A stretch of DNA of 62,006 nt from an uncultured bacterium (GTDB taxonomy: Bacteria > Vulcanimicrobiota > CADAWZ01): contig CADASF010000037.1 in NCBI GenBank assembly GCA_902790465.1, positions 1-62,006 on the forward strand. Direction: 5' to 3'. The position numbers and the translations under genes are program-made. Below, piece after piece: positions 1-62,006 of this stretch; position 1 is the first letter of the stretch, and each line of letters opens with the position of its first letter. The notes beneath the pieces were generated by a model that saw nothing but the letters and a program-made list of their open reading frames with translations, did not search any database and was not told the origin of the DNA.

Positions 1-188
1 ACTTATTTTTGATAACTTGTTTATTTTCTGCTTTTCTTTCTTTGTTAACTAAATAAAAACTTAGTTGATAATTGGCTCAACCTCCCTAACCCTCCCAGTG
101 TTTTTTCTCCTCCATTTATGAAGGAGCTTAATTGCCAAAAGGAGGGAAATATTAAGTAAATCAGGCAGAAATTGAATAAATAGAGATA

Positions 189-325
189 ATCGACTCAATT
201 TTTAAGTAAATAATAATTAACAGGCTTAGATTGCCACGGTCGCATAGCTCCCTCGCAATGACAAAGTGGCAGTAAACAGGCATATATTGGATAGTTTATA
301 GCAACTTTTTATTTAATTATTTTTT
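189..325 (+). repeat. Dispersed composite palindromic repeat, copy 1
   Basis: The segment runs from ATCGACTCAATTTTTAAG through a central imperfect palindrome (GATTGCCACGG...CCTCGCAATGAC) to an AGTTTATAGCAACTTTTTA end. The same layout recurs at 42285-42407 (inverted), 55873-56155 and 60692-60930. The rest of bases 1-333 holds no gene that I can support, only another CTCC/GGAG hairpin near 105-160. Short GTCATTGCGAGG...GGCAATC palindromes are common in bacterial genomes and are probably non-autonomous mobile repeats. Confidence 0.8.
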
Positions 326-333
326 TTAAAACT

Positions 334-375
334 AAAAAAAAGCCTTTGGACAAAATATTTGTTCAAAGGCTTTTC
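334..375 (-). terminator. Intrinsic terminator of the rpmH-jag operon
   Basis: On the minus strand AAAAGCCTTTG pairs with CAAAGGCTTTT across a short A/T-rich loop and is followed by a run of T. It lies 18 bases past the jag stop codon. Confidence 0.9.
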
Positions 376-392
376 ATGTCATGATTCACTTC

Positions 393-1022
393 TTAATCTT
401 GATTTTTGGGTGATATAACAACTCTTCTCATTGGTTCTTCACCTTGTGAGAATGTTATAACATCTGGATGATTTTGTAATGTCAAATGGATTATTCTGCG
501 TTCATTTGGCATCATTGGATCGAGTGTTATATTTTTTCTGTCATACTTTACTTTTTCAGCAAGTTTTATTGCCATGTCTTTAAGACTGCGTTCTCTTCTC
601 TGTCTGTACCCTTCGATATCTAGGATAATTTTTGCTTTATCTTTCTTCTTTTTGTTGTAGATAAGACTTAAAAGAAACTGTAACGCATCGAGAGTTTGAC
701 CTTTTTTACCTATGAGAATTCCCATATCTCCACCAATTATATTTAATCTCAATACATCACCGTCTTGTTCTTTTTCAATTTCACCTGTCAAATCAAGATA
801 TGATAAAATTTTTTGTATTATTTCATCTGTTATGTCTTCGGCATCATTTTTTAAGATAGCTTTTACACGAGCAAATTTATTTCCCCAGCCAAAAACTCCT
901 TTTGATCCTTCATCTATAACTTCTATTTCAAGATTAGGATCATCTTTATCTACCCCTAATTCATCTATTGCAGCTTTTGTTGCTTCTTCGACGGTACGGG
1001 CATATTTTTCTGCAACTTTCAT
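393..1022 (-). CDS. khpB: KhpB/Jag RNA-binding protein (Jag-N, KH, R3H)
   Basis: This 209-residue protein has an N-terminal Jag-N segment (residues 1-50), a KH domain with the GKKGQTL loop near residue 105, and a C-terminal R3H domain (RRERSLKDMA, then NERRIIH). The family binds RNA, partners KhpA, and affects cell elongation and division in Firmicutes. It is the last gene of the rpmH-rnpA-yidD-yidC-jag operon, the usual place for jag, and is followed by a strong terminator. Length and domain order are normal. Confidence 0.95.
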   Translation of the reverse strand: MKVAEKYARTVEEATKAAIDELGVDKDDPNLEIEVIDEGSKGVFGWGNKFARVKAILKNDAEDITDEIIQKILSYLDLTGEIEKEQDGDVLRLNIIGGDMGILIGKKGQTLDALQFLLSLIYNKKKKDKAKIILDIEGYRQRRERSLKDMAIKLAEKVKYDRKNITLDPMMPNERRIIHLTLQNHPDVITFSQGEEPMRRVVISPKNQD

Positions 1023-1084
1023 GTGAAGATGCCTCCGTTATATATAATGTTAATGGGGAGTACCCATATTTTACTTTGTTATTT

Positions 1085-1807
1085 TTAAGCTGTCTGTCCT
1101 TTAGCTTTTATTTTAGTTTCTGTTTCTGCTTTTTGTTGTTTTGGTTTATTATCATTCATTATCATGACTTGTTGAACTATACTGAGTAAGTTAAATACAA
1201 GCCAATATATAATCAAAGCACATGGCATTTTCCACTGGAACATCATCCAAGTAAAAAATACTGTCATGAACAATCCCATGCTGTTCTGTTGAGCAGCCAT
1301 TTTAGGATCTGATGCAACTGTAGTTGTTTTTTGGGTCAAATACATACTGAATCCATATATAAACAGTAAAAAAACATCTTGACCTGCAAGACTTTTAGCA
1401 AACCAATCAGGATGTTTATATGCAAGTGGAGTTCCAATCCAAAGGAAATAAGATCTCTCAAATACATTCTGATAGTTCATGATTACACGCCATATTAACC
1501 ACAGTATCGGAAGCTGTATGAACATAGGAAGACATCCACCCATAGGGTTTACATTGTTTTCTTTATACAATTTCATTGTTTCTTCTTGAAGTTTTTGAGG
1601 GTTGTCTTTGTATAATTCCTGTATTTTTTGAGCTTGTGGTTGAATTTTTGACATGTTCTTCATGGATTCGAACTGCTGTTTAGTTGGTCCATACAATATT
1701 ATTTTGATTAAAACTGCAAGTATGACCAATGCCCAACCATAACTTCCTGTAATGGCTACAAGAAAGTTTATCAAATTCATTATTAAGGTACTAAAAAATT
1801 CGATCAA
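1085..1807 (-). CDS. yidC: Membrane protein insertase YidC (short form)
   Basis: This is a 240-residue polytopic membrane protein of the YidC/Oxa1/Alb3 family, which inserts proteins into the inner membrane with or without SecYEG. Visible are the hydrophobic N-terminus, the charged cytoplasmic hairpin (KNMSKIQPQAQKIQELYKDN, about residues 50-70), NPMGGCLPMFIQLPIL, and a basic tail. It lacks the large periplasmic domain of proteobacterial YidC, and I see no lipobox. The start is TTG, with GGAG eight bases upstream. It follows yidD and precedes jag. Confidence 0.95.
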   Translation of the reverse strand: MIEFFSTLIMNLINFLVAITGSYGWALVILAVLIKIILYGPTKQQFESMKNMSKIQPQAQKIQELYKDNPQKLQEETMKLYKENNVNPMGGCLPMFIQLPILWLIWRVIMNYQNVFERSYFLWIGTPLAYKHPDWFAKSLAGQDVFLLFIYGFSMYLTQKTTTVASDPKMAAQQNSMGLFMTVFFTWMMFQWKMPCALIIYWLVFNLLSIVQQVMIMNDNKPKQQKAETETKIKAKGQTA

Positions 1808-1849
1808 AAATAAAACTCCGTTCTTTTGTGAGAATAAAAAATGAAATAA

Positions 1850-2089
1850 TTAATCTACTGGATCATAACCACCCTTATTATAAGGATTACATCTGAGGAT
1901 TCTCCACATACCTTTTAAAATGCCTTTTACTACTCCATATTTTATTATAGCCTCTTTGGTATATTGAGAACAACTTGGTGTAAAACGGCATACTGGCGGA
2001 AAATGCCTTTTAACTTTCTGGTACATTTCAATAAGGAAAACACAAATTTTAACCGCCATATTATATCTGTCCTTAGAAAATGAGTTCAA
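1850..2089 (-). CDS. yidD: Membrane protein insertion efficiency factor YidD
   Basis: This 79-residue protein carries the family signature [15 protein letters not shown] followed by [23 protein letters not shown]. YidD is a small amphipathic membrane-associated protein that helps YidC-dependent insertion. Its position between rnpA and yidC is the standard arrangement, and its length is typical. Confidence 0.95.
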
Positions 2090-2141
2090 TATATAAAAAG
2101 AAATGGGAAAAATTTCAAAATTAGATAAGTCCTTATTTAAG

Positions 2142-2171
2142 TTTAAGGGGCTTACCCAAAAGCCCCTTAAA
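2142..2171 (-). terminator. Hairpin at the rnpA stop codon
   Basis: TTTAAGGGGCTT pairs perfectly with AAGCCCCTTAAA and overlaps the end of rnpA. The minus-strand continuation is not T-rich. It may therefore be a weak terminator or an mRNA-processing or stability hairpin that sets the rpmH-rnpA message apart from yidD-yidC-jag. Confidence 0.55.
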
Positions 2172-2514
2172 TGGTTTGTGAATATTTAATTATTCCGAGT
2201 TTGCATGACATTTCAAAAAAAGATTTTTTCAAAGATTCAAAATCTGCAGTTATTATCTGTTTCCTTGCCATTATGACAAGTGAGCCATTAAATTCAAATT
2301 GTTGAAGAAAATAGCGGATTAACTCTCTTATTCTTCTTTTTGCCCTGTTTCTTATGACAGCACAACCCAATTTTTTACCTGCACATATTCCAAATTCTGC
2401 TAAAATGTCATCTTTTTTCAAATAAAAAATAAAAAATGGGCTGTTTAATCCATATCCATTTTTTATTATAGAGGAAAATTTATTTGATGATTTTATAATG
2501 TTTAATTTTGACAT
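2167..2514 (-). CDS. rnpA: Ribonuclease P protein component
   Basis: This 115-residue basic protein carries the RNase P protein signature ([21 protein letters not shown], near residues 47-67). It is the protein cofactor of the RNase P ribozyme, which matures tRNA 5' ends. Its ATG overlaps the rpmH stop codon by one base (TAATG), so the two genes are translationally coupled. Confidence 0.96.
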
Positions 2515-2648
2515 TATGCAGTCAAGCGTTTTCTGCCTTTAAGCATTCTTCTTTTAATAACTTTGATTCCACTTGCTGTTGACATTCTTTTTCTGAAGCC
2601 ATGTACTTTACTGCGATGTAAATTATTTGGCTGATATGTTCTCTTCAT
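2514..2648 (-). CDS. rpmH: 50S ribosomal protein L34
   Basis: This is a 44-residue gene I found by translating the minus strand. It reads [18 protein letters not shown] and ends in a run of Arg and Lys, the classic L34 sequence. L34 is a small protein of the large ribosomal subunit. It heads the rnpA-yidD-yidC-jag operon. Unlike many bacteria, dnaA is not upstream; ruvB is, running the same way. Confidence 0.97.
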
Positions 2649-2779
2649 TGTTCAGTCCTCTTATATCTTTCTATTATATTTTAAGGGGCTATATTTTTTT
2701 ACAGTCCCTTTATTTATTTCACATTTGAAGAGTAGTATAACACACCTATTTTATAAAATCAAGAGGAAAAGCAAAAAAA

Positions 2780-3811
2780 TCAATAATTTTGTAATTTTTT
2801 AGGAATTTCTTTTCCTAAAACCATATATGCTTCGGCTGTTGCCATTCTTCCTCTTGTAGTTTTTTCTATTAAACCTTCTTTTAATAAATAAGGTTCATAT
2901 ACTTCTTCTATGTTTTCAGGTTCATCTGAAACAGATGCGGATAATGTTTCAAGTCCAACCGCTCTTCCCTTGAACTTACCTGTCAATAAATCTAAAATAG
3001 CTCTATCTTCGTGATCAAGTCCTCTTTTATCTATCCCCAAACATGACAAAGCATAATCTGCTATTTCTTCTGTGATTGTACCCTCATTTTTTACTTCAGC
3101 AAAATCCCTAACTCTTCTCAAAAGCCTATTTGCAATTCGAGGAGTTCCACGAGCCCTTGAAGCAAGCTCATAAGCAGCTTTTGGTGTTATCTTTACTTTT
3201 AAAATCGAAGCAGACCTCATGACTATCTTTTTTAATTGCTCTGGAGTATAAAAAGAAAGTGCTAACAAAATTCCAAATCTAGCTCTTAGAGGAGATGAAA
3301 GATTTCCACTTCTTGTTGTTGCACCGATCAAAGTAAATTTTGGAAGTGCGATCCTTATTGGTTTTGCTCCAATACCTCTGCTGATTACTCTGTCAACAGC
3401 AAAGTCTTCCATTGCTGAATAGAGTATTTCTTCAATAGGTTTCCTCAATCTATGGATTTCGTCTATAAAAAGAACATCGCCTTCCTTAAGAGCCTTTAAA
3501 ATAATAATGAGGTCAATAGGTCTCTCTATAGCAGGGCCAGAAGTTATTCTTATTTCCCTTCCTGTTTCTCTTGCAATTATTGAAGCAAGTGTTGTTTTTC
3601 CAAGTCCAGCACTTCCATATAAAAGTACATGGTCAAGTGGTTCTTCTCTCTTGTTTGCTGCACCTATAAAAACACTCAAATTGTCTTTTATTGACTGTTG
3701 CCCAATGTAGTCTGAAAGCCAAAGAGGTCTTATACTTTCCTCAACAGAAAACTCTTCCTCATTTTGTGCATTTGAAAGAATAGAATTTTGTCTTCCTTTC
3801 ACTGCACTCAT
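2780..3811 (-). CDS. ruvB: Holliday junction branch-migration helicase RuvB
   Basis: This 343-residue AAA+ ATPase has Walker A GSAGLGKTT (residues 66-74), Walker B with DEIHR, sensor 1 (GATTRSG), the GTPRIANRLLRRVRD box, and a C-terminal winged helix. It drives branch migration of Holliday junctions as hexamers flanking RuvA. The start overlaps the end of ruvA by four bases (ATGA). It is the last gene of yebC-ruvC-ruvA-ruvB. Confidence 0.97.
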   Translation of the reverse strand: MSAVKGRQNSILSNAQNEEEFSVEESIRPLWLSDYIGQQSIKDNLSVFIGAANKREEPLDHVLLYGSAGLGKTTLASIIARETGREIRITSGPAIERPIDLIIILKALKEGDVLFIDEIHRLRKPIEEILYSAMEDFAVDRVISRGIGAKPIRIALPKFTLIGATTRSGNLSSPLRARFGILLALSFYTPEQLKKIVMRSASILKVKITPKAAYELASRARGTPRIANRLLRRVRDFAEVKNEGTITEEIADYALSCLGIDKRGLDHEDRAILDLLTGKFKGRAVGLETLSASVSDEPENIEEVYEPYLLKEGLIEKTTRGRMATAEAYMVLGKEIPKKLQNY

Positions 3812-4431
3812 TTCATGCCTTCCAAAACTTTAGAAATAGCTTCATTCAATTCGAGGTCTTTATATTCTTCAAATTTTTGTTTTGCTATTTCTTTTGCTTC
3901 TTTTGGGCTACAGCCAAACTCTTGTAAAACAAGTTCTATGTCTTTTATTTTTTCGTCGAAAGATAAATTTTTGACAGGTTTTTCTTCTTCATCAGATTCT
4001 GATTTGTAATGCAATTTTACAAATTTATTGAACTTATCTTTTTGTTTAAGTTCAATTAACATTCTCTCAATTTTCTTTTCTCCCATACCTGGAATTTTTT
4101 TGAGAGTTTTTTTATCCTCATTTAAAATTGCTTTTATAAAATCTTCAATCTTTGTAAAAGAAATTAAAGTCAAAGCCAATTTAGGACCAAAAGAGCTTAT
4201 GCTTCTTATTATTGTAAAAAGTTCTTTTTCTTCTTTTGACAAAAATCCATAAATATCAGCAGCATTTTCAGATATCTGCAAAATTGTATGTAATTTTATT
4301 TCTGAGTTTGGCTTTATTTCAAGATAATTGTCAGAAGTTGGAGTATTTACAAAATACCCAAGACCTCCTGTCTCAACAACAATAAATCCATTTCCTATTT
4401 CTTCTGCTTTTCCCTTAATAAAATCGATCAT
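3808..4431 (-). CDS. ruvA: Holliday junction DNA-binding subunit RuvA
   Basis: This protein of about 207 residues begins MIDFIKGKAEEI and has the OB-fold domain, two helix-hairpin-helix motifs (the second is KKIPGMGEKKIERMLIELK) and a C-terminal three-helix domain that contacts RuvB. I chose the ATG at 4431 because AAAGG, formed by the last codons of ruvC, sits seven bases upstream. A start five codons earlier would overlap ruvC and lacks that site. RuvA tetramers hold the Holliday junction for RuvB and RuvC. Confidence 0.94.
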   Translation of the reverse strand: MIDFIKGKAEEIGNGFIVVETGGLGYFVNTPTSDNYLEIKPNSEIKLHTILQISENAADIYGFLSKEEKELFTIIRSISSFGPKLALTLISFTKIEDFIKAILNEDKKTLKKIPGMGEKKIERMLIELKQKDKFNKFVKLHYKSESDEEEKPVKNLSFDEKIKDIELVLQEFGCSPKEAKEIAKQKFEEYKDLELNEAISKVLEGMK

Positions 4432-4435
4432 TGTT

Positions 4436-4918
4436 TTACCTTTCAAATTCTACAGCAAAAGCATGACATAGAGCTATCGCAAGAGCATCAGCAACATCAT
4501 CTGGTCCTTTTATTTTTTCAACCCCAAGATGTAATTTTACAGTTTCCTTAACTTCACTTTTAGAAGCTCTTCCATACCCAGAAAGAGTTTCTTTTACCTG
4601 AAGAGGTGTATATTCAAAGACTGGAATGGAATTCAAAGCAGAAGCGAGAAGAATCACTCCTCTTGCCTCTCCAACACTCATGGCTGTTGTCACATTTCTG
4701 TTGAAGAACAACTTTTCCATTGCCAATTCGTCTGGTTTTATTTCTTTTATTTTAGATGTTATATCTTCAAAAAGAATTTTTAGCCTTTCCGCTCCAGTCT
4801 TTTCTTTCGGTGTTGTAATACAACCACAGGAAATTAAAGTTGGTTTTTGCCCTTTTTCTATATTTATATATCCAAATCCAGTTCTTCCTGTTCCTGGATC
4901 AATTCCCAATATAACCAA
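4436..4918 (-). CDS. ruvC: Crossover junction endodeoxyribonuclease RuvC
   Basis: This 160-residue resolvase has the RNase H-fold start VILGIDPGTGRTGFGYI (catalytic Asp7), the Glu in MEKLFFNRN, and the C-terminal KGPDDVADALAIALCH with catalytic acids. It cuts Holliday junctions symmetrically. The start is TTG, six bases after the yebC stop, with AAGGA in the yebC tail as ribosome-binding site. Its length is typical. Confidence 0.95.
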   Translation of the reverse strand: MVILGIDPGTGRTGFGYINIEKGQKPTLISCGCITTPKEKTGAERLKILFEDITSKIKEIKPDELAMEKLFFNRNVTTAMSVGEARGVILLASALNSIPVFEYTPLQVKETLSGYGRASKSEVKETVKLHLGVEKIKGPDDVADALAIALCHAFAVEFER

Positions 4919-4924
4919 CTCAAA

Positions 4925-5647
4925 TTATTCCTTCATATCATAATTTGTATATACATTCTGAACATCATCTATTGAATCAAGTGCATCGATCAATTTTGTT
5001 ACCTTTGCACCGACTTCTTCACTTGCTTCTATATAATTTTCTGGAATCCAAGTTACTTCTGCAGATTCACACTCAATTTTTGCATCATCAAGAGCATTTT
5101 TTACTGCTGCAAAATCTGAAGGAGCACATGTTATTTCAAATCCATCTTCTGATGACTCTATATTTTCACAACCTGCATCGAGGAGAAGTTCCATAAGTGA
5201 ATCTTCTGTATTTCCTTCTGCTGGAACAAAAATAACACCTTTCTTCTGGAACATATATGAAACACAGCCATTTTCACCGAGTGATCCGCCATGTTTTGTC
5301 AAAGTGCTTCTAACAGCTGCAGCACTTCTATTTCTATTATCAGTTGCTATTTCAATCATAATAGCAACACCAGATGGACCATATCCCTCATACATCAACT
5401 GTTCATAATCAGCTGCACCTGCTCCACTTGCTTTTTCAATAGTTCTTTTTATGTTATCGGCAGGCATATTTACTTCTTTTGCTTTTTGGATAGCAACTTT
5501 TAGTCTGAAGTTTGTATCTGGATTACCGCCACCTTCTTTTACTGCCATGTGAATTTCTTTTGAAACTCTTGTAAAAACCTGACCTCTTGCACTATCTGTT
5601 TTAGATTTTTTCTCTTTGATATTATGCCATTTTGAATGTCCTGACAT
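4925..5647 (-). CDS. yebC: YebC/PmpR family protein (TACO1-like)
   Basis: This 240-residue protein opens MSGHSKWHNIKEKKSKTD and contains IKRTIEKASGAG and YEGYGPSGVAIMIE, all hallmarks of YebC. The family was described as transcriptional regulators; later work ties members to translation through difficult (for example proline-rich) stretches. It starts the yebC-ruvCAB operon behind an AAGGAGG site. A small CCGAAA/TTTCGG hairpin lies in its leader. Confidence 0.94.
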   Translation of the reverse strand: MSGHSKWHNIKEKKSKTDSARGQVFTRVSKEIHMAVKEGGGNPDTNFRLKVAIQKAKEVNMPADNIKRTIEKASGAGAADYEQLMYEGYGPSGVAIMIEIATDNRNRSAAAVRSTLTKHGGSLGENGCVSYMFQKKGVIFVPAEGNTEDSLMELLLDAGCENIESSEDGFEITCAPSDFAAVKNALDDAKIECESAEVTWIPENYIEASEEVGAKVTKLIDALDSIDDVQNVYTNYDMKE

Positions 5648-5744
5648 ATAGGCCTCCTTAAATTAACCCGAAAAATTTCGGATATAAAATATTGTATCTT
5701 AAATTTGCTTTTTATTTTTCTTATTCCTTTTTTAGATTTAATAA

Positions 5745-7394
5745 CTACAACAAAATTATATTGTTATTTCTATTTCTTCCAGCATTACTGAGAAAATACC
5801 CTATATATTCAAGATTTTTTCTCGCAGGAGTATATAGAGGGTCTATTCTAAGTGCATCTCTCCAAAGTCTTTCAGCATACGCTTCTCTTCCTGTTTTTGA
5901 ATAAATATAACCCAAATTATTCAATACTTCACAATCTTCAGGATATTTTGTCAACAAAATTTGGTAATATTTTTCAGCCTCAAAATATTTTTTTTCAGAT
6001 AGAAAAAATAATCCTAAATTTGAAACAGTATAATAATCTTCTAAATTTTGCTCTTCTATTTCTGTGAGGATTTTTATAGCCTCTCTTGTATATCCAGCAT
6101 GAAATATTGAAAGGGCATAAATGTTTATTGCATTTATATTTGTGTCATCTAATTTTAAGGCTTTTCTAGATAAAAATATTGCTTTTTTAAATTCTCCTTT
6201 TTCTAGAAAACATAAGGATAAATTTAATAAAGCAGATATGTCATTTTCATCTTTATCTAAAACTTTTATAAAATAAAATTTTGCATCATCATATCGTTCA
6301 AAAAAAAGTGATAAAAATCCAGCTAAATTTTTAATTTTTCTACTTGAATTTGGATTTGAAGCAACCCTTCTTGCATAGTATAAAGCCTCTTTATATCGTT
6401 CTGCTGAATATAGGCAATAAGATTTATTTGAAATTGTCTCAATATCATCCTCTTTTATTTTTAGAGCTTCATCAATTTGTGCTAATGATTTATTTATTTC
6501 ACCTAATTTTAAATATGCAAGAGCGAGTATATTTTTTGAATAAATATCAAGTGGATTTATTTCAGTTGCTTTTTTGAGATTTCTCACTGCCTCTGACCAT
6601 TTATGTCGAACTAAATCAAGAATTCCTAAATTACAATATGTGTTTGAGCTATTGGGAGTCCATGCCAAAATTTTTAAAAGTTCTTTTTCTGATTCCTCCC
6701 ATTTTCTCTGTTTTGCCAAAACTCGTCCTAAATTATTCCTTGCTTCTATGTATTTCATGGAAAAAGATATGGATTTTCTGAAACAGGATTCACTTTTTTC
6801 TAAATCCCCTTCTTCTTCATATACCAAACCCAAATTATTCAGAGTAACAAAATCCATTTCATTCAAACTGAAGGATTTTTTTAAAATCTTCTTGGCTTCA
6901 GATATATTTTTATTTCTTAGATATGTAGTTCCAAGCCTATTCAGTGCATAAATATCATTAGGCATATTTATCAGATGTTTTTTAAATTCTTCTTCAGCTT
7001 CTTCATATTTTCCAAGTTTTAGATATAATAATCCTATATTATAATTTGCATAGGTGTATTTTGGAGATAACTTTAAGGCTTTTTTAAATGCTCTCTCTGC
7101 TTTATCATATAGTCCAAGCCCTGAAAATGCTATGCCAATACTGTTATATGGAATAGGATTTTGTGGATCATTTTCAATCTGTTTTTCATATTCTGATATT
7201 GATTTTAAGAAAACATTTTTCTTTAATTTAAAAGTTTCAGAAATAATCCCTTGCTCTCTTTTAGAAAATAATTCACTGTTAAATGCTTCATCTGTATCAA
7301 AACCAAGAAAAGTCATTATGCAACCTTCTTGACCGTCAATATGTCTCAATGGTATATCTGAAGGTTCAAAGAAGTCAATATCAGAAAACTTCAT
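5745..7394 (-). CDS. Soluble TPR-repeat protein
   Basis: This 549-residue protein has about 45 residues of unknown sequence and then back-to-back tetratricopeptide repeats to the C-terminus, with the usual W/L-G-Y-A-F-A-P spacing (for example PIPYNSIGIAFSGLGLYDKA). No signal peptide or membrane helix is visible, so it probably acts as a cytoplasmic protein-interaction scaffold. Its ATG overlaps the stop of the upstream TPR lipoprotein (ATGA), so the two are translationally coupled and probably work together. The partner is unknown. Confidence 0.85.
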   Translation of the reverse strand: MKFSDIDFFEPSDIPLRHIDGQEGCIMTFLGFDTDEAFNSELFSKREQGIISETFKLKKNVFLKSISEYEKQIENDPQNPIPYNSIGIAFSGLGLYDKAERAFKKALKLSPKYTYANYNIGLLYLKLGKYEEAEEEFKKHLINMPNDIYALNRLGTTYLRNKNISEAKKILKKSFSLNEMDFVTLNNLGLVYEEEGDLEKSESCFRKSISFSMKYIEARNNLGRVLAKQRKWEESEKELLKILAWTPNSSNTYCNLGILDLVRHKWSEAVRNLKKATEINPLDIYSKNILALAYLKLGEINKSLAQIDEALKIKEDDIETISNKSYCLYSAERYKEALYYARRVASNPNSSRKIKNLAGFLSLFFERYDDAKFYFIKVLDKDENDISALLNLSLCFLEKGEFKKAIFLSRKALKLDDTNINAINIYALSIFHAGYTREAIKILTEIEEQNLEDYYTVSNLGLFFLSEKKYFEAEKYYQILLTKYPEDCEVLNNLGYIYSKTGREAYAERLWRDALRIDPLYTPARKNLEYIGYFLSNAGRNRNNNIILL

Positions 7395-9277
7395 TTTTTA
7401 ACTTCCTTTTTTTCTTTGTTCTTGTTTTGCTTTTTTAAAAGTTCACTTAAAATATTTTTTTCTCTGTTTTCTTCTTTCTTAGAATAAGAATATATAACAA
7501 AATCATTTATTTTATTTTGCATTTCTTTTAATTCTTTTATATTATGTTCTATCGCAACTTTATTTGCAGATTTTAGACTTGTTGTTAAATAGAAATCTGT
7601 TATTCTTGCTATATTATTTATAGTTTTTCCATACTTCTTTTCTTTTTCTATTTTTTCAATATTCTTTACAATTTCAGAAGTTTTTGGATATGTTATTTTT
7701 TTCTCTTTTTCCTTAGAATTATTCTTTTCTTCCTTTTTTGGCTTTGTTTCTTCATTTATATTTTTTATGGCCATGGATAGAATAATATCTTCATAAGGTG
7801 TCTTTTTATTCTTTATATATGTTTTTATAACAACATCATATTTATGCTCAATAAGGTTATTTATTGATGAGACAAATTGTTTTATATCGGATTCTTTTAT
7901 AAATTTTTCAAATGATTTAAATAATTTGTTTGTTTCTTTATCTGTTGGAGATATCAAATAGATATACAAAGGAATCTTTTCATCAAACTTTTCTTTGTCA
8001 TATAGTTGTTTAAATATTGCCTCAGCCTTTTCTGTCTTTTTTTGTAAAACAAAAATAAAACCAAGTTTTATCATATCATCTGTTGTTATGTCTTTTTGGC
8101 TAATTATATCTGAAGCTACTTGTTCGGCAGAATCAATATGATCACTGAAGAACAAAAGATCTCTCAATATTTTTTTTCCAGAAATTGAAAAATCCTTACT
8201 TAAACATGCCTTTGATATATAATCTGTTGCTTCTTTTCTGTTTCCTGATTTGTATGCTTCTCTTCCAAACCATTCGAGAGTTTTTACATCATTGCCATTT
8301 AGTGACAAAATTTGTTTATATATTTCAATAGCCTTATCTTTTTTATTTGAATTCTCCAAAATTTCTGCTTTTAATCTCAATCCCTCAATATTTGTTGGTT
8401 CAGCTCGCAAAATCTTATTTGCAAGTGTTGCAGATTTAGAAAGGTCATTTTGTATAAATCTAATTCTTCCCTCTATTAGTTCTGCTTTTATGTGATTGGG
8501 ATTTATTGCATATATTTTTTCAACAGCCTTTAATGCTTCTTCATATTTTTTTGTTTTTAAATATTGTTCTGCTATCAAATAAATAGGTGTTGTTCTATTT
8601 GGATTTAAGTTCATGGATTTTTTCCATTCAGCTAATCCCTGTTCTTCATCACCTTTTGCAATATATATTTTTCCAGCAAGTTCAAGTCCTTCTTCTGATT
8701 CAGGTTCAAGCTCATTATATTTTTTTATTTCACTCAAAGCAGGATCTAATTTATTCATTGCAAGCCATGCTTTTGCTAAACTCATGTGAACAGTTGGAAA
8801 TTCTGAATCTATCTCTATTATCTTTTTGAGTTGTTTTACTGCAATGTCATATTTTCCCTGCTTTATATATTCTTCACCTATTCCATCGATTGCCCAAAGG
8901 TAATTTTGATCTTTTTCAAGTGATTTTCTATAATAGTTATTTTTCTCATCTAAATTGTCCATTAACCTACCATACAAATACAAGTAACAAGGACTTTCTG
9001 GATATAACTCTAAATCTTTTTTATATTTTTGAATTAATTCTTCTTTATTTCCAAGACCTATCTCAATATCTTGATATTTCCTGTGTGCTTCAGTGTGTGT
9101 TTTTAGATGTTTTATTGCTGAGAGATATGATTTTTTTGCCTTTTCTGTTTCTCCACTTCTCTCATAATTTATTCCCTCTGAAAAACAACGATCGGCTTCT
9201 CGCTTTGCTCCCATACACCCTGTCAAAAACAGAATAAAGGGAATAACAACGAATAAGAAAATAAATTTTACTTTCAA
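7391..9277 (-). CDS. TPR-repeat lipoprotein
   Basis: This protein of about 628 residues begins with a lipoprotein signal peptide ending in the lipobox LTGC, so it should be anchored to a membrane. About a dozen TPRs follow, then a Lys/Glu-rich charged region (KPKKEEKNNSKEKEKK) and a helical tail. I prefer the TTG at 9277, which has GGAGG five bases upstream and gives a compact signal peptide. An ATG at 9295 is possible but has no ribosome-binding site. It forms an operon with the next TPR gene. Confidence 0.82.
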   Translation of the reverse strand: MKVKFIFLFVVIPFILFLTGCMGAKREADRCFSEGINYERSGETEKAKKSYLSAIKHLKTHTEAHRKYQDIEIGLGNKEELIQKYKKDLELYPESPCYLYLYGRLMDNLDEKNNYYRKSLEKDQNYLWAIDGIGEEYIKQGKYDIAVKQLKKIIEIDSEFPTVHMSLAKAWLAMNKLDPALSEIKKYNELEPESEEGLELAGKIYIAKGDEEQGLAEWKKSMNLNPNRTTPIYLIAEQYLKTKKYEEALKAVEKIYAINPNHIKAELIEGRIRFIQNDLSKSATLANKILRAEPTNIEGLRLKAEILENSNKKDKAIEIYKQILSLNGNDVKTLEWFGREAYKSGNRKEATDYISKACLSKDFSISGKKILRDLLFFSDHIDSAEQVASDIISQKDITTDDMIKLGFIFVLQKKTEKAEAIFKQLYDKEKFDEKIPLYIYLISPTDKETNKLFKSFEKFIKESDIKQFVSSINNLIEHKYDVVIKTYIKNKKTPYEDIILSMAIKNINEETKPKKEEKNNSKEKEKKITYPKTSEIVKNIEKIEKEKKYGKTINNIARITDFYLTTSLKSANKVAIEHNIKELKEMQNKINDFVIYSYSKKEENREKNILSELLKKQNKNKEKKEVKK

Positions 9278-9486
9278 AATAGCCTCCATTGTCATTTTTT
9301 ATAAAAATTTTATATATATTTCGCTATTATGTTTTTTTTGCCTGTATTTTAAAAGGTTTTTTTTGATTAAAAGATTTTAAAAAGGAAGAATATATAATTT
9401 TGAAGAAGTTTTAAGAAGAATATTATAATAAAATTTGTATATCAAATTTTCTTTGCTAAATTGAATTGTATTTGGAGAAGAAAAAA
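9278..9486. other. AT-rich divergent intergenic region
   Basis: This separates the divergent TPR lipoprotein and GspF-like genes and must hold promoters for both. It is almost pure A/T, and I see no confident -35/-10 pair, hairpin or reading frame. Confidence 0.5.
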
Positions 9487-10728
9487 ATGCCAATATTTTC
9501 TGTTGAAAGTATTCCACCAGGTGGAAAGAAGACAAAATCCGTTAGAGAGGCAAAAGACAAACAAGCTCTAATCGATCGTCTTCTAATGGAAAAACATTCA
9601 ATAATAGGTATTGAAGAACTTACAGAAGCACCAAAAGAGAGATTTTCCTTTGATACATTAAAAAGATTCTTTAGGAAAAGAGATTATTCTCCCGAATTAT
9701 CTATTGCAACAAGACAACTTGCCACACTTTTAGCAGCAGGTATCACTGTTACAAGAGCATTTGAAATAATGATTGAATCTGCTGGTGTTGGAGATTGTCT
9801 CAGAGAACCTTTTATCTTTATCTTAAGAGGAATCAATGAAGGTAAAAGAATTGATAAATTAATGGAAGAATTTCCAGATGTATTTAAGCCAAATTACAGA
9901 GGTATTGTATGTTTGGGTATGAATACAGGATGTCTTGCAGATGCTTTTACATCACTTGCCGAAGACCTTGAAAAAGAAGTCTCTTTAAAAAGAAGCCTAT
10001 CTGCGGCAATGACTTATCCTATTGTAACATTCTTTCTATCTTTTGTTTTAAATATAGGTCTTTTTGTCGGAGTTCTTCCAAAAATAGTAGATGTCATAGC
10101 CGATTTAGATACAGAACTTCCATGGATAACAAAAGCATTGATGGCTATAGTGGGATATCTATGTAATCCATATCTTGTTATTATAAGTATTGTGCTGATC
10201 TTCTTTATTGCATATCAAATATTTGCCTATGTGTCAACACCTGTGGGAAAATATAATTTTGATTTTATGAAATTAAGACTTCCTGTTCTAGGTTATATAT
10301 TTAGATATAGATATGCTGAAAATTTCTGTCGTTCTCTTGCACTTTTAATTCAATACAGTGTTCCAATTCAAGAAGCAATTTTTATTTCAGGAAAAATTGC
10401 AGATAATAGTTTTATGGAACAAAAATTGATTTATCCAACAATAGATGCTGTAAGTGAAGGTATCTTTATTGCACAAGCAATAAAAAAGACAGGTCTTCTG
10501 CCTGTTTCAAGTGTCAATCTTCTTGCAGCAGGTGAAGCGACAGGTGATGTATCATCTTGTTTAAAAGATGCTGCAAAAATGCTTGAACTCGATTTAACAA
10601 CTGCACTACAACGATCATTAACATTAATTGAACCAATAATGATTGTTTCCATGAGTATGTTTGTTTTGATTCTTGTGTTAGCTGTCATGCTTCCAATATA
10701 CCAAATCATACAAAATATTGGGCTTTAG
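9487..10728 (+). CDS. GspF/PilC-family inner-membrane protein
   Basis: This 413-residue protein has two GspF domains. Each is a cytoplasmic helical bundle (LATLLAAGITVTRAFEI; RSLALLIQYSVPIQEAI) and each is followed by membrane helices, three in total. GspF/PilC is the platform protein of type II secretion and type IV pili. The ATG at 9487 is chosen because GGAG lies nine bases upstream; an in-frame TTG at 9466 has no such site. No secretion ATPase is adjacent. Possible substrates are the prepilin-like proteins encoded at 30.4-34.3 kb. Confidence 0.9.
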   Translation: MPIFSVESIPPGGKKTKSVREAKDKQALIDRLLMEKHSIIGIEELTEAPKERFSFDTLKRFFRKRDYSPELSIATRQLATLLAAGITVTRAFEIMIESAGVGDCLREPFIFILRGINEGKRIDKLMEEFPDVFKPNYRGIVCLGMNTGCLADAFTSLAEDLEKEVSLKRSLSAAMTYPIVTFFLSFVLNIGLFVGVLPKIVDVIADLDTELPWITKALMAIVGYLCNPYLVIISIVLIFFIAYQIFAYVSTPVGKYNFDFMKLRLPVLGYIFRYRYAENFCRSLALLIQYSVPIQEAIFISGKIADNSFMEQKLIYPTIDAVSEGIFIAQAIKKTGLLPVSSVNLLAAGEATGDVSSCLKDAAKMLELDLTTALQRSLTLIEPIMIVSMSMFVLILVLAVMLPIYQIIQNIGL

Positions 10729-10757
10729 TTCTTAAGACTATTAAAACGGAGATTTTT

Positions 10758-13700
10758 ATGTTTGACAATGCCATTTTTGAAAAACTTATTTTAAAAAAAG
10801 ATATAGATGGTCTTAAATCATATTTACAAAAAAATATATCATCTAATCAATCAGAAGACATATTTTCTTCTGCAAAAGCAGTCTATTTTTGTATTCTAAA
10901 AACTGACATTTCTCTCAACTTTATTCCTGAATTAAAAGAACAAAAATTCACAGAAATGTTGAGAAGAATGTTATTTTGTTATATAAGAAATAACCCTCCA
11001 AGTGATGTAAGACAAAAAGCTCGAAAAATTTTAATCTCAATGGGATTTCCTGCAGTAGAATCAAATGAAAAATCATATAGTCCACTTGTTTGGAATTTTT
11101 ATGAAGTTTTTTATAGATATGAATTGGCAAATAGACCAAAAGTTTTTTCAAAACTTGTAAAAGTGCTTGCCAAAACAAAAGATTCATATACAAGAGATTC
11201 TGCAGTAAATTTTGTAAAACATTATCAAGGTAAAGTTGTAGATGCTTTAATTGATTATTTTAAACTTGAAGAAAATTCAACAATAAAAGAAGTATATGAA
11301 TTTTTAGAGAAATTTGGAACAGATTTAACAGATGTTGTACCTCCACAGGTAGCTACGCCAACAATCACAAAAACTGTAGAAACTCCCAAAGAAAAAAATG
11401 AAGATAAAAAATCTGAGGAAATTTCCAGTTCCAAAGAAAATAATATTGAAAATGATAAAGATATATTAAAAGCACAAATTAAAGAAGATATGCAGAAAAA
11501 ATGGAATGAAAAAAATATTTCATCCCCAATTTCTGAAGTAAAAGAACCAACACCTGTTACAGAAGTTGTAGAACAGCCTGTAATACAGGAAGAAATACAA
11601 CAAACAGTAAGTGAAACACCTGTTACAGAAGTCATTGAACAGCCTGTAATACAGGAAGAAATACAACAAACAGTAAGTGAAACACCTATTACAGAAGTTG
11701 TAGAACAGCCTGTAATACAGGAAGAAATACAACAAACAGTAAGTGAAACACCTATTACAGAAGTCATAGAACAGCCTGTAATACAAGAAGAAATACAACA
11801 AACAGTAAGTGAAACACCTGCTACAGAAGTCATAGAACAGCCTGTAATACAGGAAGAAATAGCTACAAATGTAAATGAAACTCCTGTTGAACAACAGACT
11901 ACAGAACAGTTTAATGAGCCCAAAACAGATTCTTCTCGTATATTAAAAAGCTCTTTTGTTTCATCACAATCAGTATTGATTCCTGCTCCAAAAGCTGAAG
12001 ATAATATAATTCCTGAACCTTTAGCAGTTGAAGAACCAGTTATTGAGAGTAATATAATAGAAGAACAGGTACAAATTCAAGAAAAGAAGCCAACAAGAAC
12101 TCCTATGGAGTTGAAAGATGCTTTAAAATTGAATTTTGTAAACATAAAATTTGCAGGAAAAGGAGATATTTCTCCTACTCTAATGTCAACAACAATTGAA
12201 ATGTTGCTTGAACTTATAGAAGTTGGTTCAGAACGCGACATGACTTTTGTTGAAAATTCAATAACAAAATATTTTGTTACAAATCCTTTCATGCAAGATG
12301 CTCTTAGAAGAGAATTAAAGATTTTTATGTCTGATTCTGAACTTCCAGAATTTGTCTCCAAAAGAGCAATGGAACTTTTGCCATTATTGGGTAAAACAAA
12401 ACAAAAACAATCTCTTTCTTCTATTTTGATGACACTTTCTGAAATAAATGAAGAGGAAGAACAAGAAGAAAATTTTGCTGAAGTAGCTTCAAGTATTGTT
12501 CAAATTCCGATAGAAGAAGATATTGCACACAGTGTTTCAGATAGAATTTTATCTTATTTTAAATCAACTGGTTCTTATGACTCAAAACTTGAAACTTGCC
12601 AGAATATGATAGAAGCTGGTATCACTTTTGAAGAATACTATAATTTGATTGATTTCGATTTGATGAAATCTGGAAAGAGATTTTTTGACAGAATTATTCC
12701 TGCAGCTAAGGCAATAATTTTGAGTGATAGACCTGACTTCAAAACACATATAGAAGAAGCAAAATATGTTTTATTTGTTTCTCTGCTATATGGAAACTGT
12801 CCAGACATTCTAAAAATGGAATGTTTTGAGACATTAAAAAGAAGTGGTTATTTGGATATTTTATCTGCCAAAAACATATATAAACAATATGCGATAGTTT
12901 TCGTAAAAGATTCACTTTTGAATAAATCTTCAGGAGCAGCTTGTAGAGCTCTTTCTGATATGATAAATATAATAATTCCAGGAGCTATTGGAAGAGACAA
13001 CTTTGTTGGTAAAAATATAGAAGCTCTTGTCGATTCTTACATATCATTGATAGTTAAAGAAACAGATGAATATCTATTTGATTATGCAGTTGACATTTTG
13101 AATCATCTAAGTTTTGAAGAACATTCAATATTAATTCCTCTATCAGCCAGAATTCAACCTGTAAATTACGAAAAGGCTATTGAAATAACAGAAAAACTTG
13201 TAACAAAAAGAAATTTATGGGCATCTGATATATTGATTGAAGCTGTTGGCGAAAATTATATGGATATCAGAAACAAAGCAGTTGACGCTCTTTCAAGATG
13301 TGGATCAAATATGCCTTTAGATTACAGAAAAAGAGCTGTAAATCTAATCTTTGCAAAACTTGAAGAAACTTATGATGAAGACAAACAAGCACAATATATT
13401 GAAGTTGCAAGAAATATAGACCTTGTTATAACTGCAGAAGTTTTAATTTCACTATTTGCAAATTCTGGACTTACAGATAGAAAAGAAATTGGAAATCGTC
13501 TTATGGGAACTCTTGCAATAATGTCTTCAAAAGAGTTTTTAGAATTGTTCAAAGGACTTGACAATTTGAGGATATTGCACAAATATTTGACATCTTCACA
13601 TAGAGATAGATTTACTGTTGATTTTGCAAGACAATTTATTGATCTATATAGACTTCATTTTTCAAATTTAAATGGTGAGGAGACTTGGAGAAATATTTTG

Positions 13701-13760
13701 TCTGATACAAATTCAGAATTTGTCGATATGATAAATGAACTTTGGAATTTGCAATTTTAA
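10758..13760 (+). CDS. Large HEAT-like helical-repeat protein with acidic repeat linker
   Basis: This 1000-residue protein has no signal peptide. An N-terminal helical domain (about 1-195) is followed by a low-complexity acidic linker (about 200-440) with five tandem 22-residue repeats, and then a long alpha-helical C-terminal half with HEAT-like periodicity (for example DIRNKAVDALSRCG). It lies 29 bases after the gspF-like gene with its own GGAG site, so the two are probably co-transcribed. I do not recognise a named family; a scaffold role is inference. Confidence 0.8.
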   Translation: MFDNAIFEKLILKKDIDGLKSYLQKNISSNQSEDIFSSAKAVYFCILKTDISLNFIPELKEQKFTEMLRRMLFCYIRNNPPSDVRQKARKILISMGFPAVESNEKSYSPLVWNFYEVFYRYELANRPKVFSKLVKVLAKTKDSYTRDSAVNFVKHYQGKVVDALIDYFKLEENSTIKEVYEFLEKFGTDLTDVVPPQVATPTITKTVETPKEKNEDKKSEEISSSKENNIENDKDILKAQIKEDMQKKWNEKNISSPISEVKEPTPVTEVVEQPVIQEEIQQTVSETPVTEVIEQPVIQEEIQQTVSETPITEVVEQPVIQEEIQQTVSETPITEVIEQPVIQEEIQQTVSETPATEVIEQPVIQEEIATNVNETPVEQQTTEQFNEPKTDSSRILKSSFVSSQSVLIPAPKAEDNIIPEPLAVEEPVIESNIIEEQVQIQEKKPTRTPMELKDALKLNFVNIKFAGKGDISPTLMSTTIEMLLELIEVGSERDMTFVENSITKYFVTNPFMQDALRRELKIFMSDSELPEFVSKRAMELLPLLGKTKQKQSLSSILMTLSEINEEEEQEENFAEVASSIVQIPIEEDIAHSVSDRILSYFKSTGSYDSKLETCQNMIEAGITFEEYYNLIDFDLMKSGKRFFDRIIPAAKAIILSDRPDFKTHIEEAKYVLFVSLLYGNCPDILKMECFETLKRSGYLDILSAKNIYKQYAIVFVKDSLLNKSSGAACRALSDMINIIIPGAIGRDNFVGKNIEALVDSYISLIVKETDEYLFDYAVDILNHLSFEEHSILIPLSARIQPVNYEKAIEITEKLVTKRNLWASDILIEAVGENYMDIRNKAVDALSRCGSNMPLDYRKRAVNLIFAKLEETYDEDKQAQYIEVARNIDLVITAEVLISLFANSGLTDRKEIGNRLMGTLAIMSSKEFLELFKGLDNLRILHKYLTSSHRDRFTVDFARQFIDLYRLHFSNLNGEETWRNILSDTNSEFVDMINELWNLQF
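11553..11882 (+). repeat. Five tandem 66-bp in-frame repeats
   Basis: Five near-identical 66-bp units each encode P-V/I/A-TEV-V/I-EQPVIQEEIQQ then TVSET. The fifth has drifted at its end. The third bases differ little between units, so expansion looks recent. Confidence 0.95.
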
Positions 13761-13836
13761 AAATGAAATATAAATGAAATATAATTGTAAAATTGCCTAC
13801 TATATTACTGTAAAAAAATAAATGGAGACGACTACA

Positions 13837-14529
13837 ATGTTAAAAAAAATTTCTTATATTGTTTTAATGTTTGTTCTAACAACTTGTTTAGTCTATGCTG
13901 ATAATATTTGTGAATCTGAATATTTTGAAGTTTTAAATAATTGTTATGATTCATCTATCATATCTCAATTTTCACCAAGATCTTTCATAAATAGCGGTAG
14001 TATAGATTCATCAAAACTCATAAATACTGCAAAAAAATACACATCAGGTTCAAAGTCATTTACTTTTGAAAATTTACCAATGACTGTAAATGATCTAAAA
14101 CCTTGTAAAACTCCTTTTGAGGCAGTTGCTATGTCAGCATGTGCTTTTGCAAGATATACAGAGAATCGTGAAGATGGATTGGAAATGCTCAATTATTTGA
14201 GAGGTCCAAGACCACTCACTAATTCAGATATTTCATTTATTGATGAACATTTAAAAGGACATGAATATTTGCCGTGGTCGTTCTTTAAAGGTGCAACTCC
14301 AGCTAATAATTATACACCTTCAAAACCTTACAAAATAACAGTAAAAGAAAATCCTTATAGTTATAAGAGTAAAGGATATGCTACTTTATATGTACATAGT
14401 GGCGGTGCTGATAGTGATAGAGCTATAACTGTTAGAAAAAAAGAATCAACAGGTGAATGGTTCCTTTGGACACATGCAGGTTTTCTTGCAAGCATAAGAG
14501 TTCCAGATTCTGAAGATCCTTGGAAATAA
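13837..14529 (+). CDS. Small secreted protein, possibly DUF6935-like
   Basis: This 230-residue protein has an N-terminal signal peptide (KKISYIVLMFVLTTCLVYA) and no later membrane helix. The C-terminal half, NNYTPSKPYKITVKENPYSY then YVHSGGADSDRAITVRKK and a final SEDPW, resembles from memory the DUF6935 family, whose function is unknown. The start at 13837 is supported by GGAG nine bases upstream; an in-frame ATG five codons earlier would place that site inside the gene. Confidence 0.75.
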   Translation: MLKKISYIVLMFVLTTCLVYADNICESEYFEVLNNCYDSSIISQFSPRSFINSGSIDSSKLINTAKKYTSGSKSFTFENLPMTVNDLKPCKTPFEAVAMSACAFARYTENREDGLEMLNYLRGPRPLTNSDISFIDEHLKGHEYLPWSFFKGATPANNYTPSKPYKITVKENPYSYKSKGYATLYVHSGGADSDRAITVRKKESTGEWFLWTHAGFLASIRVPDSEDPWK

Positions 14530-14552
14530 CAACAAAAACTTTATAAAAAAAC

Positions 14553-14581
14553 TTGACAAAATATAATAATATTAATATAAT
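14553..14581 (+). promoter_or_regulatory. Consensus sigma-70 promoter of sRNA 1
   Basis: A perfect TTGACA (14553-14558), a 17-base spacer and a perfect TATAAT (14576-14581) precede the G at 14588, where the RNA hairpin begins. Confidence 0.9.
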
Positions 14582-14587
14582 AAATAT

Positions 14588-14664
14588 GTCGGTGGTGTAG
14601 TTAAGAGTTACTTCATTGTTACTGTTAGAACTCTTGGCGATTGTTCCCCGACTTATTTTTTTTT
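14588..14664 (+). ncRNA. Tandem small RNA, copy 1 (unassigned family)
   Basis: The predicted transcript starts seven bases after the -10 box. It has a closing stem GTCGG/CCGAC (ends at 14652), an internal loop of two conserved strands (TGGTGTAGTT and GGCGATTGTTCC), an inner 7-bp stem AAGAGTT/AACTCTT and a 19-base loop. A run of T follows at once, so the whole gene is one 65-nt hairpin plus U tail. It is not a tRNA, 6S, 4.5S or tmRNA that I can recognise, and it contains no start codon with a ribosome-binding site. Confidence 0.8.
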
Positions 14665-14666
14665 AC

Positions 14667-14695
14667 TTGACAAAATATAATAATATCAATATAAT
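14667..14695 (+). promoter_or_regulatory. Consensus sigma-70 promoter of sRNA 2
   Basis: TTGACA (14667-14672), 17 bases and TATAAT (14690-14695) repeat the arrangement of copy 1, with one base changed in the spacer. Confidence 0.9.
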
Positions 14696-14701
14696 AAATA
14701 T

Positions 14702-14776
14702 GTCGGTGGTGTAGTCAAGAGTTACTTCATTGTTACTGTTAGAACTCTTGGCGATTGTTCCCCGACTTATTTTTTT
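14702..14776 (+). ncRNA. Tandem small RNA, copy 2
   Basis: It is almost identical to copy 1 over the 65-nt hairpin. The only change I see is T to C just before the inner stem (GTAGTCAAGAG). The closing stem GTCGG/CCGAC, the internal loop strands, the 7-bp inner stem and the T tail are all kept. Confidence 0.8.
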
Positions 14777-14778
14777 AC

Positions 14779-14807
14779 TTGACAAAATAGAATAATATCA
14801 ATATAAT
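14779..14807 (+). promoter_or_regulatory. Consensus sigma-70 promoter of sRNA 3
   Basis: TTGACA (14779-14784), a 17-base spacer and TATAAT (14802-14807) stand in the same frame to the hairpin as in copies 1 and 2. Confidence 0.9.
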
Positions 14808-14813
14808 AAATAT

Positions 14814-14921
14814 GTCGGTGGTGTAGTTAAGAGTTACTTCGATTGGTGTAAAGGTTCGGTCTTATGACACGACTTTACGAGTTAAAGCCTCTTAGCGTTT
14901 GTTCCCCGACTTTATTTTTTT
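14814..14921 (+). ncRNA. Tandem small RNA, copy 3 (expanded arm)
   Basis: The closing stem, TGGTGTAGTT strand and GTTTGTTCCCCGAC end match copies 1 and 2. The loop is replaced by a longer arm with an extra hairpin (GTAAAG/CTTTAC at 14848-14878), giving a 97-nt RNA before the T tail. The inner stem is kept as AAGAG/CTCTT. Conserved base and variable tip suggest a protein- or ribosome-binding base with an interchangeable tip (inference). Confidence 0.75.
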
Positions 14922-14958
14922 ATGATATAATATTCAAAATAATTATATAGGATTTTTT

Positions 14959-15873
14959 ATGTTAAATTCAAAAGAAAAAGATAAAAATATTTTTCGTTCT
15001 GGAATAGTTGCAATTATAGGCAAACCAAATGCAGGTAAGTCAACATTTGTAAATTTTGCCTCAGGGACAAAAGTTGCAATAACTTCTCCTAAACCTCAGA
15101 CAACAAGACATAAAATAATGGGTGTCAGAACTGATGAAAACACACAAATTATATTTGTTGACACTCCAGGTGTTGTTAAGATTGAAAATGAACTCGATTC
15201 TTTCATGGAAAAAATATATAAAGAGGAAATAATCGATGCAGACCTTGTTTTGTTCATGACTGATTCATCTGTAGATGTTTCAAAAGATGATTTAAAAGCT
15301 ATTTCTCTATTAAAAAAGGCTTTTTCAAGTAATATACCTGTATTTTTGATTTTAAATAAGTGTGATAAAAATGTTAGTGATAAATATTTTGAATCATATA
15401 AATCACTTGGAAAATTTGCAGGAGTATATGAAATTTCAGCATCTAAAGGAACTGGCATAGATAAGTTAATAAATGATATTTCAATGTTGTTGCCTGAAGG
15501 ACCAATGTATTTTCCTGCAGATACACACACAGACCAATCACCTCTTCTCTTTGCAGCAGAAGCAGTTAGAGAAAGTATTCTTAAATTAACTGCTGATGAA
15601 ATTCCACATGGTGTTTTTGTCCACACAGAAGAAATGAGAGATGGAAAATCTGAAGGAACTATTTATTTTCAAATAAATATATATGTAGAAAGAGCAAGTC
15701 ATAAAGGTATTCTCATTGGAAAAGATGGTAAAATGCTCAAAAAAATAGGGAGCATGGCAAGAAAAGAAATATCTTCTGTATTGAATAAAAATATTTACTT
15801 AGACCTTTGGGTTAAGGTCAAGGAAAAATGGAAAAATCGCAGAGATCTTTTGAGATCATGGGGCTATGAGTAA
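14959..15873 (+). CDS. era: GTPase Era
   Basis: This 304-residue protein has G1 GKPNAGKS (21-28), G3 DTPG, G4 NKCD, and a C-terminal KH domain (ILIGKDGKMLKKIGSMARKE) ending in a DLWVKVKEKW strand, all typical of Era. Era binds the 3' end of 16S rRNA and helps 30S assembly. The length is normal. AGGA lies six bases before the ATG. A TATAAT at 14926 suggests its own promoter after the sRNA 3 terminator. Confidence 0.96.
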   Translation: MLNSKEKDKNIFRSGIVAIIGKPNAGKSTFVNFASGTKVAITSPKPQTTRHKIMGVRTDENTQIIFVDTPGVVKIENELDSFMEKIYKEEIIDADLVLFMTDSSVDVSKDDLKAISLLKKAFSSNIPVFLILNKCDKNVSDKYFESYKSLGKFAGVYEISASKGTGIDKLINDISMLLPEGPMYFPADTHTDQSPLLFAAEAVRESILKLTADEIPHGVFVHTEEMRDGKSEGTIYFQINIYVERASHKGILIGKDGKMLKKIGSMARKEISSVLNKNIYLDLWVKVKEKWKNRRDLLRSWGYE

Positions 15874-15907
15874 AACGCAATAAATAATAAAAAAAAGGGG
15901 GGAAATC

Positions 15908-17014
15908 ATGAAATATAATGCTTTTGATTTAGTTGGTCCAGCTTGGATTCATACTAAAAAGGTTTTAGGAAAATTTTCTTTTAACAAATGGCTATATTAT
16001 GCTTTTGTTATATTCATGTCATCTACAGCACTTGGATTTAACATAAACTATACCAATTTGGTGAGCAATAACAACGACCTAAATTCTAGCTCTTCTTTAG
16101 GAACAACAGCTAATAATAATGAGGCTTTAGCACAGGGGATTAAAAATTTTATTTCATCCCATAATATATCTCATGAAACAATAATATATTTAGGCATAGC
16201 TCTTTTTATTTTTGGAATTATTTTCTCTTGTATTTGGATATATTTATCCTGTAATTTTGCATATATATTAAATGATTCTGTTCTTTTGAATAAAACAGAT
16301 ATAAAAAGGCTTTGGGATAAAAATAGCAAAAAATCCAAGAGTTATTTTACATTTATAATCAGATTTCTTGTTTATATATTGCTTAGCATTATGCTTTTTT
16401 CTGCTTTATGTGTTCCTATATTTGCAAAATCAAGTTCTATGGGGGCAAATATAGCTATATTTATACTTGGAATTACCTGCCTATGTCTTGCAATAACAAT
16501 TATTGGTATATATATGCAGATTGTAACCAATTGTGTTCTACCATTACACTTAAAAATGGACGAAGATATATCTATTTTTGAAGCCTCTAAAATTGTATTT
16601 AAAGACTTAAAAAAAGATATAGGAAAAACTCTCATCTCCTTATTTATTATTTTATTTGTCTATGGAATATTTTCTTTCATTTTAGGAACATTAGCATTTA
16701 TATTTAATGTTACAGGTGTATTTTTTTCAATATTCCTATCACAATCTAATTTAATACTACTACTTACATTGTGTTTGTTTATCTATGTTCCAGTTATGCT
16801 ATTTTTAAATGTGCCAGTCGTTATTTTCCTAACATCTTATAAACTTTTGGTCATGTCTTATCTATCGCCTGAAAATGCAATTTTATTGCCATTACAAGAT
16901 GAAAAAGGTAAATTTATTGGAACTATGTCATATTTTGAACATTTACAGAGAGAAAAAGAAGAAGCAGAAGCAACAATGGCAAATAATTATGATTCTTATC
17001 CACAAAATTATTAG
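15908..17014 (+). CDS. Multipass membrane protein (paralogue 1)
   Basis: This 368-residue protein has about six hydrophobic helices and a loop with DSVLLNKTDIKRLWDK. The N-terminus (FDLVGPAWIHTKKVL) and C-terminal pattern (NVPVVIFLTSYKLLVMSYLSPENAIL) recur in the next gene, so the two are tandem duplicates. I recognise no named family; the layout recalls membrane domains with a paired helical repeat. It has a strong GGGGGG-type ribosome-binding site and a terminator just after the stop. Confidence 0.75.
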   Translation: MKYNAFDLVGPAWIHTKKVLGKFSFNKWLYYAFVIFMSSTALGFNINYTNLVSNNNDLNSSSSLGTTANNNEALAQGIKNFISSHNISHETIIYLGIALFIFGIIFSCIWIYLSCNFAYILNDSVLLNKTDIKRLWDKNSKKSKSYFTFIIRFLVYILLSIMLFSALCVPIFAKSSSMGANIAIFILGITCLCLAITIIGIYMQIVTNCVLPLHLKMDEDISIFEASKIVFKDLKKDIGKTLISLFIILFVYGIFSFILGTLAFIFNVTGVFFSIFLSQSNLILLLTLCLFIYVPVMLFLNVPVVIFLTSYKLLVMSYLSPENAILLPLQDEKGKFIGTMSYFEHLQREKEEAEATMANNYDSYPQNY

Positions 17015-17033
17015 AAAATATTATTGATATTTT

Positions 17034-17061
17034 ATAGGGGGCTTAGCTCCCTATTTTTTTT
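17034..17061 (+). terminator. Intrinsic terminator between the paralogues
   Basis: ATAGGGGGCTTAGCTCCCTAT forms a tight hairpin followed by seven T residues. Confidence 0.85.
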
Positions 17062-17087
17062 CAAGCTCATAATATTTGGAGTAAAAT

Positions 17088-18305
17088 ATGAACACAAAAT
17101 ACAATATGTTCGATCTTTTTACAGCATCTTTTATCCATACAAAGAAAATTTTATTTGGAGAAAACAGAAAAAAAATTTGGCTATATTTCTTATATGCCTT
17201 AGTGTTGTCAGGAGTATTTTTTGGAATAGACCCTGACATAACTAGACTTATCAAATTTTATGTAGATATGTTAAAAGAGATATTGATAAGATATGGATTA
17301 GCAAATGAAGATTTCTCTTTTAATATTGGCAGTGTCATTAGTTGCCTCTCTTTAAATTTGTTAAATTTCGATTTTGACAAAATTTTAAACGGTCTTAACA
17401 AAGAAATACTAATTCAAACAATAAACACACTTAATATTTCTGATTTAGACAAATACATAAATCAAACATTTATATATTTAGGCATATTTACTTTAATCTC
17501 TGTTATTTTAATATTTTTCTGTATTTTTAGAGGAAAATTGATGTTGATATATTCAATATCAAGCAATAGAGAAGAATCTTATGATTGGAAAAATTTATGG
17601 AACAAATTTGCTTCTTCTGGCAATTACACTTCTTTTATTTTTTCTTTAATCTTTTGTTTTTGCCTATTTTTAGGTTGGTTAATAGGAAATATTTGGTTAT
17701 ATCCTAATTTAAATAATTTTGTTTATGGTCTTTTGGATAATGTAAAAAATTTAATTACTTTAGAAGCAAATTCAAAAAATATTTTATCGACCTCTATTCA
17801 TATATGTTCATTTTCAATTTGTAGCATGTTCTTCTTGTCTTTCTTTTACTTATTGTTTGTCTTTTATACATATTTTATTTTGCCTATAATTTTAAAAATA
17901 GAACATGCTGAAAAAATAAAATGTTTTGAGGAATATAAAAAATTTTGGGATTCTTTAAAAGTTAATTTTTGGAACAAAATTTTAAATATTATATTGTTTT
18001 GTATTATAATATTTGCGATAAATACTGTATTAAAAATGTCATTTGGAATAATACAATTAACTTTAAGCCTAATATTTTCTATAAGTGATATATTTGTACA
18101 TTCTTATGCTTCTTTAATACTTTATGCAATATTTTATCTCATTATCCAACTGCCAATCATTTTATTTTTAAATATACCTGTAGGAGTTTACTATACAACA
18201 CTTCAGATTATGATGTTTTCATATATATTTCCTGAACATGCCCTCATCAGACCAATATTTGATGAAAACGAAAAAATGATAGACACAGAATGTCTGTTAT
18301 TGTAA
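17088..18305 (+). CDS. Multipass membrane protein (paralogue 2)
   Basis: This 405-residue protein with about six membrane helices is a diverged copy of the upstream gene: FDLFTASFIHTKKIL near the N-terminus and NIPVGVYYTTLQIMMFSYIFPEHAL near the C-terminus align with paralogue 1. GGAG lies six bases before the ATG. Function is unknown. It has a separate transcription unit, because a terminator stands between the copies. Confidence 0.7.
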   Translation: MNTKYNMFDLFTASFIHTKKILFGENRKKIWLYFLYALVLSGVFFGIDPDITRLIKFYVDMLKEILIRYGLANEDFSFNIGSVISCLSLNLLNFDFDKILNGLNKEILIQTINTLNISDLDKYINQTFIYLGIFTLISVILIFFCIFRGKLMLIYSISSNREESYDWKNLWNKFASSGNYTSFIFSLIFCFCLFLGWLIGNIWLYPNLNNFVYGLLDNVKNLITLEANSKNILSTSIHICSFSICSMFFLSFFYLLFVFYTYFILPIILKIEHAEKIKCFEEYKKFWDSLKVNFWNKILNIILFCIIIFAINTVLKMSFGIIQLTLSLIFSISDIFVHSYASLILYAIFYLIIQLPIILFLNIPVGVYYTTLQIMMFSYIFPEHALIRPIFDENEKMIDTECLLL

Positions 18306-18313
18306 AAAAAATT

Positions 18314-18431
18314 GGGCTGTGAAAAAAGTATTTTTTACAGCCTCTTTTTATATAATCTTCATAAATTAACTCGTTTTGTTAGTTAATAAAAAAGTGGTTG
18401 AGATTGCCACGGTTTAGTTTTTTCACAGCCC
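18314..18431. repeat. MITE-like element bounded by GGGCTGTGAAAAAA inverted repeats
   Basis: The left end GGGCTGTGAAAAAAGT and right end TTTTTTCACAGCCC form 14-bp inverted repeats around about 90 bp. The left part is itself a hairpin (GGCTGT/ACAGCC) followed by T residues and probably ends the upstream gene. The interior holds GAGATTGCCACGG, a fragment of the dispersed palindromic repeat. The left end matches the sequence upstream of the truncated transposase at 40549. Confidence 0.65.
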
Positions 18432-18437
18432 TTTTTT

Positions 18438-19025
18438 TCACCTTCCTGTTATTTTATCTATTATTCCATATTTAATAGCATCTTCAGATGTTATCTTTTT
18501 TGCATTAAAAAGCTCTTTCAATATTGGCTTTCCCTTCTCTTTTGTGATTTCTTTAAATATAATTTCTATTTCATTTTTTGTTTGGATTATGGCTTTGCCT
18601 GCTTCGATCAGTCCCTCATCTGTCTTTGTTTTTTCATTTTCTTTAACCCAAAGAGGACTAAATGTCGTTATCTCTGAATATGGAAGTGCTGTTCTCTCTG
18701 TTCCAATGGCCAATAATAGCATTGCCCCATTTCCTGCTTGTTCAAGACATATTGTTTTTATTTTTAGTTTGCTTGATTTTATTTTGTCAATAATACTCAA
18801 AAAAGCCTGTGTAGATCCACCTGGTGAATTTATGTACATGTCAGCTGTATCACCTGTTTTTTCAAGTATCTCAATGACTTCTTCTATCTGTTTTCCTATC
18901 GAATTATTTATTATTCCATCAACTAAAATTATTCTTTTGTCAATTAAATTTTTGTGCAGTTGTTGTATTCTCTTAAAAAGTTCTTCTTTTTGTGCTTTAG
19001 TTAAATTATCTGCTTGTTCAATCAT
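18438..19025 (-). CDS. Catalytically dead ClpP-like protein
   Basis: This 195-residue protein has the ClpP/crotonase fold: YINSPGGS (64-71), TICLEQAGNGAMLLLAIG (91-108), and the EDAIKYGIID end. In active ClpP the serine sits in ASMG; here the aligned residue is Asn99 (GNG). The catalytic His of HQP aligns with Phe122 (FSP), and the aspartate is also lost. It is therefore probably a non-proteolytic relative, comparable to ClpR subunits, or a specialised assembly partner. AGGA lies nine bases before the ATG. No clpX or second clpP is nearby. Confidence 0.8.
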   Translation of the reverse strand: MIEQADNLTKAQKEELFKRIQQLHKNLIDKRIILVDGIINNSIGKQIEEVIEILEKTGDTADMYINSPGGSTQAFLSIIDKIKSSKLKIKTICLEQAGNGAMLLLAIGTERTALPYSEITTFSPLWVKENEKTKTDEGLIEAGKAIIQTKNEIEIIFKEITKEKGKPILKELFNAKKITSEDAIKYGIIDKITGR

Positions 19026-19151
19026 TTTTTTTAATCCTTGTATTTTATGTTCGATAATAAATTTAATGGCTGTTGGCTAATTGAATTTTTACCAACAGCC
19101 ACTTTCCAATCAAGAAGATGGTCAATCTTTAGCCGAGTATAGATTCACTTA

Positions 19152-19847
19152 TCAATCATCATCTTCATCATTATTGTTACTTTTTTTATTGTCACTATCT
19201 TTGTCATTTGAATTTTTTATATCCAAATTAAATTCTTTTTTGAAATACTTTTCCCAATTATCTTTAAACTTCATATCTGTATAGACCCACTTAAAATTTT
19301 TGAATCTACATATAAAACTACAGATTTCACTCTCTCCATCGCCTTCTTCATTTTCACATTTTATAAAATATTCAAACTCATTATAAGCATTAAATTTTCC
19401 AGCTTTCAAAAGATTCATATAATTTACTCCCTTAGAAGTAAATACAGCATATTTATCTTCTTTTGTTGTTTTAGAAGAAGAATTATCATTTTTTGCCATA
19501 CTTACCAAACCTTCTGCCGATACTGTTTCATTTAACACTGGTTCAATCTGTGCAATAGCATTGTCAACAATAGCTCCACTAAAAAGACTGCCTGCTAAAT
19601 TTACAAAGCGATTATTTGAACTTGACATAATGTCTTTAGAAAATGTTTTTATCTCATTTTTTATAGATTTTCTCATTTTCTTAAAATTTATGTGATCGTT
19701 CAAATATTTTGTATTCCCTTCTCTCATAGCTTTTTCTAGTTTAATTACAGTCCAATAAGGTGATAAAAAATATCCAACTCCTAATAAAACAATTAGAAAA
19801 AATACTAAGGAGAATCCCCCTCCCTTGTTTTTATCATTTTTTGCCAT
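19152..19847 (-). CDS. DUF2939 membrane-anchored protein
   Basis: This 231-residue protein has one N-terminal membrane helix (FSLVFFLIVLLGVGYFL) and then PYWTVIKLEKAMREGNTKYLNDHINFKKMRKSI, the pattern of DUF2939 proteins, which are anchored with the domain outside the cytoplasm. The C-terminus is a run of Asp, Lys, Ser and Asn. Function is unknown. AAGGAGG stands just before the ATG. Confidence 0.75.
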   Translation of the reverse strand: MAKNDKNKGGGFSLVFFLIVLLGVGYFLSPYWTVIKLEKAMREGNTKYLNDHINFKKMRKSIKNEIKTFSKDIMSSSNNRFVNLAGSLFSGAIVDNAIAQIEPVLNETVSAEGLVSMAKNDNSSSKTTKEDKYAVFTSKGVNYMNLLKAGKFNAYNEFEYFIKCENEEGDGESEICSFICRFKNFKWVYTDMKFKDNWEKYFKKEFNLDIKNSNDKDSDNKKSNNNDEDDD

Positions 19848-19900
19848 TTTTTTACCTCCTTATAACTTATCTACTATATAAAAACTGACAAATATTCAAA

Positions 19901-19935
19901 AAAAAATCTCTGAACAAATTTATTCAGAGATTTTT
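19901..19935 (-). terminator. Terminator of tRNA-Pro
   Basis: AAAAATCTCTGAA pairs with TTCAGAGATTTTT on the minus strand immediately after the tRNA and is followed by T residues. Confidence 0.9.
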
Positions 19936-19939
19936 GTTA

Positions 19940-20015
19940 TCGGAGTGAGAAGATTCGAACTTCCGACCCCTAGCCCCCCATGCTAGTGCTCTAAACCAAG
20001 CTGAGCTACACCCCG
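19940..20015 (-). tRNA. tRNA-Pro (anticodon GGG)
   Basis: The minus strand folds as a full cloverleaf: acceptor CGGGGTG/CACTCCG, D-arm with AGCTCAGCTTGG, anticodon stem CTAGC/GCTAG around the loop ATGGGGG (anticodon GGG), and T-arm with GTTCGAATC. CCA is not encoded. Confidence 0.95.
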
Positions 20016-20078
20016 TTTACATTTTCGTATTATAACAAATATAAATAAAAATTGCAATAGTTTTTTATAATATTATTT

Positions 20079-20681
20079 TTAAATTTCTCTTCTTCCAATT
20101 ATAGCTCTTGATATTGTTATATCATCTGCATATTCAAGGTTATATCCAACAGGCAATCCATAAGCTATTCTTGTCATTTTTATTTTATATTTAGACATAA
20201 TCTTAGCAAGATAAAGTGCTGTTGTTTCACCATTTACATTTGGATTTGTCGCAATTATCAACTCTTGTACTTTTTCGTTTTCAATCCTGTCTTCAAGTGA
20301 TTTTATATTTAGATTTTCAGGACCAATCCCGTCTGAAGGTGAAATTAACCCACCTAATATGTGATATTTTCCTTTATATGCATGAGATTTTTCTATTGCA
20401 ATTAAATCTCTGAAATCTCCAACAACACAGATAATATCATTTATTCTTGATTTGTCGGAACAAATTTTACAAATTTTTGATTCGGAAAAATTTCCACATA
20501 TACTGCATTTAAAAAGTTTTTCTTTAATGCCGATTAGGGCATGGCAAAGTTTATCTATGTCTTTTTTGTCTGTATTTGCAAAATGAAATGCAAGTCTTTG
20601 AGCTGATTTTGGACCTACTGAAGGAAGTTTCATCAATTCAATGATTAAATCTTCTAAAGGTTCAGCAATTTTTTCTATCAT
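20079..20681 (-). CDS. recR: Recombination mediator RecR
   Basis: This 200-residue protein has the helix-hairpin-helix LPSVGPKSAQRLAFH near residue 20, a four-cysteine zinc motif (CSICGNFSESKICKIC) and a Toprim domain starting IICVVGDFRDLIAIEKS, ending ARGLPVG-like (RIAYGLPVGYNLEYAD). RecR loads RecA at gapped DNA with RecF/RecO. It follows ybaB in the conserved dnaX-ybaB-recR operon. Confidence 0.97.
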   Translation of the reverse strand: MIEKIAEPLEDLIIELMKLPSVGPKSAQRLAFHFANTDKKDIDKLCHALIGIKEKLFKCSICGNFSESKICKICSDKSRINDIICVVGDFRDLIAIEKSHAYKGKYHILGGLISPSDGIGPENLNIKSLEDRIENEKVQELIIATNPNVNGETTALYLAKIMSKYKIKMTRIAYGLPVGYNLEYADDITISRAIIGRREI

Positions 20682-20691
20682 TTCCTATTCC

Positions 20692-21069
20692 TTAAAAAAG
20701 ACCTGGAATTTTAAGTCCGCCAGTTAATTTACTCATTGATTCCATTCCCAATTCTTGGGATTTTGCAATAGCATCTTTAAATGCTACTGTCAAAAGGTCT
20801 TCAAGCATGTCAACTTCTTCTGGATTTACGATTGAAGGATCTATTTTTATGCTTATTAATTCCTGTCTTCCATTCATTTCTACTTTTACAAGATCTCCAC
20901 CAGATGTGCCTTCAACTGTTTTTGAACCCAAATCCTCTTGGATCATCTCCTGCATTTTCATTATGTTGCCCATCTGTGAACTCATATTGGGCATTCCCAT
21001 ATTTCCCATTCCAGCCCCGCCTATTGGAGCTTTTTGTTTTTGTATTTGTCTTCTAAATTGTCTTGACAT
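20692..21069 (-). CDS. ybaB: YbaB/EbfC nucleoid-associated protein
   Basis: This protein of about 125 residues begins MSRQFRRQIQKQ and has a Gly/Met-rich N-terminus, then the YbaB core (VEGTSGGDLVKVEMNGRQELISIKIDP). Members form DNA-binding dimers. The ATG at 21069 is preceded by AAGGA at seven bases; a GTG six codons earlier has no site. The GGAGMGNMGMPNMSSQMG stretch is an unusual low-complexity insert between the N-terminal helix and the core. Confidence 0.92.
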   Translation of the reverse strand: MSRQFRRQIQKQKAPIGGAGMGNMGMPNMSSQMGNIMKMQEMIQEDLGSKTVEGTSGGDLVKVEMNGRQELISIKIDPSIVNPEEVDMLEDLLTVAFKDAIAKSQELGMESMSKLTGGLKIPGLF

Positions 21070-21128
21070 AATCTTATCCTTCCCCACCCTTTACTTTACA
21101 TACAAGGGCATTTTTTAAAATATTATTG

Positions 21129-22832
21129 TTATATAACTCTACCATTAAATATCTCTAAAGCCTTTTTTACAATTTCTCTGTGTTCGACAATAAACATATC
21201 TTCTTTAGGTTTATTTTCTTCCTGTTTTACTTCTTTTTTCTCAGATTTTATATCTTTTACTTCTTTAACATCTTGAACATTGAATCCAACAGTTATTTTA
21301 GCATCTATATTAGTTATCTTTTTGATAATATCTTTTATGAACTGAATATTTTTTTCAATCTGTGTCTTATGAAATTCATACCCATTTTTCAAAACAAATT
21401 TTATTTCATCTGAATTTACAAAAATAGGTTTTACATTTGTATCAGCAAGTATGGCATGAAGAGGAATTTTTTCAGCTCTTATTGCCACCATTATTTTTTT
21501 CCATTCCTGTTTTAAATCGACATTTTCCCCACAAGGACTTAAATTTAAAACTTCATCTTGTGTTTGAGTTGTAATCGATTCTCTTTTTGTTTCTTCAGAT
21601 TTTACCTGATTTTCAAATGGAACATCAACTTTTCTATTTTCAACAGAATATATATTAGAAGAAGGCAAAGACCTATTTGATGAAAGAGCAATTTCAAGTG
21701 CTTTCACTCTTGAAGCAAGAGATTCTAAAGAATCTGTTTCGATATTTGAAGCTATTTTTATTATAGCTATTTCAAATAAAGCTCTTCTACAAGGATTATC
21801 TTTTATATCTATTATCAAATTGGATATTATTTTTATTGTTCTGATTATTTTTTCTTCACTATAATGTTCTGCTATTTTTTGATATTGTTCAAAAATGTCA
21901 TCAGGCAAATCCAAAACACTATTTGCATCTTTTATTACTTTTGTAAGCAAAATTTTTCTGTAATGTTCTGTTAAATCTTTTGATAAACGTAATATATCTT
22001 TTCCTTCAGATATCAATTTATCTATTAACTTCATTAATTCTTGTACTTTTCCATTTTTGGCAAGTTCACTTATTGAAAATAACATTTCAGAATCTGATAT
22101 TCCCAATAAATCTGAAATATTAGAAGCTGTTATTTTTCCATCTGAAAAAGATATTGCCTGTTCAAGCAAGACCAAAGCATCTCTCAATGCTCCTGAAGAT
22201 ACTGAAGCTATTATACTCAGTGCACTGTCAGAAACTGCAAAATTTTCCTTATCACATATATATCTCAACCTATTTACTATCTCAGAATGGGTTATTCTGT
22301 GAAAATCAAATCTCTGACATCTTGAAATTATTGTTGGAGGAATATCTTCAGCATTTGTTGTTGCCAAAATGAAAACAACATGGCTTGGTGGTTCTTCCAA
22401 TGTTTTTAAAAGAGCATTGAAAGATGAATTACTCAACTTATGAACTTCATCTATTATGTAGATTTTATATTTTCCCTCAGAAGGAGCAAAATTTACCTTG
22501 TTGATTATATATTCTCTAACCATTTCAACAGATGTATGTGAAGCTGCATCTATTTCCGTTACATCCATTGAAGAGCCTTTTGTTATATTTATACAACAAG
22601 AACATTTATTACAAGGTTTATCTTCTGATTCGCTGAGACAATTTAGTGATTTTGCAAAAATACGAGCCATACTCGTCTTTCCAGTTCCTCTTGGTCCCGA
22701 GAATAGATAAGCATGTGCAAGTAATTTTGGATTTTTGATCACATTTGTAAGGGTTTTTGTTATATGTCCTTGGCTGACAATATCGCTAAATGTCTGAGAA
22801 CGCCATTTTCTGTAAAGTGATATATTTTCCAT
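21129..22832 (-). CDS. dnaX: DNA polymerase III subunit gamma/tau
   Basis: This 567-residue clamp-loader ATPase has Walker A GPRGTGKTS (46-54), a zinc module (Cys65, 74, 77, 80), the DEVHKLS Walker B, and the ATTNAEDIPPTIISRCQRFDFHRI sensor region. A variable C-terminal half carries a Lys/Glu-rich linker, as in tau-type proteins. It loads the beta clamp and couples the polymerases. It heads dnaX-ybaB-recR. Confidence 0.96.
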   Translation of the reverse strand: MENISLYRKWRSQTFSDIVSQGHITKTLTNVIKNPKLLAHAYLFSGPRGTGKTSMARIFAKSLNCLSESEDKPCNKCSCCINITKGSSMDVTEIDAASHTSVEMVREYIINKVNFAPSEGKYKIYIIDEVHKLSNSSFNALLKTLEEPPSHVVFILATTNAEDIPPTIISRCQRFDFHRITHSEIVNRLRYICDKENFAVSDSALSIIASVSSGALRDALVLLEQAISFSDGKITASNISDLLGISDSEMLFSISELAKNGKVQELMKLIDKLISEGKDILRLSKDLTEHYRKILLTKVIKDANSVLDLPDDIFEQYQKIAEHYSEEKIIRTIKIISNLIIDIKDNPCRRALFEIAIIKIASNIETDSLESLASRVKALEIALSSNRSLPSSNIYSVENRKVDVPFENQVKSEETKRESITTQTQDEVLNLSPCGENVDLKQEWKKIMVAIRAEKIPLHAILADTNVKPIFVNSDEIKFVLKNGYEFHKTQIEKNIQFIKDIIKKITNIDAKITVGFNVQDVKEVKDIKSEKKEVKQEENKPKEDMFIVEHREIVKKALEIFNGRVI

Positions 22833-22964
22833 AGTTATTTCAATTTATAACATTTTTTGTGATTAATATATATATTTTTTTTATTGTGAAATTTTCCTGT
22901 ATATCTTGTTTTTCCTATTTTATGCAATATTATAAAAAATATTTTTACTACTATTAAAAAATGT

Positions 22965-23007
22965 CTTGATTTTTATTAAATCTTTTGTTATTATATAATG
23001 ACTGTAA
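22965..23007 (+). promoter_or_regulatory. Palindrome plus -10 element upstream of yceD, copy A
   Basis: CTTGATTTTTATTAAATC, then TTTTGTTATTATATAATGAC. A degenerate inverted repeat (GATTT/AAATC) is followed by a TATAAT-type -10. It is repeated 70 bp downstream almost unchanged. Confidence 0.5.
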
Positions 23008-23034
23008 AAAAAGAAAACATTTATTATTTAAAGA

Positions 23035-23077
23035 CTTGATTTTTATAAAATCATTTGTTATTATATAATGACTGTAA
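23035..23077 (+). promoter_or_regulatory. Palindrome plus -10 element upstream of yceD, copy B
   Basis: The same 43-base element, now with a perfect TGATTTT-TAT-AAAATCA inverted repeat before TTATTATATAATGAC. It is 25 bases from the yceD start. A regulator of the yceD-rpmF-fab genes could bind here; which one is unknown. Confidence 0.5.
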
Positions 23078-23101
23078 GATTTATATATTAAAAAAAATTC
23101 A

Positions 23102-23572
23102 ATGATTGAAGATATTAAAGAATTAAAAAAGCAAATAGGTTTAAAAAAAGAAATTCATCTTTCGGGAAATATTGGAACAGAAACAGATGATGGATATATA
23201 AATGTATTTGTTGAATCCGATCTTGAACTGACAAATACAGGAAGATGTATCCTTGTAATAGGGAAAATAAAAGGTCAAACAGATTCAGTTTGTGTGAGAT
23301 GTTTAAATGAATTCAAATTGAATGTTGAATGTGATATAAATGAACATTTCTACCAAGAAGAAGATGTTTCTAACAGAACAATACAACCTTCCAAAGATGA
23401 AGACTATTTTTTATATAAAGGGACAAAAATCGACTTAACTGAAGCCCTTAGACAGAATATTTTAATGGCAATTCCTTTAAAAACAATATGCAAGCCAGAC
23501 TGCAAAGGTATTTGCATGTCATGTGGTTGTGATAGGAATACCCAAGAATGTTCTTGCGGAGAATCTGATTAA
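23102..23572 (+). CDS. yceD: YceD/DUF177 family protein
   Basis: This 156-residue protein has the DUF177 pattern: CVRCLNEF mid-protein, DLTEALRQNILMAIPLKTICKPDCKGIC, and Cys-rich C-terminus (CMSCGCDRNTQECSCGE). YceD genes almost always precede rpmF, as here. In plants and bacteria the family is linked to 23S rRNA processing or ribosome assembly. The C-terminal cysteines could bind metal. Confidence 0.93.
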   Translation: MIEDIKELKKQIGLKKEIHLSGNIGTETDDGYINVFVESDLELTNTGRCILVIGKIKGQTDSVCVRCLNEFKLNVECDINEHFYQEEDVSNRTIQPSKDEDYFLYKGTKIDLTEALRQNILMAIPLKTICKPDCKGICMSCGCDRNTQECSCGESD

Positions 23573-23610
23573 GTTTTTAGAAAAAATTCAGAAAAGAGGA
23601 TATATTTAAA

Positions 23611-23802
23611 ATGGCAAATCCCAAATATAAAACATCACATTCTAAAACAAGAAGAAGAAGAGCAAATATTCATTTAACAATGCCTTCACTTACAACATGT
23701 CCAAATTGTAAAGCTCCTATGCTTACACATCACATCTGCCCCTCTTGTGGAAAATATAGAGGCAAAACTATTCTAAAATCAGAAGAACCACAGGAAAATT
23801 AA
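23611..23802 (+). CDS. rpmF: 50S ribosomal protein L32 (zinc form)
   Basis: This 63-residue protein begins MANPKYKTSHSKTRRRRAN and has a four-cysteine zinc ribbon, CPNCKAP and CPSCGKYRG, marking the zinc-binding C+ form of L32. It follows yceD. plsX, often next, is absent here. Confidence 0.96.
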   Translation: MANPKYKTSHSKTRRRRANIHLTMPSLTTCPNCKAPMLTHHICPSCGKYRGKTILKSEEPQEN

Positions 23803-23822
23803 TAAATTTTTGTACTAATTAG

Positions 23823-23872
23823 AATTCTATGTGCATTTCCCAATATGGAATAATGTCATAGAATTTATTTTT
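23823..23872 (+). terminator. Hairpin between rpmF and fabH
   Basis: AATTCTATG pairs with CATAGAATT around an inner imperfect ATTTCC/GGAAT stem and is followed by TATTTTTATC. It may end or attenuate yceD-rpmF transcription before fabH. Confidence 0.6.
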
Positions 23873-23909
23873 ATCTAAGAGTAAATTTAAAAAAAGGTAA
23901 AAAATATAG

Positions 23910-24911
23910 ATGTTTAAAGGAAGAGCAGTTGAAATTGCTGGGATAGGTGCTTATGCTCCTGAAAAAGTTCTCAGTAATTTTGATTTAGAAAAAATAGTAG
24001 AAACAAATGACGAGTGGATAACCACTAGAACAGGCATAAAAGAGCGTAGAATAGCATCTGAGGACATGGCTACATCAGACATGATGACAAAAGCTGCCGA
24101 AGTTGCTATAAAAAGAGCTAATATCGATATTTCCCAAATACAACTAATCATAGGTTGTACAGTGACACCTGATATGATGTTTCCATCATCAGCAGCACTT
24201 GTTGGCAAAAATTTAGGAATTAAAAATGCAGGTGCTTTTGATATAGAAGCAGCATGCTCTGGTTTTTTATATGGTCTTTCAATAGGAAGTCAATTTATAG
24301 CATCTGGAACAATGGATACAATTCTTGTTGTTGCAGGTGAAAAATTATCAAGCATTGTAAATTGGGAAGACCGCTCAACTTGTGTACTATTTGGTGATGG
24401 GGCTGGTGCAGCTATTCTCCGTCCTGGAAAAGAAGGTCATGGAATATTAAATTTCCACATGGAAGCTGATGGAAATTTTGGAGAAGCTCTAAAAATGCCA
24501 GCAGGCGGATCGGCCATGCCTGCTTCAGAAAAGACAGTAGCAGAAAAACTACATTCAGTAAAAATGGATGGAAGGGAAGTTTTTAGACAAGCTGTTACAA
24601 AAATGCCAGAATCTGCATTGATTTCTATAAATGAAATTGGAATGAAGGTAGAGGACATAGATTGGTTTATCCCACATCAGGCAAATATAAGAATCATAGA
24701 TTCTGCAGCAAAGAAATTAGGAATCCCAAAAGAGAAAACAATAGTAAATCTTCAAAAATATGGAAACACTTCAAGTGCTTCCTTGCCACTTGCTCTAAAT
24801 GAAGCTATAGAAGATGGAACAATAAAAGATGGAGATACAATACTTCTAACAGCAATAGGTGGAGGACTTGCTTGGGGTTCAATGATATTGAAATGGGGAC
24901 ATAAAGAATAA
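23910..24911 (+). CDS. fabH: 3-oxoacyl-ACP synthase III (FabH)
   Basis: This 333-residue enzyme has the Cys-His-Asn triad: Cys116 in AACSGF, His256 in PHQANIR, Asn286 in YGNTSSAS. It condenses acetyl-CoA with malonyl-ACP to start fatty-acid synthesis. It is followed one base later by fabD. Confidence 0.97.
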   Translation: MFKGRAVEIAGIGAYAPEKVLSNFDLEKIVETNDEWITTRTGIKERRIASEDMATSDMMTKAAEVAIKRANIDISQIQLIIGCTVTPDMMFPSSAALVGKNLGIKNAGAFDIEAACSGFLYGLSIGSQFIASGTMDTILVVAGEKLSSIVNWEDRSTCVLFGDGAGAAILRPGKEGHGILNFHMEADGNFGEALKMPAGGSAMPASEKTVAEKLHSVKMDGREVFRQAVTKMPESALISINEIGMKVEDIDWFIPHQANIRIIDSAAKKLGIPKEKTIVNLQKYGNTSSASLPLALNEAIEDGTIKDGDTILLTAIGGGLAWGSMILKWGHKE

Positions 24912-24912
24912 T

Positions 24913-25845
24913 ATGAGAATAGCATTTGTATTTCCAGGTCAAGGAGCCCAAAAGACAGGGATGGGTTTAGACCTATATGAACATTCAGAAAATGTAAAAA
25001 AATTATATGAAAAAGCTGATCAAATTCTTGGTTTTTCACTTTCTGAAATGTGTTTCAGAGGCAGTGAAGAAGACCTAAAACAGACAATAAACACACAGCC
25101 TGCAATATATGTTATGTCTGTTGCAATAAGTCAACTTTTAAAAGAAAATGGAATCAATCCAGGTATAACAGCAGGACACAGCATAGGTGAATATGCAGCC
25201 CTAACAACTGCAGGAGTAATCTCTTTTGAAGATGGTATAAAACTTGTCAGAGAAAGAGGAAGACTTATGAACGAAGCAGGAATCAAAGCTCCTGGAACAA
25301 TGGCTGCAATCATGGGAATGAAATTTGAAGATGTAAAAAGACATTGTGAAGAAGCTGCTGAAGCTGGAATAGTTGAAGTTGCAAATTTCAATTCACCTGA
25401 GCAAATCGTCATATCTGGTGAAATAGCTGGCGTGGAAAAAGCAATGGAAATAATGAAAGCCAATGGTGCCAAAAGAGTTGTTCCATTAAAAGTAGGGGCA
25501 GCATTCCATTCAAGATTGATGAAAGATGCAGCAGAGACATTTGCAGAGCTTATAGACAAAGCTGAATTCAAAAAACCTGAAATTCCAGTTGTTTCAAATT
25601 CAAATGCAAGAATTTCAATGGATCCAGAAGAATTACGCTCTGCATTAAAAGCTCAGATGTTGGGAAGTGTTCTTTGGGTTGATTCAATAAAAGCAATGGC
25701 TAACCATGGAACAGAAATTTTCATAGAAGCTGGTCCTGGTAAAGCACTTTGTGGAATGATCAAAAAGACAGATGTTTCATTAAAAACAATGAATGTTGAG
25801 ACAATGGAAACATTGGAAAAGGTTATAAATGAATTGAAAAATTAG
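24913..25845 (+). CDS. fabD: Malonyl-CoA:ACP transacylase (FabD)
   Basis: This 310-residue enzyme has FPGQGAQ at the N-terminus, the nucleophile Ser90 in GHSIGEY, and His199 in AAFHSRLM. It transfers malonyl from CoA to ACP, supplying FabH and the elongating synthases. It is tightly packed between fabH and fabG. Confidence 0.97.
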   Translation: MRIAFVFPGQGAQKTGMGLDLYEHSENVKKLYEKADQILGFSLSEMCFRGSEEDLKQTINTQPAIYVMSVAISQLLKENGINPGITAGHSIGEYAALTTAGVISFEDGIKLVRERGRLMNEAGIKAPGTMAAIMGMKFEDVKRHCEEAAEAGIVEVANFNSPEQIVISGEIAGVEKAMEIMKANGAKRVVPLKVGAAFHSRLMKDAAETFAELIDKAEFKKPEIPVVSNSNARISMDPEELRSALKAQMLGSVLWVDSIKAMANHGTEIFIEAGPGKALCGMIKKTDVSLKTMNVETMETLEKVINELKN

Positions 25846-25866
25846 AAAATTTGGAGAGATATTATA

Positions 25867-26598
25867 ATGGAAAAAGTAGCAATAATAACAGGTGCAGGCA
25901 GAGGCATCGGAAGAGAAATTGCTCTTCGTCTTGCAAAAGATGGTTTTCACTGTGCTATAAATGATCTAAATGAAAAAGATTTGGAAGAATCAAAAGCATT
26001 AATCGAAGCATGCGGTGTAAAATGCAATACATACAAAGCAGATGTATCATCTTTTAGCGATGTAGAAGGCATGATAAAAAAGATACATGAAGATTTTGGA
26101 AGAATTGATGTACTTGTAAATAATGCAGGAATAACAAGAGACAATTTACTTCTCAGAATGAAAGAAGACGAATGGGATAAAGTAATAAGCATAAACTTAA
26201 AGAGCGTTTTCAACTGCACAAAAGCAACCTCAAAAATAATGCTCAAACAGAAAAGCGGAAGAATCATATCAATAGCTTCAGTAGTTGGAGTAATGGGAAA
26301 TGCAGGTCAGTGCAATTACGCAGCTTCAAAAGCAGGAATCATTGGTTTCACAAAATCAATAGCAAAAGAACTTGGTTCAAGAGGTATAACAGCAAATGCC
26401 ATAGCTCCTGGATTCATAAAAACAGCTATGACAGAACAGCTTTCTGATGAAGCTAAAAATAAACTATATAGCCAAATTCCTTTGGGCTATTTAGGCACAC
26501 CAGAACATATAGCTTCTTGTGTTTCATTCTTGGCAGGACCAGATTCATCATATATAACAGGTCAAGTCATACATGTCGATGGCGGAATGGTTATGTAA
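25867..26598 (+). CDS. fabG: 3-oxoacyl-ACP reductase (FabG)
   Basis: This 243-residue short-chain dehydrogenase has TGAGRGIG (8-15), NNAG (86-89), and catalytic Ser138, Tyr151 and Lys155 (YAASK). It performs the NADPH-dependent first reduction of the fatty-acid cycle. GGAG precedes the start. It is followed by a gap of about 190 bases before acpP. Confidence 0.96.
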   Translation: MEKVAIITGAGRGIGREIALRLAKDGFHCAINDLNEKDLEESKALIEACGVKCNTYKADVSSFSDVEGMIKKIHEDFGRIDVLVNNAGITRDNLLLRMKEDEWDKVISINLKSVFNCTKATSKIMLKQKSGRIISIASVVGVMGNAGQCNYAASKAGIIGFTKSIAKELGSRGITANAIAPGFIKTAMTEQLSDEAKNKLYSQIPLGYLGTPEHIASCVSFLAGPDSSYITGQVIHVDGGMVM

Positions 26599-26663
26599 AA
26601 TAATATTGTAAAAAAATTATTTTCTTAATTATGTATCAAATTAGAGGATTATTTTAATTTAAA

Positions 26664-26694
26664 TTGAAAAAGTCTATCTAAAGTTTGATATAAT
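26664..26694 (+). promoter_or_regulatory. Possible acpP promoter
   Basis: TTGAAA (26664) and TATAAT (26689) are separated by 19 bases, about 95 bases before acpP. The spacer is longer than ideal. Confidence 0.45.
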
Positions 26695-26791
26695 TAATTT
26701 TGCAAACTATTCAAAATGAAACTATATATAAAAAGTTAAATAGTAAGTAAGAATATCGGAAGTAATTACCCGGTAAATTGGAGGTAGTATA

Positions 26792-27031
26792 ATGAATAAG
26801 ATTGCTGAAAGAGTAAAAAGTCTCGTAGTAGAACAACTCGGAGTAGATGAAGACCAAGTAACACCAACAGCTTCATTTACAGATGATCTTGGTGCAGATT
26901 CTCTCGATGCAGTAGAGCTCGTAATGGCTCTCGAAACAGAATTTCACATTGAAATTCCTGATGAAGATGCTGAAAGTCTCACAAATATCGAAGAAACTGT
27001 AAAATATATACAGGAAAAAATAGAAGAGTAA
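26792..27031 (+). CDS. acpP: Acyl carrier protein
   Basis: This 79-residue acidic protein carries [18 protein letters not shown], with Ser37 the 4'-phosphopantetheine site. It is the carrier for all fatty-acid intermediates. GGAGG stands close to the ATG. Codons are more C/G-rich than in the neighbours (CTC, GTA), as expected of a highly expressed gene. Confidence 0.98.
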
Positions 27032-27039
27032 TAAAACAA

Positions 27040-27387
27040 ATGAATAATTTTGGAAGAAATACTGGTTTTTGCGAAATAATAAAAAGAGTTTTGGAGTCTG
27101 CAGGAGATCAAGCTATATCCTGTGAAGAGATAGCAACCCATGCAATTGAATTGTGGGGTAGAGGTTTTCCAGTCAATCCTTACGAAGATGTATGTCTTGT
27201 TTATGTTTTCATAAGAAATTATTTTAACACTGAAGAAATAATGGACGAAGTAGAAGATGAAGAAGGCGTAATAATGGTGGATAGATTGAACGGTTGCAGA
27301 GTTCCTCTCTCACCAACTCTTCTACCTATAGAAATCAATTCAGTTAGTGAACAAATAAAAAGAATAAAATATAAACTCTGCAAGTAA
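27040..27387 (+). CDS. Small protein with a possible HARE-HTH/winged-helix domain
   Basis: This 115-residue protein begins eight bases after acpP and so is probably in the same operon. The N-terminal 60 residues (CEIIKRVLESAGDQAISCEE, then IATHAIELWGRG) look like a winged-helix domain of the HARE-HTH kind seen in RNA polymerase delta subunit and restriction-associated proteins. An acidic linker and a short tail follow. This is a fold guess from pattern only; function is unknown. Confidence 0.55.
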   Translation: MNNFGRNTGFCEIIKRVLESAGDQAISCEEIATHAIELWGRGFPVNPYEDVCLVYVFIRNYFNTEEIMDEVEDEEGVIMVDRLNGCRVPLSPTLLPIEINSVSEQIKRIKYKLCK

Positions 27388-27447
27388 AAAATAAGCTAAT
27401 TTAGGCAATACAGCTTAAAAACAAAAACCGTTTAACGGCTGAATATT

Positions 27448-27493
27448 AAGCCCTTAACCTTTATTTTTTATAATAGGGGTTTAAGGGCTTTTT
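27448..27493 (+). terminator. Terminator between the acpP unit and recA
   Basis: AAGCCCTTAACC pairs with GGTTTAAGGGCTT, followed by TTTTT. It ends only 43 bases before the recA start codon, and I see no good promoter in that gap. A CCGTTTAACGG palindrome stands 10 bases before the hairpin. Confidence 0.85.
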
Positions 27494-27535
27494 AACTATA
27501 TGAGAAAAAATAAATGAAATAGGAGGGATTTTGAC

Positions 27536-28540
27536 ATGGACGATAAGCTAAAAGCATTAGAAGCAGTTGTAGGTCAGTTGGAAAAACAATTTGGCAAGGG
27601 TTCAATAATGCGTCTTGGAGATATGAACCCCAAATATGACGAAAATTCTATTTCAACAGGTGCCCTTTCCTTGGATATAGCAATAGGTATAGGCGGAATT
27701 CCAAGAGGAAGAATAGTAGAAATTTTTGGTCCTGAATCATCTGGAAAAACAACTCTAGCACTTCAGATAATTGCAGAAGCTCAGAAAACTGGTGGAATAG
27801 CTGCTTTTATAGATGTTGAACATGCTCTTGATCCTGAATATGCAAAAAAAATAGGTGTAGATGTTGACAATCTCTATGTTTCACAGCCAGATACAGGTGA
27901 GCAAGCACTTGAAATTGTTGACACACTCATAAGAAGTAATGCAATAGATGTAATAGTAATTGACTCTGTTGCTGCTTTAGTTCCAAAAGCAGAAATCGAA
28001 GGCGATATGGGTGATCAGCATGTTGGTCTTCAAGCAAGACTTATGTCTCATGCTCTAAGAAAATTGACAGGTGTAATAAACAAGACAAAGACTTGTGCTA
28101 TTTTCATCAACCAAATAAGAGAGAAAATAGGTGTCATGTTCGGAAATCCAGAGACAACTCCAGGTGGAAGAGCTTTAAAATTCTATAGTTCTCTAAGAAT
28201 TGACATAAGAAAATGTGATGCAGTAAAAGCAGGCGGAGATCAAATAGGAAACAGAGTAAAAGTTAAAATAGTCAAAAATAAAATGGCTCCACCTTTCAAG
28301 CAGGTTGAATTTGATATAATTTTTGGAAAGGGTATCTCAAAAACAGGAAGCATAATTGATGCTGCAACAGAAATGGGAGTAGTTAATAAAAGTGGAGCTT
28401 GGTATAGCTATAATGGCAACAAGCTTGGTCAAGGTCTTGAAAATACAAAACAGGTTTTAGAAGACAATCCAGAAATGCTGAAAGAAATCACAGATGCAAC
28501 AATGGAAAAAGCTGGAATTACAAGATCAAAAACAGAGTAA
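27536..28540 (+). CDS. recA: Recombinase RecA
   Basis: This 334-residue protein has Walker A GPESSGKT (65-72), [18 protein letters not shown], the L2 loop region ([20 protein letters not shown]) and a short C-terminal domain. RecA forms the filament for homologous recombination and SOS induction. AGGAGGG precedes the ATG. I see no standard LexA box in the short gap upstream. Confidence 0.98.
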
Positions 28541-28558
28541 AGTTTAAAATTTTATTGT

Positions 28559-28586
28559 TCCTGAGTTCATTTACATGGACTCAGGA
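28559..28586 (+). terminator. Hairpin after recA
   Basis: TCCTGAGT pairs with ACTCAGGA around a 12-base loop. The following sequence is A/T-rich without a clean T run, and a second degenerate GGACTCAAGAAC follows. Confidence 0.55.
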
Positions 28587-28673
28587 ATTAAATTTCATGG
28601 ACTCAAGAACTAAATTGAATTAATCGAAACAAAGGAGGAAAAACGGCTCCATTATGCCGTTATATCTTTTTTG

Positions 28674-30281
28674 ATGATAAAAAATAATAATGAATCATCA
28701 ATCCCCCCAAAAAAGAAAAAAGGAGGTGAATTCAAGATCGACCCAATTATTCAACATTTGGCAGTATTAATTGCAGGCGGTGCTATAGGTGTTTTTGGTG
28801 GAATGTATGTCAATAAAATAAAAAAAGAAAAAGAAACTGAAAAAGCAAAAGATGAAGCTACAATAATTATTGAAGAAGGCAAAAAAGCCGCTGAAGCAAT
28901 AAAACGAGAAAAATTAATCGAGGCAAAAGATGAAATCTTTAAGGAGCGTTCAAAATTAGAAAAAGAAAGAGATGAACGAAGAAATGAAATTCAACGTTCT
29001 GAAAGAAGAATCCAACAAAAAGAAGAAAATCTTGATCGTAAACTCGATTCAATAGAAAAAAGAGAAAAAGGCTTAGTTTCTAAAGAACAGGAAATAGCCA
29101 AAAGAAAAGAACAAGTTGTCTCACTTGAAAATAAAAGACTTGAAGAGCTTGAAAGAATAGCTCAGATGTCTTTGGAAGAAGCCAAAGATGTAATACTCAA
29201 AAAAGCTGAATCTGAATTAAAACAAGAATTGGCAATAAGAGTTAAAAATATGGAAGAGCAGATAAAAGAAACTGCTGATTTAAAATCAAGAAGAATAATA
29301 TCTTCAGCAATACAAAAATGGGCTTCTGAACAAGTTGTCGAATCAACTGTATCTGTTGTTCCTCTTCCAAATGATGAAATGAAAGGAAGAATTATTGGGC
29401 GTGAAGGCAGAAATATAAGAATGCTTGAATCACTTACCGGAGTAGATTTGATTATTGACGATACTCCAGAAGCTGTTGTATTGTCATGCTTCGACCCAAT
29501 AAGAAGAGAAATAGCTCGTTTAGCACTGGAAAAACTTATAATAGATGCACGTATTCATCCTGCACGAATTGAAGAAATGGTTGAAAAAGCCAAAAAAGAG
29601 ATGGAATCAAGAATATGGCAGGAAGGTGAACAGGCTGTATTTGAAGCTGGTGTAACAGGTCTACACCCTGAACTCATAAAGGTTTTAGGAAAACTTAAAT
29701 TCCGCACAAGTTATGGACAAAATGTCCTTGCTCATTCTCTTGAAGTATCATTTCTTGCAGGAACAATAGCCCAAGAAATTGGAGCTGATGTGCAGATAGC
29801 AAGAAGAGCAGGACTTCTACATGATATAGGAAAAGTAATAAACATGGAAGTAGAAGGACCTCATGCTGTACTTGGTGCAAAATATGCAGAGAAATATAAC
29901 GAATCTCCTGATGTTGTACACGCTATAATGGCACACCATGAGGACGAAGAACAGAGAACCATAGAGGCTGTATTGATACAGACTTGTGATGCAATATCTG
30001 CAGCACGCCCTGGAGCTCGTAGAGAATCTCTTGAAGCTTATGTCAAACGCCTTGAAAAATTGGAAAAAGTTGCAAACAATTTTGAAGGTGTTGAAAAATC
30101 TTATGCTATACAGGCAGGAAGAGAAATAAGAATAATTGTAAAACCTGAATTTGTTGACGATACTAAGTCAGTTCTTTTGGCAAGAGATATTGTAAAACAA
30201 ATTGAGGAAGAACTTGAATATCCTGGACAGATAAAAGTTACAGTTATAAGAGAGACAAGAGCTGTTGATTACGCAAAATAA
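28674..30281 (+). CDS. rny: Ribonuclease Y
   Basis: This protein of about 535 residues has one N-terminal membrane helix ([18 protein letters not shown]), a long charged coiled coil, a KH domain ([19 protein letters not shown]) and an HD domain ([23 protein letters not shown]). It is a membrane-bound endonuclease that starts mRNA decay. I place the start at the ATG at 28674, but a strong AGGAGGTGA lies inside the frame at about 28720, ahead of an ATC codon. The true start is uncertain. Confidence 0.93.
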
Positions 30282-30303
30282 CAAAAGTGTATTTGAAAAA
30301 TAA

Positions 30304-30340
30304 AAAAAAAGGACTGATAAAAAAACAGTCCTTTTTTTTT
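30304..30340 (+). terminator. Intrinsic terminator of rny
   Basis: AAAAAAGGACTG pairs with CAGTCCTTTTTT and runs into further T residues. Confidence 0.92.
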
Positions 30341-30447
30341 ATTTGCTATTGTTTTTTTGCAAATTTTAAGGTATTATAAATATATAATACAAAATAAAAT
30401 TATTAAAGTTGTATTAGTATTTTTGAAAATTATTTATATACAAAAAT

Positions 30448-31422
30448 ATGATGAAAAATAAACATTTATTAAAAAACAAAAATATACTCGGTATGACACT
30501 TATTGAAACAATTGTAAGTATGTGGATACTTGGAATTGTTATTGTTTCTATGCTTTCATTTGTTGGGGCAACTATGTCTAAAAGAAACCAAAATAAGATA
30601 CAGGCAATAGCTGTGGCAAAAAGTGAATTGCAAGATTCAGAAATGACGATAAAAATTGAAGATCAAGCACATCAAGCTCCACCTCCACATGCTACAATAT
30701 TGTTGTTTAAATCCTCTTATTTGGTAGATTCAGAAAATAATGAAAGTAAGATAGAACGAGAAGATACCTTTTTTACAAAATATTTAATAGACTCCACCTC
30801 AAATGATTATCAATTATCTAATGCTTCAAGTAATACAAGTGATAAAGGTACGGAGAAGGTTATTAATGTTAATAGTAATAATACTAGTGATGGTATTAAT
30901 GAGGGGCAAAGTAAAGATACAGGAGCGGAGCGTATAGAAAATATAATGAAGAGTTTAAATGACTCTAAAGAAGTAGATAGTGAAACAAATGGACTGGATG
31001 ATGTTTTGGATCAATTTATTACTCCTAATGAAACTCCTGTTCCAAATGGTCCAACAATAGGAGAAGGAGGAGAGAAAGGACTAGTAACTCGTCCGCATTT
31101 TAGTTACAGTGAAATAGAGCAATTATTTAAAACAAGTATAGATGAAAATATTAGATATAATAATTATAAAAAAATAGAAGAAGCATATATAAATTATGAA
31201 ACTAAAAAGTTCAATGGATTAAATCCTGGCTTTAAATGTTTTATTTTATTGACAAATTGTGATTCAAAAGACATTATAAAAGAAGGAACCGTTGTAGGGA
31301 AAAAAATAAAAATAAATGTAAAAACTCTTTATTCTGCAGAAAAAAAGAATGATGGACATTATCCATTGAATATTTATGAGATAACATCTGATTTAAAATT
31401 GGGAACAGGAATTGTAAATTAA
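30448..31422 (+). CDS. Prepilin-like protein 1 (type II secretion/type IV pilus)
   Basis: This 324-residue protein has a class III prepilin signal: basic leader KNKNILG, then MTLIETIVSMWILGIVIVSM with Glu at +5. Cleavage is expected between Gly15 and Met16. The rest is low-complexity, rich in Asn, Ser and Gly. It is the first of three adjacent genes with pilin-type N-termini. Confidence 0.85.
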   Translation: MMKNKHLLKNKNILGMTLIETIVSMWILGIVIVSMLSFVGATMSKRNQNKIQAIAVAKSELQDSEMTIKIEDQAHQAPPPHATILLFKSSYLVDSENNESKIEREDTFFTKYLIDSTSNDYQLSNASSNTSDKGTEKVINVNSNNTSDGINEGQSKDTGAERIENIMKSLNDSKEVDSETNGLDDVLDQFITPNETPVPNGPTIGEGGEKGLVTRPHFSYSEIEQLFKTSIDENIRYNNYKKIEEAYINYETKKFNGLNPGFKCFILLTNCDSKDIIKEGTVVGKKIKINVKTLYSAEKKNDGHYPLNIYEITSDLKLGTGIVN

Positions 31423-31437
31423 AATTTTGGAGAGATA

Positions 31438-32289
31438 ATGAGAAAAAAAAATAAGGGATTTTCTTTGTTTGAAATATTGATAACTTTGTTGATTTCAGGT
31501 GGAATTGTATTAATTTTTGGATATTTGATGGACAAAGGTATAAAAATAAATAGACATACTGAAAAAAATATGGATGTCTTAAATGACGGTCTAATGGTCT
31601 CTGAAAAAATATACAAAAATATGAAATATAGTGCTCCAAATTTGGTCACTATATTTCCATATAAAAATCAATTAGCAACATATGGAAAAGATGAATGTAT
31701 TGCTGTAGGTTTTCCAATATTGACAGAAATTTATTCAAGAAATGAAATAACACCAGAAGGAACAGGATACCGTTCACATACTTATGAGTGTATGGATGAA
31801 ATTCAGGAAAAACTGTCAAAAAAAAATTGGACTGGATATGTATTGTATATTCATGATAAAGACGGCAACATTTTAGGAAATGGCGAAACAGACAAAAATA
31901 AATTTTATGAAGTAAGATTTACTTATAAATATAAAAAAAATGACGATAAAGAAATTGATAATAAAAGTGTAACAATGTTTGAAAAATTGACTGTAGATGA
32001 ATGGGGAAAAGAATTAGGTGTGTCTGGACAGGCAGATTATTTTAATTTACTCACGATGTTATTGAAAAAAAATAGCAATCTACAAAAACAATTGTTGTCA
32101 AAAAATATAAAGTCTTTTAAGATTTCAAAAAAATCATATCCTGCTTTTAAAATGAGATTATTGCTTGATTATGGAGTATATGGCGGTAGTAATGTAGAGG
32201 GAAGAAAGGCTGTAAATGGTAATGCAACAGCTAAAGCAGAGAATTTTGAAGTCGACTGGGTTGTATTGCCAATAAATAATCAATCGTAA
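31438..32289 (+). CDS. Prepilin-like protein 2
   Basis: This 283-residue protein begins RKKNKGFSLFEILITLLISG, a prepilin leader with cleavage after Gly7 and Glu at +5. The mature part is a globular domain with many Lys and Asn and no family that I recognise; GspJ-like minor pseudopilins have this size. GGAG lies 8 bases before the ATG. Confidence 0.85.
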   Translation: MRKKNKGFSLFEILITLLISGGIVLIFGYLMDKGIKINRHTEKNMDVLNDGLMVSEKIYKNMKYSAPNLVTIFPYKNQLATYGKDECIAVGFPILTEIYSRNEITPEGTGYRSHTYECMDEIQEKLSKKNWTGYVLYIHDKDGNILGNGETDKNKFYEVRFTYKYKKNDDKEIDNKSVTMFEKLTVDEWGKELGVSGQADYFNLLTMLLKKNSNLQKQLLSKNIKSFKISKKSYPAFKMRLLLDYGVYGGSNVEGRKAVNGNATAKAENFEVDWVVLPINNQS

Positions 32290-32380
32290 AAAATTGAAAA
32301 TTGAGTGTGTAAAATTTTTTCTGTATTTTTTTTATTTACAGAAATTTCTGCACAGACTCAAAAAATTAAAGAGGTCAAAA

Positions 32381-34339
32381 ATGAAAAAAAGAAAAGGTTC
32401 TCTTATTATAGCTACATGTCTTTTAAGTGTTGTTCTTCTAATAATATTGATGACAATGTTCAATATAAATAGAAAAAACGCAGAATTGATCACTGTTCAA
32501 AGTGATAGAGAAAAGGCATATCAAGTAGCAAAAATTGGATTAAATAAAGCTACTGAAGAAATAGAAAAAGCAATAGATGATTATTACAAAAAAAATGGCA
32601 CTCATATAACTTGGAAAGAGTTATATGAACTTAAACAAGCTAAAACCCCTGTAGATTTTACTGATAATGCCAACAAGATAGATAATGAAGGATATGTTTC
32701 ATGTGAATATTCTTATGAGAATGGAAAGATACAATCAACAGGTAGTTATGGTACTTCATCTAAAGATAAAATAAAAATAACTCTTACAGCTAATTATATA
32801 ATGGATTATATGGGAATATATTCAAGTGGTGTTTATTATATTCCAAGAGATAAGAAAGAAGAAAATGACAGAGCAAATATTGTTGGATTGAATGCAGTAT
32901 ATTCACAACTAACACAATCTCCTATGACTCCTTGGATAAATCGTTATGGCAATGTGAGTGATATATTGTCAATACCTATGCCTAAAAATGGATATTTGAC
33001 TTATTTTAATTTATCGAGTAATCCAATATCAAATTATTACCTTTTATATAATAATGAATTTTGTATTTCATCAGATAAAACATATGGAAAAACTACTGAA
33101 TCTAAAAATGAAAAAATAAAAAATAGTCAATATAGGGACATAACTTCTGAATCGTCGAGATGTTTTATAATGGATATGGTAAAATCTCTCAATGTGGCAG
33201 AACAGTATAAATACGATAAAGGTACAGATGAAGAAGAAATTCCACATGTATTTATTGCAAATAAAGATGTTGATAAAGATAATGAAAACCCAGTTAATAA
33301 ATTACCTATTGGTCATTTGAAGAAACTATATTTAAAACATAATATGGATAAATATTATTATGATAGTATTTTTGATGCTGTTCAAGATAATCTTAAAGAG
33401 GTAAATATAGATGGAAACCAAATAGGTAAAGCCATAGATACATTGCCATTAGCAAAAGATGCAAATGGAGATATAACTGCAGTATATAAATTTGACAACA
33501 AACATATAAGAGAAAAATTAAATATATCAGAAAGTCCTCTTCCTGAACAAAATGTTACAGCTTCAATACCTACCGAATCTTTTAGTGATTCTGATAGCAA
33601 AAACAATAAAAATATATATCTTTTAAAAGGTCGAAATATTATAATCATTCCTATATATGCTACTGTTGTAATAGATGGAGACTTGATATTGGCCCCAAAT
33701 GAACGTATGCCAGAAGATGATAAAGCTAATTATCCTGTTTTATTTGTAACAGGTAATTTAGTAGTAAATGGTTCCATAAAAGGAATTGGTACTATTTTTT
33801 CTATGAACAGTATAACTATAAATGCTTTACCTGATGTCAATGTTGGCTTTAAAAAAGATGCAAAATATGAAAAATATAAAAAATATGATGAAAATATTGA
33901 AAAAAATGGAGCTATTATCGTACATGCTTGTAATCAAGTGTATATAAGTAATACATTTTCACTATCGAGTGATAGTAGTGATGCTAATGCTATTACTTCG
34001 TCTTGGGTATTAACTCAAGATAGAAATGCACTTTCAAGAGTTGATAGTGATTCTAGTGTTAGTAATAATTCTGTAGCAAATATGTTTAGGAATTCTGATA
34101 GAGGATGTCCGCTGGAATTTTTAGAAAATTCAACATTGAGACCAGTTGGAACAAGTACAATCCTAGCTTTAGAGGAAACACTTAATTCTTTGCCAGATTA
34201 TCAACCACCTAAACCTACTGGCTCAGGTGGCGATAGTGACGCTGGTAGTAGTGGTAACAAGGAATATCATCCTGATGTAATTACTGATCAAGGTAATGAT
34301 CCTCGTTTTCATGTTCCCCCGACGACAACTGGTAATTAA
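32381..34339 (+). CDS. PilX/GspK-like protein with repeated beta-strand domain
   Basis: This protein of about 652 residues begins with a basic leader and one membrane helix (GSLIIATCLLSVVLLIILMT) like PilX, then a helix with REKAYQVAKIGLNKATEEIE. Later segments (VVIDGDLILAPNE, FVTGNLVVNGSIKGIGTIFS) have the short repeated strands of beta-helix or bactofilin-like folds. The ATG at 32381 has AGAGG six bases upstream; upstream in-frame ATG codons lack a site. It follows the two prepilins. Confidence 0.75.
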   Translation: MKKRKGSLIIATCLLSVVLLIILMTMFNINRKNAELITVQSDREKAYQVAKIGLNKATEEIEKAIDDYYKKNGTHITWKELYELKQAKTPVDFTDNANKIDNEGYVSCEYSYENGKIQSTGSYGTSSKDKIKITLTANYIMDYMGIYSSGVYYIPRDKKEENDRANIVGLNAVYSQLTQSPMTPWINRYGNVSDILSIPMPKNGYLTYFNLSSNPISNYYLLYNNEFCISSDKTYGKTTESKNEKIKNSQYRDITSESSRCFIMDMVKSLNVAEQYKYDKGTDEEEIPHVFIANKDVDKDNENPVNKLPIGHLKKLYLKHNMDKYYYDSIFDAVQDNLKEVNIDGNQIGKAIDTLPLAKDANGDITAVYKFDNKHIREKLNISESPLPEQNVTASIPTESFSDSDSKNNKNIYLLKGRNIIIIPIYATVVIDGDLILAPNERMPEDDKANYPVLFVTGNLVVNGSIKGIGTIFSMNSITINALPDVNVGFKKDAKYEKYKKYDENIEKNGAIIVHACNQVYISNTFSLSSDSSDANAITSSWVLTQDRNALSRVDSDSSVSNNSVANMFRNSDRGCPLEFLENSTLRPVGTSTILALEETLNSLPDYQPPKPTGSGGDSDAGSSGNKEYHPDVITDQGNDPRFHVPPTTTGN

Positions 34340-34354
34340 CATATTTTATAATTC

Positions 34355-34416
34355 AAAGTGGTGACTAAAAAAGGGGCTGTGAAAAATTTCACAGCCCCTT
34401 TTTTAGTCACCACTTT
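34355..34416. terminator. Perfect 30-bp bidirectional terminator hairpin
   Basis: A 30-bp perfect inverted repeat (arms 34355-34384 and 34387-34416) with a 2-base loop contains GGGGCTGTGAAA at its tip and A6/T6 tracts. It sits between convergent genes and ends both. The tip matches the hairpins at 18314, 43281 and 57499. Confidence 0.92.
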
Positions 34417-34422
34417 TTGATT

Positions 34423-36435
34423 TTACCACTTTGAGGCAGGAAGCGTTTTTATTCCACCCTGCACATAATAATAAGTATCTTTATAAATTGCACAGACCGA
34501 AACGCCTTCATTTTGCGAGAAATTTGCATTAAACCATGAATCAACAGGTGCTGAACCTGATAAAAAGCGTGGTAAGAATGTTCTTATTACTCTTGTGTCA
34601 AAAGCATTTGGTGGTTTCCCCTCAAATGTTGACCAATTATATCCCAATAGAGCGACATCTTTTCCTGCAGCAGCTGCCCAAAATTTGCCAGGTGAAAGTC
34701 TAACTTTTCCAAGAAGTGTAAAATTGTGGTTATTTAAATTTTTGATATCGAGGACAGAACAAGATGAAAATATAGCAGCAGCCATTCCGTCGCTCCAATC
34801 ACCTGGTTCAAACTCTAAATCAGGATAGAAACAAGTTTTGTCATCTAAATAAATACATCCATCTCCCCAACCATGACCTGAATAATAAAATAGATAAGCC
34901 TGATTTTTGATCAAACATTGAGATTTTACATCATTTACAGAGAATATTAATTTTTCATATCCTCCACTTCTCACGAAATCTGCAATAAATAGAGAGCGTT
35001 CTTTCTTTGGCATTTCTTCAGGTTCATCTGCTTGAAATGCTCCGTGAGAAATCCAACCTGCGGAAGAAAGAATAGATTCAAATGCCAAAGAATCTTCAGG
35101 GTGTGTTACATCTAAATATGCAAAACTTTTTTTAGAACAGCATTTTGGACCAAATGACATCTCTGTTTCAGTGTCTCTATCAGATAGAACAGTTTTTATC
35201 TCTCCCTCAAAATAACCATTTGATTTTCTTTTTAAGACAACTGGATAATTTTTTCTTATGTCAGAATTTATATAACAGGTTACAGAATCTTTATCAATAT
35301 CATCTTTTATCAAAAAAATCTTGAATTTATCTGTAGCTCTTCTCATATAAATTCTGTTCAAAGCATATTGATAAGCACCAGGAAGTGAACAATAGACAAA
35401 ACCTTTGCAGAGTTTTTTCTGTTTTATTTTTTTATCAATTACCTTTCCAAAATTGGAATCAGATATAACAGCTCCATCTGAATTTAAAACCCAAAGTCTG
35501 TCATAGTGAGGAATTTCTATTTCCTTTTTTAAAATAGGCATTCGAGCCGTTTCATAATTGTTTTTTAAAAAAACATCTGCAACAAATACATATTTGCCAG
35601 GAGAAGCATTTACACCAAAGAAATTTTTGTTATTCCAGACATAGTCCTTACTTCCTTCACTTCTTCCAGTCTCTTCATATTCAATGATGTTTTCTTTATC
35701 AGTAACTTTTAAAATTGTAACTCTCCAAATAAAACTTGTGTCTATTACTGGTTTTATCAAAAGTGATTTATCTGAAGTTTGAGGAGCAAATTTTAATTCA
35801 GAAAAAGTAAATTTTTGAATTTCCCCATTAAAATCAACTTCAACTTCAGAAGATTCTCCTTCCTGATTTTTCAAAAAATCGATCGGGAAGAAATTTGTCA
35901 ATTCTACTTCTGAAATAGGATCGCCATCATAAACTCCAAAATTACTTCCATTGTTTATTTTTCTGGACAATCTCGAATAATCATCAGGAAAAACTCTGTA
36001 TTCCCAAGTTATTTTTGATTCTTTTCCATTGTTGAATTTAACACCAAAAGAAAAATCGACTTTTCCCTCTTTGGGGAGTTTAATTTTTTTCTTCAATACT
36101 ATAGCTCTATCTGTAGAGAAAAAATTTCTTTTTTCACGAACTGGACTATATACAGTGTTTATTTCACTGTCATAAGAATCCCTGACATCTCTTAGAGCAA
36201 AAATTCCAGAATTTTCAGGTTCTGTCAATTCTCCCATTTCGACTTTATCTTCTGCATAAATGATAAAACTTTCTTTGGGAGCTTCTTCTTTAATTTTTAC
36301 AGCCCTGCCTTTTTCTATATATCCATTTGAAACGGCAATATAAGCAAAAGCAAAATCTGGAATTATCATCAATAATAAAATAGTTGCAAAAAATGAAATA
36401 TATTTACTCAATTTACCTCCAGTTTTTATACTCAT
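34423..36435 (-). CDS. Secreted caspase-fold protein (His-Cys dyad)
   Basis: This 670-residue protein has a signal peptide (ISFFATILLLMIIPDFAFA), about 450 residues of beta-rich sequence, then a C-terminal domain with YYSGHGWGDG (His521) and FSSCSVLD (Cys559). The spacing and motifs are those of caspase/gingipain-like cysteine peptidases. Target and role are unknown. A TTG at 36411, with GGAGG 4 bases upstream, is an alternative start. It is transcribed alone and toward the prepilin operon. Confidence 0.75.
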   Translation of the reverse strand: MSIKTGGKLSKYISFFATILLLMIIPDFAFAYIAVSNGYIEKGRAVKIKEEAPKESFIIYAEDKVEMGELTEPENSGIFALRDVRDSYDSEINTVYSPVREKRNFFSTDRAIVLKKKIKLPKEGKVDFSFGVKFNNGKESKITWEYRVFPDDYSRLSRKINNGSNFGVYDGDPISEVELTNFFPIDFLKNQEGESSEVEVDFNGEIQKFTFSELKFAPQTSDKSLLIKPVIDTSFIWRVTILKVTDKENIIEYEETGRSEGSKDYVWNNKNFFGVNASPGKYVFVADVFLKNNYETARMPILKKEIEIPHYDRLWVLNSDGAVISDSNFGKVIDKKIKQKKLCKGFVYCSLPGAYQYALNRIYMRRATDKFKIFLIKDDIDKDSVTCYINSDIRKNYPVVLKRKSNGYFEGEIKTVLSDRDTETEMSFGPKCCSKKSFAYLDVTHPEDSLAFESILSSAGWISHGAFQADEPEEMPKKERSLFIADFVRSGGYEKLIFSVNDVKSQCLIKNQAYLFYYSGHGWGDGCIYLDDKTCFYPDLEFEPGDWSDGMAAAIFSSCSVLDIKNLNNHNFTLLGKVRLSPGKFWAAAAGKDVALLGYNWSTFEGKPPNAFDTRVIRTFLPRFLSGSAPVDSWFNANFSQNEGVSVCAIYKDTYYYVQGGIKTLPASKW

Positions 36436-36547
36436 AAATATTCTTTTATAAATTTCTTTTTTTATTTTTATAAACCTTGAAATTTGAAAGAATATTTATA
36501 ATATTGTAGAAAATATAGATAAACCAAGACGAACTGGAGATGATTGA

Positions 36548-37933
36548 ATGAAAAAATTATTGGCAATAATAGCAATATGTTTGGCAATGTTGTCAACAGG
36601 TTGTTTTGAAAAGAAAGAAAATACTCAAACAACACAACAAGCGATACAGCAGACATCTGATCAGAAACAGACAGTAAAAGAAACAAAAGATTCAAAAGTT
36701 GCAGTAGCTCCAAAATCTCAAATTCCCAATGTTCCAGAGGCAGTTGAAGTAGAATCAGATAATGAAGACAATGAAGAAGGTGAAGTTAGTGGAGTTGTTG
36801 TTGAATGGGATAATGATGAAGACGGTAAAACAAATGCAGATCAAACAAATACAAAATCTATTGCTAAAACAACAAAAAGCTCCAGTATAAATTCCAATGC
36901 AAATTATGATTACCATTATGAACAAGTAACAATTATAGACCCAAACATAAATACCCCTCTATGTACAATGGAAATTCCTGCAGGGTGGAGTTACAAGCCA
37001 AATATAGTTTGGAATGCCTCTGGAGGAAATATTGTTGGTGGTATATCAGCAATAGCTCCTGATGGAATTGAAAGTTTTTGGTATCAACCAATAAGTATTG
37101 GATTGCCTTATGTAAAAGCAGATGCAGAGTACAATGCACAAGTAGCAGAATTAAAAAAACGCATAACTAATTTTAAAGTAGTAGAATCGACTACAGAACC
37201 TAATCAAAAGATAAAAGAACAGATTAACAAGTTGCTTGATAATTATAGAAATGTACAGGTACCACTTGCACATAATGGCTCATACACATATAGAAATGCT
37301 AAGATAACTGGAAAAATCAATGGTAGTTATACAGTAACTGCTATTGAGATATTGTCAATAAGACTTCCTATTCCAAAATCTATGTATCATGGTGTTATAA
37401 AATTACCAAATGGAATAGAATATGATTCAAATATTGGAGAGATAGTAACTTGTGTAAGAACTGTAAAATCAGACCATGAACATCTTTTGCCAAATCTCGA
37501 AAAGAAGATATCAAAATTAAAAATTGATCAAAGATGGTTAGCAGCAAGAGATAAATTTTCTTCACAAATGGCTCAAAGAGCAACTAAGGAAATTGCTCAG
37601 AGCAGAGAGAGAATGGCAAATATTGTTTCACAGCATATTTCTGATATAAACAATATTTCAAGAGAAATGCAACAAAATACTTCTGAATCAATGGACAGAG
37701 TGAGGGAAGCATGGGGATATTACAGAACTGGTCAATCACTTGTAGAAAGTCCAATAGACGGACGAAGAACTGTTGATAGTACAGCAAATCACATTTGGCA
37801 ATCGAAAGATGGAACAATAATTGAATCTGATTCACCTGCATTTGATCCAAATTCAGGTGGAGGATTGTCAGGTAAAGAATGGACAGAAATGCAGATCATA
37901 AATCCATTGGAAGAACAGAGAAATGGTCAGTAA
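36548..37933 (+). CDS. Lipoprotein of unknown family (paralogue of the next gene)
   Basis: This 461-residue protein has a lipobox (LSTGC, Cys19), a Gln/Lys/acidic linker to about residue 125, then a domain with MEIPAGWSYKPNIVWN and SYTYRNAKITGKINGSYTVTA, a helical stretch, and IWQSKDGTIIESDSPAFDPN. The same domain and tail occur in the gene that overlaps its end. I do not recognise the family. GGAG lies eight bases before the ATG. Confidence 0.75.
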   Translation: MKKLLAIIAICLAMLSTGCFEKKENTQTTQQAIQQTSDQKQTVKETKDSKVAVAPKSQIPNVPEAVEVESDNEDNEEGEVSGVVVEWDNDEDGKTNADQTNTKSIAKTTKSSSINSNANYDYHYEQVTIIDPNINTPLCTMEIPAGWSYKPNIVWNASGGNIVGGISAIAPDGIESFWYQPISIGLPYVKADAEYNAQVAELKKRITNFKVVESTTEPNQKIKEQINKLLDNYRNVQVPLAHNGSYTYRNAKITGKINGSYTVTAIEILSIRLPIPKSMYHGVIKLPNGIEYDSNIGEIVTCVRTVKSDHEHLLPNLEKKISKLKIDQRWLAARDKFSSQMAQRATKEIAQSRERMANIVSQHISDINNISREMQQNTSESMDRVREAWGYYRTGQSLVESPIDGRRTVDSTANHIWQSKDGTIIESDSPAFDPNSGGGLSGKEWTEMQIINPLEEQRNGQ

Positions 37934-39125
37934 TACAAATTTTACTTATACAAAAGTTAATATTGTCGATCCGATGTTTAAAACTACATTTGGAACAATG
38001 GAAATTCCAACAGGATGGCGTTATACTCCAAATATAATTTGGAATTTTCCAAATAAAAATATAGTAATATACATAATGGCAGAAAGTCCTGATAAAACAG
38101 AAAGTTTTACCATTTTACCATTTGCTTTTGGATTACATTATGTAAGTGCTGATACAGAATATTTTTCTCAAATTCAAATGTTGCAACAACAAATATTCAA
38201 TTTTAGAATATTACGGGAAACAAATCAGCCTTCACAAAAAGTGGAACAAAGCATAAAATTACAAATAAATAAAAAAATAAATAGTTATAAAGCTATTGGT
38301 GTTACATCACTTGCTCACTATGGGCAATATACATACAGATCGGCAACAATAAGTGGTAAAATAAATGGATTTGATACAATAACAACTTTAGAAATAGCCT
38401 CCATAAGGGAACCTGTTCCTTTTAATTTGTTGGCACCTTTTATGTTTCCAAATGGTATGGTAATTGATTTAAATCCTGGTACTATAAGGACAATAAGGGT
38501 AACTGTAAAAAATGAGCACCAACATTTATTGCCTGAATTATCAAAGAAAATACAGCAAATTCAGGTAGATAAAAATTGGCTAAAATTAAAAGATTTATTC
38601 TTTTCACAAAAGAGTAAATCATCATCTCAAAAAGCAAGTAATACATCTTCATCATGGGATAAAATAGCACAGACAAGAAAAGAAATAAACGAGATTTATA
38701 GAAGTATAAATAAAAATGCTTCTGAATCTCAAGATAGAATCAGGGCGATGTATCACAGTCGCACAAATGGTACTCAAATAAATAATAATAGTCAAAATAA
38801 TACTAAAATAAATAATACTCAAATAAACAACACTCAAAATTATGAGGATGATTCAACAACAGAAAGAGCCTATAAAGGTGATTATAATTATATGTATGCT
38901 TTTGAGAGAGATGATGGAACAGTAATTAGGACAAATTCTTCTCTATTTGATCCAGACAAGGATTTTAATTATAGTCGCAATTGGAGGGAGCTACCATATA
39001 ATGTTGGCGATCGTTACATGCACACATATGAAAGTGACGATGGAACAATAGTGCAGACAAATTCTTCTCTATTTGATCCAAATGTAGATTTAGATGATTA
39101 TAATCGACTTTGGGGGAAGAAATAA
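37923..39125 (+). CDS. Paralogue of the upstream lipoprotein, without a signal peptide
   Basis: This 400-residue protein starts inside the end of the upstream gene (11-base overlap). It matches that protein from VNIVDPMFKTTFGTMEIPTGW onward, but lacks signal peptide, lipobox and linker. The tail motif DDGTVIRTNSSLFDP appears twice. Overlap suggests translational coupling. Whether it is cytoplasmic, exported by another route, or a broken copy cannot be told. Confidence 0.65.
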   Translation: MVSNTNFTYTKVNIVDPMFKTTFGTMEIPTGWRYTPNIIWNFPNKNIVIYIMAESPDKTESFTILPFAFGLHYVSADTEYFSQIQMLQQQIFNFRILRETNQPSQKVEQSIKLQINKKINSYKAIGVTSLAHYGQYTYRSATISGKINGFDTITTLEIASIREPVPFNLLAPFMFPNGMVIDLNPGTIRTIRVTVKNEHQHLLPELSKKIQQIQVDKNWLKLKDLFFSQKSKSSSQKASNTSSSWDKIAQTRKEINEIYRSINKNASESQDRIRAMYHSRTNGTQINNNSQNNTKINNTQINNTQNYEDDSTTERAYKGDYNYMYAFERDDGTVIRTNSSLFDPDKDFNYSRNWRELPYNVGDRYMHTYESDDGTIVQTNSSLFDPNVDLDDYNRLWGKK

Positions 39126-39144
39126 GTAACATATAGTTAATATT

Positions 39145-39191
39145 TTTGAAAATTATTTAATTGCAAAATTAATAACAAAAATTGATTTCCG
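39145..39191 (+). repeat. 47-bp dispersed repeat, copy A
   Basis: The 47 bases from TTTGAAAATTATTTAATTGC to AAATTGATTTCCG are identical to 41297-41343, and 30 bases are identical to the inverted copy at 59899-59936. Confidence 0.9.
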
Positions 39192-39215
39192 AAAAAAACA
39201 TCGATATAAAAAATA

Positions 39216-39268
39216 TGACGACGGACTGACGACGACTGATGAAGACGGACAGACGACGACTGACGACA
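39216..39268 (+). repeat. Short GACGAC/GACTGAC tandem repeat
   Basis: A run built from GACGACGGACTGAC and GACGACTGA units. One unit, ACGACGGACTGACGAC, recurs at 42171-42186, on the far side of the accessory island. Confidence 0.7.
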
Positions 39269-39309
39269 AAAGAGAATAGACTAAATACTATAACGGAAGG
39301 ACAAAAGAA

Positions 39310-40509
39310 ATGACGAAGTTATTAGCACCTGCAGGAACTCTTGAAAAACTTTATTGGGTTTCTGCTTATGGGGCAGACGAAGTATATTTTGGAATGAAAA
39401 ATTTTTCTCTCAGAAGTTTTGCAGGAAATTTTACTTTTGAAGAAGCTGAAGAGGGATTAAATCATTTACATAAATTGGGAAAACAGGGATTTATAACATT
39501 AAATATATATCCACGCTCTAACGAATATGAAGAACTCAAAAAAACAGCTCGCAGGCTTGAAGAAATAGGAGCAGATGCTTTTATTGTTGCAGATATTGGG
39601 CTTATCTCAACACTTATTGAAACATGTCCTAAAGTTCCAATTCATGTAAGCACACAGGCAAATACCGTGAGTTCTCAAACATCACTTTTTTATTCAAAAA
39701 TGGGAGCTACAAGAGTAAATTTAGCAAGAGAACTTTCTTTTGATGAAATAAAACAGATAGCAGAAGATACAAAAGGAAAAATAGAAACTGAAGTTTTTAT
39801 TCATGGCTCAGTCTGTTTTTCATATTCTGGTAGATGTGCAATAAGTGATTATCTTGCAAAAAGAGGGGCAAATAAGGGACAATGTGCTCAAAGTTGTAGG
39901 TGGAAATATTATCTTTCAGAAGAGACGAGACCAAATGAGTATATGCCTGTATTTGAAGATGAAAGAGGACTTTATTTGTTCAATTCAAGAGATTTAGCGC
40001 TATACAGATTTGTAAAACAACTTCAAGAAGTGGGGGTAACTTCACTAAAAATAGAAGGCAGAATGAAAAATATTCACTATTTGGCTTCTGTTGTTTCTAT
40101 TTATAGACAATTACTCGACGGAAAAGAAATACCTGATGAAAAATGTTTAGAACTTCTTTCAAGGGTATCAAACAGAAGATATTCAGAAGGTTTCATGAGA
40201 AATGGTCAAGTCAATGAAAATGACTACAGCACAGATTTAGCAAAATATATTTCTGACGCAGAATTTATAGCTCATGGCACAGGAAATATAAAAGATGACA
40301 TGAGGGAATTTAAAGTAAAAGGCAACATGTATGCAGGTGAAACATTGGAGATGTTGACACCGAATGGAGATATAACTTCATTGACTTTACCAAATCCTAT
40401 TCTCTGCGGTGATGGAAAATATAGAGAAGTTGTTCATAGTAGCGATACGGCTATGCTCGATAAAAATCTTGACGAATTTGCAATGCTCCGCAGATTGCGT
40501 GAAAAATAA
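39310..40509 (+). CDS. Peptidase U32 family protein (TrhP/RlhA-like)
   Basis: This 399-residue protein has the U32 signature EVFIHGSVCFSYSGRCAISDY and further cysteines in GQCAQSCRW. Despite the peptidase name, studied members (TrhP, RlhA) hydroxylate tRNA or rRNA with prephenate-derived chemistry and iron-sulfur binding. It starts MTKLLAPAGTLEKLYWV with GGAAGGA upstream. The length is typical of the short form. The RNA target cannot be told from sequence. Confidence 0.9.
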   Translation: MTKLLAPAGTLEKLYWVSAYGADEVYFGMKNFSLRSFAGNFTFEEAEEGLNHLHKLGKQGFITLNIYPRSNEYEELKKTARRLEEIGADAFIVADIGLISTLIETCPKVPIHVSTQANTVSSQTSLFYSKMGATRVNLARELSFDEIKQIAEDTKGKIETEVFIHGSVCFSYSGRCAISDYLAKRGANKGQCAQSCRWKYYLSEETRPNEYMPVFEDERGLYLFNSRDLALYRFVKQLQEVGVTSLKIEGRMKNIHYLASVVSIYRQLLDGKEIPDEKCLELLSRVSNRRYSEGFMRNGQVNENDYSTDLAKYISDAEFIAHGTGNIKDDMREFKVKGNMYAGETLEMLTPNGDITSLTLPNPILCGDGKYREVVHSSDTAMLDKNLDEFAMLRRLREK

Positions 40510-40560
40510 AGATTAGTGAAACATTTATTTTGTTTTTATGGGGCTGTGAAAAAAGTCCTA

Positions 40561-40613
40561 AAAAAAGAAAAACACATCAAGTACAAAACTTTGATGTGTT
40601 TTTCTTTTTTTTA
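40561..40613 (+). terminator. Hairpin between U32 gene and transposase
   Basis: AAAGAAAAACACATCAA pairs with TTGATGTGTTTTTCTTT and continues in T residues. It may end the U32 transcript or shield the transposase from read-through. Confidence 0.8.
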
Positions 40614-40629
40614 GTATAATTAATCTGCA

Positions 40630-41301
40630 ATGAACAATCATACTAAGAAGAATTATAATATAAATTATGAAAAATTGCAAGTATTTACTGTAAATAATTT
40701 TGACATTTGCGATCCAGTATTGACATTTGACAGAATCATGGAGGAGATTGGTATAGAAAAGTATCTAAAGTCTGAAGAAGATAAAGAAACAGGTAGACCA
40801 CGATATAATAGAGTCAATATGTTGAAAACGGTATTATTTGGATTCATGGATTTAGGCTATATATTTTTGCGTAAATTAGAAGATCAATGTAAAGTAAATC
40901 TAAGATATAGTTACTTAATGAATTATGAGACACCAAGCTATCGTACATTTGGAAATTTTATTACAAAAGAAATTGCAGAAAATATAGAAGATATTTTTCA
41001 GGCAGTAATGAATTATATCAAAAAAGAAGAGCAAATAGACTTACAACATTTGTATATAGATGGTTCAAAATTTGAAGCAAATGCAAATAAATATACTTGG
41101 GTTTGGAAGAATGGAATTGAAAAGTACAAAAATAATTTATTTAAAAATATAACTTCTTTATTAGAAGAGATAAATAAAAATTTCTTCTCTACTGGAATTC
41201 ATATTGAAACAAAAGATGAATATACAGTAGAATATCTACAAAAAATTTTAAATCAATACTCATTTATTGTTAAAGTAGATACGACTTCGTTTGTTATTTG
41301 A
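40630..41301 (+). pseudogene. Truncated IS1182-family transposase
   Basis: This 223-residue fragment holds the N-terminal transposase domain (GRPRYNRVNMLKTVLFGFMD) and the start of the DDE core (LYIDGSKFEANANKYTWVWK). Full-length members have about 450-550 residues. The end, VDTTSFVI, is where foreign repeat sequence joins. It cannot be active as it stands. Confidence 0.85.
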
Positions 41302-41343
41302 AAATTATTTAATTGCAAAATTAATAACAAAAATTGATTTCCG
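41297..41343 (+). repeat. 47-bp dispersed repeat, copy B
   Basis: Identical over 47 bases to 39145-39191. It abuts the broken end of the transposase, so the repeat may mark the breakpoint. Confidence 0.9.
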
Positions 41344-41404
41344 TAAGAGTAAGATGACACTGCACAAAATTGGCTGTTAGTAGTTTATTAGCAGGCTCTA
41401 AATA

Positions 41405-41433
41405 TTGATTTTCACCACTTAATGTTGTATAAT
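41405..41433 (+). promoter_or_regulatory. Promoter of mntA-hepT
   Basis: TTGATT, a 17-base spacer and TATAAT stand 24 bases before the mntA ATG. Confidence 0.75.
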
Positions 41434-41456
41434 GAGAAAAAGGCAGGTGTAATAAT

Positions 41457-41747
41457 ATGTTATCAATAGAAAAGATAAAAAATATTGTTTGCCCTTTAGC
41501 TAAAAAGTATGAAGTAGATCGAGTTTATTTATTTGGTTCTTATGCTCGTGGAGAAGCAACAGAAAAAAGTGATGTTGATTTGTGCATTGATCCTGGAAAA
41601 TTAGACGGATTAGAATTTTGTGGTTTTTATGTCGATTTAGAGGAACAACTTAACTGTGGAATAGACCTTTTGACAAGACGACAATTGAAAAAGCGTTTTT
41701 TGGAAAACATACAAAAAGAGGAAATTTTAATTTATGACAGAGGCTAA
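41457..41747 (+). CDS. mntA: MntA-type nucleotidyltransferase antitoxin
   Basis: This 96-residue minimal nucleotidyltransferase has GSYARGEATEKSDVDL (27-42), with catalytic Asp39 and Asp41. In the HepT/MntA type VII system, MntA adds AMP to a tyrosine of the HEPN toxin and neutralises it. It overlaps hepT by 14 bases. The gene looks intact, although its toxin gene is broken. Confidence 0.9.
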   Translation: MLSIEKIKNIVCPLAKKYEVDRVYLFGSYARGEATEKSDVDLCIDPGKLDGLEFCGFYVDLEEQLNCGIDLLTRRQLKKRFLENIQKEEILIYDRG

Positions 41748-42136
41748 AGATTTGCAATTAATTTTTCACATTCTAAAATATTGTGAAAGAATAAAAAAAG
41801 TAATAACATTTTTAGATAATGATTTCAATAATTATATAAATAAGAAAAAATTTTACAAGTCTTGATTCTTGCTCTTTTTCAGCTTTTCAAATAGGCGAAC
41901 TTGTTGGAAAACTTTCAGAAAAATTGAAAAATAATTATTCAAATGTTCCTTGGCAAAAGATTAAGGGATTGAGAAATGTCATTGTTCACAATTATGGAAA
42001 TATTGATTTGAAGATACTTTGGAAAATTTTGACAAAAGATGTTGAAGATTTAAATATTGTTTGCCGACAAATTTTAGAAAAGAATGATCCAAATTATAAC
42101 ATAATATTAGAAGAAGAATTAAGCGAAGAGATTTAA
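41734..42136 (+). pseudogene. hepT: Frameshifted hepT (HEPN toxin)
   Basis: The frame starts MTEAKDLQLIFHILKYC and stops at 41865. From the same region a +1 frame continues as SLDSCSFSAFQIGELVGKLSEK to RNVIVHNYGNIDLKILWK, carrying the HEPN RNase motif (Arg-Asn then His). One extra base near the A6/T4 run at about 41845-41855 would explain the break. The toxin is probably inactive unless the frame is repaired by slippage or the base is an assembly error. Confidence 0.8.
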
Positions 42137-42284
42137 GAAAAAAATGACACACTGACTATAATGTAAGACAACGACGGACTGACGACCTAAGCACAGAAAT
42201 CATTTTTTTTATTTCATAATAATTTTCAAAAATACTATTTTTTTATTTTTAGGGGCGTGTTAGCAAAGATTTATTTTTGCATAT

Positions 42285-42407
42285 TTAAAAGTTGCTATAA
42301 ACTATCTAATATATGCCTGTACACTGCCACTTTGTCATTGCGAGGGAGCTGTGCGACCGTGGCAATCTAAGCCTGTAAATTATTATTTACTTAAAAATTG
42401 AGTCGAG
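42285..42407 (-). repeat. Dispersed composite palindromic repeat, copy 2
   Basis: Inverted relative to the others: AAAGTTGCTATAAACTATC, then TGTCATTGCGAGGGAGC, the arm ACCGTGGCAATCTAAGCC, and the end AAAAATTGAGTCGA. Confidence 0.85.
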
Positions 42408-42733
42408 TTTGAAAAAGCTCACTCTAAACACTCGCAAGCTCGTGATGTCGTTCCAGTATTTTTTCTCCTTGGAGCAAGGAGCGAATTTGTTACATTATCC
42501 CCCAAAACTTTGTTAAATTGGCTAAATAGTGCATTTTTTAAAAATTGATTTCCTCTTCTCTGCTCTTGCTTCTTCTTCAATTTCAATATTCTCCCCTCTC
42601 TTTCTCATCTTTTTTTATTTCATTAATTTTGTTTTCAATTTCATTTACAAATGGATTATCTGTTATATTGCCATCAATATATTTTAACATTGTTAAAAAA
42701 AATCATTTTTTGTTAAATTTTTATTATTGTTAG

Positions 42734-42918
42734 TGAAATATTTTAGAAATAATAGCGACTTTAGTAATAAGAAAAAAAAATGGTTTTAGTACTATATTTA
42801 ATATAACATATAAACTAAAAGGAAAATTAGTTATAAAAACAAAATAATAAAATATTAAAAAAAATTATTTTTTAATGAAATATTTTAAAAAAAACAACTA
42901 CTTTAATAGTAAGAAAAA
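42734..42918 (+). repeat. Pair of imperfect 45-bp direct repeats
   Basis: GTGAAATATTTTAGAAATAA at 42734 (continuing to GTAATAAGAAAAAA) recurs as ATGAAATATTTTAAAAAAAA at 42875 (continuing to TAGTAAGAAAAAA). The second copy ends just before the ribosome-binding site of the His-rich gene, so the pair may be duplicated promoter or leader sequence. Confidence 0.55.
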
Positions 42919-42941
42919 AATAAAGAAAGAGGTAAAAAATT

Positions 42942-43259
42942 ATGAATAAAAAAATTACAATCATAGCAGTAATATTCATGTTCTTCTTAAGCACTTGTTC
43001 TGCATTTGCAAATGTAATACAAGTAAATATAGGAACTCCTCAATTAGTAGCCCAAAGACATCACAAACATCACCACAAACCACATCATAAAAATTACAAA
43101 CGTGTATGCCCACCAAATTGCATATGTATAAGAGATGGGTTCTGCCGTCCAGGTGAATGTTCACCAAAATGCAGATGTCATAATTGTAAAGTAGTTAAAA
43201 GACATCACAAACCACATCACAGCTCACACCATGGATCACATCATCACAGAGGATATTAA
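42942..43259 (+). CDS. Small secreted His- and Cys-rich peptide
   Basis: This 105-residue protein has a signal peptide (IAVIFMFFLSTCSAFA) and a mature chain of about 80 residues with 20 or more histidines (HHKHHHKPHHK at the front, HHSSHHGSHHHRGY at the end) around eight Cys residues (CPPNCICIRDGFC, CSPKCRCHNC). The composition implies binding of zinc, nickel or copper outside the cytoplasm. I know no family. GAGG precedes the ATG. Confidence 0.75.
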   Translation: MNKKITIIAVIFMFFLSTCSAFANVIQVNIGTPQLVAQRHHKHHHKPHHKNYKRVCPPNCICIRDGFCRPGECSPKCRCHNCKVVKRHHKPHHSSHHGSHHHRGY

Positions 43260-43280
43260 TACTAAAAAAAATAAAAAAGT

Positions 43281-43313
43281 GTTGTGAAAAATCACAGCCC
43301 CTTTTATTTTTTC
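43281..43313. terminator. Terminator between convergent genes (GGGCTGTGA family)
   Basis: A short TTGTGA/TCACAG stem followed by CCCCTTTTATTTTTT. Its TCACAGCCCC arm matches the arm of the hairpin at 34355. Confidence 0.65.
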
Positions 43314-43323
43314 AAAACAAGCT

Positions 43324-44796
43324 CTATTTTTTACTTATATGCCAATAATCTCTATTAAATATAATCAAAAACGGTATAAGCTCAAGTCGTCCAATTATCA
43401 TTGTCAAAGACAAAATATATTTTGATATAGTACTCATGTGAGCAAATCCCCCAGTTGGTCCAAAAGGTGCAAAACCAAGTCCTGTATTTCCCAAAGTAAT
43501 TGCTGTTGCAAGAAAACCTTTGAGTATATCATTTTCAATCATGGTTATGATAAAACCAATAATAAGATAAACTGCAAAATATAAAAATACAAAACTAATT
43601 ATTTGTTGACCAATAGATTCAGCAACTGATTTTTGATCCAATTTTATTGGGATTATCGCCTTTGGATGTAGCAATAATTTAACTTCTCTAATTAAAAATC
43701 TCATAATATAGACAATTCGAGCTATTTTTAAACCACCGCCTGCAGAACCTGCCGAGGCTCCCATAAAAATTAAAGATATTAAAACCATTTTTGCTTTTGG
43801 ATCCCAAAGATCGTGATCTACACAATAAAATCCTGTACTTGTCATGATTGAAAGAGTATGAAAAAGTGCATTTCTAAAATTTTCCAACCACATACCCTTA
43901 CAAATAGAATCTGGGGCAAATGTTATTATGCAAGTAACTAAAATTGAGGCAAAAGTAAAAAATATAAAATAAAAATTGTATTCTGAATTTCTGCAAAGTA
44001 TTTTAAAATTTCTTTGAAAAAGGACTTTATATTGAATAGTAAAGTTAACTCCAGCAAGAAACATAAATAATATACACACCCAAACAATAGCATTATTATG
44101 ATAACCAGCTATACTATTTGGATGTGGTGAAAGACCACCTGCTGAAATCATGGAAAACATATTACAGACAGAATCAAAAAGTGGCATTCCTGCACATTTT
44201 AAAGCTATAACCGCAGATATAGATAAAATTATATAAACAGCTATGATGTTATAAGCATAATACTGAACTCTAAAAGAGTTTCTATCACTACTCTGTAAGG
44301 CCGATTCAGAGAAGAAAAATTGTCGTCCTGCAAAAGCAAATTGTGGAAGGACTGCAATAAATATAACGATTATTCCAATACCACCAAGCCATTGACAAAA
44401 AGATCTCCAAAAAAATCCACAGCGTGGCAACATTGAGAAATCACTCAATATTGAAGCCCCACAAGTAGAAATTCCCGATGTTGCTTCAAAAATTGCATCG
44501 ACAAGAGAAAGTCCAAAAAATAAAAATGGTATAGAAGCAAAAAGAGAAAGCAAAACCCAAATACAAGCAACAATACAGAGAGCTTCTTTTTTCTTTATCT
44601 CTTTGAGTTCAGTTTTTGTTCCGAATAATTTGTACAAAAATAATCCAAACAAATTAGAAGCTACTCCTCCTATTAAAAATGGAAAAATAGCTAAATATTC
44701 GGAATAATATATAGCAACAAATATCGGAAATAAAAACAATGCACCGAAATACATCAAAACGATTCCGATAACACTTGTAATATAATCAAGTCTCAT
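43324..44796 (-). CDS. trkH: TrkH-type potassium transporter subunit
   Basis: This 490-residue protein has about ten membrane helices and P-loop filter segments (TSGISTCGASI, MISAGGLSPHPNS, MTSTGFYCVDHD, LGNTGLGFAPFGP) arranged as in TrkH/KtrB potassium uptake channels. It overlaps trkA by 11 bases. The pair forms the membrane and regulatory subunits of one transporter. Confidence 0.95.
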   Translation of the reverse strand: MRLDYITSVIGIVLMYFGALFLFPIFVAIYYSEYLAIFPFLIGGVASNLFGLFLYKLFGTKTELKEIKKKEALCIVACIWVLLSLFASIPFLFFGLSLVDAIFEATSGISTCGASILSDFSMLPRCGFFWRSFCQWLGGIGIIVIFIAVLPQFAFAGRQFFFSESALQSSDRNSFRVQYYAYNIIAVYIILSISAVIALKCAGMPLFDSVCNMFSMISAGGLSPHPNSIAGYHNNAIVWVCILFMFLAGVNFTIQYKVLFQRNFKILCRNSEYNFYFIFFTFASILVTCIITFAPDSICKGMWLENFRNALFHTLSIMTSTGFYCVDHDLWDPKAKMVLISLIFMGASAGSAGGGLKIARIVYIMRFLIREVKLLLHPKAIIPIKLDQKSVAESIGQQIISFVFLYFAVYLIIGFIITMIENDILKGFLATAITLGNTGLGFAPFGPTGGFAHMSTISKYILSLTMIIGRLELIPFLIIFNRDYWHISKK

Positions 44797-46144
44797 TTAA
44801 ATTATCTTCTTTTTTTCTAAAGAATTCTTTTACCCCAATGGCATTATCTGATTTAGTAAAAATAATCATCTTATCATTTTTATTCAATAGAGTATTACCT
44901 TTGGGAATTGTAACTTTACGAACTTTTTTTACAACAGCTATAACCGCATTATAAGGCAAATGAAGGTCTTTTACTTGATAACCATCAAAAGCAGAAGGAA
45001 CATCAATTTCAAAAAGACTTCCCTGTCCCTTTCCAACAAGAGATAAAATATTTTCATCCTTATTTATTATTCTGCTCTTTAATTCATTTAAAATCGTTCT
45101 ACCTGGTGAAAGTATTACATCAACACCTGCTTTTTCAAAAATTGGTACTAACGAATCTGAACTCGTTTTTGAAAAAATTTTTTTAGCCCCTAATTGACGA
45201 GCAAGAACAGAACAAAATAAATTTGTTTCATCATTACTTGTTACATTTATGACTGCATCTGCTTCGCCAATTTCCTCTTCATAAAATAAGTCTGTGTCAA
45301 CCCCTGAAGAATTTATAATAAGTGTTTTTGACAGTTTATCTGCAAGAAATTCACATCTACTCTTATCTTTTTCTATTATCTTTGTAGAGATATTTACAGA
45401 TTCAAGCCTTTTTGCAAGCATAAATCCTATATTTCCACCACCAATTATAACAGCAGTGTCAATTCTTTCTTCTTTTGTTGAGAACAAATTACGAGCTAAA
45501 AGACTCATTCCCTTTGGACTTCCAACAAAAATTGGTTTATCACCAGCAAAAATTTTGGTTGAACCATTTGGTATAAATAATTCCCCATTTCGAGTAAGTG
45601 CAACCATAATTGTCTCAGGAGGAAATGAACAATATTTTAACTCTTTATTTAAAAGTGGAAAATCCTCTTTTATCTTATATTCAAAAAGCCGTGCCTTGCC
45701 CTTTTCAAAATAATCAACATATACAACTTCAGGAACAGAGACAATTCTAAAAATTTCTTTTACAAGTGATTCCTCTGGCCACATAACATGGTCAATTCCA
45801 ACTTCTGATGTAAAAAAATCATCATTAGATATATTATGGAAATATTCAAGTTTACTCACAAAACAAACTGTTTCAATATTTGAAACTCTCATTACAGACC
45901 ATGAAGCTACAATATTTGATTCATCATAATTACTACAAGCAATAAATAAATCACATTCAGAAACATTAGCATTTTTTAAAACAGTTTTGTCAGAAATATT
46001 TCCAGAAATAAAACTTATATCAAGTTTTTCAAATTTTGAAGGCAATTCCTCTTTATCATCAATAAGAGTTACATCATGAGTTACACATAAATCTTTAACA
46101 ATTAAATAAGATATGTCTGTTATGCCATAAATAAGAATTTTCAT
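44786..46144 (-). CDS. trkA: TrkA potassium-uptake regulatory subunit
   Basis: This 452-residue protein has two RCK units, each an NAD-binding fold (MKILIYGITDISYLI; AVIIGGGNIGFMLAKRLE) followed by a TrkA-C domain. The first fold lacks a clear GxGxxG, so nucleotide binding there may be weak. It gates TrkH. It starts two bases after the rhomboid gene's stop codon. Confidence 0.94.
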   Translation of the reverse strand: MKILIYGITDISYLIVKDLCVTHDVTLIDDKEELPSKFEKLDISFISGNISDKTVLKNANVSECDLFIACSNYDESNIVASWSVMRVSNIETVCFVSKLEYFHNISNDDFFTSEVGIDHVMWPEESLVKEIFRIVSVPEVVYVDYFEKGKARLFEYKIKEDFPLLNKELKYCSFPPETIMVALTRNGELFIPNGSTKIFAGDKPIFVGSPKGMSLLARNLFSTKEERIDTAVIIGGGNIGFMLAKRLESVNISTKIIEKDKSRCEFLADKLSKTLIINSSGVDTDLFYEEEIGEADAVINVTSNDETNLFCSVLARQLGAKKIFSKTSSDSLVPIFEKAGVDVILSPGRTILNELKSRIINKDENILSLVGKGQGSLFEIDVPSAFDGYQVKDLHLPYNAVIAVVKKVRKVTIPKGNTLLNKNDKMIIFTKSDNAIGVKEFFRKKEDNLNET

Positions 46145-46146
46145 AA

Positions 46147-46977
46147 TTATCTTTTAAAATTTCTTTTATCTGGATTTGGAAACAAATAAATAAACAAAAA
46201 GCCACTTATAAATCCACCAACATGAGCCCACATATTTATACTTGGCATGAATACTCCAAATAAAATATTAACTCCAAGCCAAAAATAAAGATTTTTCATA
46301 ACTTTTTCTGGAAAACAACGAAAACGAGCATGTAAAGCAAAATATGATGCAAAAAGTCCAAATAAAGCACCTGAAGCACCAACAGAAGCTACTTTAGGCA
46401 TTAATATCATACTCAAAACACTGCCAAGTATTCCAGAAATAAAATATAACGTCAAATATTTTTTTGTTCCCATTAATTGTTCAATAATAGGTCCAACACA
46501 ATAGAGAAAATACATATTAAAAGCAAGATGCCAAAAATTTCCATGCAAAAACATAGAAGTTATAAATCTCCACCATTCTCCATCTTTAGCAAGAACAGGA
46601 ATAAATACACCTAAATACCATAAAAGATTACCTTCACCAAACAAAATTCCACTACAAAGGGTACAGAGAACAGAAAGAACGAGTAAAACAAAAGTTGCTA
46701 CTGGTCTTTGTGGAATAATTGAAACAACAACAGATTCTTCCCTATGTTTAGGAAGCTCACCACCACCATAAGAAGTTGTCGAATAATCTATATATCCTTT
46801 TCCATCACAAACTTCACATTTTGGTGAACAAAAAATTTTACCTGTTCCAGAACATTTTTTACAAGAAGGAGATATATTTTCATTACAATCAGGACAAGGA
46901 ATAAATCCCTTACCTTCACATTCTATACATAATCCGCTTCCTTCACAGCGCGGACATGTTATTTTATTATCATCCAT
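46147..46977 (-). CDS. Rhomboid protease with N-terminal zinc-ribbon repeats
   Basis: This 276-residue protein has four CxxC/CxGxG units in the first 65 residues (CPRCEGSG, CIECEGKG, CKKCSGTG, CEVCDGKG) like the DnaJ zinc domain, then a six-helix rhomboid domain. HGNFWH (145-150), catalytic Ser202 in GASGALFG and His252 in AHVGG are present. Rhomboids cut membrane proteins within the bilayer. The Cys head suggests binding of an unfolded or cysteine-rich substrate (inference). Confidence 0.92.
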   Translation of the reverse strand: MDDNKITCPRCEGSGLCIECEGKGFIPCPDCNENISPSCKKCSGTGKIFCSPKCEVCDGKGYIDYSTTSYGGGELPKHREESVVVSIIPQRPVATFVLLVLSVLCTLCSGILFGEGNLLWYLGVFIPVLAKDGEWWRFITSMFLHGNFWHLAFNMYFLYCVGPIIEQLMGTKKYLTLYFISGILGSVLSMILMPKVASVGASGALFGLFASYFALHARFRCFPEKVMKNLYFWLGVNILFGVFMPSINMWAHVGGFISGFLFIYLFPNPDKRNFKR

Positions 46978-47046
46978 AAAAACCTCTTCAGTCCTAAGTC
47001 TTCCATCCTCAAGATTATAATGCCTATTTTATCACAACGAGTTAAT

Positions 47047-48000
47047 TTAAATCCACATTGGCCAAATATATTTAACAAGTGAATAAATAATCAAGCACAT
47101 TATACATGCAAAAATAGGCATTATAATCCACCCTACTAAGATACGCCCCAAATTTCCAACTCTTATCGACTTAAAACCTCTTACAATTCCAATACCCACT
47201 ATTGCCCCAATAAGTGCCTGTGTCATAGAAACTGGCACACCTATACACGCAAAAAAATGAGCAGTAATGGCTTCGGTTAAAACAGCAGATAGAGACGAAA
47301 AAGCATCGAGTTTAATTATTCCACTTCCAACAGTTCCAATAACTCTTTTACTAAAAGTAATAATTCCAATCAATATAAAAATACCGCCAAACAAAGCAGC
47401 TTGAAATGAATTCATTACTTTGGCACCAACAAAAACTGCTCCAACATTTGCAACAGTATTTGCTCCCATTGCGTAAGAAGCATAACAACCAACTAATATG
47501 AGACTTATCCTATAAAAAGCATCCCTTTGAAAAATATTAAAATTAAATCTATTTATTATTGTTCCCAAAATCAAATAAATTGGGATTGCAAGAATAAAAC
47601 CTGCAACAGGAGTAGCTATCCAACAAGAAATAACTTTAGCAAATGACTCTATTCTAAAATTTCCAGTCATGATTGCTATTCCTGCAATTCCACCGACAAC
47701 TGCTTGAGATGTAGGAACAGGAAGTTTAAAAATATTTAAAATAGTTATAGCTAATGCAGCTGCAATAGAAGAAATAAGAGCAGTATTTATACTTTGTGTA
47801 GTTAGCTTACTAATAGTTTCAATTCCTTGCCCACCTTGAATAAGACAGCCCAAAATACAAAAAATACAGGCAAAAGCAACACCATGCCAGTATCTTACCA
47901 TTTTAGCAGAAATTGCAGCCCCAAAAAGAGCTGCAAAATCCATGCCTCCTATAGACCAACCTAAAAAAGCTCCACCAAGAAAATGAAACGGAGTGAACAA
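47047..48000 (-). CDS. pit: Inorganic phosphate transporter, Pit family
   Basis: This 317-residue membrane protein has the inverted-repeat Pit motifs (GANTVANVGAVFVGAKVM; PTSQAVVGGIAGIA and VSMTQALIGAIVGIG). The first GxNDxAN motif has changed to GGMDFAA. It starts 3 bases after the DUF47 gene, a pairing known for Pit transporters with an accessory protein. Substrate is probably phosphate with a metal ion. Confidence 0.9.
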   Translation of the reverse strand: MFTPFHFLGGAFLGWSIGGMDFAALFGAAISAKMVRYWHGVAFACIFCILGCLIQGGQGIETISKLTTQSINTALISSIAAALAITILNIFKLPVPTSQAVVGGIAGIAIMTGNFRIESFAKVISCWIATPVAGFILAIPIYLILGTIINRFNFNIFQRDAFYRISLILVGCYASYAMGANTVANVGAVFVGAKVMNSFQAALFGGIFILIGIITFSKRVIGTVGSGIIKLDAFSSLSAVLTEAITAHFFACIGVPVSMTQALIGAIVGIGIVRGFKSIRVGNLGRILVGWIIMPIFACIMCLIIYSLVKYIWPMWI

Positions 48001-48003
48001 CGA

Positions 48004-48651
48004 TTATATCTGCCCCTTTACACTTATTATTATAGCCTGATCAGAAACTTTTTCAGAACAATTACTAATATCGCCTACTTTTTCAATAAACAATTTCATT
48101 AGAACATTAAATCCAACATCAGATGAATTTTTAAAAATAGCAGACAAAATACTATGCTGAAAACTATCACATTTACTTTCATCTCTATCTGTTTCTTTTG
48201 CCAATTTCAAAACTTTATTTTTATCAGAAAAAATACTCAAAAAACAATCAGAAACATTTCTAACAGCTATACAAGAATTTTCTATCAATAATTTAAAATC
48301 TTCCAAAATATATTTTGGAAGATAAATAGCCCCTATGCTTAAATCAAACATAACAGACTGCATACAGCCTGGTATTTTATCTGCCAATTCCAATATACGA
48401 AGTATATCGCCTCTCGATTCTGGCAAAATAGTTTTTGAATACATTTCATAAGCTATATCATGCCTTATTGAATCCATCTCAGACTCAAATTTATGTGTCT
48501 GTCTTGCATATTGTTGAAACTCTTCAGATAAACCATCTGATATAAAAATAGATACACCTTTTTCAAATGAATCAACAGATTCTTTCAACAAATCTATATA
48601 TTTTTTTAATAGATTTTCAATCTGTCTTTGTCTATCAAAAAACATTTTCAC
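48004..48651 (-). CDS. DUF47/PhoU-like Pit accessory protein
   Basis: This 215-residue all-helical protein contains HKFESEMDSIRHDIAYEMYSK and DRDESKCDSFQHSI, the metal-binding E/D-rich helices of DUF47. Such proteins stand next to Pit genes and affect uptake. It lies 3 bases after the DUF4416 gene. Confidence 0.9.
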   Translation of the reverse strand: MKMFFDRQRQIENLLKKYIDLLKESVDSFEKGVSIFISDGLSEEFQQYARQTHKFESEMDSIRHDIAYEMYSKTILPESRGDILRILELADKIPGCMQSVMFDLSIGAIYLPKYILEDFKLLIENSCIAVRNVSDCFLSIFSDKNKVLKLAKETDRDESKCDSFQHSILSAIFKNSSDVGFNVLMKLFIEKVGDISNCSEKVSDQAIIISVKGQI

Positions 48652-48654
48652 ATA

Positions 48655-49182
48655 TTACCCTTTTAAATTTTCCGCATATATACTTCTAACTTTATTCAAA
48701 TAAGAAATATATTCAGGAGAAGCATAATCAGGATATGTCCTTTCCCAAGCTCTAAAACTTTTTTTCTCAAAATACAATGTTATCTCTGCAAAAATACCAT
48801 TACCTATGCAAATTCTATGAGGTCTTTCCTTCACAGAAGCAAGAACCAATTTTGAAAGAGCGATATAGCCTGGATCGAGATTTATTGTTCTATTTCCATC
48901 AACAGTAAAAAAATCTCTCTCAATAGAATTTGTCTTTATCTTTATTTCAGACAAATCCATAGGGTCTATTAAATGAGAAAAGGAATAAAATTTTCTCATT
49001 ATCCCTTTTCCCATTTCTTTTTCATAAAATTCTGTATATGCAAAAGGAATAATATCACTTTCTGAATCAATTTTCCCAAACTCTTTTTCAAGATAAGGTT
49101 TTGCTTTTTCAAAAAGTTCAATATTTGGAGAAAGCATTGCAACAAAAAGTTTTACCTTTGCAACAGGTTTTACATTTCCCAT
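48655..49182 (-). CDS. DUF4416 family protein
   Basis: This 175-residue protein matches DUF4416 from memory: PVAKVKLFVAMLSPN at the N-terminus, FAYTEFYEKEMG, and NLDPGYIALSKLVLAS. Function is unknown. It sits between a small hypothetical gene and the phosphate genes. Confidence 0.85.
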   Translation of the reverse strand: MGNVKPVAKVKLFVAMLSPNIELFEKAKPYLEKEFGKIDSESDIIPFAYTEFYEKEMGKGIMRKFYSFSHLIDPMDLSEIKIKTNSIERDFFTVDGNRTINLDPGYIALSKLVLASVKERPHRICIGNGIFAEITLYFEKKSFRAWERTYPDYASPEYISYLNKVRSIYAENLKG

Positions 49183-49605
49183 TTACTTTTTAGAACCTTT
49201 TTTTGCTGGTTTGACTTCAGGTTCCAAATCAAGATGTTTTAAGACTTCTGCACTATCTGCCTTTGGAAGTGATGACAAATCAAGTGCAGGAACAGGAGCT
49301 TTCTTTACATCAGCGATTGGAAGATCAAGTTTTGGGAATTTATTTGCTTCAGGCATCTGTTCTTTTTCTTTTTCTGAAGGCAAAACAATCTCTTTTCCGT
49401 CAGCTATATCTTTTACCATTTTGTATGTTTCAGCAATAAATTCAGCTACTTCAGCATTTGTTGGTGTGAATAACGGAACAACTCCTCTTTGTCTTCTTAT
49501 TGAAAGGTCTGTTTTGTAGGCATTTAACCATGCAACTGTTATATCTTTTGTCATTTCAAGTGCACTGGGTATATTTTTTTCTTCGTTTTTTTCACTTTTA
49601 GCCAT
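49183..49605 (-). CDS. Small hypothetical protein with acidic/Pro tail
   Basis: This 140-residue protein begins MAKSEKNEEKNIPSALEM, then a helical domain (ITVAWLNAYKTDLSIRRQRG) and a Lys/Pro-rich tail ending KKGSKK. I place the start at 49605, with AAGGAG ten bases upstream; the longer open frame to 49740 overlaps the Sua5 gene. No family is recognised. Confidence 0.75.
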   Translation of the reverse strand: MAKSEKNEEKNIPSALEMTKDITVAWLNAYKTDLSIRRQRGVVPLFTPTNAEVAEFIAETYKMVKDIADGKEIVLPSEKEKEQMPEANKFPKLDLPIADVKKAPVPALDLSSLPKADSAEVLKHLDLEPEVKPAKKGSKK

Positions 49606-49706
49606 CTTTTTTTTTCTCCTTAAAAAAATATTTTTTAACCTGCAAACTTTAATATAAAAATAAATTTCACTTAAAGCTAAAAATTTTATAGTATTCAAAA
49701 TTGAAT

Positions 49707-50717
49707 TTAAACAGAGATTACTTCTGAAGCATAGGAACAAATTCTATCCATTACTGCCCAACCTCTATCTTCACGACTTATTCCTTCGACAATAACTATA
49801 TCCATCTTCTCATTTTCGAAAGCTCTGACACAAGCAAAGAAACTCTCTACCATGTGATCAAGTTCATTAACTGAACCCAAAAATTTAGTATGTTTTAAAA
49901 TTCCAGTTTTTTCTTCACTACCATCAGCCAAAAGAACACCTACTTTATCTTCATGTTCTTTGGAATACTTCTCATAAAGTTCTTTAATTTTGTTTAGAAC
50001 ATTATCTCTCGTACCCTCAACAACAATTATATTTAATTTAGACAGTTGTTTTATTGTTCCAGAAATATCGCCATCATCTGAAAGCAATACCTGTTTTTCA
50101 AGTAATTCCGAAATATCTTCTCCTGTTATAAATCCAGACCTAATAACTCTATAAGGTCTTGTTGTCAAATCAAGAACAGTTGAAGCAAGCCCTGTTATGA
50201 CTGAATCATTATCAAATACTGCCTCAATTGAACCGTCGAGTGATTTCAAAACTTGTTCTAAAGAAGAAGCAGGAAATGCCCCAGACTTATTGGCACTTGT
50301 TGCAACAATAATTCCATCAAATCTATTTGCAATCTCTTGAAATATATCATTTGAAGGAACTCTAATTCCAACTTTATGTAAATTTGCTGTAACATAATTT
50401 GGAACTAAATCTGTTTTATCAAAAATCATCATCAATGGTCCAGGAAGATAATTTTTTTCCAAAATATAGGCATCATCTGGAACATTTTTTATATAAGGCT
50501 TTGCAACATCTAAACTTGCAACATGAAGTGAAAGAGGTTTTGAAAAATTCCTCTCTTTTATTTCATATATTCTTCTGACAGCGGATTCATTATTCATATC
50601 CGCACCAATACCAAAAACTGTCTCTGTTGGAAATGCCAAGATTCCACCATTTTTTAAAATAGAAACAGCTTTTTCAAAATCTTCTTCATTTTGTGAATTT
50701 AAAATTTCCGTTTTCAT
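49707..50717 (-). CDS. sua5: Threonylcarbamoyl-AMP synthase (Sua5 type)
   Basis: This 336-residue protein has the YrdC fold (LAFPTETVFGIGADM; KERNFSKPLSLHV; TSANKSGAFPASS) and a C-terminal Sua5 domain. It makes threonylcarbamoyl-AMP from threonine, bicarbonate and ATP for the t6A37 tRNA modification. It lies downstream of ispG in the run. Confidence 0.94.
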   Translation of the reverse strand: MKTEILNSQNEEDFEKAVSILKNGGILAFPTETVFGIGADMNNESAVRRIYEIKERNFSKPLSLHVASLDVAKPYIKNVPDDAYILEKNYLPGPLMMIFDKTDLVPNYVTANLHKVGIRVPSNDIFQEIANRFDGIIVATSANKSGAFPASSLEQVLKSLDGSIEAVFDNDSVITGLASTVLDLTTRPYRVIRSGFITGEDISELLEKQVLLSDDGDISGTIKQLSKLNIIVVEGTRDNVLNKIKELYEKYSKEHEDKVGVLLADGSEEKTGILKHTKFLGSVNELDHMVESFFACVRAFENEKMDIVIVEGISREDRGWAVMDRICSYASEVISV

Positions 50718-50743
50718 CTTGTCCCCATAAGGATATCATTTTT

Positions 50744-51808
50744 TTAATATTTGATATCCTCAATTTCTTTCATCAAAGATTCAAAAAGTTTATCTTCTGG
50801 AACTTTCTTTATAATTTGACCTTTTTTAAAAATGATTCCCTCTCCTCGACCGCCTGCAATTCCAACATCTGCAAGCCTTGCCTCACCTGGACCATTTACA
50901 GCACAGCCCATGACCGCAACAACAATAGGATTTGGATAATTTTCAAGTTCTTTTGTAACTTTTTCTGCCAAACTCTTTACATCTATGGCAGTTCTGCCAC
51001 AACAAGGACATGAAATAACAGTTGCCCCTCTTTTTCTCGATTCAGTTGCTTTTAGGATTTCCCAACCTGCTCTTACTTCTTCAACAGGAGATCCAGTAAG
51101 CGAAACTCTTATTGTATCACCTATTCCTGCAAGTAATAAAGCACCTATTCCTGCAGAAGATCTTATAATTCCTGTATATGGAATGCCTGCTTCAGTAACT
51201 CCTATGTGAAGTGGATAATCTGTTTTTTCAGATAAAATTTTATGAACTTCAATCATAAGTGGAAGCGAAAAAGTTTTTACAGAAATCACCAAATCAAAAA
51301 AGCCAATTTCTTCAAAGAGCTTAACCTCATTTAAAGCACTTTCAACAAGAGCCTCAGCAGTAGGAGAACCGTATTTTTTTAAAAGATTTTTATCGAGAGA
51401 ACCCTCATTTACTCCAATTCTAATTGGAACATGTCTTTGAAAAGCAAGTTTTGCGATTTCAGGCAATCTCTCTTTTTGAATCAAATTTCCAGGATTCAAT
51501 CTGAGTTTGTCAACACCAGAATTTAAGGCTTCAAGAGCAATCCTCTCATCAAAATGTATATCTGCAGAAACAGGAATTGGAGATTTATCAACAATTTTTG
51601 AAATCTTCTTTGCAAATTCAATATTTGGAACTGCTATTCTTACAAGCTCTCCACCTGCTTCTACTATCTCATAAATTTGATCAATAGTTGCTTCAATATC
51701 GGCAAAAGGAATATTAGTCATTGTCTGAACAGATATAGGAGAATCCCCACCTATTGCCAATTTTCCTGCATAAACTTTTCTCGTTTTTCGTCTATTCATA
51801 TTTTTCAT
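50744..51808 (-). CDS. ispG: 4-hydroxy-3-methylbut-2-enyl-diphosphate synthase (IspG)
   Basis: This 354-residue protein has RRKTRKVYAGKLAIGGDSPI at the start and three Cys for a [4Fe-4S] cluster (SCPCCGRT and VMGCAVNGPGEA). It makes HMBPP in the non-mevalonate isoprenoid pathway. Its ATG overlaps the rseP stop codon by one base (TAATG). Confidence 0.96.
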   Translation of the reverse strand: MKNMNRRKTRKVYAGKLAIGGDSPISVQTMTNIPFADIEATIDQIYEIVEAGGELVRIAVPNIEFAKKISKIVDKSPIPVSADIHFDERIALEALNSGVDKLRLNPGNLIQKERLPEIAKLAFQRHVPIRIGVNEGSLDKNLLKKYGSPTAEALVESALNEVKLFEEIGFFDLVISVKTFSLPLMIEVHKILSEKTDYPLHIGVTEAGIPYTGIIRSSAGIGALLLAGIGDTIRVSLTGSPVEEVRAGWEILKATESRKRGATVISCPCCGRTAIDVKSLAEKVTKELENYPNPIVVAVMGCAVNGPGEARLADVGIAGGRGEGIIFKKGQIIKKVPEDKLFESLMKEIEDIKY

Positions 51809-52977
51809 TATTTAAAGAAAGAAATTCCCTTTACAAGTCTAAGTATATCATTGTAAGTAAAGAAAACAACTGCCGCAAGTAGAATTATAAATCCTATTGT
51901 GTGAACCATGTTTTCCTTTTCAGGATCAAAATCTTTTCCAATAATTGCTGCAATTCCAAGTGTCAAAATCTTTGAACCATCAAGAGCAGGGAATGGAATC
52001 AAATTAAAAACACCGATCAAAACATTTATTATAGCGATGAAAAATATAAGTGCAGGAAATCCCTTGTTATACATTTCAAAAAACATCTGACCGATACCAA
52101 CAGGACCAGAAGAACCTTCTATCACTTCTTTTGATTTGACTTGACCTTTACAGATCATGGCTACAGCAACAAATGGAGATATTGTAAACTTCCAAGTTTT
52201 ATCAAAACAATCTTTAAAAACAGCACCTGCAGAGACTCTTTTAAATCTGATATCAAGCGATTTTGTATCTGGTTGAAAGCCTAAAAGTCCCATTTGTACA
52301 TATTTTTTACCATCTTTTTCAATAACTTTTAACCCATTGGCATCCTTATCATCATCTATTTGAAATTCTCTTACCATAGTTTCAACAGAAACAGAATATT
52401 CTTTTCCATCTCTTGTATATGTAACATCTATATTTTTGGCAGGATGTTTATGAATTAAATCGATCATTTCCATGGCATCTGTAACCTTAGTGCCATTTAT
52501 AGAAGTTATAAAATCTCCCTCTTTTAATCCAATCTTACTTGCTGGTGAATTATCAAGAACTTTTCCAACTTTTGGTTTGAGATACATCTCACCAACACCA
52601 AAAGCAAAACCAACAAATATAAAAATCAAAATGGCAGATATGTAGTTCATCAATGGACCAGCAGCGATTACCTGCATTCTCTCCCATCTAGTCTTATTTT
52701 GGAAATTAGTTGGATCATCTGGATTAACTTTCTCTCCTTCTTTTATTTCCTCTCCTTCCATAGACACAAATCCACCAAAAGGAAAAGCCCTCAAAGCATA
52801 GAGAGTACCTGTTTTTTCATCTTTTTTAGACCACAATTTAGGTCCAAAACCAAGAGCAAATTCCAAAACCTTTACTCCAACTCGTCTTGCCATCAAAAAA
52901 TGACCCAATTCATGTATAAAAATTATAAATCCAAAACAAAGAAAAACTACAATTATGCCAAATATATTCCCAATCAT
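51808..52977 (-). CDS. rseP: Site-2 protease RseP
   Basis: This 389-residue membrane metalloprotease has HELGH at 22-26, one PDZ domain (GKVLDNSPASKIGLKEGDFI), and LDGSK as the C-terminal metal ligand. It cuts anti-sigma factors or signal peptides inside the membrane. GAGG lies six bases before the ATG. The usual dxr and cdsA are not next to it. Confidence 0.95.
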   Translation of the reverse strand: MIGNIFGIIVVFLCFGFIIFIHELGHFLMARRVGVKVLEFALGFGPKLWSKKDEKTGTLYALRAFPFGGFVSMEGEEIKEGEKVNPDDPTNFQNKTRWERMQVIAAGPLMNYISAILIFIFVGFAFGVGEMYLKPKVGKVLDNSPASKIGLKEGDFITSINGTKVTDAMEMIDLIHKHPAKNIDVTYTRDGKEYSVSVETMVREFQIDDDKDANGLKVIEKDGKKYVQMGLLGFQPDTKSLDIRFKRVSAGAVFKDCFDKTWKFTISPFVAVAMICKGQVKSKEVIEGSSGPVGIGQMFFEMYNKGFPALIFFIAIINVLIGVFNLIPFPALDGSKILTLGIAAIIGKDFDPEKENMVHTIGFIILLAAVVFFTYNDILRLVKGISFFK

Positions 52978-52995
52978 AAAAAACCTCTAACTAAA

Positions 52996-53487
52996 CTATT
53001 TCAATGCTCCATCAAATTCATGCCAACCAGACCTTTTCTTTGCATCCCAAATTGCTGGAATTTCGATTGAACTGGCATTTAAATTTCTGTATTGCTTTAT
53101 TATTGCATAAGCTCCATCTTTAAAAGCAGACGAAGAAGGAATATAATTAGTATTCCTTGCAAGTTTTGCTTTTATCGTTCCATTGTGTGATGTATGAATC
53201 TTGAACTCAACAGGAGAAACTTTATCATTTATTTCATATATAAAGCCTTCAAATTCTCTCATACCACTTTTGTCAAAAGGCAATTCACCGCCTTGTGTAT
53301 AGTATTCTGGGTCTTCTCCGCTTTGTGCTTCTTCTGGAGTCAATTTACGATAAATATTTCTATTCACATTATTTGGATTTGTAGGTAAAGTATCCAAATT
53401 GAATGGAGCCTGAGCAAACAAAGAAGATTCTTTCAATGGCAAAAACAAAAAAACAGCCAACGAAATCAAAAATACGATATTTTTCAT
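52996..53487 (-). CDS. Small secreted protein of unknown family
   Basis: This 163-residue protein has a signal peptide (FLISLAVFLFLPLKESSLFA) and a soluble domain ending SIEIPAIWDAKKRSGWHEF. No motif is recognised. GGAGG precedes the start. It is the first gene of the long minus-strand run that continues through rseP. Confidence 0.7.
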   Translation of the reverse strand: MKNIVFLISLAVFLFLPLKESSLFAQAPFNLDTLPTNPNNVNRNIYRKLTPEEAQSGEDPEYYTQGGELPFDKSGMREFEGFIYEINDKVSPVEFKIHTSHNGTIKAKLARNTNYIPSSSAFKDGAYAIIKQYRNLNASSIEIPAIWDAKKRSGWHEFDGALK

Positions 53488-53668
53488 AAAAAAAACCTCC
53501 TTTAGCTAAATATCCTCAAATATATAACTATTCGTTAAAATAAACTTATCCCCTTTCAATAGTGAAAAGGTATAAATAGTTTGTTTGCAGAAAGAAAGAG
53601 TGATATATATTAAAACTTTTTCTAAATCTTCTAAATAATAGTTAGATTAAGAAAAAAAGGACGGCAAC

Positions 53669-54040
53669 ATGAACAACGAGAGGAGAACCTTCACAACTGA
53701 AGGCAAAAAATTTTTGGACGGAAAAATAACCAAAGAAGAATTCGAGGCTTTTTTTTCCGAATTTAAATCGAGCATGGACTCGATAAACAAAGAATTTGAA
53801 AAAGCAGTATCCCCTGCCCTATATTTCAATGAAGATTCAAAAAAAATATCTGATCAACATGAAAAATTCAAATCCATTTACGAAGACATGGACAGAGGAA
53901 TAAGAATTGTTGATTCAGCTCTCCTTCTAAATAACATGACGAAATTTCAGAAGGGATATTCCACTATAACTGCTACAGCAGATAGACTTTCTCAATTAAA
54001 ATCAGACATATCTGTGCTTTCAAATTCAATATCAATGTAG
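53669..54040 (+). CDS. Small alpha-helical protein, unknown
   Basis: This 123-residue protein is predicted by pattern to be helical and coiled throughout (KITKEEFEAFFSEFKSSMDS). It has no signal peptide, Cys or known motif. It is 16 bases before pncB with an AGGA site, so it is probably co-transcribed. Confidence 0.65.
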   Translation: MNNERRTFTTEGKKFLDGKITKEEFEAFFSEFKSSMDSINKEFEKAVSPALYFNEDSKKISDQHEKFKSIYEDMDRGIRIVDSALLLNNMTKFQKGYSTITATADRLSQLKSDISVLSNSISM

Positions 54041-54056
54041 AATCGAGGTAAAAAAA

Positions 54057-55811
54057 ATGCTTCCAACAAATAATTTAGTTGGTCCAATGTTAACCGATTA
54101 CTACCAATTAACCATGGCCTATGCCTATTGGAAAAGTGGCAGACAGGATGAACCAGCCGTTTTTGATCTTTTCTTCAGAAAAAATCCATTTGGCGGAGAA
54201 TTTACACTTTTTGCTGGACTTGAAGAAGTTCTCAGAATGGTATCAAATTTTAGATTCACAAAATCTGATATAGAATATCTAAAAAATGGTGTACAACAAA
54301 CTGAAGAAAATCTTGAAAAGCAATTTAATAGAGCTTTAGAAGATGGTTTAATAAGAAAAACAGAAAATGGCTATGAACAGTATGTATTTACAGAAGATGA
54401 ATCTCCAAAATGGATTCCTGTAAAACAACCAAAGAGAAATTCAAAAGTAAAAGCCCCAATGGCTCATTGTGAAAATGAATTTTTTACATGGCTAAAATCA
54501 ATAGATTGCTCAAAAATAAAAATTAAAGCATTTAGAGAAGGCTCTCTCGTATTTCCAAGACTTCCACTCATAAGAGTTGAAGGACCTATAGCAATAGCAC
54601 AACTTCTCGAAACACCTATTTTAACACTCATAAATTATCCATGCCTTGTTGCAACAAAAGCAGCACGCATGAGACTTGCAGCTGGAAAAGACAAAAACTT
54701 AATGGAATTTGGACTTAGAAGAGCTCAAGGTCCAGATGGTGGAGTTTCTGCTTCAAGATACTCATATATAGGTGGATTCAACTCAACAAGTAATGTAATA
54801 GTTGGAAAAACATTTGGAATACCAATCAGTGGAACACATGCCCATTCTTTCGTATCATCTTTCACATCTCTTGATGAAGTGAAAAATACAATGCTCAAAG
54901 ACTCAAAAGGAAATGAGCATGATATAAAAGAACTCGCATTAAAATTCCGCTCAGAGCTTGGATATACATCTACAAATGATGGTGAACTTGCAGCATTTAT
55001 TTCTTATGCAATGGCATTCCCTTCAGAATTTTTGGCACTTGCAGATACTTATGACATAATGAAATCAGGAATCCCTAACTTCATGTCTGTTGCACTTGCA
55101 TTAAATTCAATAGGATATAAGCCTTTGGGAATAAGAATAGATTCAGGCGATTTAGCATATTATTCAAAAGAAATAAGAAAATTCTTTAAAGATATAGATA
55201 AAAAATATTCAAATGGTTTTTCAAAACTCTTAATAGTTGCAAGTAATGATATTGATGAGTCAACAATAGATTCACTAAACAACCAACACCATGAGATAAA
55301 TTCATTTGGAATTGGTACACATCTTGTAACTTGTAATGGTCAACCAGCATTAGGCGGAGTATATAAACTTGTTGAATTTAATGGACAGCCAAGAATCAAA
55401 ATTTCCCAAGAAGTAGGAAAAATGACATTGCCAGGTAGAAAAACACCTTACAGGCTCTATGGAAAAGAAGGTTATGCAATACTCGACTTAATGATAAGTG
55501 ATGATGAAGAACCTCCAAAGAAAGGTGAAAAAATCCTCTGTCGCCATCCATTAAATCCAGAAAAGAGAGTTTATGTAATTCCTGAAAAAGTTGAACCATT
55601 ACATTATTGTGTTTGGGATGGCAAGAGAACAATTTCGGAAGAACCACTCGGAAAAACAAGGGATTACTGTTTGAAGCAGTTATCATCTTGGAGAGAAGAC
55701 CACCTTAGGACATTAAATCCAACTCCATATAAAGTGTCTGTAAGTGATCATCTCTATAATAAAATGTATGAATTAAGACAGAAAGAAACACCTATAGAGA
55801 CGATAGGTTAA
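54057..55811 (+). CDS. pncB: Nicotinate phosphoribosyltransferase
   Basis: This 584-residue protein has LTDYYQLTMAYAYWKSG at the start, EFGLRRAQGPDGGVSASRYS, the GTHAHSFV motif and RIDSGDLAYYSKEI. It makes NaMN from nicotinate in NAD salvage. It is about 100 residues longer than common PncB. The extra length includes an insert at about residues 80-140 (charged, Lys/Glu-rich). Confidence 0.93.
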   Translation: MLPTNNLVGPMLTDYYQLTMAYAYWKSGRQDEPAVFDLFFRKNPFGGEFTLFAGLEEVLRMVSNFRFTKSDIEYLKNGVQQTEENLEKQFNRALEDGLIRKTENGYEQYVFTEDESPKWIPVKQPKRNSKVKAPMAHCENEFFTWLKSIDCSKIKIKAFREGSLVFPRLPLIRVEGPIAIAQLLETPILTLINYPCLVATKAARMRLAAGKDKNLMEFGLRRAQGPDGGVSASRYSYIGGFNSTSNVIVGKTFGIPISGTHAHSFVSSFTSLDEVKNTMLKDSKGNEHDIKELALKFRSELGYTSTNDGELAAFISYAMAFPSEFLALADTYDIMKSGIPNFMSVALALNSIGYKPLGIRIDSGDLAYYSKEIRKFFKDIDKKYSNGFSKLLIVASNDIDESTIDSLNNQHHEINSFGIGTHLVTCNGQPALGGVYKLVEFNGQPRIKISQEVGKMTLPGRKTPYRLYGKEGYAILDLMISDDEEPPKKGEKILCRHPLNPEKRVYVIPEKVEPLHYCVWDGKRTISEEPLGKTRDYCLKQLSSWREDHLRTLNPTPYKVSVSDHLYNKMYELRQKETPIETIG

Positions 55812-55872
55812 CTCGTCGTGCTAATTGATTAATATTTTTAAATACACCTAAATAGCTTCTATTTAAAGGCGA

Positions 55873-56155
55873 TGTCATTGCGAGGGAGCTCCACAAATAG
55901 TTAAAAACTCTTTAGAGTTTTTAAAAAATTACCCTCACAAGGAGGGAGCGACCGTGGCAATCTCAAAGGCTTAATTTAAATTTAGTAATTTATTTAGTAG
56001 ATCAAGAATCTCATTCTACGACATAAGTGATCGACTTCATTTTTAAGTAAATAATAATTTACAGGCTTAGATTGCCACGGCTACGCCTCGCAATGACAAA
56101 GTGGTAGTGTACAGGAATATATTGGATAGTTTATAGTAACTTTTTATTTACTTAT
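55873..56155 (+). repeat. Dispersed composite palindromic repeat, copy 3
   Basis: Two palindromic units in series: GTCATTGCGAGGGAGC...GCGACCGTGGCAATC at 55873-55962, then the core ATCGACTTCATTTTTAAG...GATTGCCACGG...CCTCGCAATGAC...GGATAGTTTATAG. The whole of 55812-56232 is otherwise empty of genes. Confidence 0.85.
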
Positions 56156-56232
56156 TTTTTTAAAAATCAATTAACAAAACGATTTAGATTTAATTTTAAA
56201 TAATATAAAACAAAATCAGAAAGGATAAAAAC

Positions 56233-57426
56233 ATGGCTGAAGAAAAAAAAGAAGCCACAGAAGCTCAAAAGAGCTTTATGGATAAATATGGAATTTGGCT
56301 ATTTGCTTTTGGTTATTTCGCAGCGTATTGGCCATATAGTGCTATCACAAAACTTGTAACAGATAATAAATTGCCAGAAACTCTTGCAAATGATCACTGG
56401 CTCAAAGGAATCTGTCAAGGACTGCCTGGTCCTGAAGTTCTTCCTCTCTCTGTTTTTGCTTCAGTAATAGGTGCATACCTATTTTTGACATTCAGAGGAC
56501 TTTGGGGATATGCAAAATATTACAAAGTTGGTCCATTAAATGTTCCTGGTCCAGACCTTCCAACTCTTGGTTCTGGTCTTTGCAGTTCTCTCATAATTGT
56601 AACAACAACACTTGCATACACATTTACAGGTGTGTCAATTATCTTCATCATGTTATTAATGAGAGGCGGACTTTTGCTTTTAACTCCAGTAATTGATATG
56701 TTAAACAAAAGAACTGTCAGATGGTTCTCTTGGATTGGAATGATACTCAGTCTTGTATCACTCATAGTAACATTTTGGATGAAACAACATGGAAAAACAT
56801 TTGATCTTTTAGGAGCATTTGGTAATACTCCTGAAGCACAAGGTGCTTGTATAACAAACCTTTGTGTTTATCTTTCTGCATATTTCGGAAGACTTAGCTT
56901 AATGAGCAAAAAAGCAAAATCAAAAGACCCTGAGACAAACACAAGATATTTCGTAAGAGAACAACTTGTATCAAGTCCTTCACTCTTTATAATGGTTTTA
57001 ATTCTTGCTATAATTGGCGGATTCACTCCAGATTGGAAATTTGGTCAAGAATTACATGCTGGAATAACAACTATATTCACAAACTTTACCCCAATAGTTC
57101 CTATTATGGTGTTCCTAATCGGTGTTTTCTCTGCAGGAAATGGAATCTTCGGTGGACTTATTCTTCTCGATAAAAATGAAAATACATACACTGTACCAGT
57201 AAACAGATGTTCAAGTATTATCGCAGGACTTCTTGCTACAGCTACTGTAACATTTTTGACAACAGGAAAAATAAGTGTAAAACCAGAAGAAGCAGTTGGT
57301 GCAGGAATCATCATCTTTGCTATATTCTTCTTGACAATTCCTCTCTTCTTTAAGCCAAAAACAGCTGAAGCAAAACCAGCAACAGAAGAAAAAAAGGAAG
57401 AAGTAAAATCTGAAGAAGCAAAATAA
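56233..57426 (+). CDS. Polytopic membrane protein, unknown
   Basis: This 397-residue protein has about ten hydrophobic helices, an N-terminal acidic/Lys head and a KKEEVKSEEAK tail. A MLLMRGGLLLLTPVIDMLNKR stretch and paired helical halves recall ten-helix transporters such as DMT-family proteins, but no signature is clear. AGGA precedes the start. Confidence 0.6.
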   Translation: MAEEKKEATEAQKSFMDKYGIWLFAFGYFAAYWPYSAITKLVTDNKLPETLANDHWLKGICQGLPGPEVLPLSVFASVIGAYLFLTFRGLWGYAKYYKVGPLNVPGPDLPTLGSGLCSSLIIVTTTLAYTFTGVSIIFIMLLMRGGLLLLTPVIDMLNKRTVRWFSWIGMILSLVSLIVTFWMKQHGKTFDLLGAFGNTPEAQGACITNLCVYLSAYFGRLSLMSKKAKSKDPETNTRYFVREQLVSSPSLFIMVLILAIIGGFTPDWKFGQELHAGITTIFTNFTPIVPIMVFLIGVFSAGNGIFGGLILLDKNENTYTVPVNRCSSIIAGLLATATVTFLTTGKISVKPEEAVGAGIIIFAIFFLTIPLFFKPKTAEAKPATEEKKEEVKSEEAK

Positions 57427-57437
57427 ACTTCATTATC

Positions 57438-57490
57438 AATAGATAAAATAAGCATTGCAGAAAATCTCTGTAATGCTTATTTTATCTATT
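57438..57490 (+). terminator. Long hairpin after the membrane-protein gene
   Basis: 24-bp arms (57438-57461 and 57467-57490; one G-T pair) built on ATAAAATAAGCATT form a strong hairpin. Confidence 0.8.
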
Positions 57491-57498
57491 GCAATACA

Positions 57499-57536
57499 AA
57501 AAAAAACTGGCTGTGAAAGATTTTCACAACCAATTT
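57499..57536 (-). terminator. Terminator of the minus-strand gene (GGCTGTGAAA family)
   Basis: TTGGTTGTGAAAATCTTTCACAGCCA-type stem on the minus strand, followed by nine or more T residues. Confidence 0.85.
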
Positions 57537-57561
57537 TTGCTAACTGTGAATATATAGATTA

Positions 57562-58503
57562 TTATCTGCCACCATTTATAGCCATATCCCATCCCATGAA
57601 TACTCTATCACGAGTTGCAGCTTCAGCTTGAATGGTCTGTTGGAAGATCTCATAAATTGCATTTTGAGTATCTTGTATCATCTTCCACATTTCAGCCATA
57701 TGTTTTTCTCTTGCAGTCATCATTTCTACCCAAGCAGCCTCAATCTGTTCCCAAGATGATTGGAGTGCTTTTAGTGCCTCAAGATCTTTTGCCTGTTGCT
57801 CAAGTTGAGCTTGCATATCATCAACTGTTGAAGTTGTACCTGTTGATTCTGTAGAGGAACCTTCTGTTCCTGAAACATTAGAACCTGGCATGCCTGAATC
57901 AAAATCTACTTCACCGTCCTCAACTACTTCACCTTCAACAACAGGAATAACATCTGTGCATGAATCACCAACAGGAACAAGAGCTGTTCCAGGTCCATCT
58001 GTAACAGGAACAAGAGCTGTTGAACCAGAACCACCATTTCCAGAACCGCCATTAACAGGAACAAGGTCTGTAGATGTTGATGTCTCACCTGATGTTTCAC
58101 CACTTAATAAATTAGAACCTATTGCTCCTTCATTAAAATCTAACTCGCCAGCTGCTGGTGAAGATGATGAGCCAAGATTTATTGGAGTTGAATTATTTTC
58201 TTTAGCACTGGAAGAATCTTTGGCTTGACCTGCATTTTGTGTCTGATCTGTTTCCTTAGCAGTTCCTGTACTTGAAGCAGAATTAGCCTTTCCATTTTCT
58301 TGTGATTTTCCAGTTTCTTTTGATTCCTCTGTTTGTTGATTAAAAGAAATAGAAACAGAATCAGATGATTGAGTATTTTTAGGTTCTTCATTATCTGCTT
58401 TTACACCATTAGTTTTTTGCATTCCAACATGCTGTGCATTTCTAACAAAATCAGCATTTGAAACTCCACCAGTTACTCCCATCATATTTGAATTTATAAT
58501 CAT
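57562..58503 (-). CDS. Low-complexity Ser/Thr/Gly-rich protein with helical C-terminus
   Basis: This 313-residue protein has no signal peptide. Residues 30-200 are Ser/Thr/Gly/Asn-rich with repeated LVPV units (TDLVPVNGGS, TALVPVTDGPG, TALVPVGDS). The last 90 residues are a helical region (WVEMMTAREKHMAEMWKMIQ) ending MGWDMAINGGR. No family is recognised. GAGG precedes the start. Confidence 0.65.
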   Translation of the reverse strand: MIINSNMMGVTGGVSNADFVRNAQHVGMQKTNGVKADNEEPKNTQSSDSVSISFNQQTEESKETGKSQENGKANSASSTGTAKETDQTQNAGQAKDSSSAKENNSTPINLGSSSSPAAGELDFNEGAIGSNLLSGETSGETSTSTDLVPVNGGSGNGGSGSTALVPVTDGPGTALVPVGDSCTDVIPVVEGEVVEDGEVDFDSGMPGSNVSGTEGSSTESTGTTSTVDDMQAQLEQQAKDLEALKALQSSWEQIEAAWVEMMTAREKHMAEMWKMIQDTQNAIYEIFQQTIQAEAATRDRVFMGWDMAINGGR

Positions 58504-58649
58504 ATTCTTTGTTCCTCAACTATATATTGTTTTTAATTTGTAAAATTTACAATAAATATCTTAAATTAAGATATATTATATAACAAAAAAAATTTAAAGT
58601 AAATGTCAATTTTGTAAATATTTAGTAACAAAAATGTAATATTACAAAA

Positions 58650-59813
58650 TTATTTAAGCGATAAAATTGCTTCTGCCATTTTTTGGGCTCCACCTGGAAG
58701 CCCCAATCTATTTTTTCCCTCTTCCGCCATTTTTTTATATAATTCAGAATCATTCAATATCTTAAAAACCATGTCAGAGACTTCAGAAGGATTCTTTTTT
58801 ACAACAGCAACTGCCTCACCTAAAAGACATTTCTGCCTTTTCCTATACCAACCCATTTTATCATCTGAAAAAGAATCAAATGCGACAACAGGCTTTCCAA
58901 GTCCTGTTGCCTGTTCGTTTGCTGTCCCTGCTTGACCAATGACTAATTTACAATTTCTCAAAAGATCAGCCATTCCCCTATTGTAAAACTTGACAATAGC
59001 TCCATGTTTTTTATTTGACATCTTACCAACACAAAAATCATCTTCTTTTGGCTCTTCAAATTGCCAATCATCAGAACATACTTTTACAAGTTCATTTAAA
59101 TCTATTGATTTTGGAACAACTGCCACAAATGAAGAATCATCTATTTTGCTACTTATAATAGATATAGCTTCAGCAATTACTGGCATATCGAGAAATGCAG
59201 ATTTTCTACTACCTGGTAAAACAGCAAATAAATTTTCTTTATTTACCTTAAAATCAATGCCTTCAGGTTCTAAACAATCCATCATTGCATTTCCGACATA
59301 AAGAGCATTAGATACTCCATGTTTTCTCAAATGTTCAGCAGTAGGTTCATCTCTGACAAAAACTTTTTTAAAAAAAGTTTTCATCATAAACTCCTCAAAC
59401 TTATTGTGAGGAGAAACATAATTTGATTTAGCAGTTGCAATCATTATTCTTGAATTTTTGGCAAAAAAAGATAACAATATTGCTGGATATATATCACCTA
59501 TTGAAACAGAAGCAAAAGATAGTTTTGAATATTTTTTTATAAGTCCAATCTGTGTTAATGTCAATTTTATGAGACCACTTGATAAATCTTTTTTAAGATT
59601 TCCAAAATTGCCAGGTATCACTCCGCCAGAAGGCATGGCTGTACGAGGTCCCAAAATTTCACAATCTTCAGTTTCATAAGAACCACCATTTCCTACAATG
59701 GGAAGTGCATATATCTTGACATCAGGAGATTGTAATTTAATTTCACGCAAAATGCTCAAAGCAATAGAATCTTCACCATATCCATTGCTTACAAATAAAA
59801 CCGCCTTCTCCAA
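58650..59813 (-). CDS. LpxB-related glycosyltransferase-like protein
   Basis: This 387-residue protein begins VLFVSNGYGEDSIALSILREI, has YALPIVGNGGSYE and PSGGVIPGNFGN, and a GT-B C-terminal half with IGQAGTANEQATGLGKPVVAF. This matches lipid-A-disaccharide synthase-related proteins rather than LpxB itself. The acceptor is unknown. The start is TTG with AAGGAG eleven bases upstream. Confidence 0.85.
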   Translation of the reverse strand: MEKAVLFVSNGYGEDSIALSILREIKLQSPDVKIYALPIVGNGGSYETEDCEILGPRTAMPSGGVIPGNFGNLKKDLSSGLIKLTLTQIGLIKKYSKLSFASVSIGDIYPAILLSFFAKNSRIMIATAKSNYVSPHNKFEEFMMKTFFKKVFVRDEPTAEHLRKHGVSNALYVGNAMMDCLEPEGIDFKVNKENLFAVLPGSRKSAFLDMPVIAEAISIISSKIDDSSFVAVVPKSIDLNELVKVCSDDWQFEEPKEDDFCVGKMSNKKHGAIVKFYNRGMADLLRNCKLVIGQAGTANEQATGLGKPVVAFDSFSDDKMGWYRKRQKCLLGEAVAVVKKNPSEVSDMVFKILNDSELYKKMAEEGKNRLGLPGGAQKMAEAILSLK

Positions 59814-59898
59814 TTCTTGCTCTGCTCCTTAAATAAGATTTTAGCAACAAATCCTATTTTATTTTCTATTTTTGCCTATTTTTTCCCCCTATCAAAGA

Positions 59899-59936
59899 CG
59901 GAAATCAATTTTTGTTATTAATTTTGCAGTTAAATA
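59899..59936 (-). repeat. Dispersed repeat, copy C (inverted, partial)
   Basis: On the minus strand, TGCAAAATTAATAACAAAAA continuing to TTGATTTCCG is identical to copies A and B; the upstream part has drifted. Confidence 0.85.
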
Positions 59937-59944
59937 AGCCAATT

Positions 59945-60637
59945 TTAAAATTTAAATCTTTTGAGATATACTTTCTGTTCCTCTGTAATTCTATTGCTTT
60001 CAACTGCTTTCTGAATCGTCTTATTATGTGTCCAACCATCCAAGCATTTATTCTCTATAAAAGGAAGCACCAAATTATATTGTTTGGCAAGTGCAGTAGC
60101 AAAATACCAAGCAATCATCATATTGACATAATATTCATCAGATTTAATTTTTGCAATTCTCTCTGGATAAGCAATGTCAAAATCTTCATTTAAAAAATGC
60201 TCCATTAACATTCCTATAGCAAATCTGACAACATAAGTTTTATCAGAAGATAGCCATTCCTTTATGTGTTTAAGCAGTTCGGAATGATGTTTTTTAAATA
60301 TCTTGGGAGACATCTGATCGCAAGTAGCCCAATTATCGACAAAAGGAAGGAAACGACAGACCTTTTTGATACACAAATCAAAGTCCTTTATATCAGAGAC
60401 GATAAAAGCATGAAGCTGATTTTCATCAAAATATTTATGTGGAAGTACATTTAAAAAATCTTTTATATCTTCTCTCTTTAATAACTCTTTTGCATATTTC
60501 CTTAAATCAGGTGTCCTTACACCAATAACATTATCAATAGCTATAGTTGGAATTAATTTTGATTGAAAATCACGATATTTTTTATCCTGTAAAGTAAAAA
60601 GTTTATTTCTAATTTCATCTGTAATCATATTATTCAA
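59945..60637 (-). CDS. AlkD-like DNA alkylation repair protein
   Basis: This 230-residue HEAT-like protein contains GVRTPDLRKYAKELLKR and FVDNWATCDQMSPK (Trp and Asp at the active cleft), and YYVNMMIAWYFATALAKQ. AlkD glycosylases excise N3- and N7-alkylated purines. The start is TTG with AAGGA six bases upstream; an ATG three codons later is possible. Confidence 0.88.
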   Translation of the reverse strand: MNNMITDEIRNKLFTLQDKKYRDFQSKLIPTIAIDNVIGVRTPDLRKYAKELLKREDIKDFLNVLPHKYFDENQLHAFIVSDIKDFDLCIKKVCRFLPFVDNWATCDQMSPKIFKKHHSELLKHIKEWLSSDKTYVVRFAIGMLMEHFLNEDFDIAYPERIAKIKSDEYYVNMMIAWYFATALAKQYNLVLPFIENKCLDGWTHNKTIQKAVESNRITEEQKVYLKRFKF

Positions 60638-60691
60638 ATATTATCCTTCAAAGATTAAAATCCCCAAAAATAGACTCTATTTATAGTGGAG

Positions 60692-60930
60692 GTCATTGCG
60701 AGGCGTAGCCGTGGCAATCTCAAAGGCTTAATTTAAATTTAGTAATTTATTAAGCAGACCACGCATCTCATTCTAAATACCGCCGATCGACTCAATTTTT
60801 AAGTAAATAATAATTTACAGGCTTAGATTGCCACGGTCGCTTCCCCCTTGTGTTCGCTCCCTCGCAATGACAAAGTGGTAGTATACAGGCATATATTGGA
60901 TAGTTTATAGCAACTTTTTATTTATTTAAT
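60692..60930 (+). repeat. Dispersed composite palindromic repeat, copy 4
   Basis: GTCATTGCGAGGCGTAGCCG, the arm GTGGCAATCTCAAAGGC, then the ATCGACTCAATTTTTAAG...GCAATGAC...GTTTATAGCAACTTTTTA core. It shares the TTAATTTAAATTTAGTAATT linker with copy 3. The rest of 60638-61108 is empty. Confidence 0.85.
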
Positions 60931-61108
60931 TTTCTACAAAATCGACTCGGCAAAAGCCGAGAAAAAAAATAATAGTTAAATATAATCTCTTTTTAATCAC
61001 TAACTAAAGCACATTATTTTACACAAAATTATAATAATCAAAGATTATCGCCCAAAGCATTTTTTTTCTCCTTAATTTCTTAAAAATTAAGGAGCTTGAT
61101 TTAAAAGA

Positions 61109-62006
61109 TTAAAGATTGATCCATAAAGCGAGCCGCACAACACCGTTACTATCGCAAACATAGCTGTAATCGATACCACCACCATAAGAAACATTATAGA
61201 CAAAATTGTACATAGGAGAACGAAGCCACCAACTACTATAACCATTATCATTATATACATCAGCTCCATTTTTCACAGCATATTCAGTAGCTCTACATCT
61301 TCTCTCATCTTTATTAGAAAAATATTTTTCTGCCTCTTCTTTACTCAACAAAAACACATTATCACTTGTACCCACATCTGAAAGATTAGAAAGATTTATA
61401 GATTTCTTTTCCTGATCTGTAAATGCCTGATTATAAAAATCACCATTCAACCACTTGCGAATTTCACTATTTGACCAAACATTTGAACTACTATCAAAAC
61501 GCTTTGCATCAAGACCATAACGAGAAATAACAAGAATTTTGTTATTTGCTTTTGACAATACCTGCCATTCTATGGACTGTTTTTGACCACTTGAAGTTTG
61601 AGGATAACTACCAAATTTTATATAATCGCCAACATTTGTATTTGTAAATGGATTTGAATTTACTGAATTTTGTTTTTTTGATTGATTATTATAACTTTTT
61701 GAAACTTCTGATAAAGAATCAGATTTCAAATCTAAATTTTCCTGTTCAACATTAAGATTGATCCACAAAGCCGACCGCACGAGAGTATCAGCATGGCTAA
61801 CAACATCGTAGCAGCTGAAATCACCAGCACGACGGACACGAAAGACACCATTACTAAAATCAGGATCAGGAGAACGAAGCCACCAACAACAAGCATTATC
61901 ACTATCTACCCAAGCACCATTTTTTACAGCATAATCAGTGGCTTTACACATTCTCAAATCATTATTAGCAAAATATTTTTTTGCCTCTTCTCTACTAAGC
62001 AAAAAT
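61109..62006 (-). CDS. Protein with two DUF6273-like domains (5' end outside window)
   Basis: At least 298 codons; the frame stays open off the window edge (FLLSREEAKKYF). Two copies of a DUF6273-like domain end at ALWINL (codons about 85 and 297); between them lies VGDYIKFGSYPQTSSGQ and RKWLNGDFYNQAF, the start of domain 2. Each domain has LLSKEEAEKYFSN, WWLRSP and ALWINL. Such proteins are often surface-exposed. The stretches from WWLRSP to ALWINL differ strongly between domains and look hypervariable (see findings). Confidence 0.8.
   Translation of the reverse strand, partial: FLLSREEAKKYFANNDLRMCKATDYAVKNGAWVDSDNACCWWLRSPDPDFSNGVFRVRRAGDFSCYDVVSHADTLVRSALWINLNVEQENLDLKSDSLSEVSKSYNNQSKKQNSVNSNPFTNTNVGDYIKFGSYPQTSSGQKQSIEWQVLSKANNKILVISRYGLDAKRFDSSSNVWSNSEIRKWLNGDFYNQAFTDQEKKSINLSNLSDVGTSDNVFLLSKEEAEKYFSNKDERRCRATEYAVKNGADVYNDNGYSSWWLRSPMYNFVYNVSYGGGIDYSYVCDSNGVVRLALWINL
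61112..61231 (-). other. Candidate variable region 2 (C-terminal domain)
   Basis: From the TGGTGG codons to the last codon before the stop. After ATG (Met) in WWLRSPM, 24 consecutive codons end in C or T, then GTGCGG, CTC, GCT and TTATGGATCAATCTT. Elsewhere this genome prefers A-ending codons. Confidence 0.6.
61754..61885 (-). other. Candidate variable region 1 (N-terminal domain)
   Basis: After TGGTGG, 33 consecutive codons end in C or T, followed by GTGCGGTCGGCTTTGTGG and ATCAATCTT. Residues include Arg, Cys, His and Phe at places where domain 2 has Tyr, Gly, Asn and Ser. Confidence 0.6.

Follow-up and report, generated by a model that had tools for sequence, protein, structure and literature searches.

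Diversity-generating retroelements (DGRs) that write into DUF6273 domains have been described for phages. The "tentaclins" of the gut phages nd4 and nd12 and the targets of Faecalibacterium prophages carry their variable segment (VR) inside a DUF6273 domain, as was found here, and those phages have a cassette of avd, template repeat (TR) and reverse transcriptase (RT) (PMC10743442, PMC11792537). Targets that lie far from their cassette are likewise known. In Treponema denticola the targets of one template are dispersed and remote, as they are here, and the TvpA family includes leftover targets in strains that have neither RT nor template (PMC4891356). Remote targets were also reported for cyanobacteria (PMC7517822) and for Thiohalocapsa, which has 15 targets and 21 VRs (PMC10907252). 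These resemble the present case in that the VR domains are C-terminal and joined to varied N-terminal modules, and in that the loci are remote or incomplete and some are probably written in trans. The chromosomal DGRs of clostridia (L109-L145), finally, share with the present genome an Avd-like protein (up to 64% identical), the motif WWLRSP...VRPALW and an Asn-rich template directly past avd. The gene order in these Firmicutes relatives is DUF6273 target - avd - TR - RT.

The window, i.e. the whole stretch of DNA that was analysed, is the entire contig C37 of 62,006 bases, and its last 898 bases hold a gene that is open at its 5' end. This target gene (61109..62005, minus strand, 298 codons) is cut by the contig end; of its two DUF6273 domains one is partial and the other complete. 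The initial annotation had called the product DUF6273-like, which is borne out by Pfam (PF19789; E 1.4e-26 over two stretches, 93.8 bits against a curated cut-off of 23.5); the profile match to the complete domain covers residues 154-297 (61115..61546, minus strand). An AlphaFold model of residues 106-298, which spans the second domain, has a pLDDT of 90, and the best and sole strong match of this domain in the PDB was 9qa6, the structure of an IgA peptidase from a bacterium (E 3.7e-7). C-type lectin (CLec) chains scored weakly in the same comparison (E 0.5 or worse), and the CLec fold is therefore taken from the literature, where such likeness has been reported for other DUF6273 domains (PMC10743442).

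Both domains end in the arrangement WWLRSP - variable loop - ALWINL, and both loops consist largely of codons that end in a pyrimidine (NNY). VR1 (61754..61882, minus strand; 43 codons, WLRSP...ALWINL) has an unbroken run of 33 such codons that starts within the WLRSP motif, and VR2 (61112..61228, minus strand; 39 codons) has a run of 24 that starts past the single ATG codon behind WLRSP. These are exactly the lengths that had been given initially. The other long open reading frames of the window (43 of at least 200 amino acids, 15,960 codons in total) reach at most 14 NNY codons in a row, and 47.6% of their codons end in a pyrimidine; from this background the chance of a given run of 33 is about 2e-11. 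The genome had also been said to prefer A-ending codons. Indeed 42% of the codons end in A, but as 40% end in T the preference is only slight.

The G/C-rich ends that had been noted for the two loops (GTGCGG..GGCTTTGTGGATCAATCTT and GTGCGG..CGCTTTATGGATCAATCTT) were found as described. The IMH-like 3' end of VR2 (61112..61138, minus strand) reads GTGCGGCTCGCTTTATGGATCAATCTT, that of VR1 (61754..61780, minus strand) reads GTGCGGTCGGCTTTGTGGATCAATCTT, and the 3' end of the template introduced below reads GTGCGGCTCGCTTTGTATATTAATCTT. The distinction between IMH and IMH* is visible as well: the G/C-rich GTGCGGCTCGCTTT is common to the VRs and the template and is followed by GTATATTAATCTT in the template versus RTGGRTMAATCTT in most VRs of the same class, with the exception of the VR on C5, which has a template-like TATAT past the G/C-rich end. 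An 11-bp hairpin (61068..61094, minus strand) lies 17 nt past the end of VR2. In the BPP-1 DGR a hairpin/cruciform is found downstream of the VR. The hairpin in the window may be a transcription terminator or a DGR target hairpin; hairpins were not enriched downstream of VRs relative to other genes (p 0.14).

The initial annotation predicted that a template and an RT would be found elsewhere in the genome, and for the template this was correct. Searched with the window protein, the own genome yielded 45 DUF6273 matches. The template repeat is located on another contig (C22:20891-21016); it encodes WLRSPNPNNDNNVYNVNNDGNINYNNVNNNNGVVRLALYINL, most of its loop codons being AAT or AAC, and it is not a normal gene. 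An avd-like gene of 129 codons (C22:20470-20859) precedes it by 31 nt. The encoded protein matches bAvd (PF22296) with E 2.6e-8 and 34.7 bits, below the Pfam cut-off of 40, and it is 47-64% identical over its length to Firmicutes proteins that are encoded in RT-bearing cassettes. Upstream of both, at C22:18407-20116, lies a target gene whose product combines LRR_5 repeats with a DUF6273 domain, and which is itself preceded by a tandem pair of genes (L042:3078-4325 and 4389-5693) for two similar proteins that by eye resemble clostripain-family (C11) peptidases. Searches for other templates with the TR peptide, in the own genome (E<=1) and in three relatives (E<=10), returned VR-like matches only, one weak partial match on C35 being left aside.

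The differences between this template and the VRs of its class fall mainly on adenines. In the core, defined as the VR without its last 15 nt, which were set aside as part of the IMH, window VR2 differs from the template at 16 of 33 adenines versus 4 of 69 other bases (p 1.3e-6), which is the pattern of a DGR target that had been proposed from the window alone. The VR of the C22 target gene differs at 17/37 adenines and 1/74 other bases. For the six VRs that were picked as closest to the template (five from the own genome, window VR2 included, and one from the sister species), the core differences amount to 99/206 adenines versus 9/424 other bases (Fisher p = 6e-46), the latter made up of C (3/112), G (3/108) and T (3/204). 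The adenines changed to G in 50 cases, to T in 39 and to C in 10. Four VRs of 39 codons, among them window VR2, align to the template once 9 nt are left out, with the gap placed by hand for register; the full-length, gap-free VRs of C22 and C196 give p-values of 5e-9 and 1e-10 each alone.

VR1 shows this pattern too, with differences from the C22 template at 27/41 adenines and at 12/85 other bases. Like most other VRs it ends in VR(P/S)AL, and these VRs show additional non-adenine differences from that template. Therefore, VR1 and most other VRs were probably written from at least one template version that is absent from the assembly. Within the VRs of 42 codons, which are mostly of this other class, the third base of the codon columns is largely kept and the first two vary (mean entropies of 1.34, 1.22 and 0.69 bits for the three positions).

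We conclude, with a probability of about 0.94, that the variable segments of the window are VRs, and that they are remote targets of a DGR whose scaffold is the DUF6273 fold. By analogy with known DGRs, the template repeat on C22 would be transcribed and then copied by an RT together with Avd, with misreading of adenines. The mutated cDNA would replace the homologous repeat at the end of the target gene, for which the conserved G/C-rich 3' end would serve as anchor, and the AAY codons of the template would become NNY codons in the target. As NNY codons are never stops, such writing cannot create them.

The family of VRs is large. The own genome contains at least 32, of which 23 have at least 20 NNY codons in a row, and the sole other genome of the genus has 13 or 14; the longest NNY runs reach 37 codons. 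The DUF6273 domain is carried by LRR proteins, by proteins with Sel1 repeats, by a lipoprotein-like protein with a Big_2 (Ig-like) domain, and by stand-alone proteins; zinc-ribbon-like N-termini were seen by eye. Some paralogues have an N-terminus that by eye resembles a lipoprotein signal (..ITSACGGG) and others have no visible signal peptide; the display of the protein, as suggested initially, would apply to some paralogues at most. A family member from another genus (G003) has 11 DUF6273 matches (loci L147-L163) in which no long NNY runs were seen by eye, and retroelement writing may therefore be limited to the genus. A short interspersed repeat with core GTCATTGCGAGG is often found near VR genes. 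It occurs six times in the window (251-262, 42334-42345, 55874-55885, 56086-56097, 60692-60703 and 60860-60871) versus 0.04 expected, and is part of larger repeats with hairpins of the type CTCGGC/GCCGAG.

For the second half of the prediction, the RT, the assembly yielded nothing. The RVT_1 profile had no matches in the own genome, and an alignment of 13 cognate Firmicutes RTs (E<=10) had none in the own genome, the genus mate or two family members. In controls the alignment recovered RTs at E<1e-177 in four Firmicutes genomes. As these had contributed to the alignment, they show that the search works and say nothing of how far it reaches; more distant RTs were picked up, at E 5e-24, in another genome from the phylum of the window. 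Among 58 relatives, RVT_1 had no match in the genus or family, a single one in the order and some in other parts of the phylum. Nevertheless, with the assembly estimated to be 97.8% complete, the organism may still have an RT. Hence the initial annotation was right to say that both domains "are, or were" targets: template and adenine bias support it, and the RT has no match in the assembly. The window gene is classed as a DGR-written target, and the genome is not classed as holding a complete DGR, the RT having been looked for and not found.

Directly past the template, where the RT is expected, lies a MITE-like repeat of about 146 bp (L042:8909-9054, on C22) with inverted ends GGGGCTGTGAAAAAA/TTTTTTCACAGCCCC, copies of which, 91-94% identical, also occur in L040, L051, L058 and L059. 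The place of the RT is taken by a gene for an AAA-ATPase_like protein with a PDDEXK_9 domain (L042:9064-10683). Such genes are present in multiple copies (on C84, C102, C49, C29 and others), interspersed with VR genes, and the copy on C22 shares up to 99% identity with one of the genus mate (G001:C158) in genomes that otherwise differ by 5-18%. Searches of IMG/VR for the target domain and for the IMH-like DNA pattern gave no matches, an Avd search of IMG/VR gave relatives of only 29% identity, and phage and plasmid records held distant relatives only, the closest Avd among the phage records being that of nd12 (30% identity). Thus, there is no sign of a mobile element that brings the RT.

Either the system of this genome is a relic or it works in trans, from a cassette that was not assembled; the two are about equally likely. 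That the RT was lost, leaving the VRs as a fixed archive under ordinary mutation, we put at even odds. Template and downstream VR gene would perhaps have recombined at the 3' end of the latter and thereby removed the RT. In line with this, C22 is contiguous from the template to the AAA-ATPase gene with no RT in between, the template is followed by a stop codon and a hairpin resembling those past VR genes, as a crossover would leave, and in locus L113 of the clostridia the RT is directly followed by a second target gene. The RT is, moreover, missing from the searches of the genus mate and both family members, and several VRs are frozen between the two species (C12~C7, C160b~C84 and C160a~C84, own genome and genus mate, respectively). 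In the last pair (L031:11779-11907, L193:223-351) the loops agree over 84 nt and the flanks are nearly identical, but the IMH part differs at several sites in about 24 nt, as if the 3' end alone had been converted. In two other pairs, C196~C49 and C83~C92, the loops differ inside similar flanks, the orthology being tentative because these flanks are short and hold repeats. Two points argue against a relic. Five template-class VRs have few non-adenine changes (0-4 per about 70), so their writing would be recent on the scale of species divergence. In addition, most VRs belong to the other template class, the cassette for which is not in the assembly.

That cassette may be hidden in an assembly gap. 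If a second cassette, with an RT and a VRPAL-type template, were flanked by VR repeats, these would break short-read assemblies, and VR genes do stand at the ends of many contigs, that of the window included. Stretches of 32-37 NNY codons without a break occur in the very class that lacks a template and fit a system that still acts in trans, and trans action between DGR loci has been proposed for Thiohalocapsa (PMC10907252). The estimated completeness speaks against such a gap, as does the failure to find an RT in the genus mate (89% complete), and we give this possibility a slightly less than even chance. In contrast, ordinary positive selection or exchange among gene copies, with the NNY runs as an amino-acid preference, is very improbable despite the large paralogous family that could feed it, considering that the differences from one A-rich copy are restricted to adenines, which in effect refutes it, that third bases are kept where first and second bases vary, that the NNY runs are far above background and that the paralogues lack long shared tracts. 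Indeed, tract sharing between VRs of the genome did not go beyond chance; conversion from VR to VR was rejected as a source of diversity on this ground, and the VRs are therefore independent writings and not copies of each other.

Remote DGR targets written into DUF6273 domains thus remain the preferred reading of the window. Targets in DUF6273 domains, targets remote from their cassette and targets left behind without an RT were all known before; new is the scale, in combination with a cassette that lacks its enzyme. More tentatively, at somewhat less than even odds, we propose that more than 30 retroelement-written DUF6273 loops on many protein frames of one chromosome, with template and avd kept, persist where the RT is truly gone, as a fixed archive that has outlived its maker or one whose rewriting awaits an RT that comes in trans. 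Families of this kind are invisible to DGR surveys that start from the RT or from short contigs, and a large metagenome survey states that its own approach would miss remote targets (PMC8144416). An A-rich orphan template beside avd offers a handle to find them without the RT, and the sister species supplies locus pairs in which frozen and still-rewritten loops can be compared.

The known systems differ from the present one in several respects. In nd4, nd12 and the Faecalibacterium prophages the targets are one or two tail or receptor-binding genes and an RT is present, whereas here a chromosomal family was found, and no RT. The cyanobacterial and Thiohalocapsa systems have RTs and write into CLec domains that belong to conflict or signalling proteins. 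In the clostridial loci the RT is next after the template, at the position that is occupied here by the AAA-ATPase gene. T. denticola has two to seven targets of another fold family, whereas here template and avd are kept. With its at least 32 VRs, the genome exceeds the multi-target genomes with which it was compared, i.e. the 7 targets of T. denticola, the 21 VRs of Thiohalocapsa and the 21 VRs in one open reading frame elsewhere.
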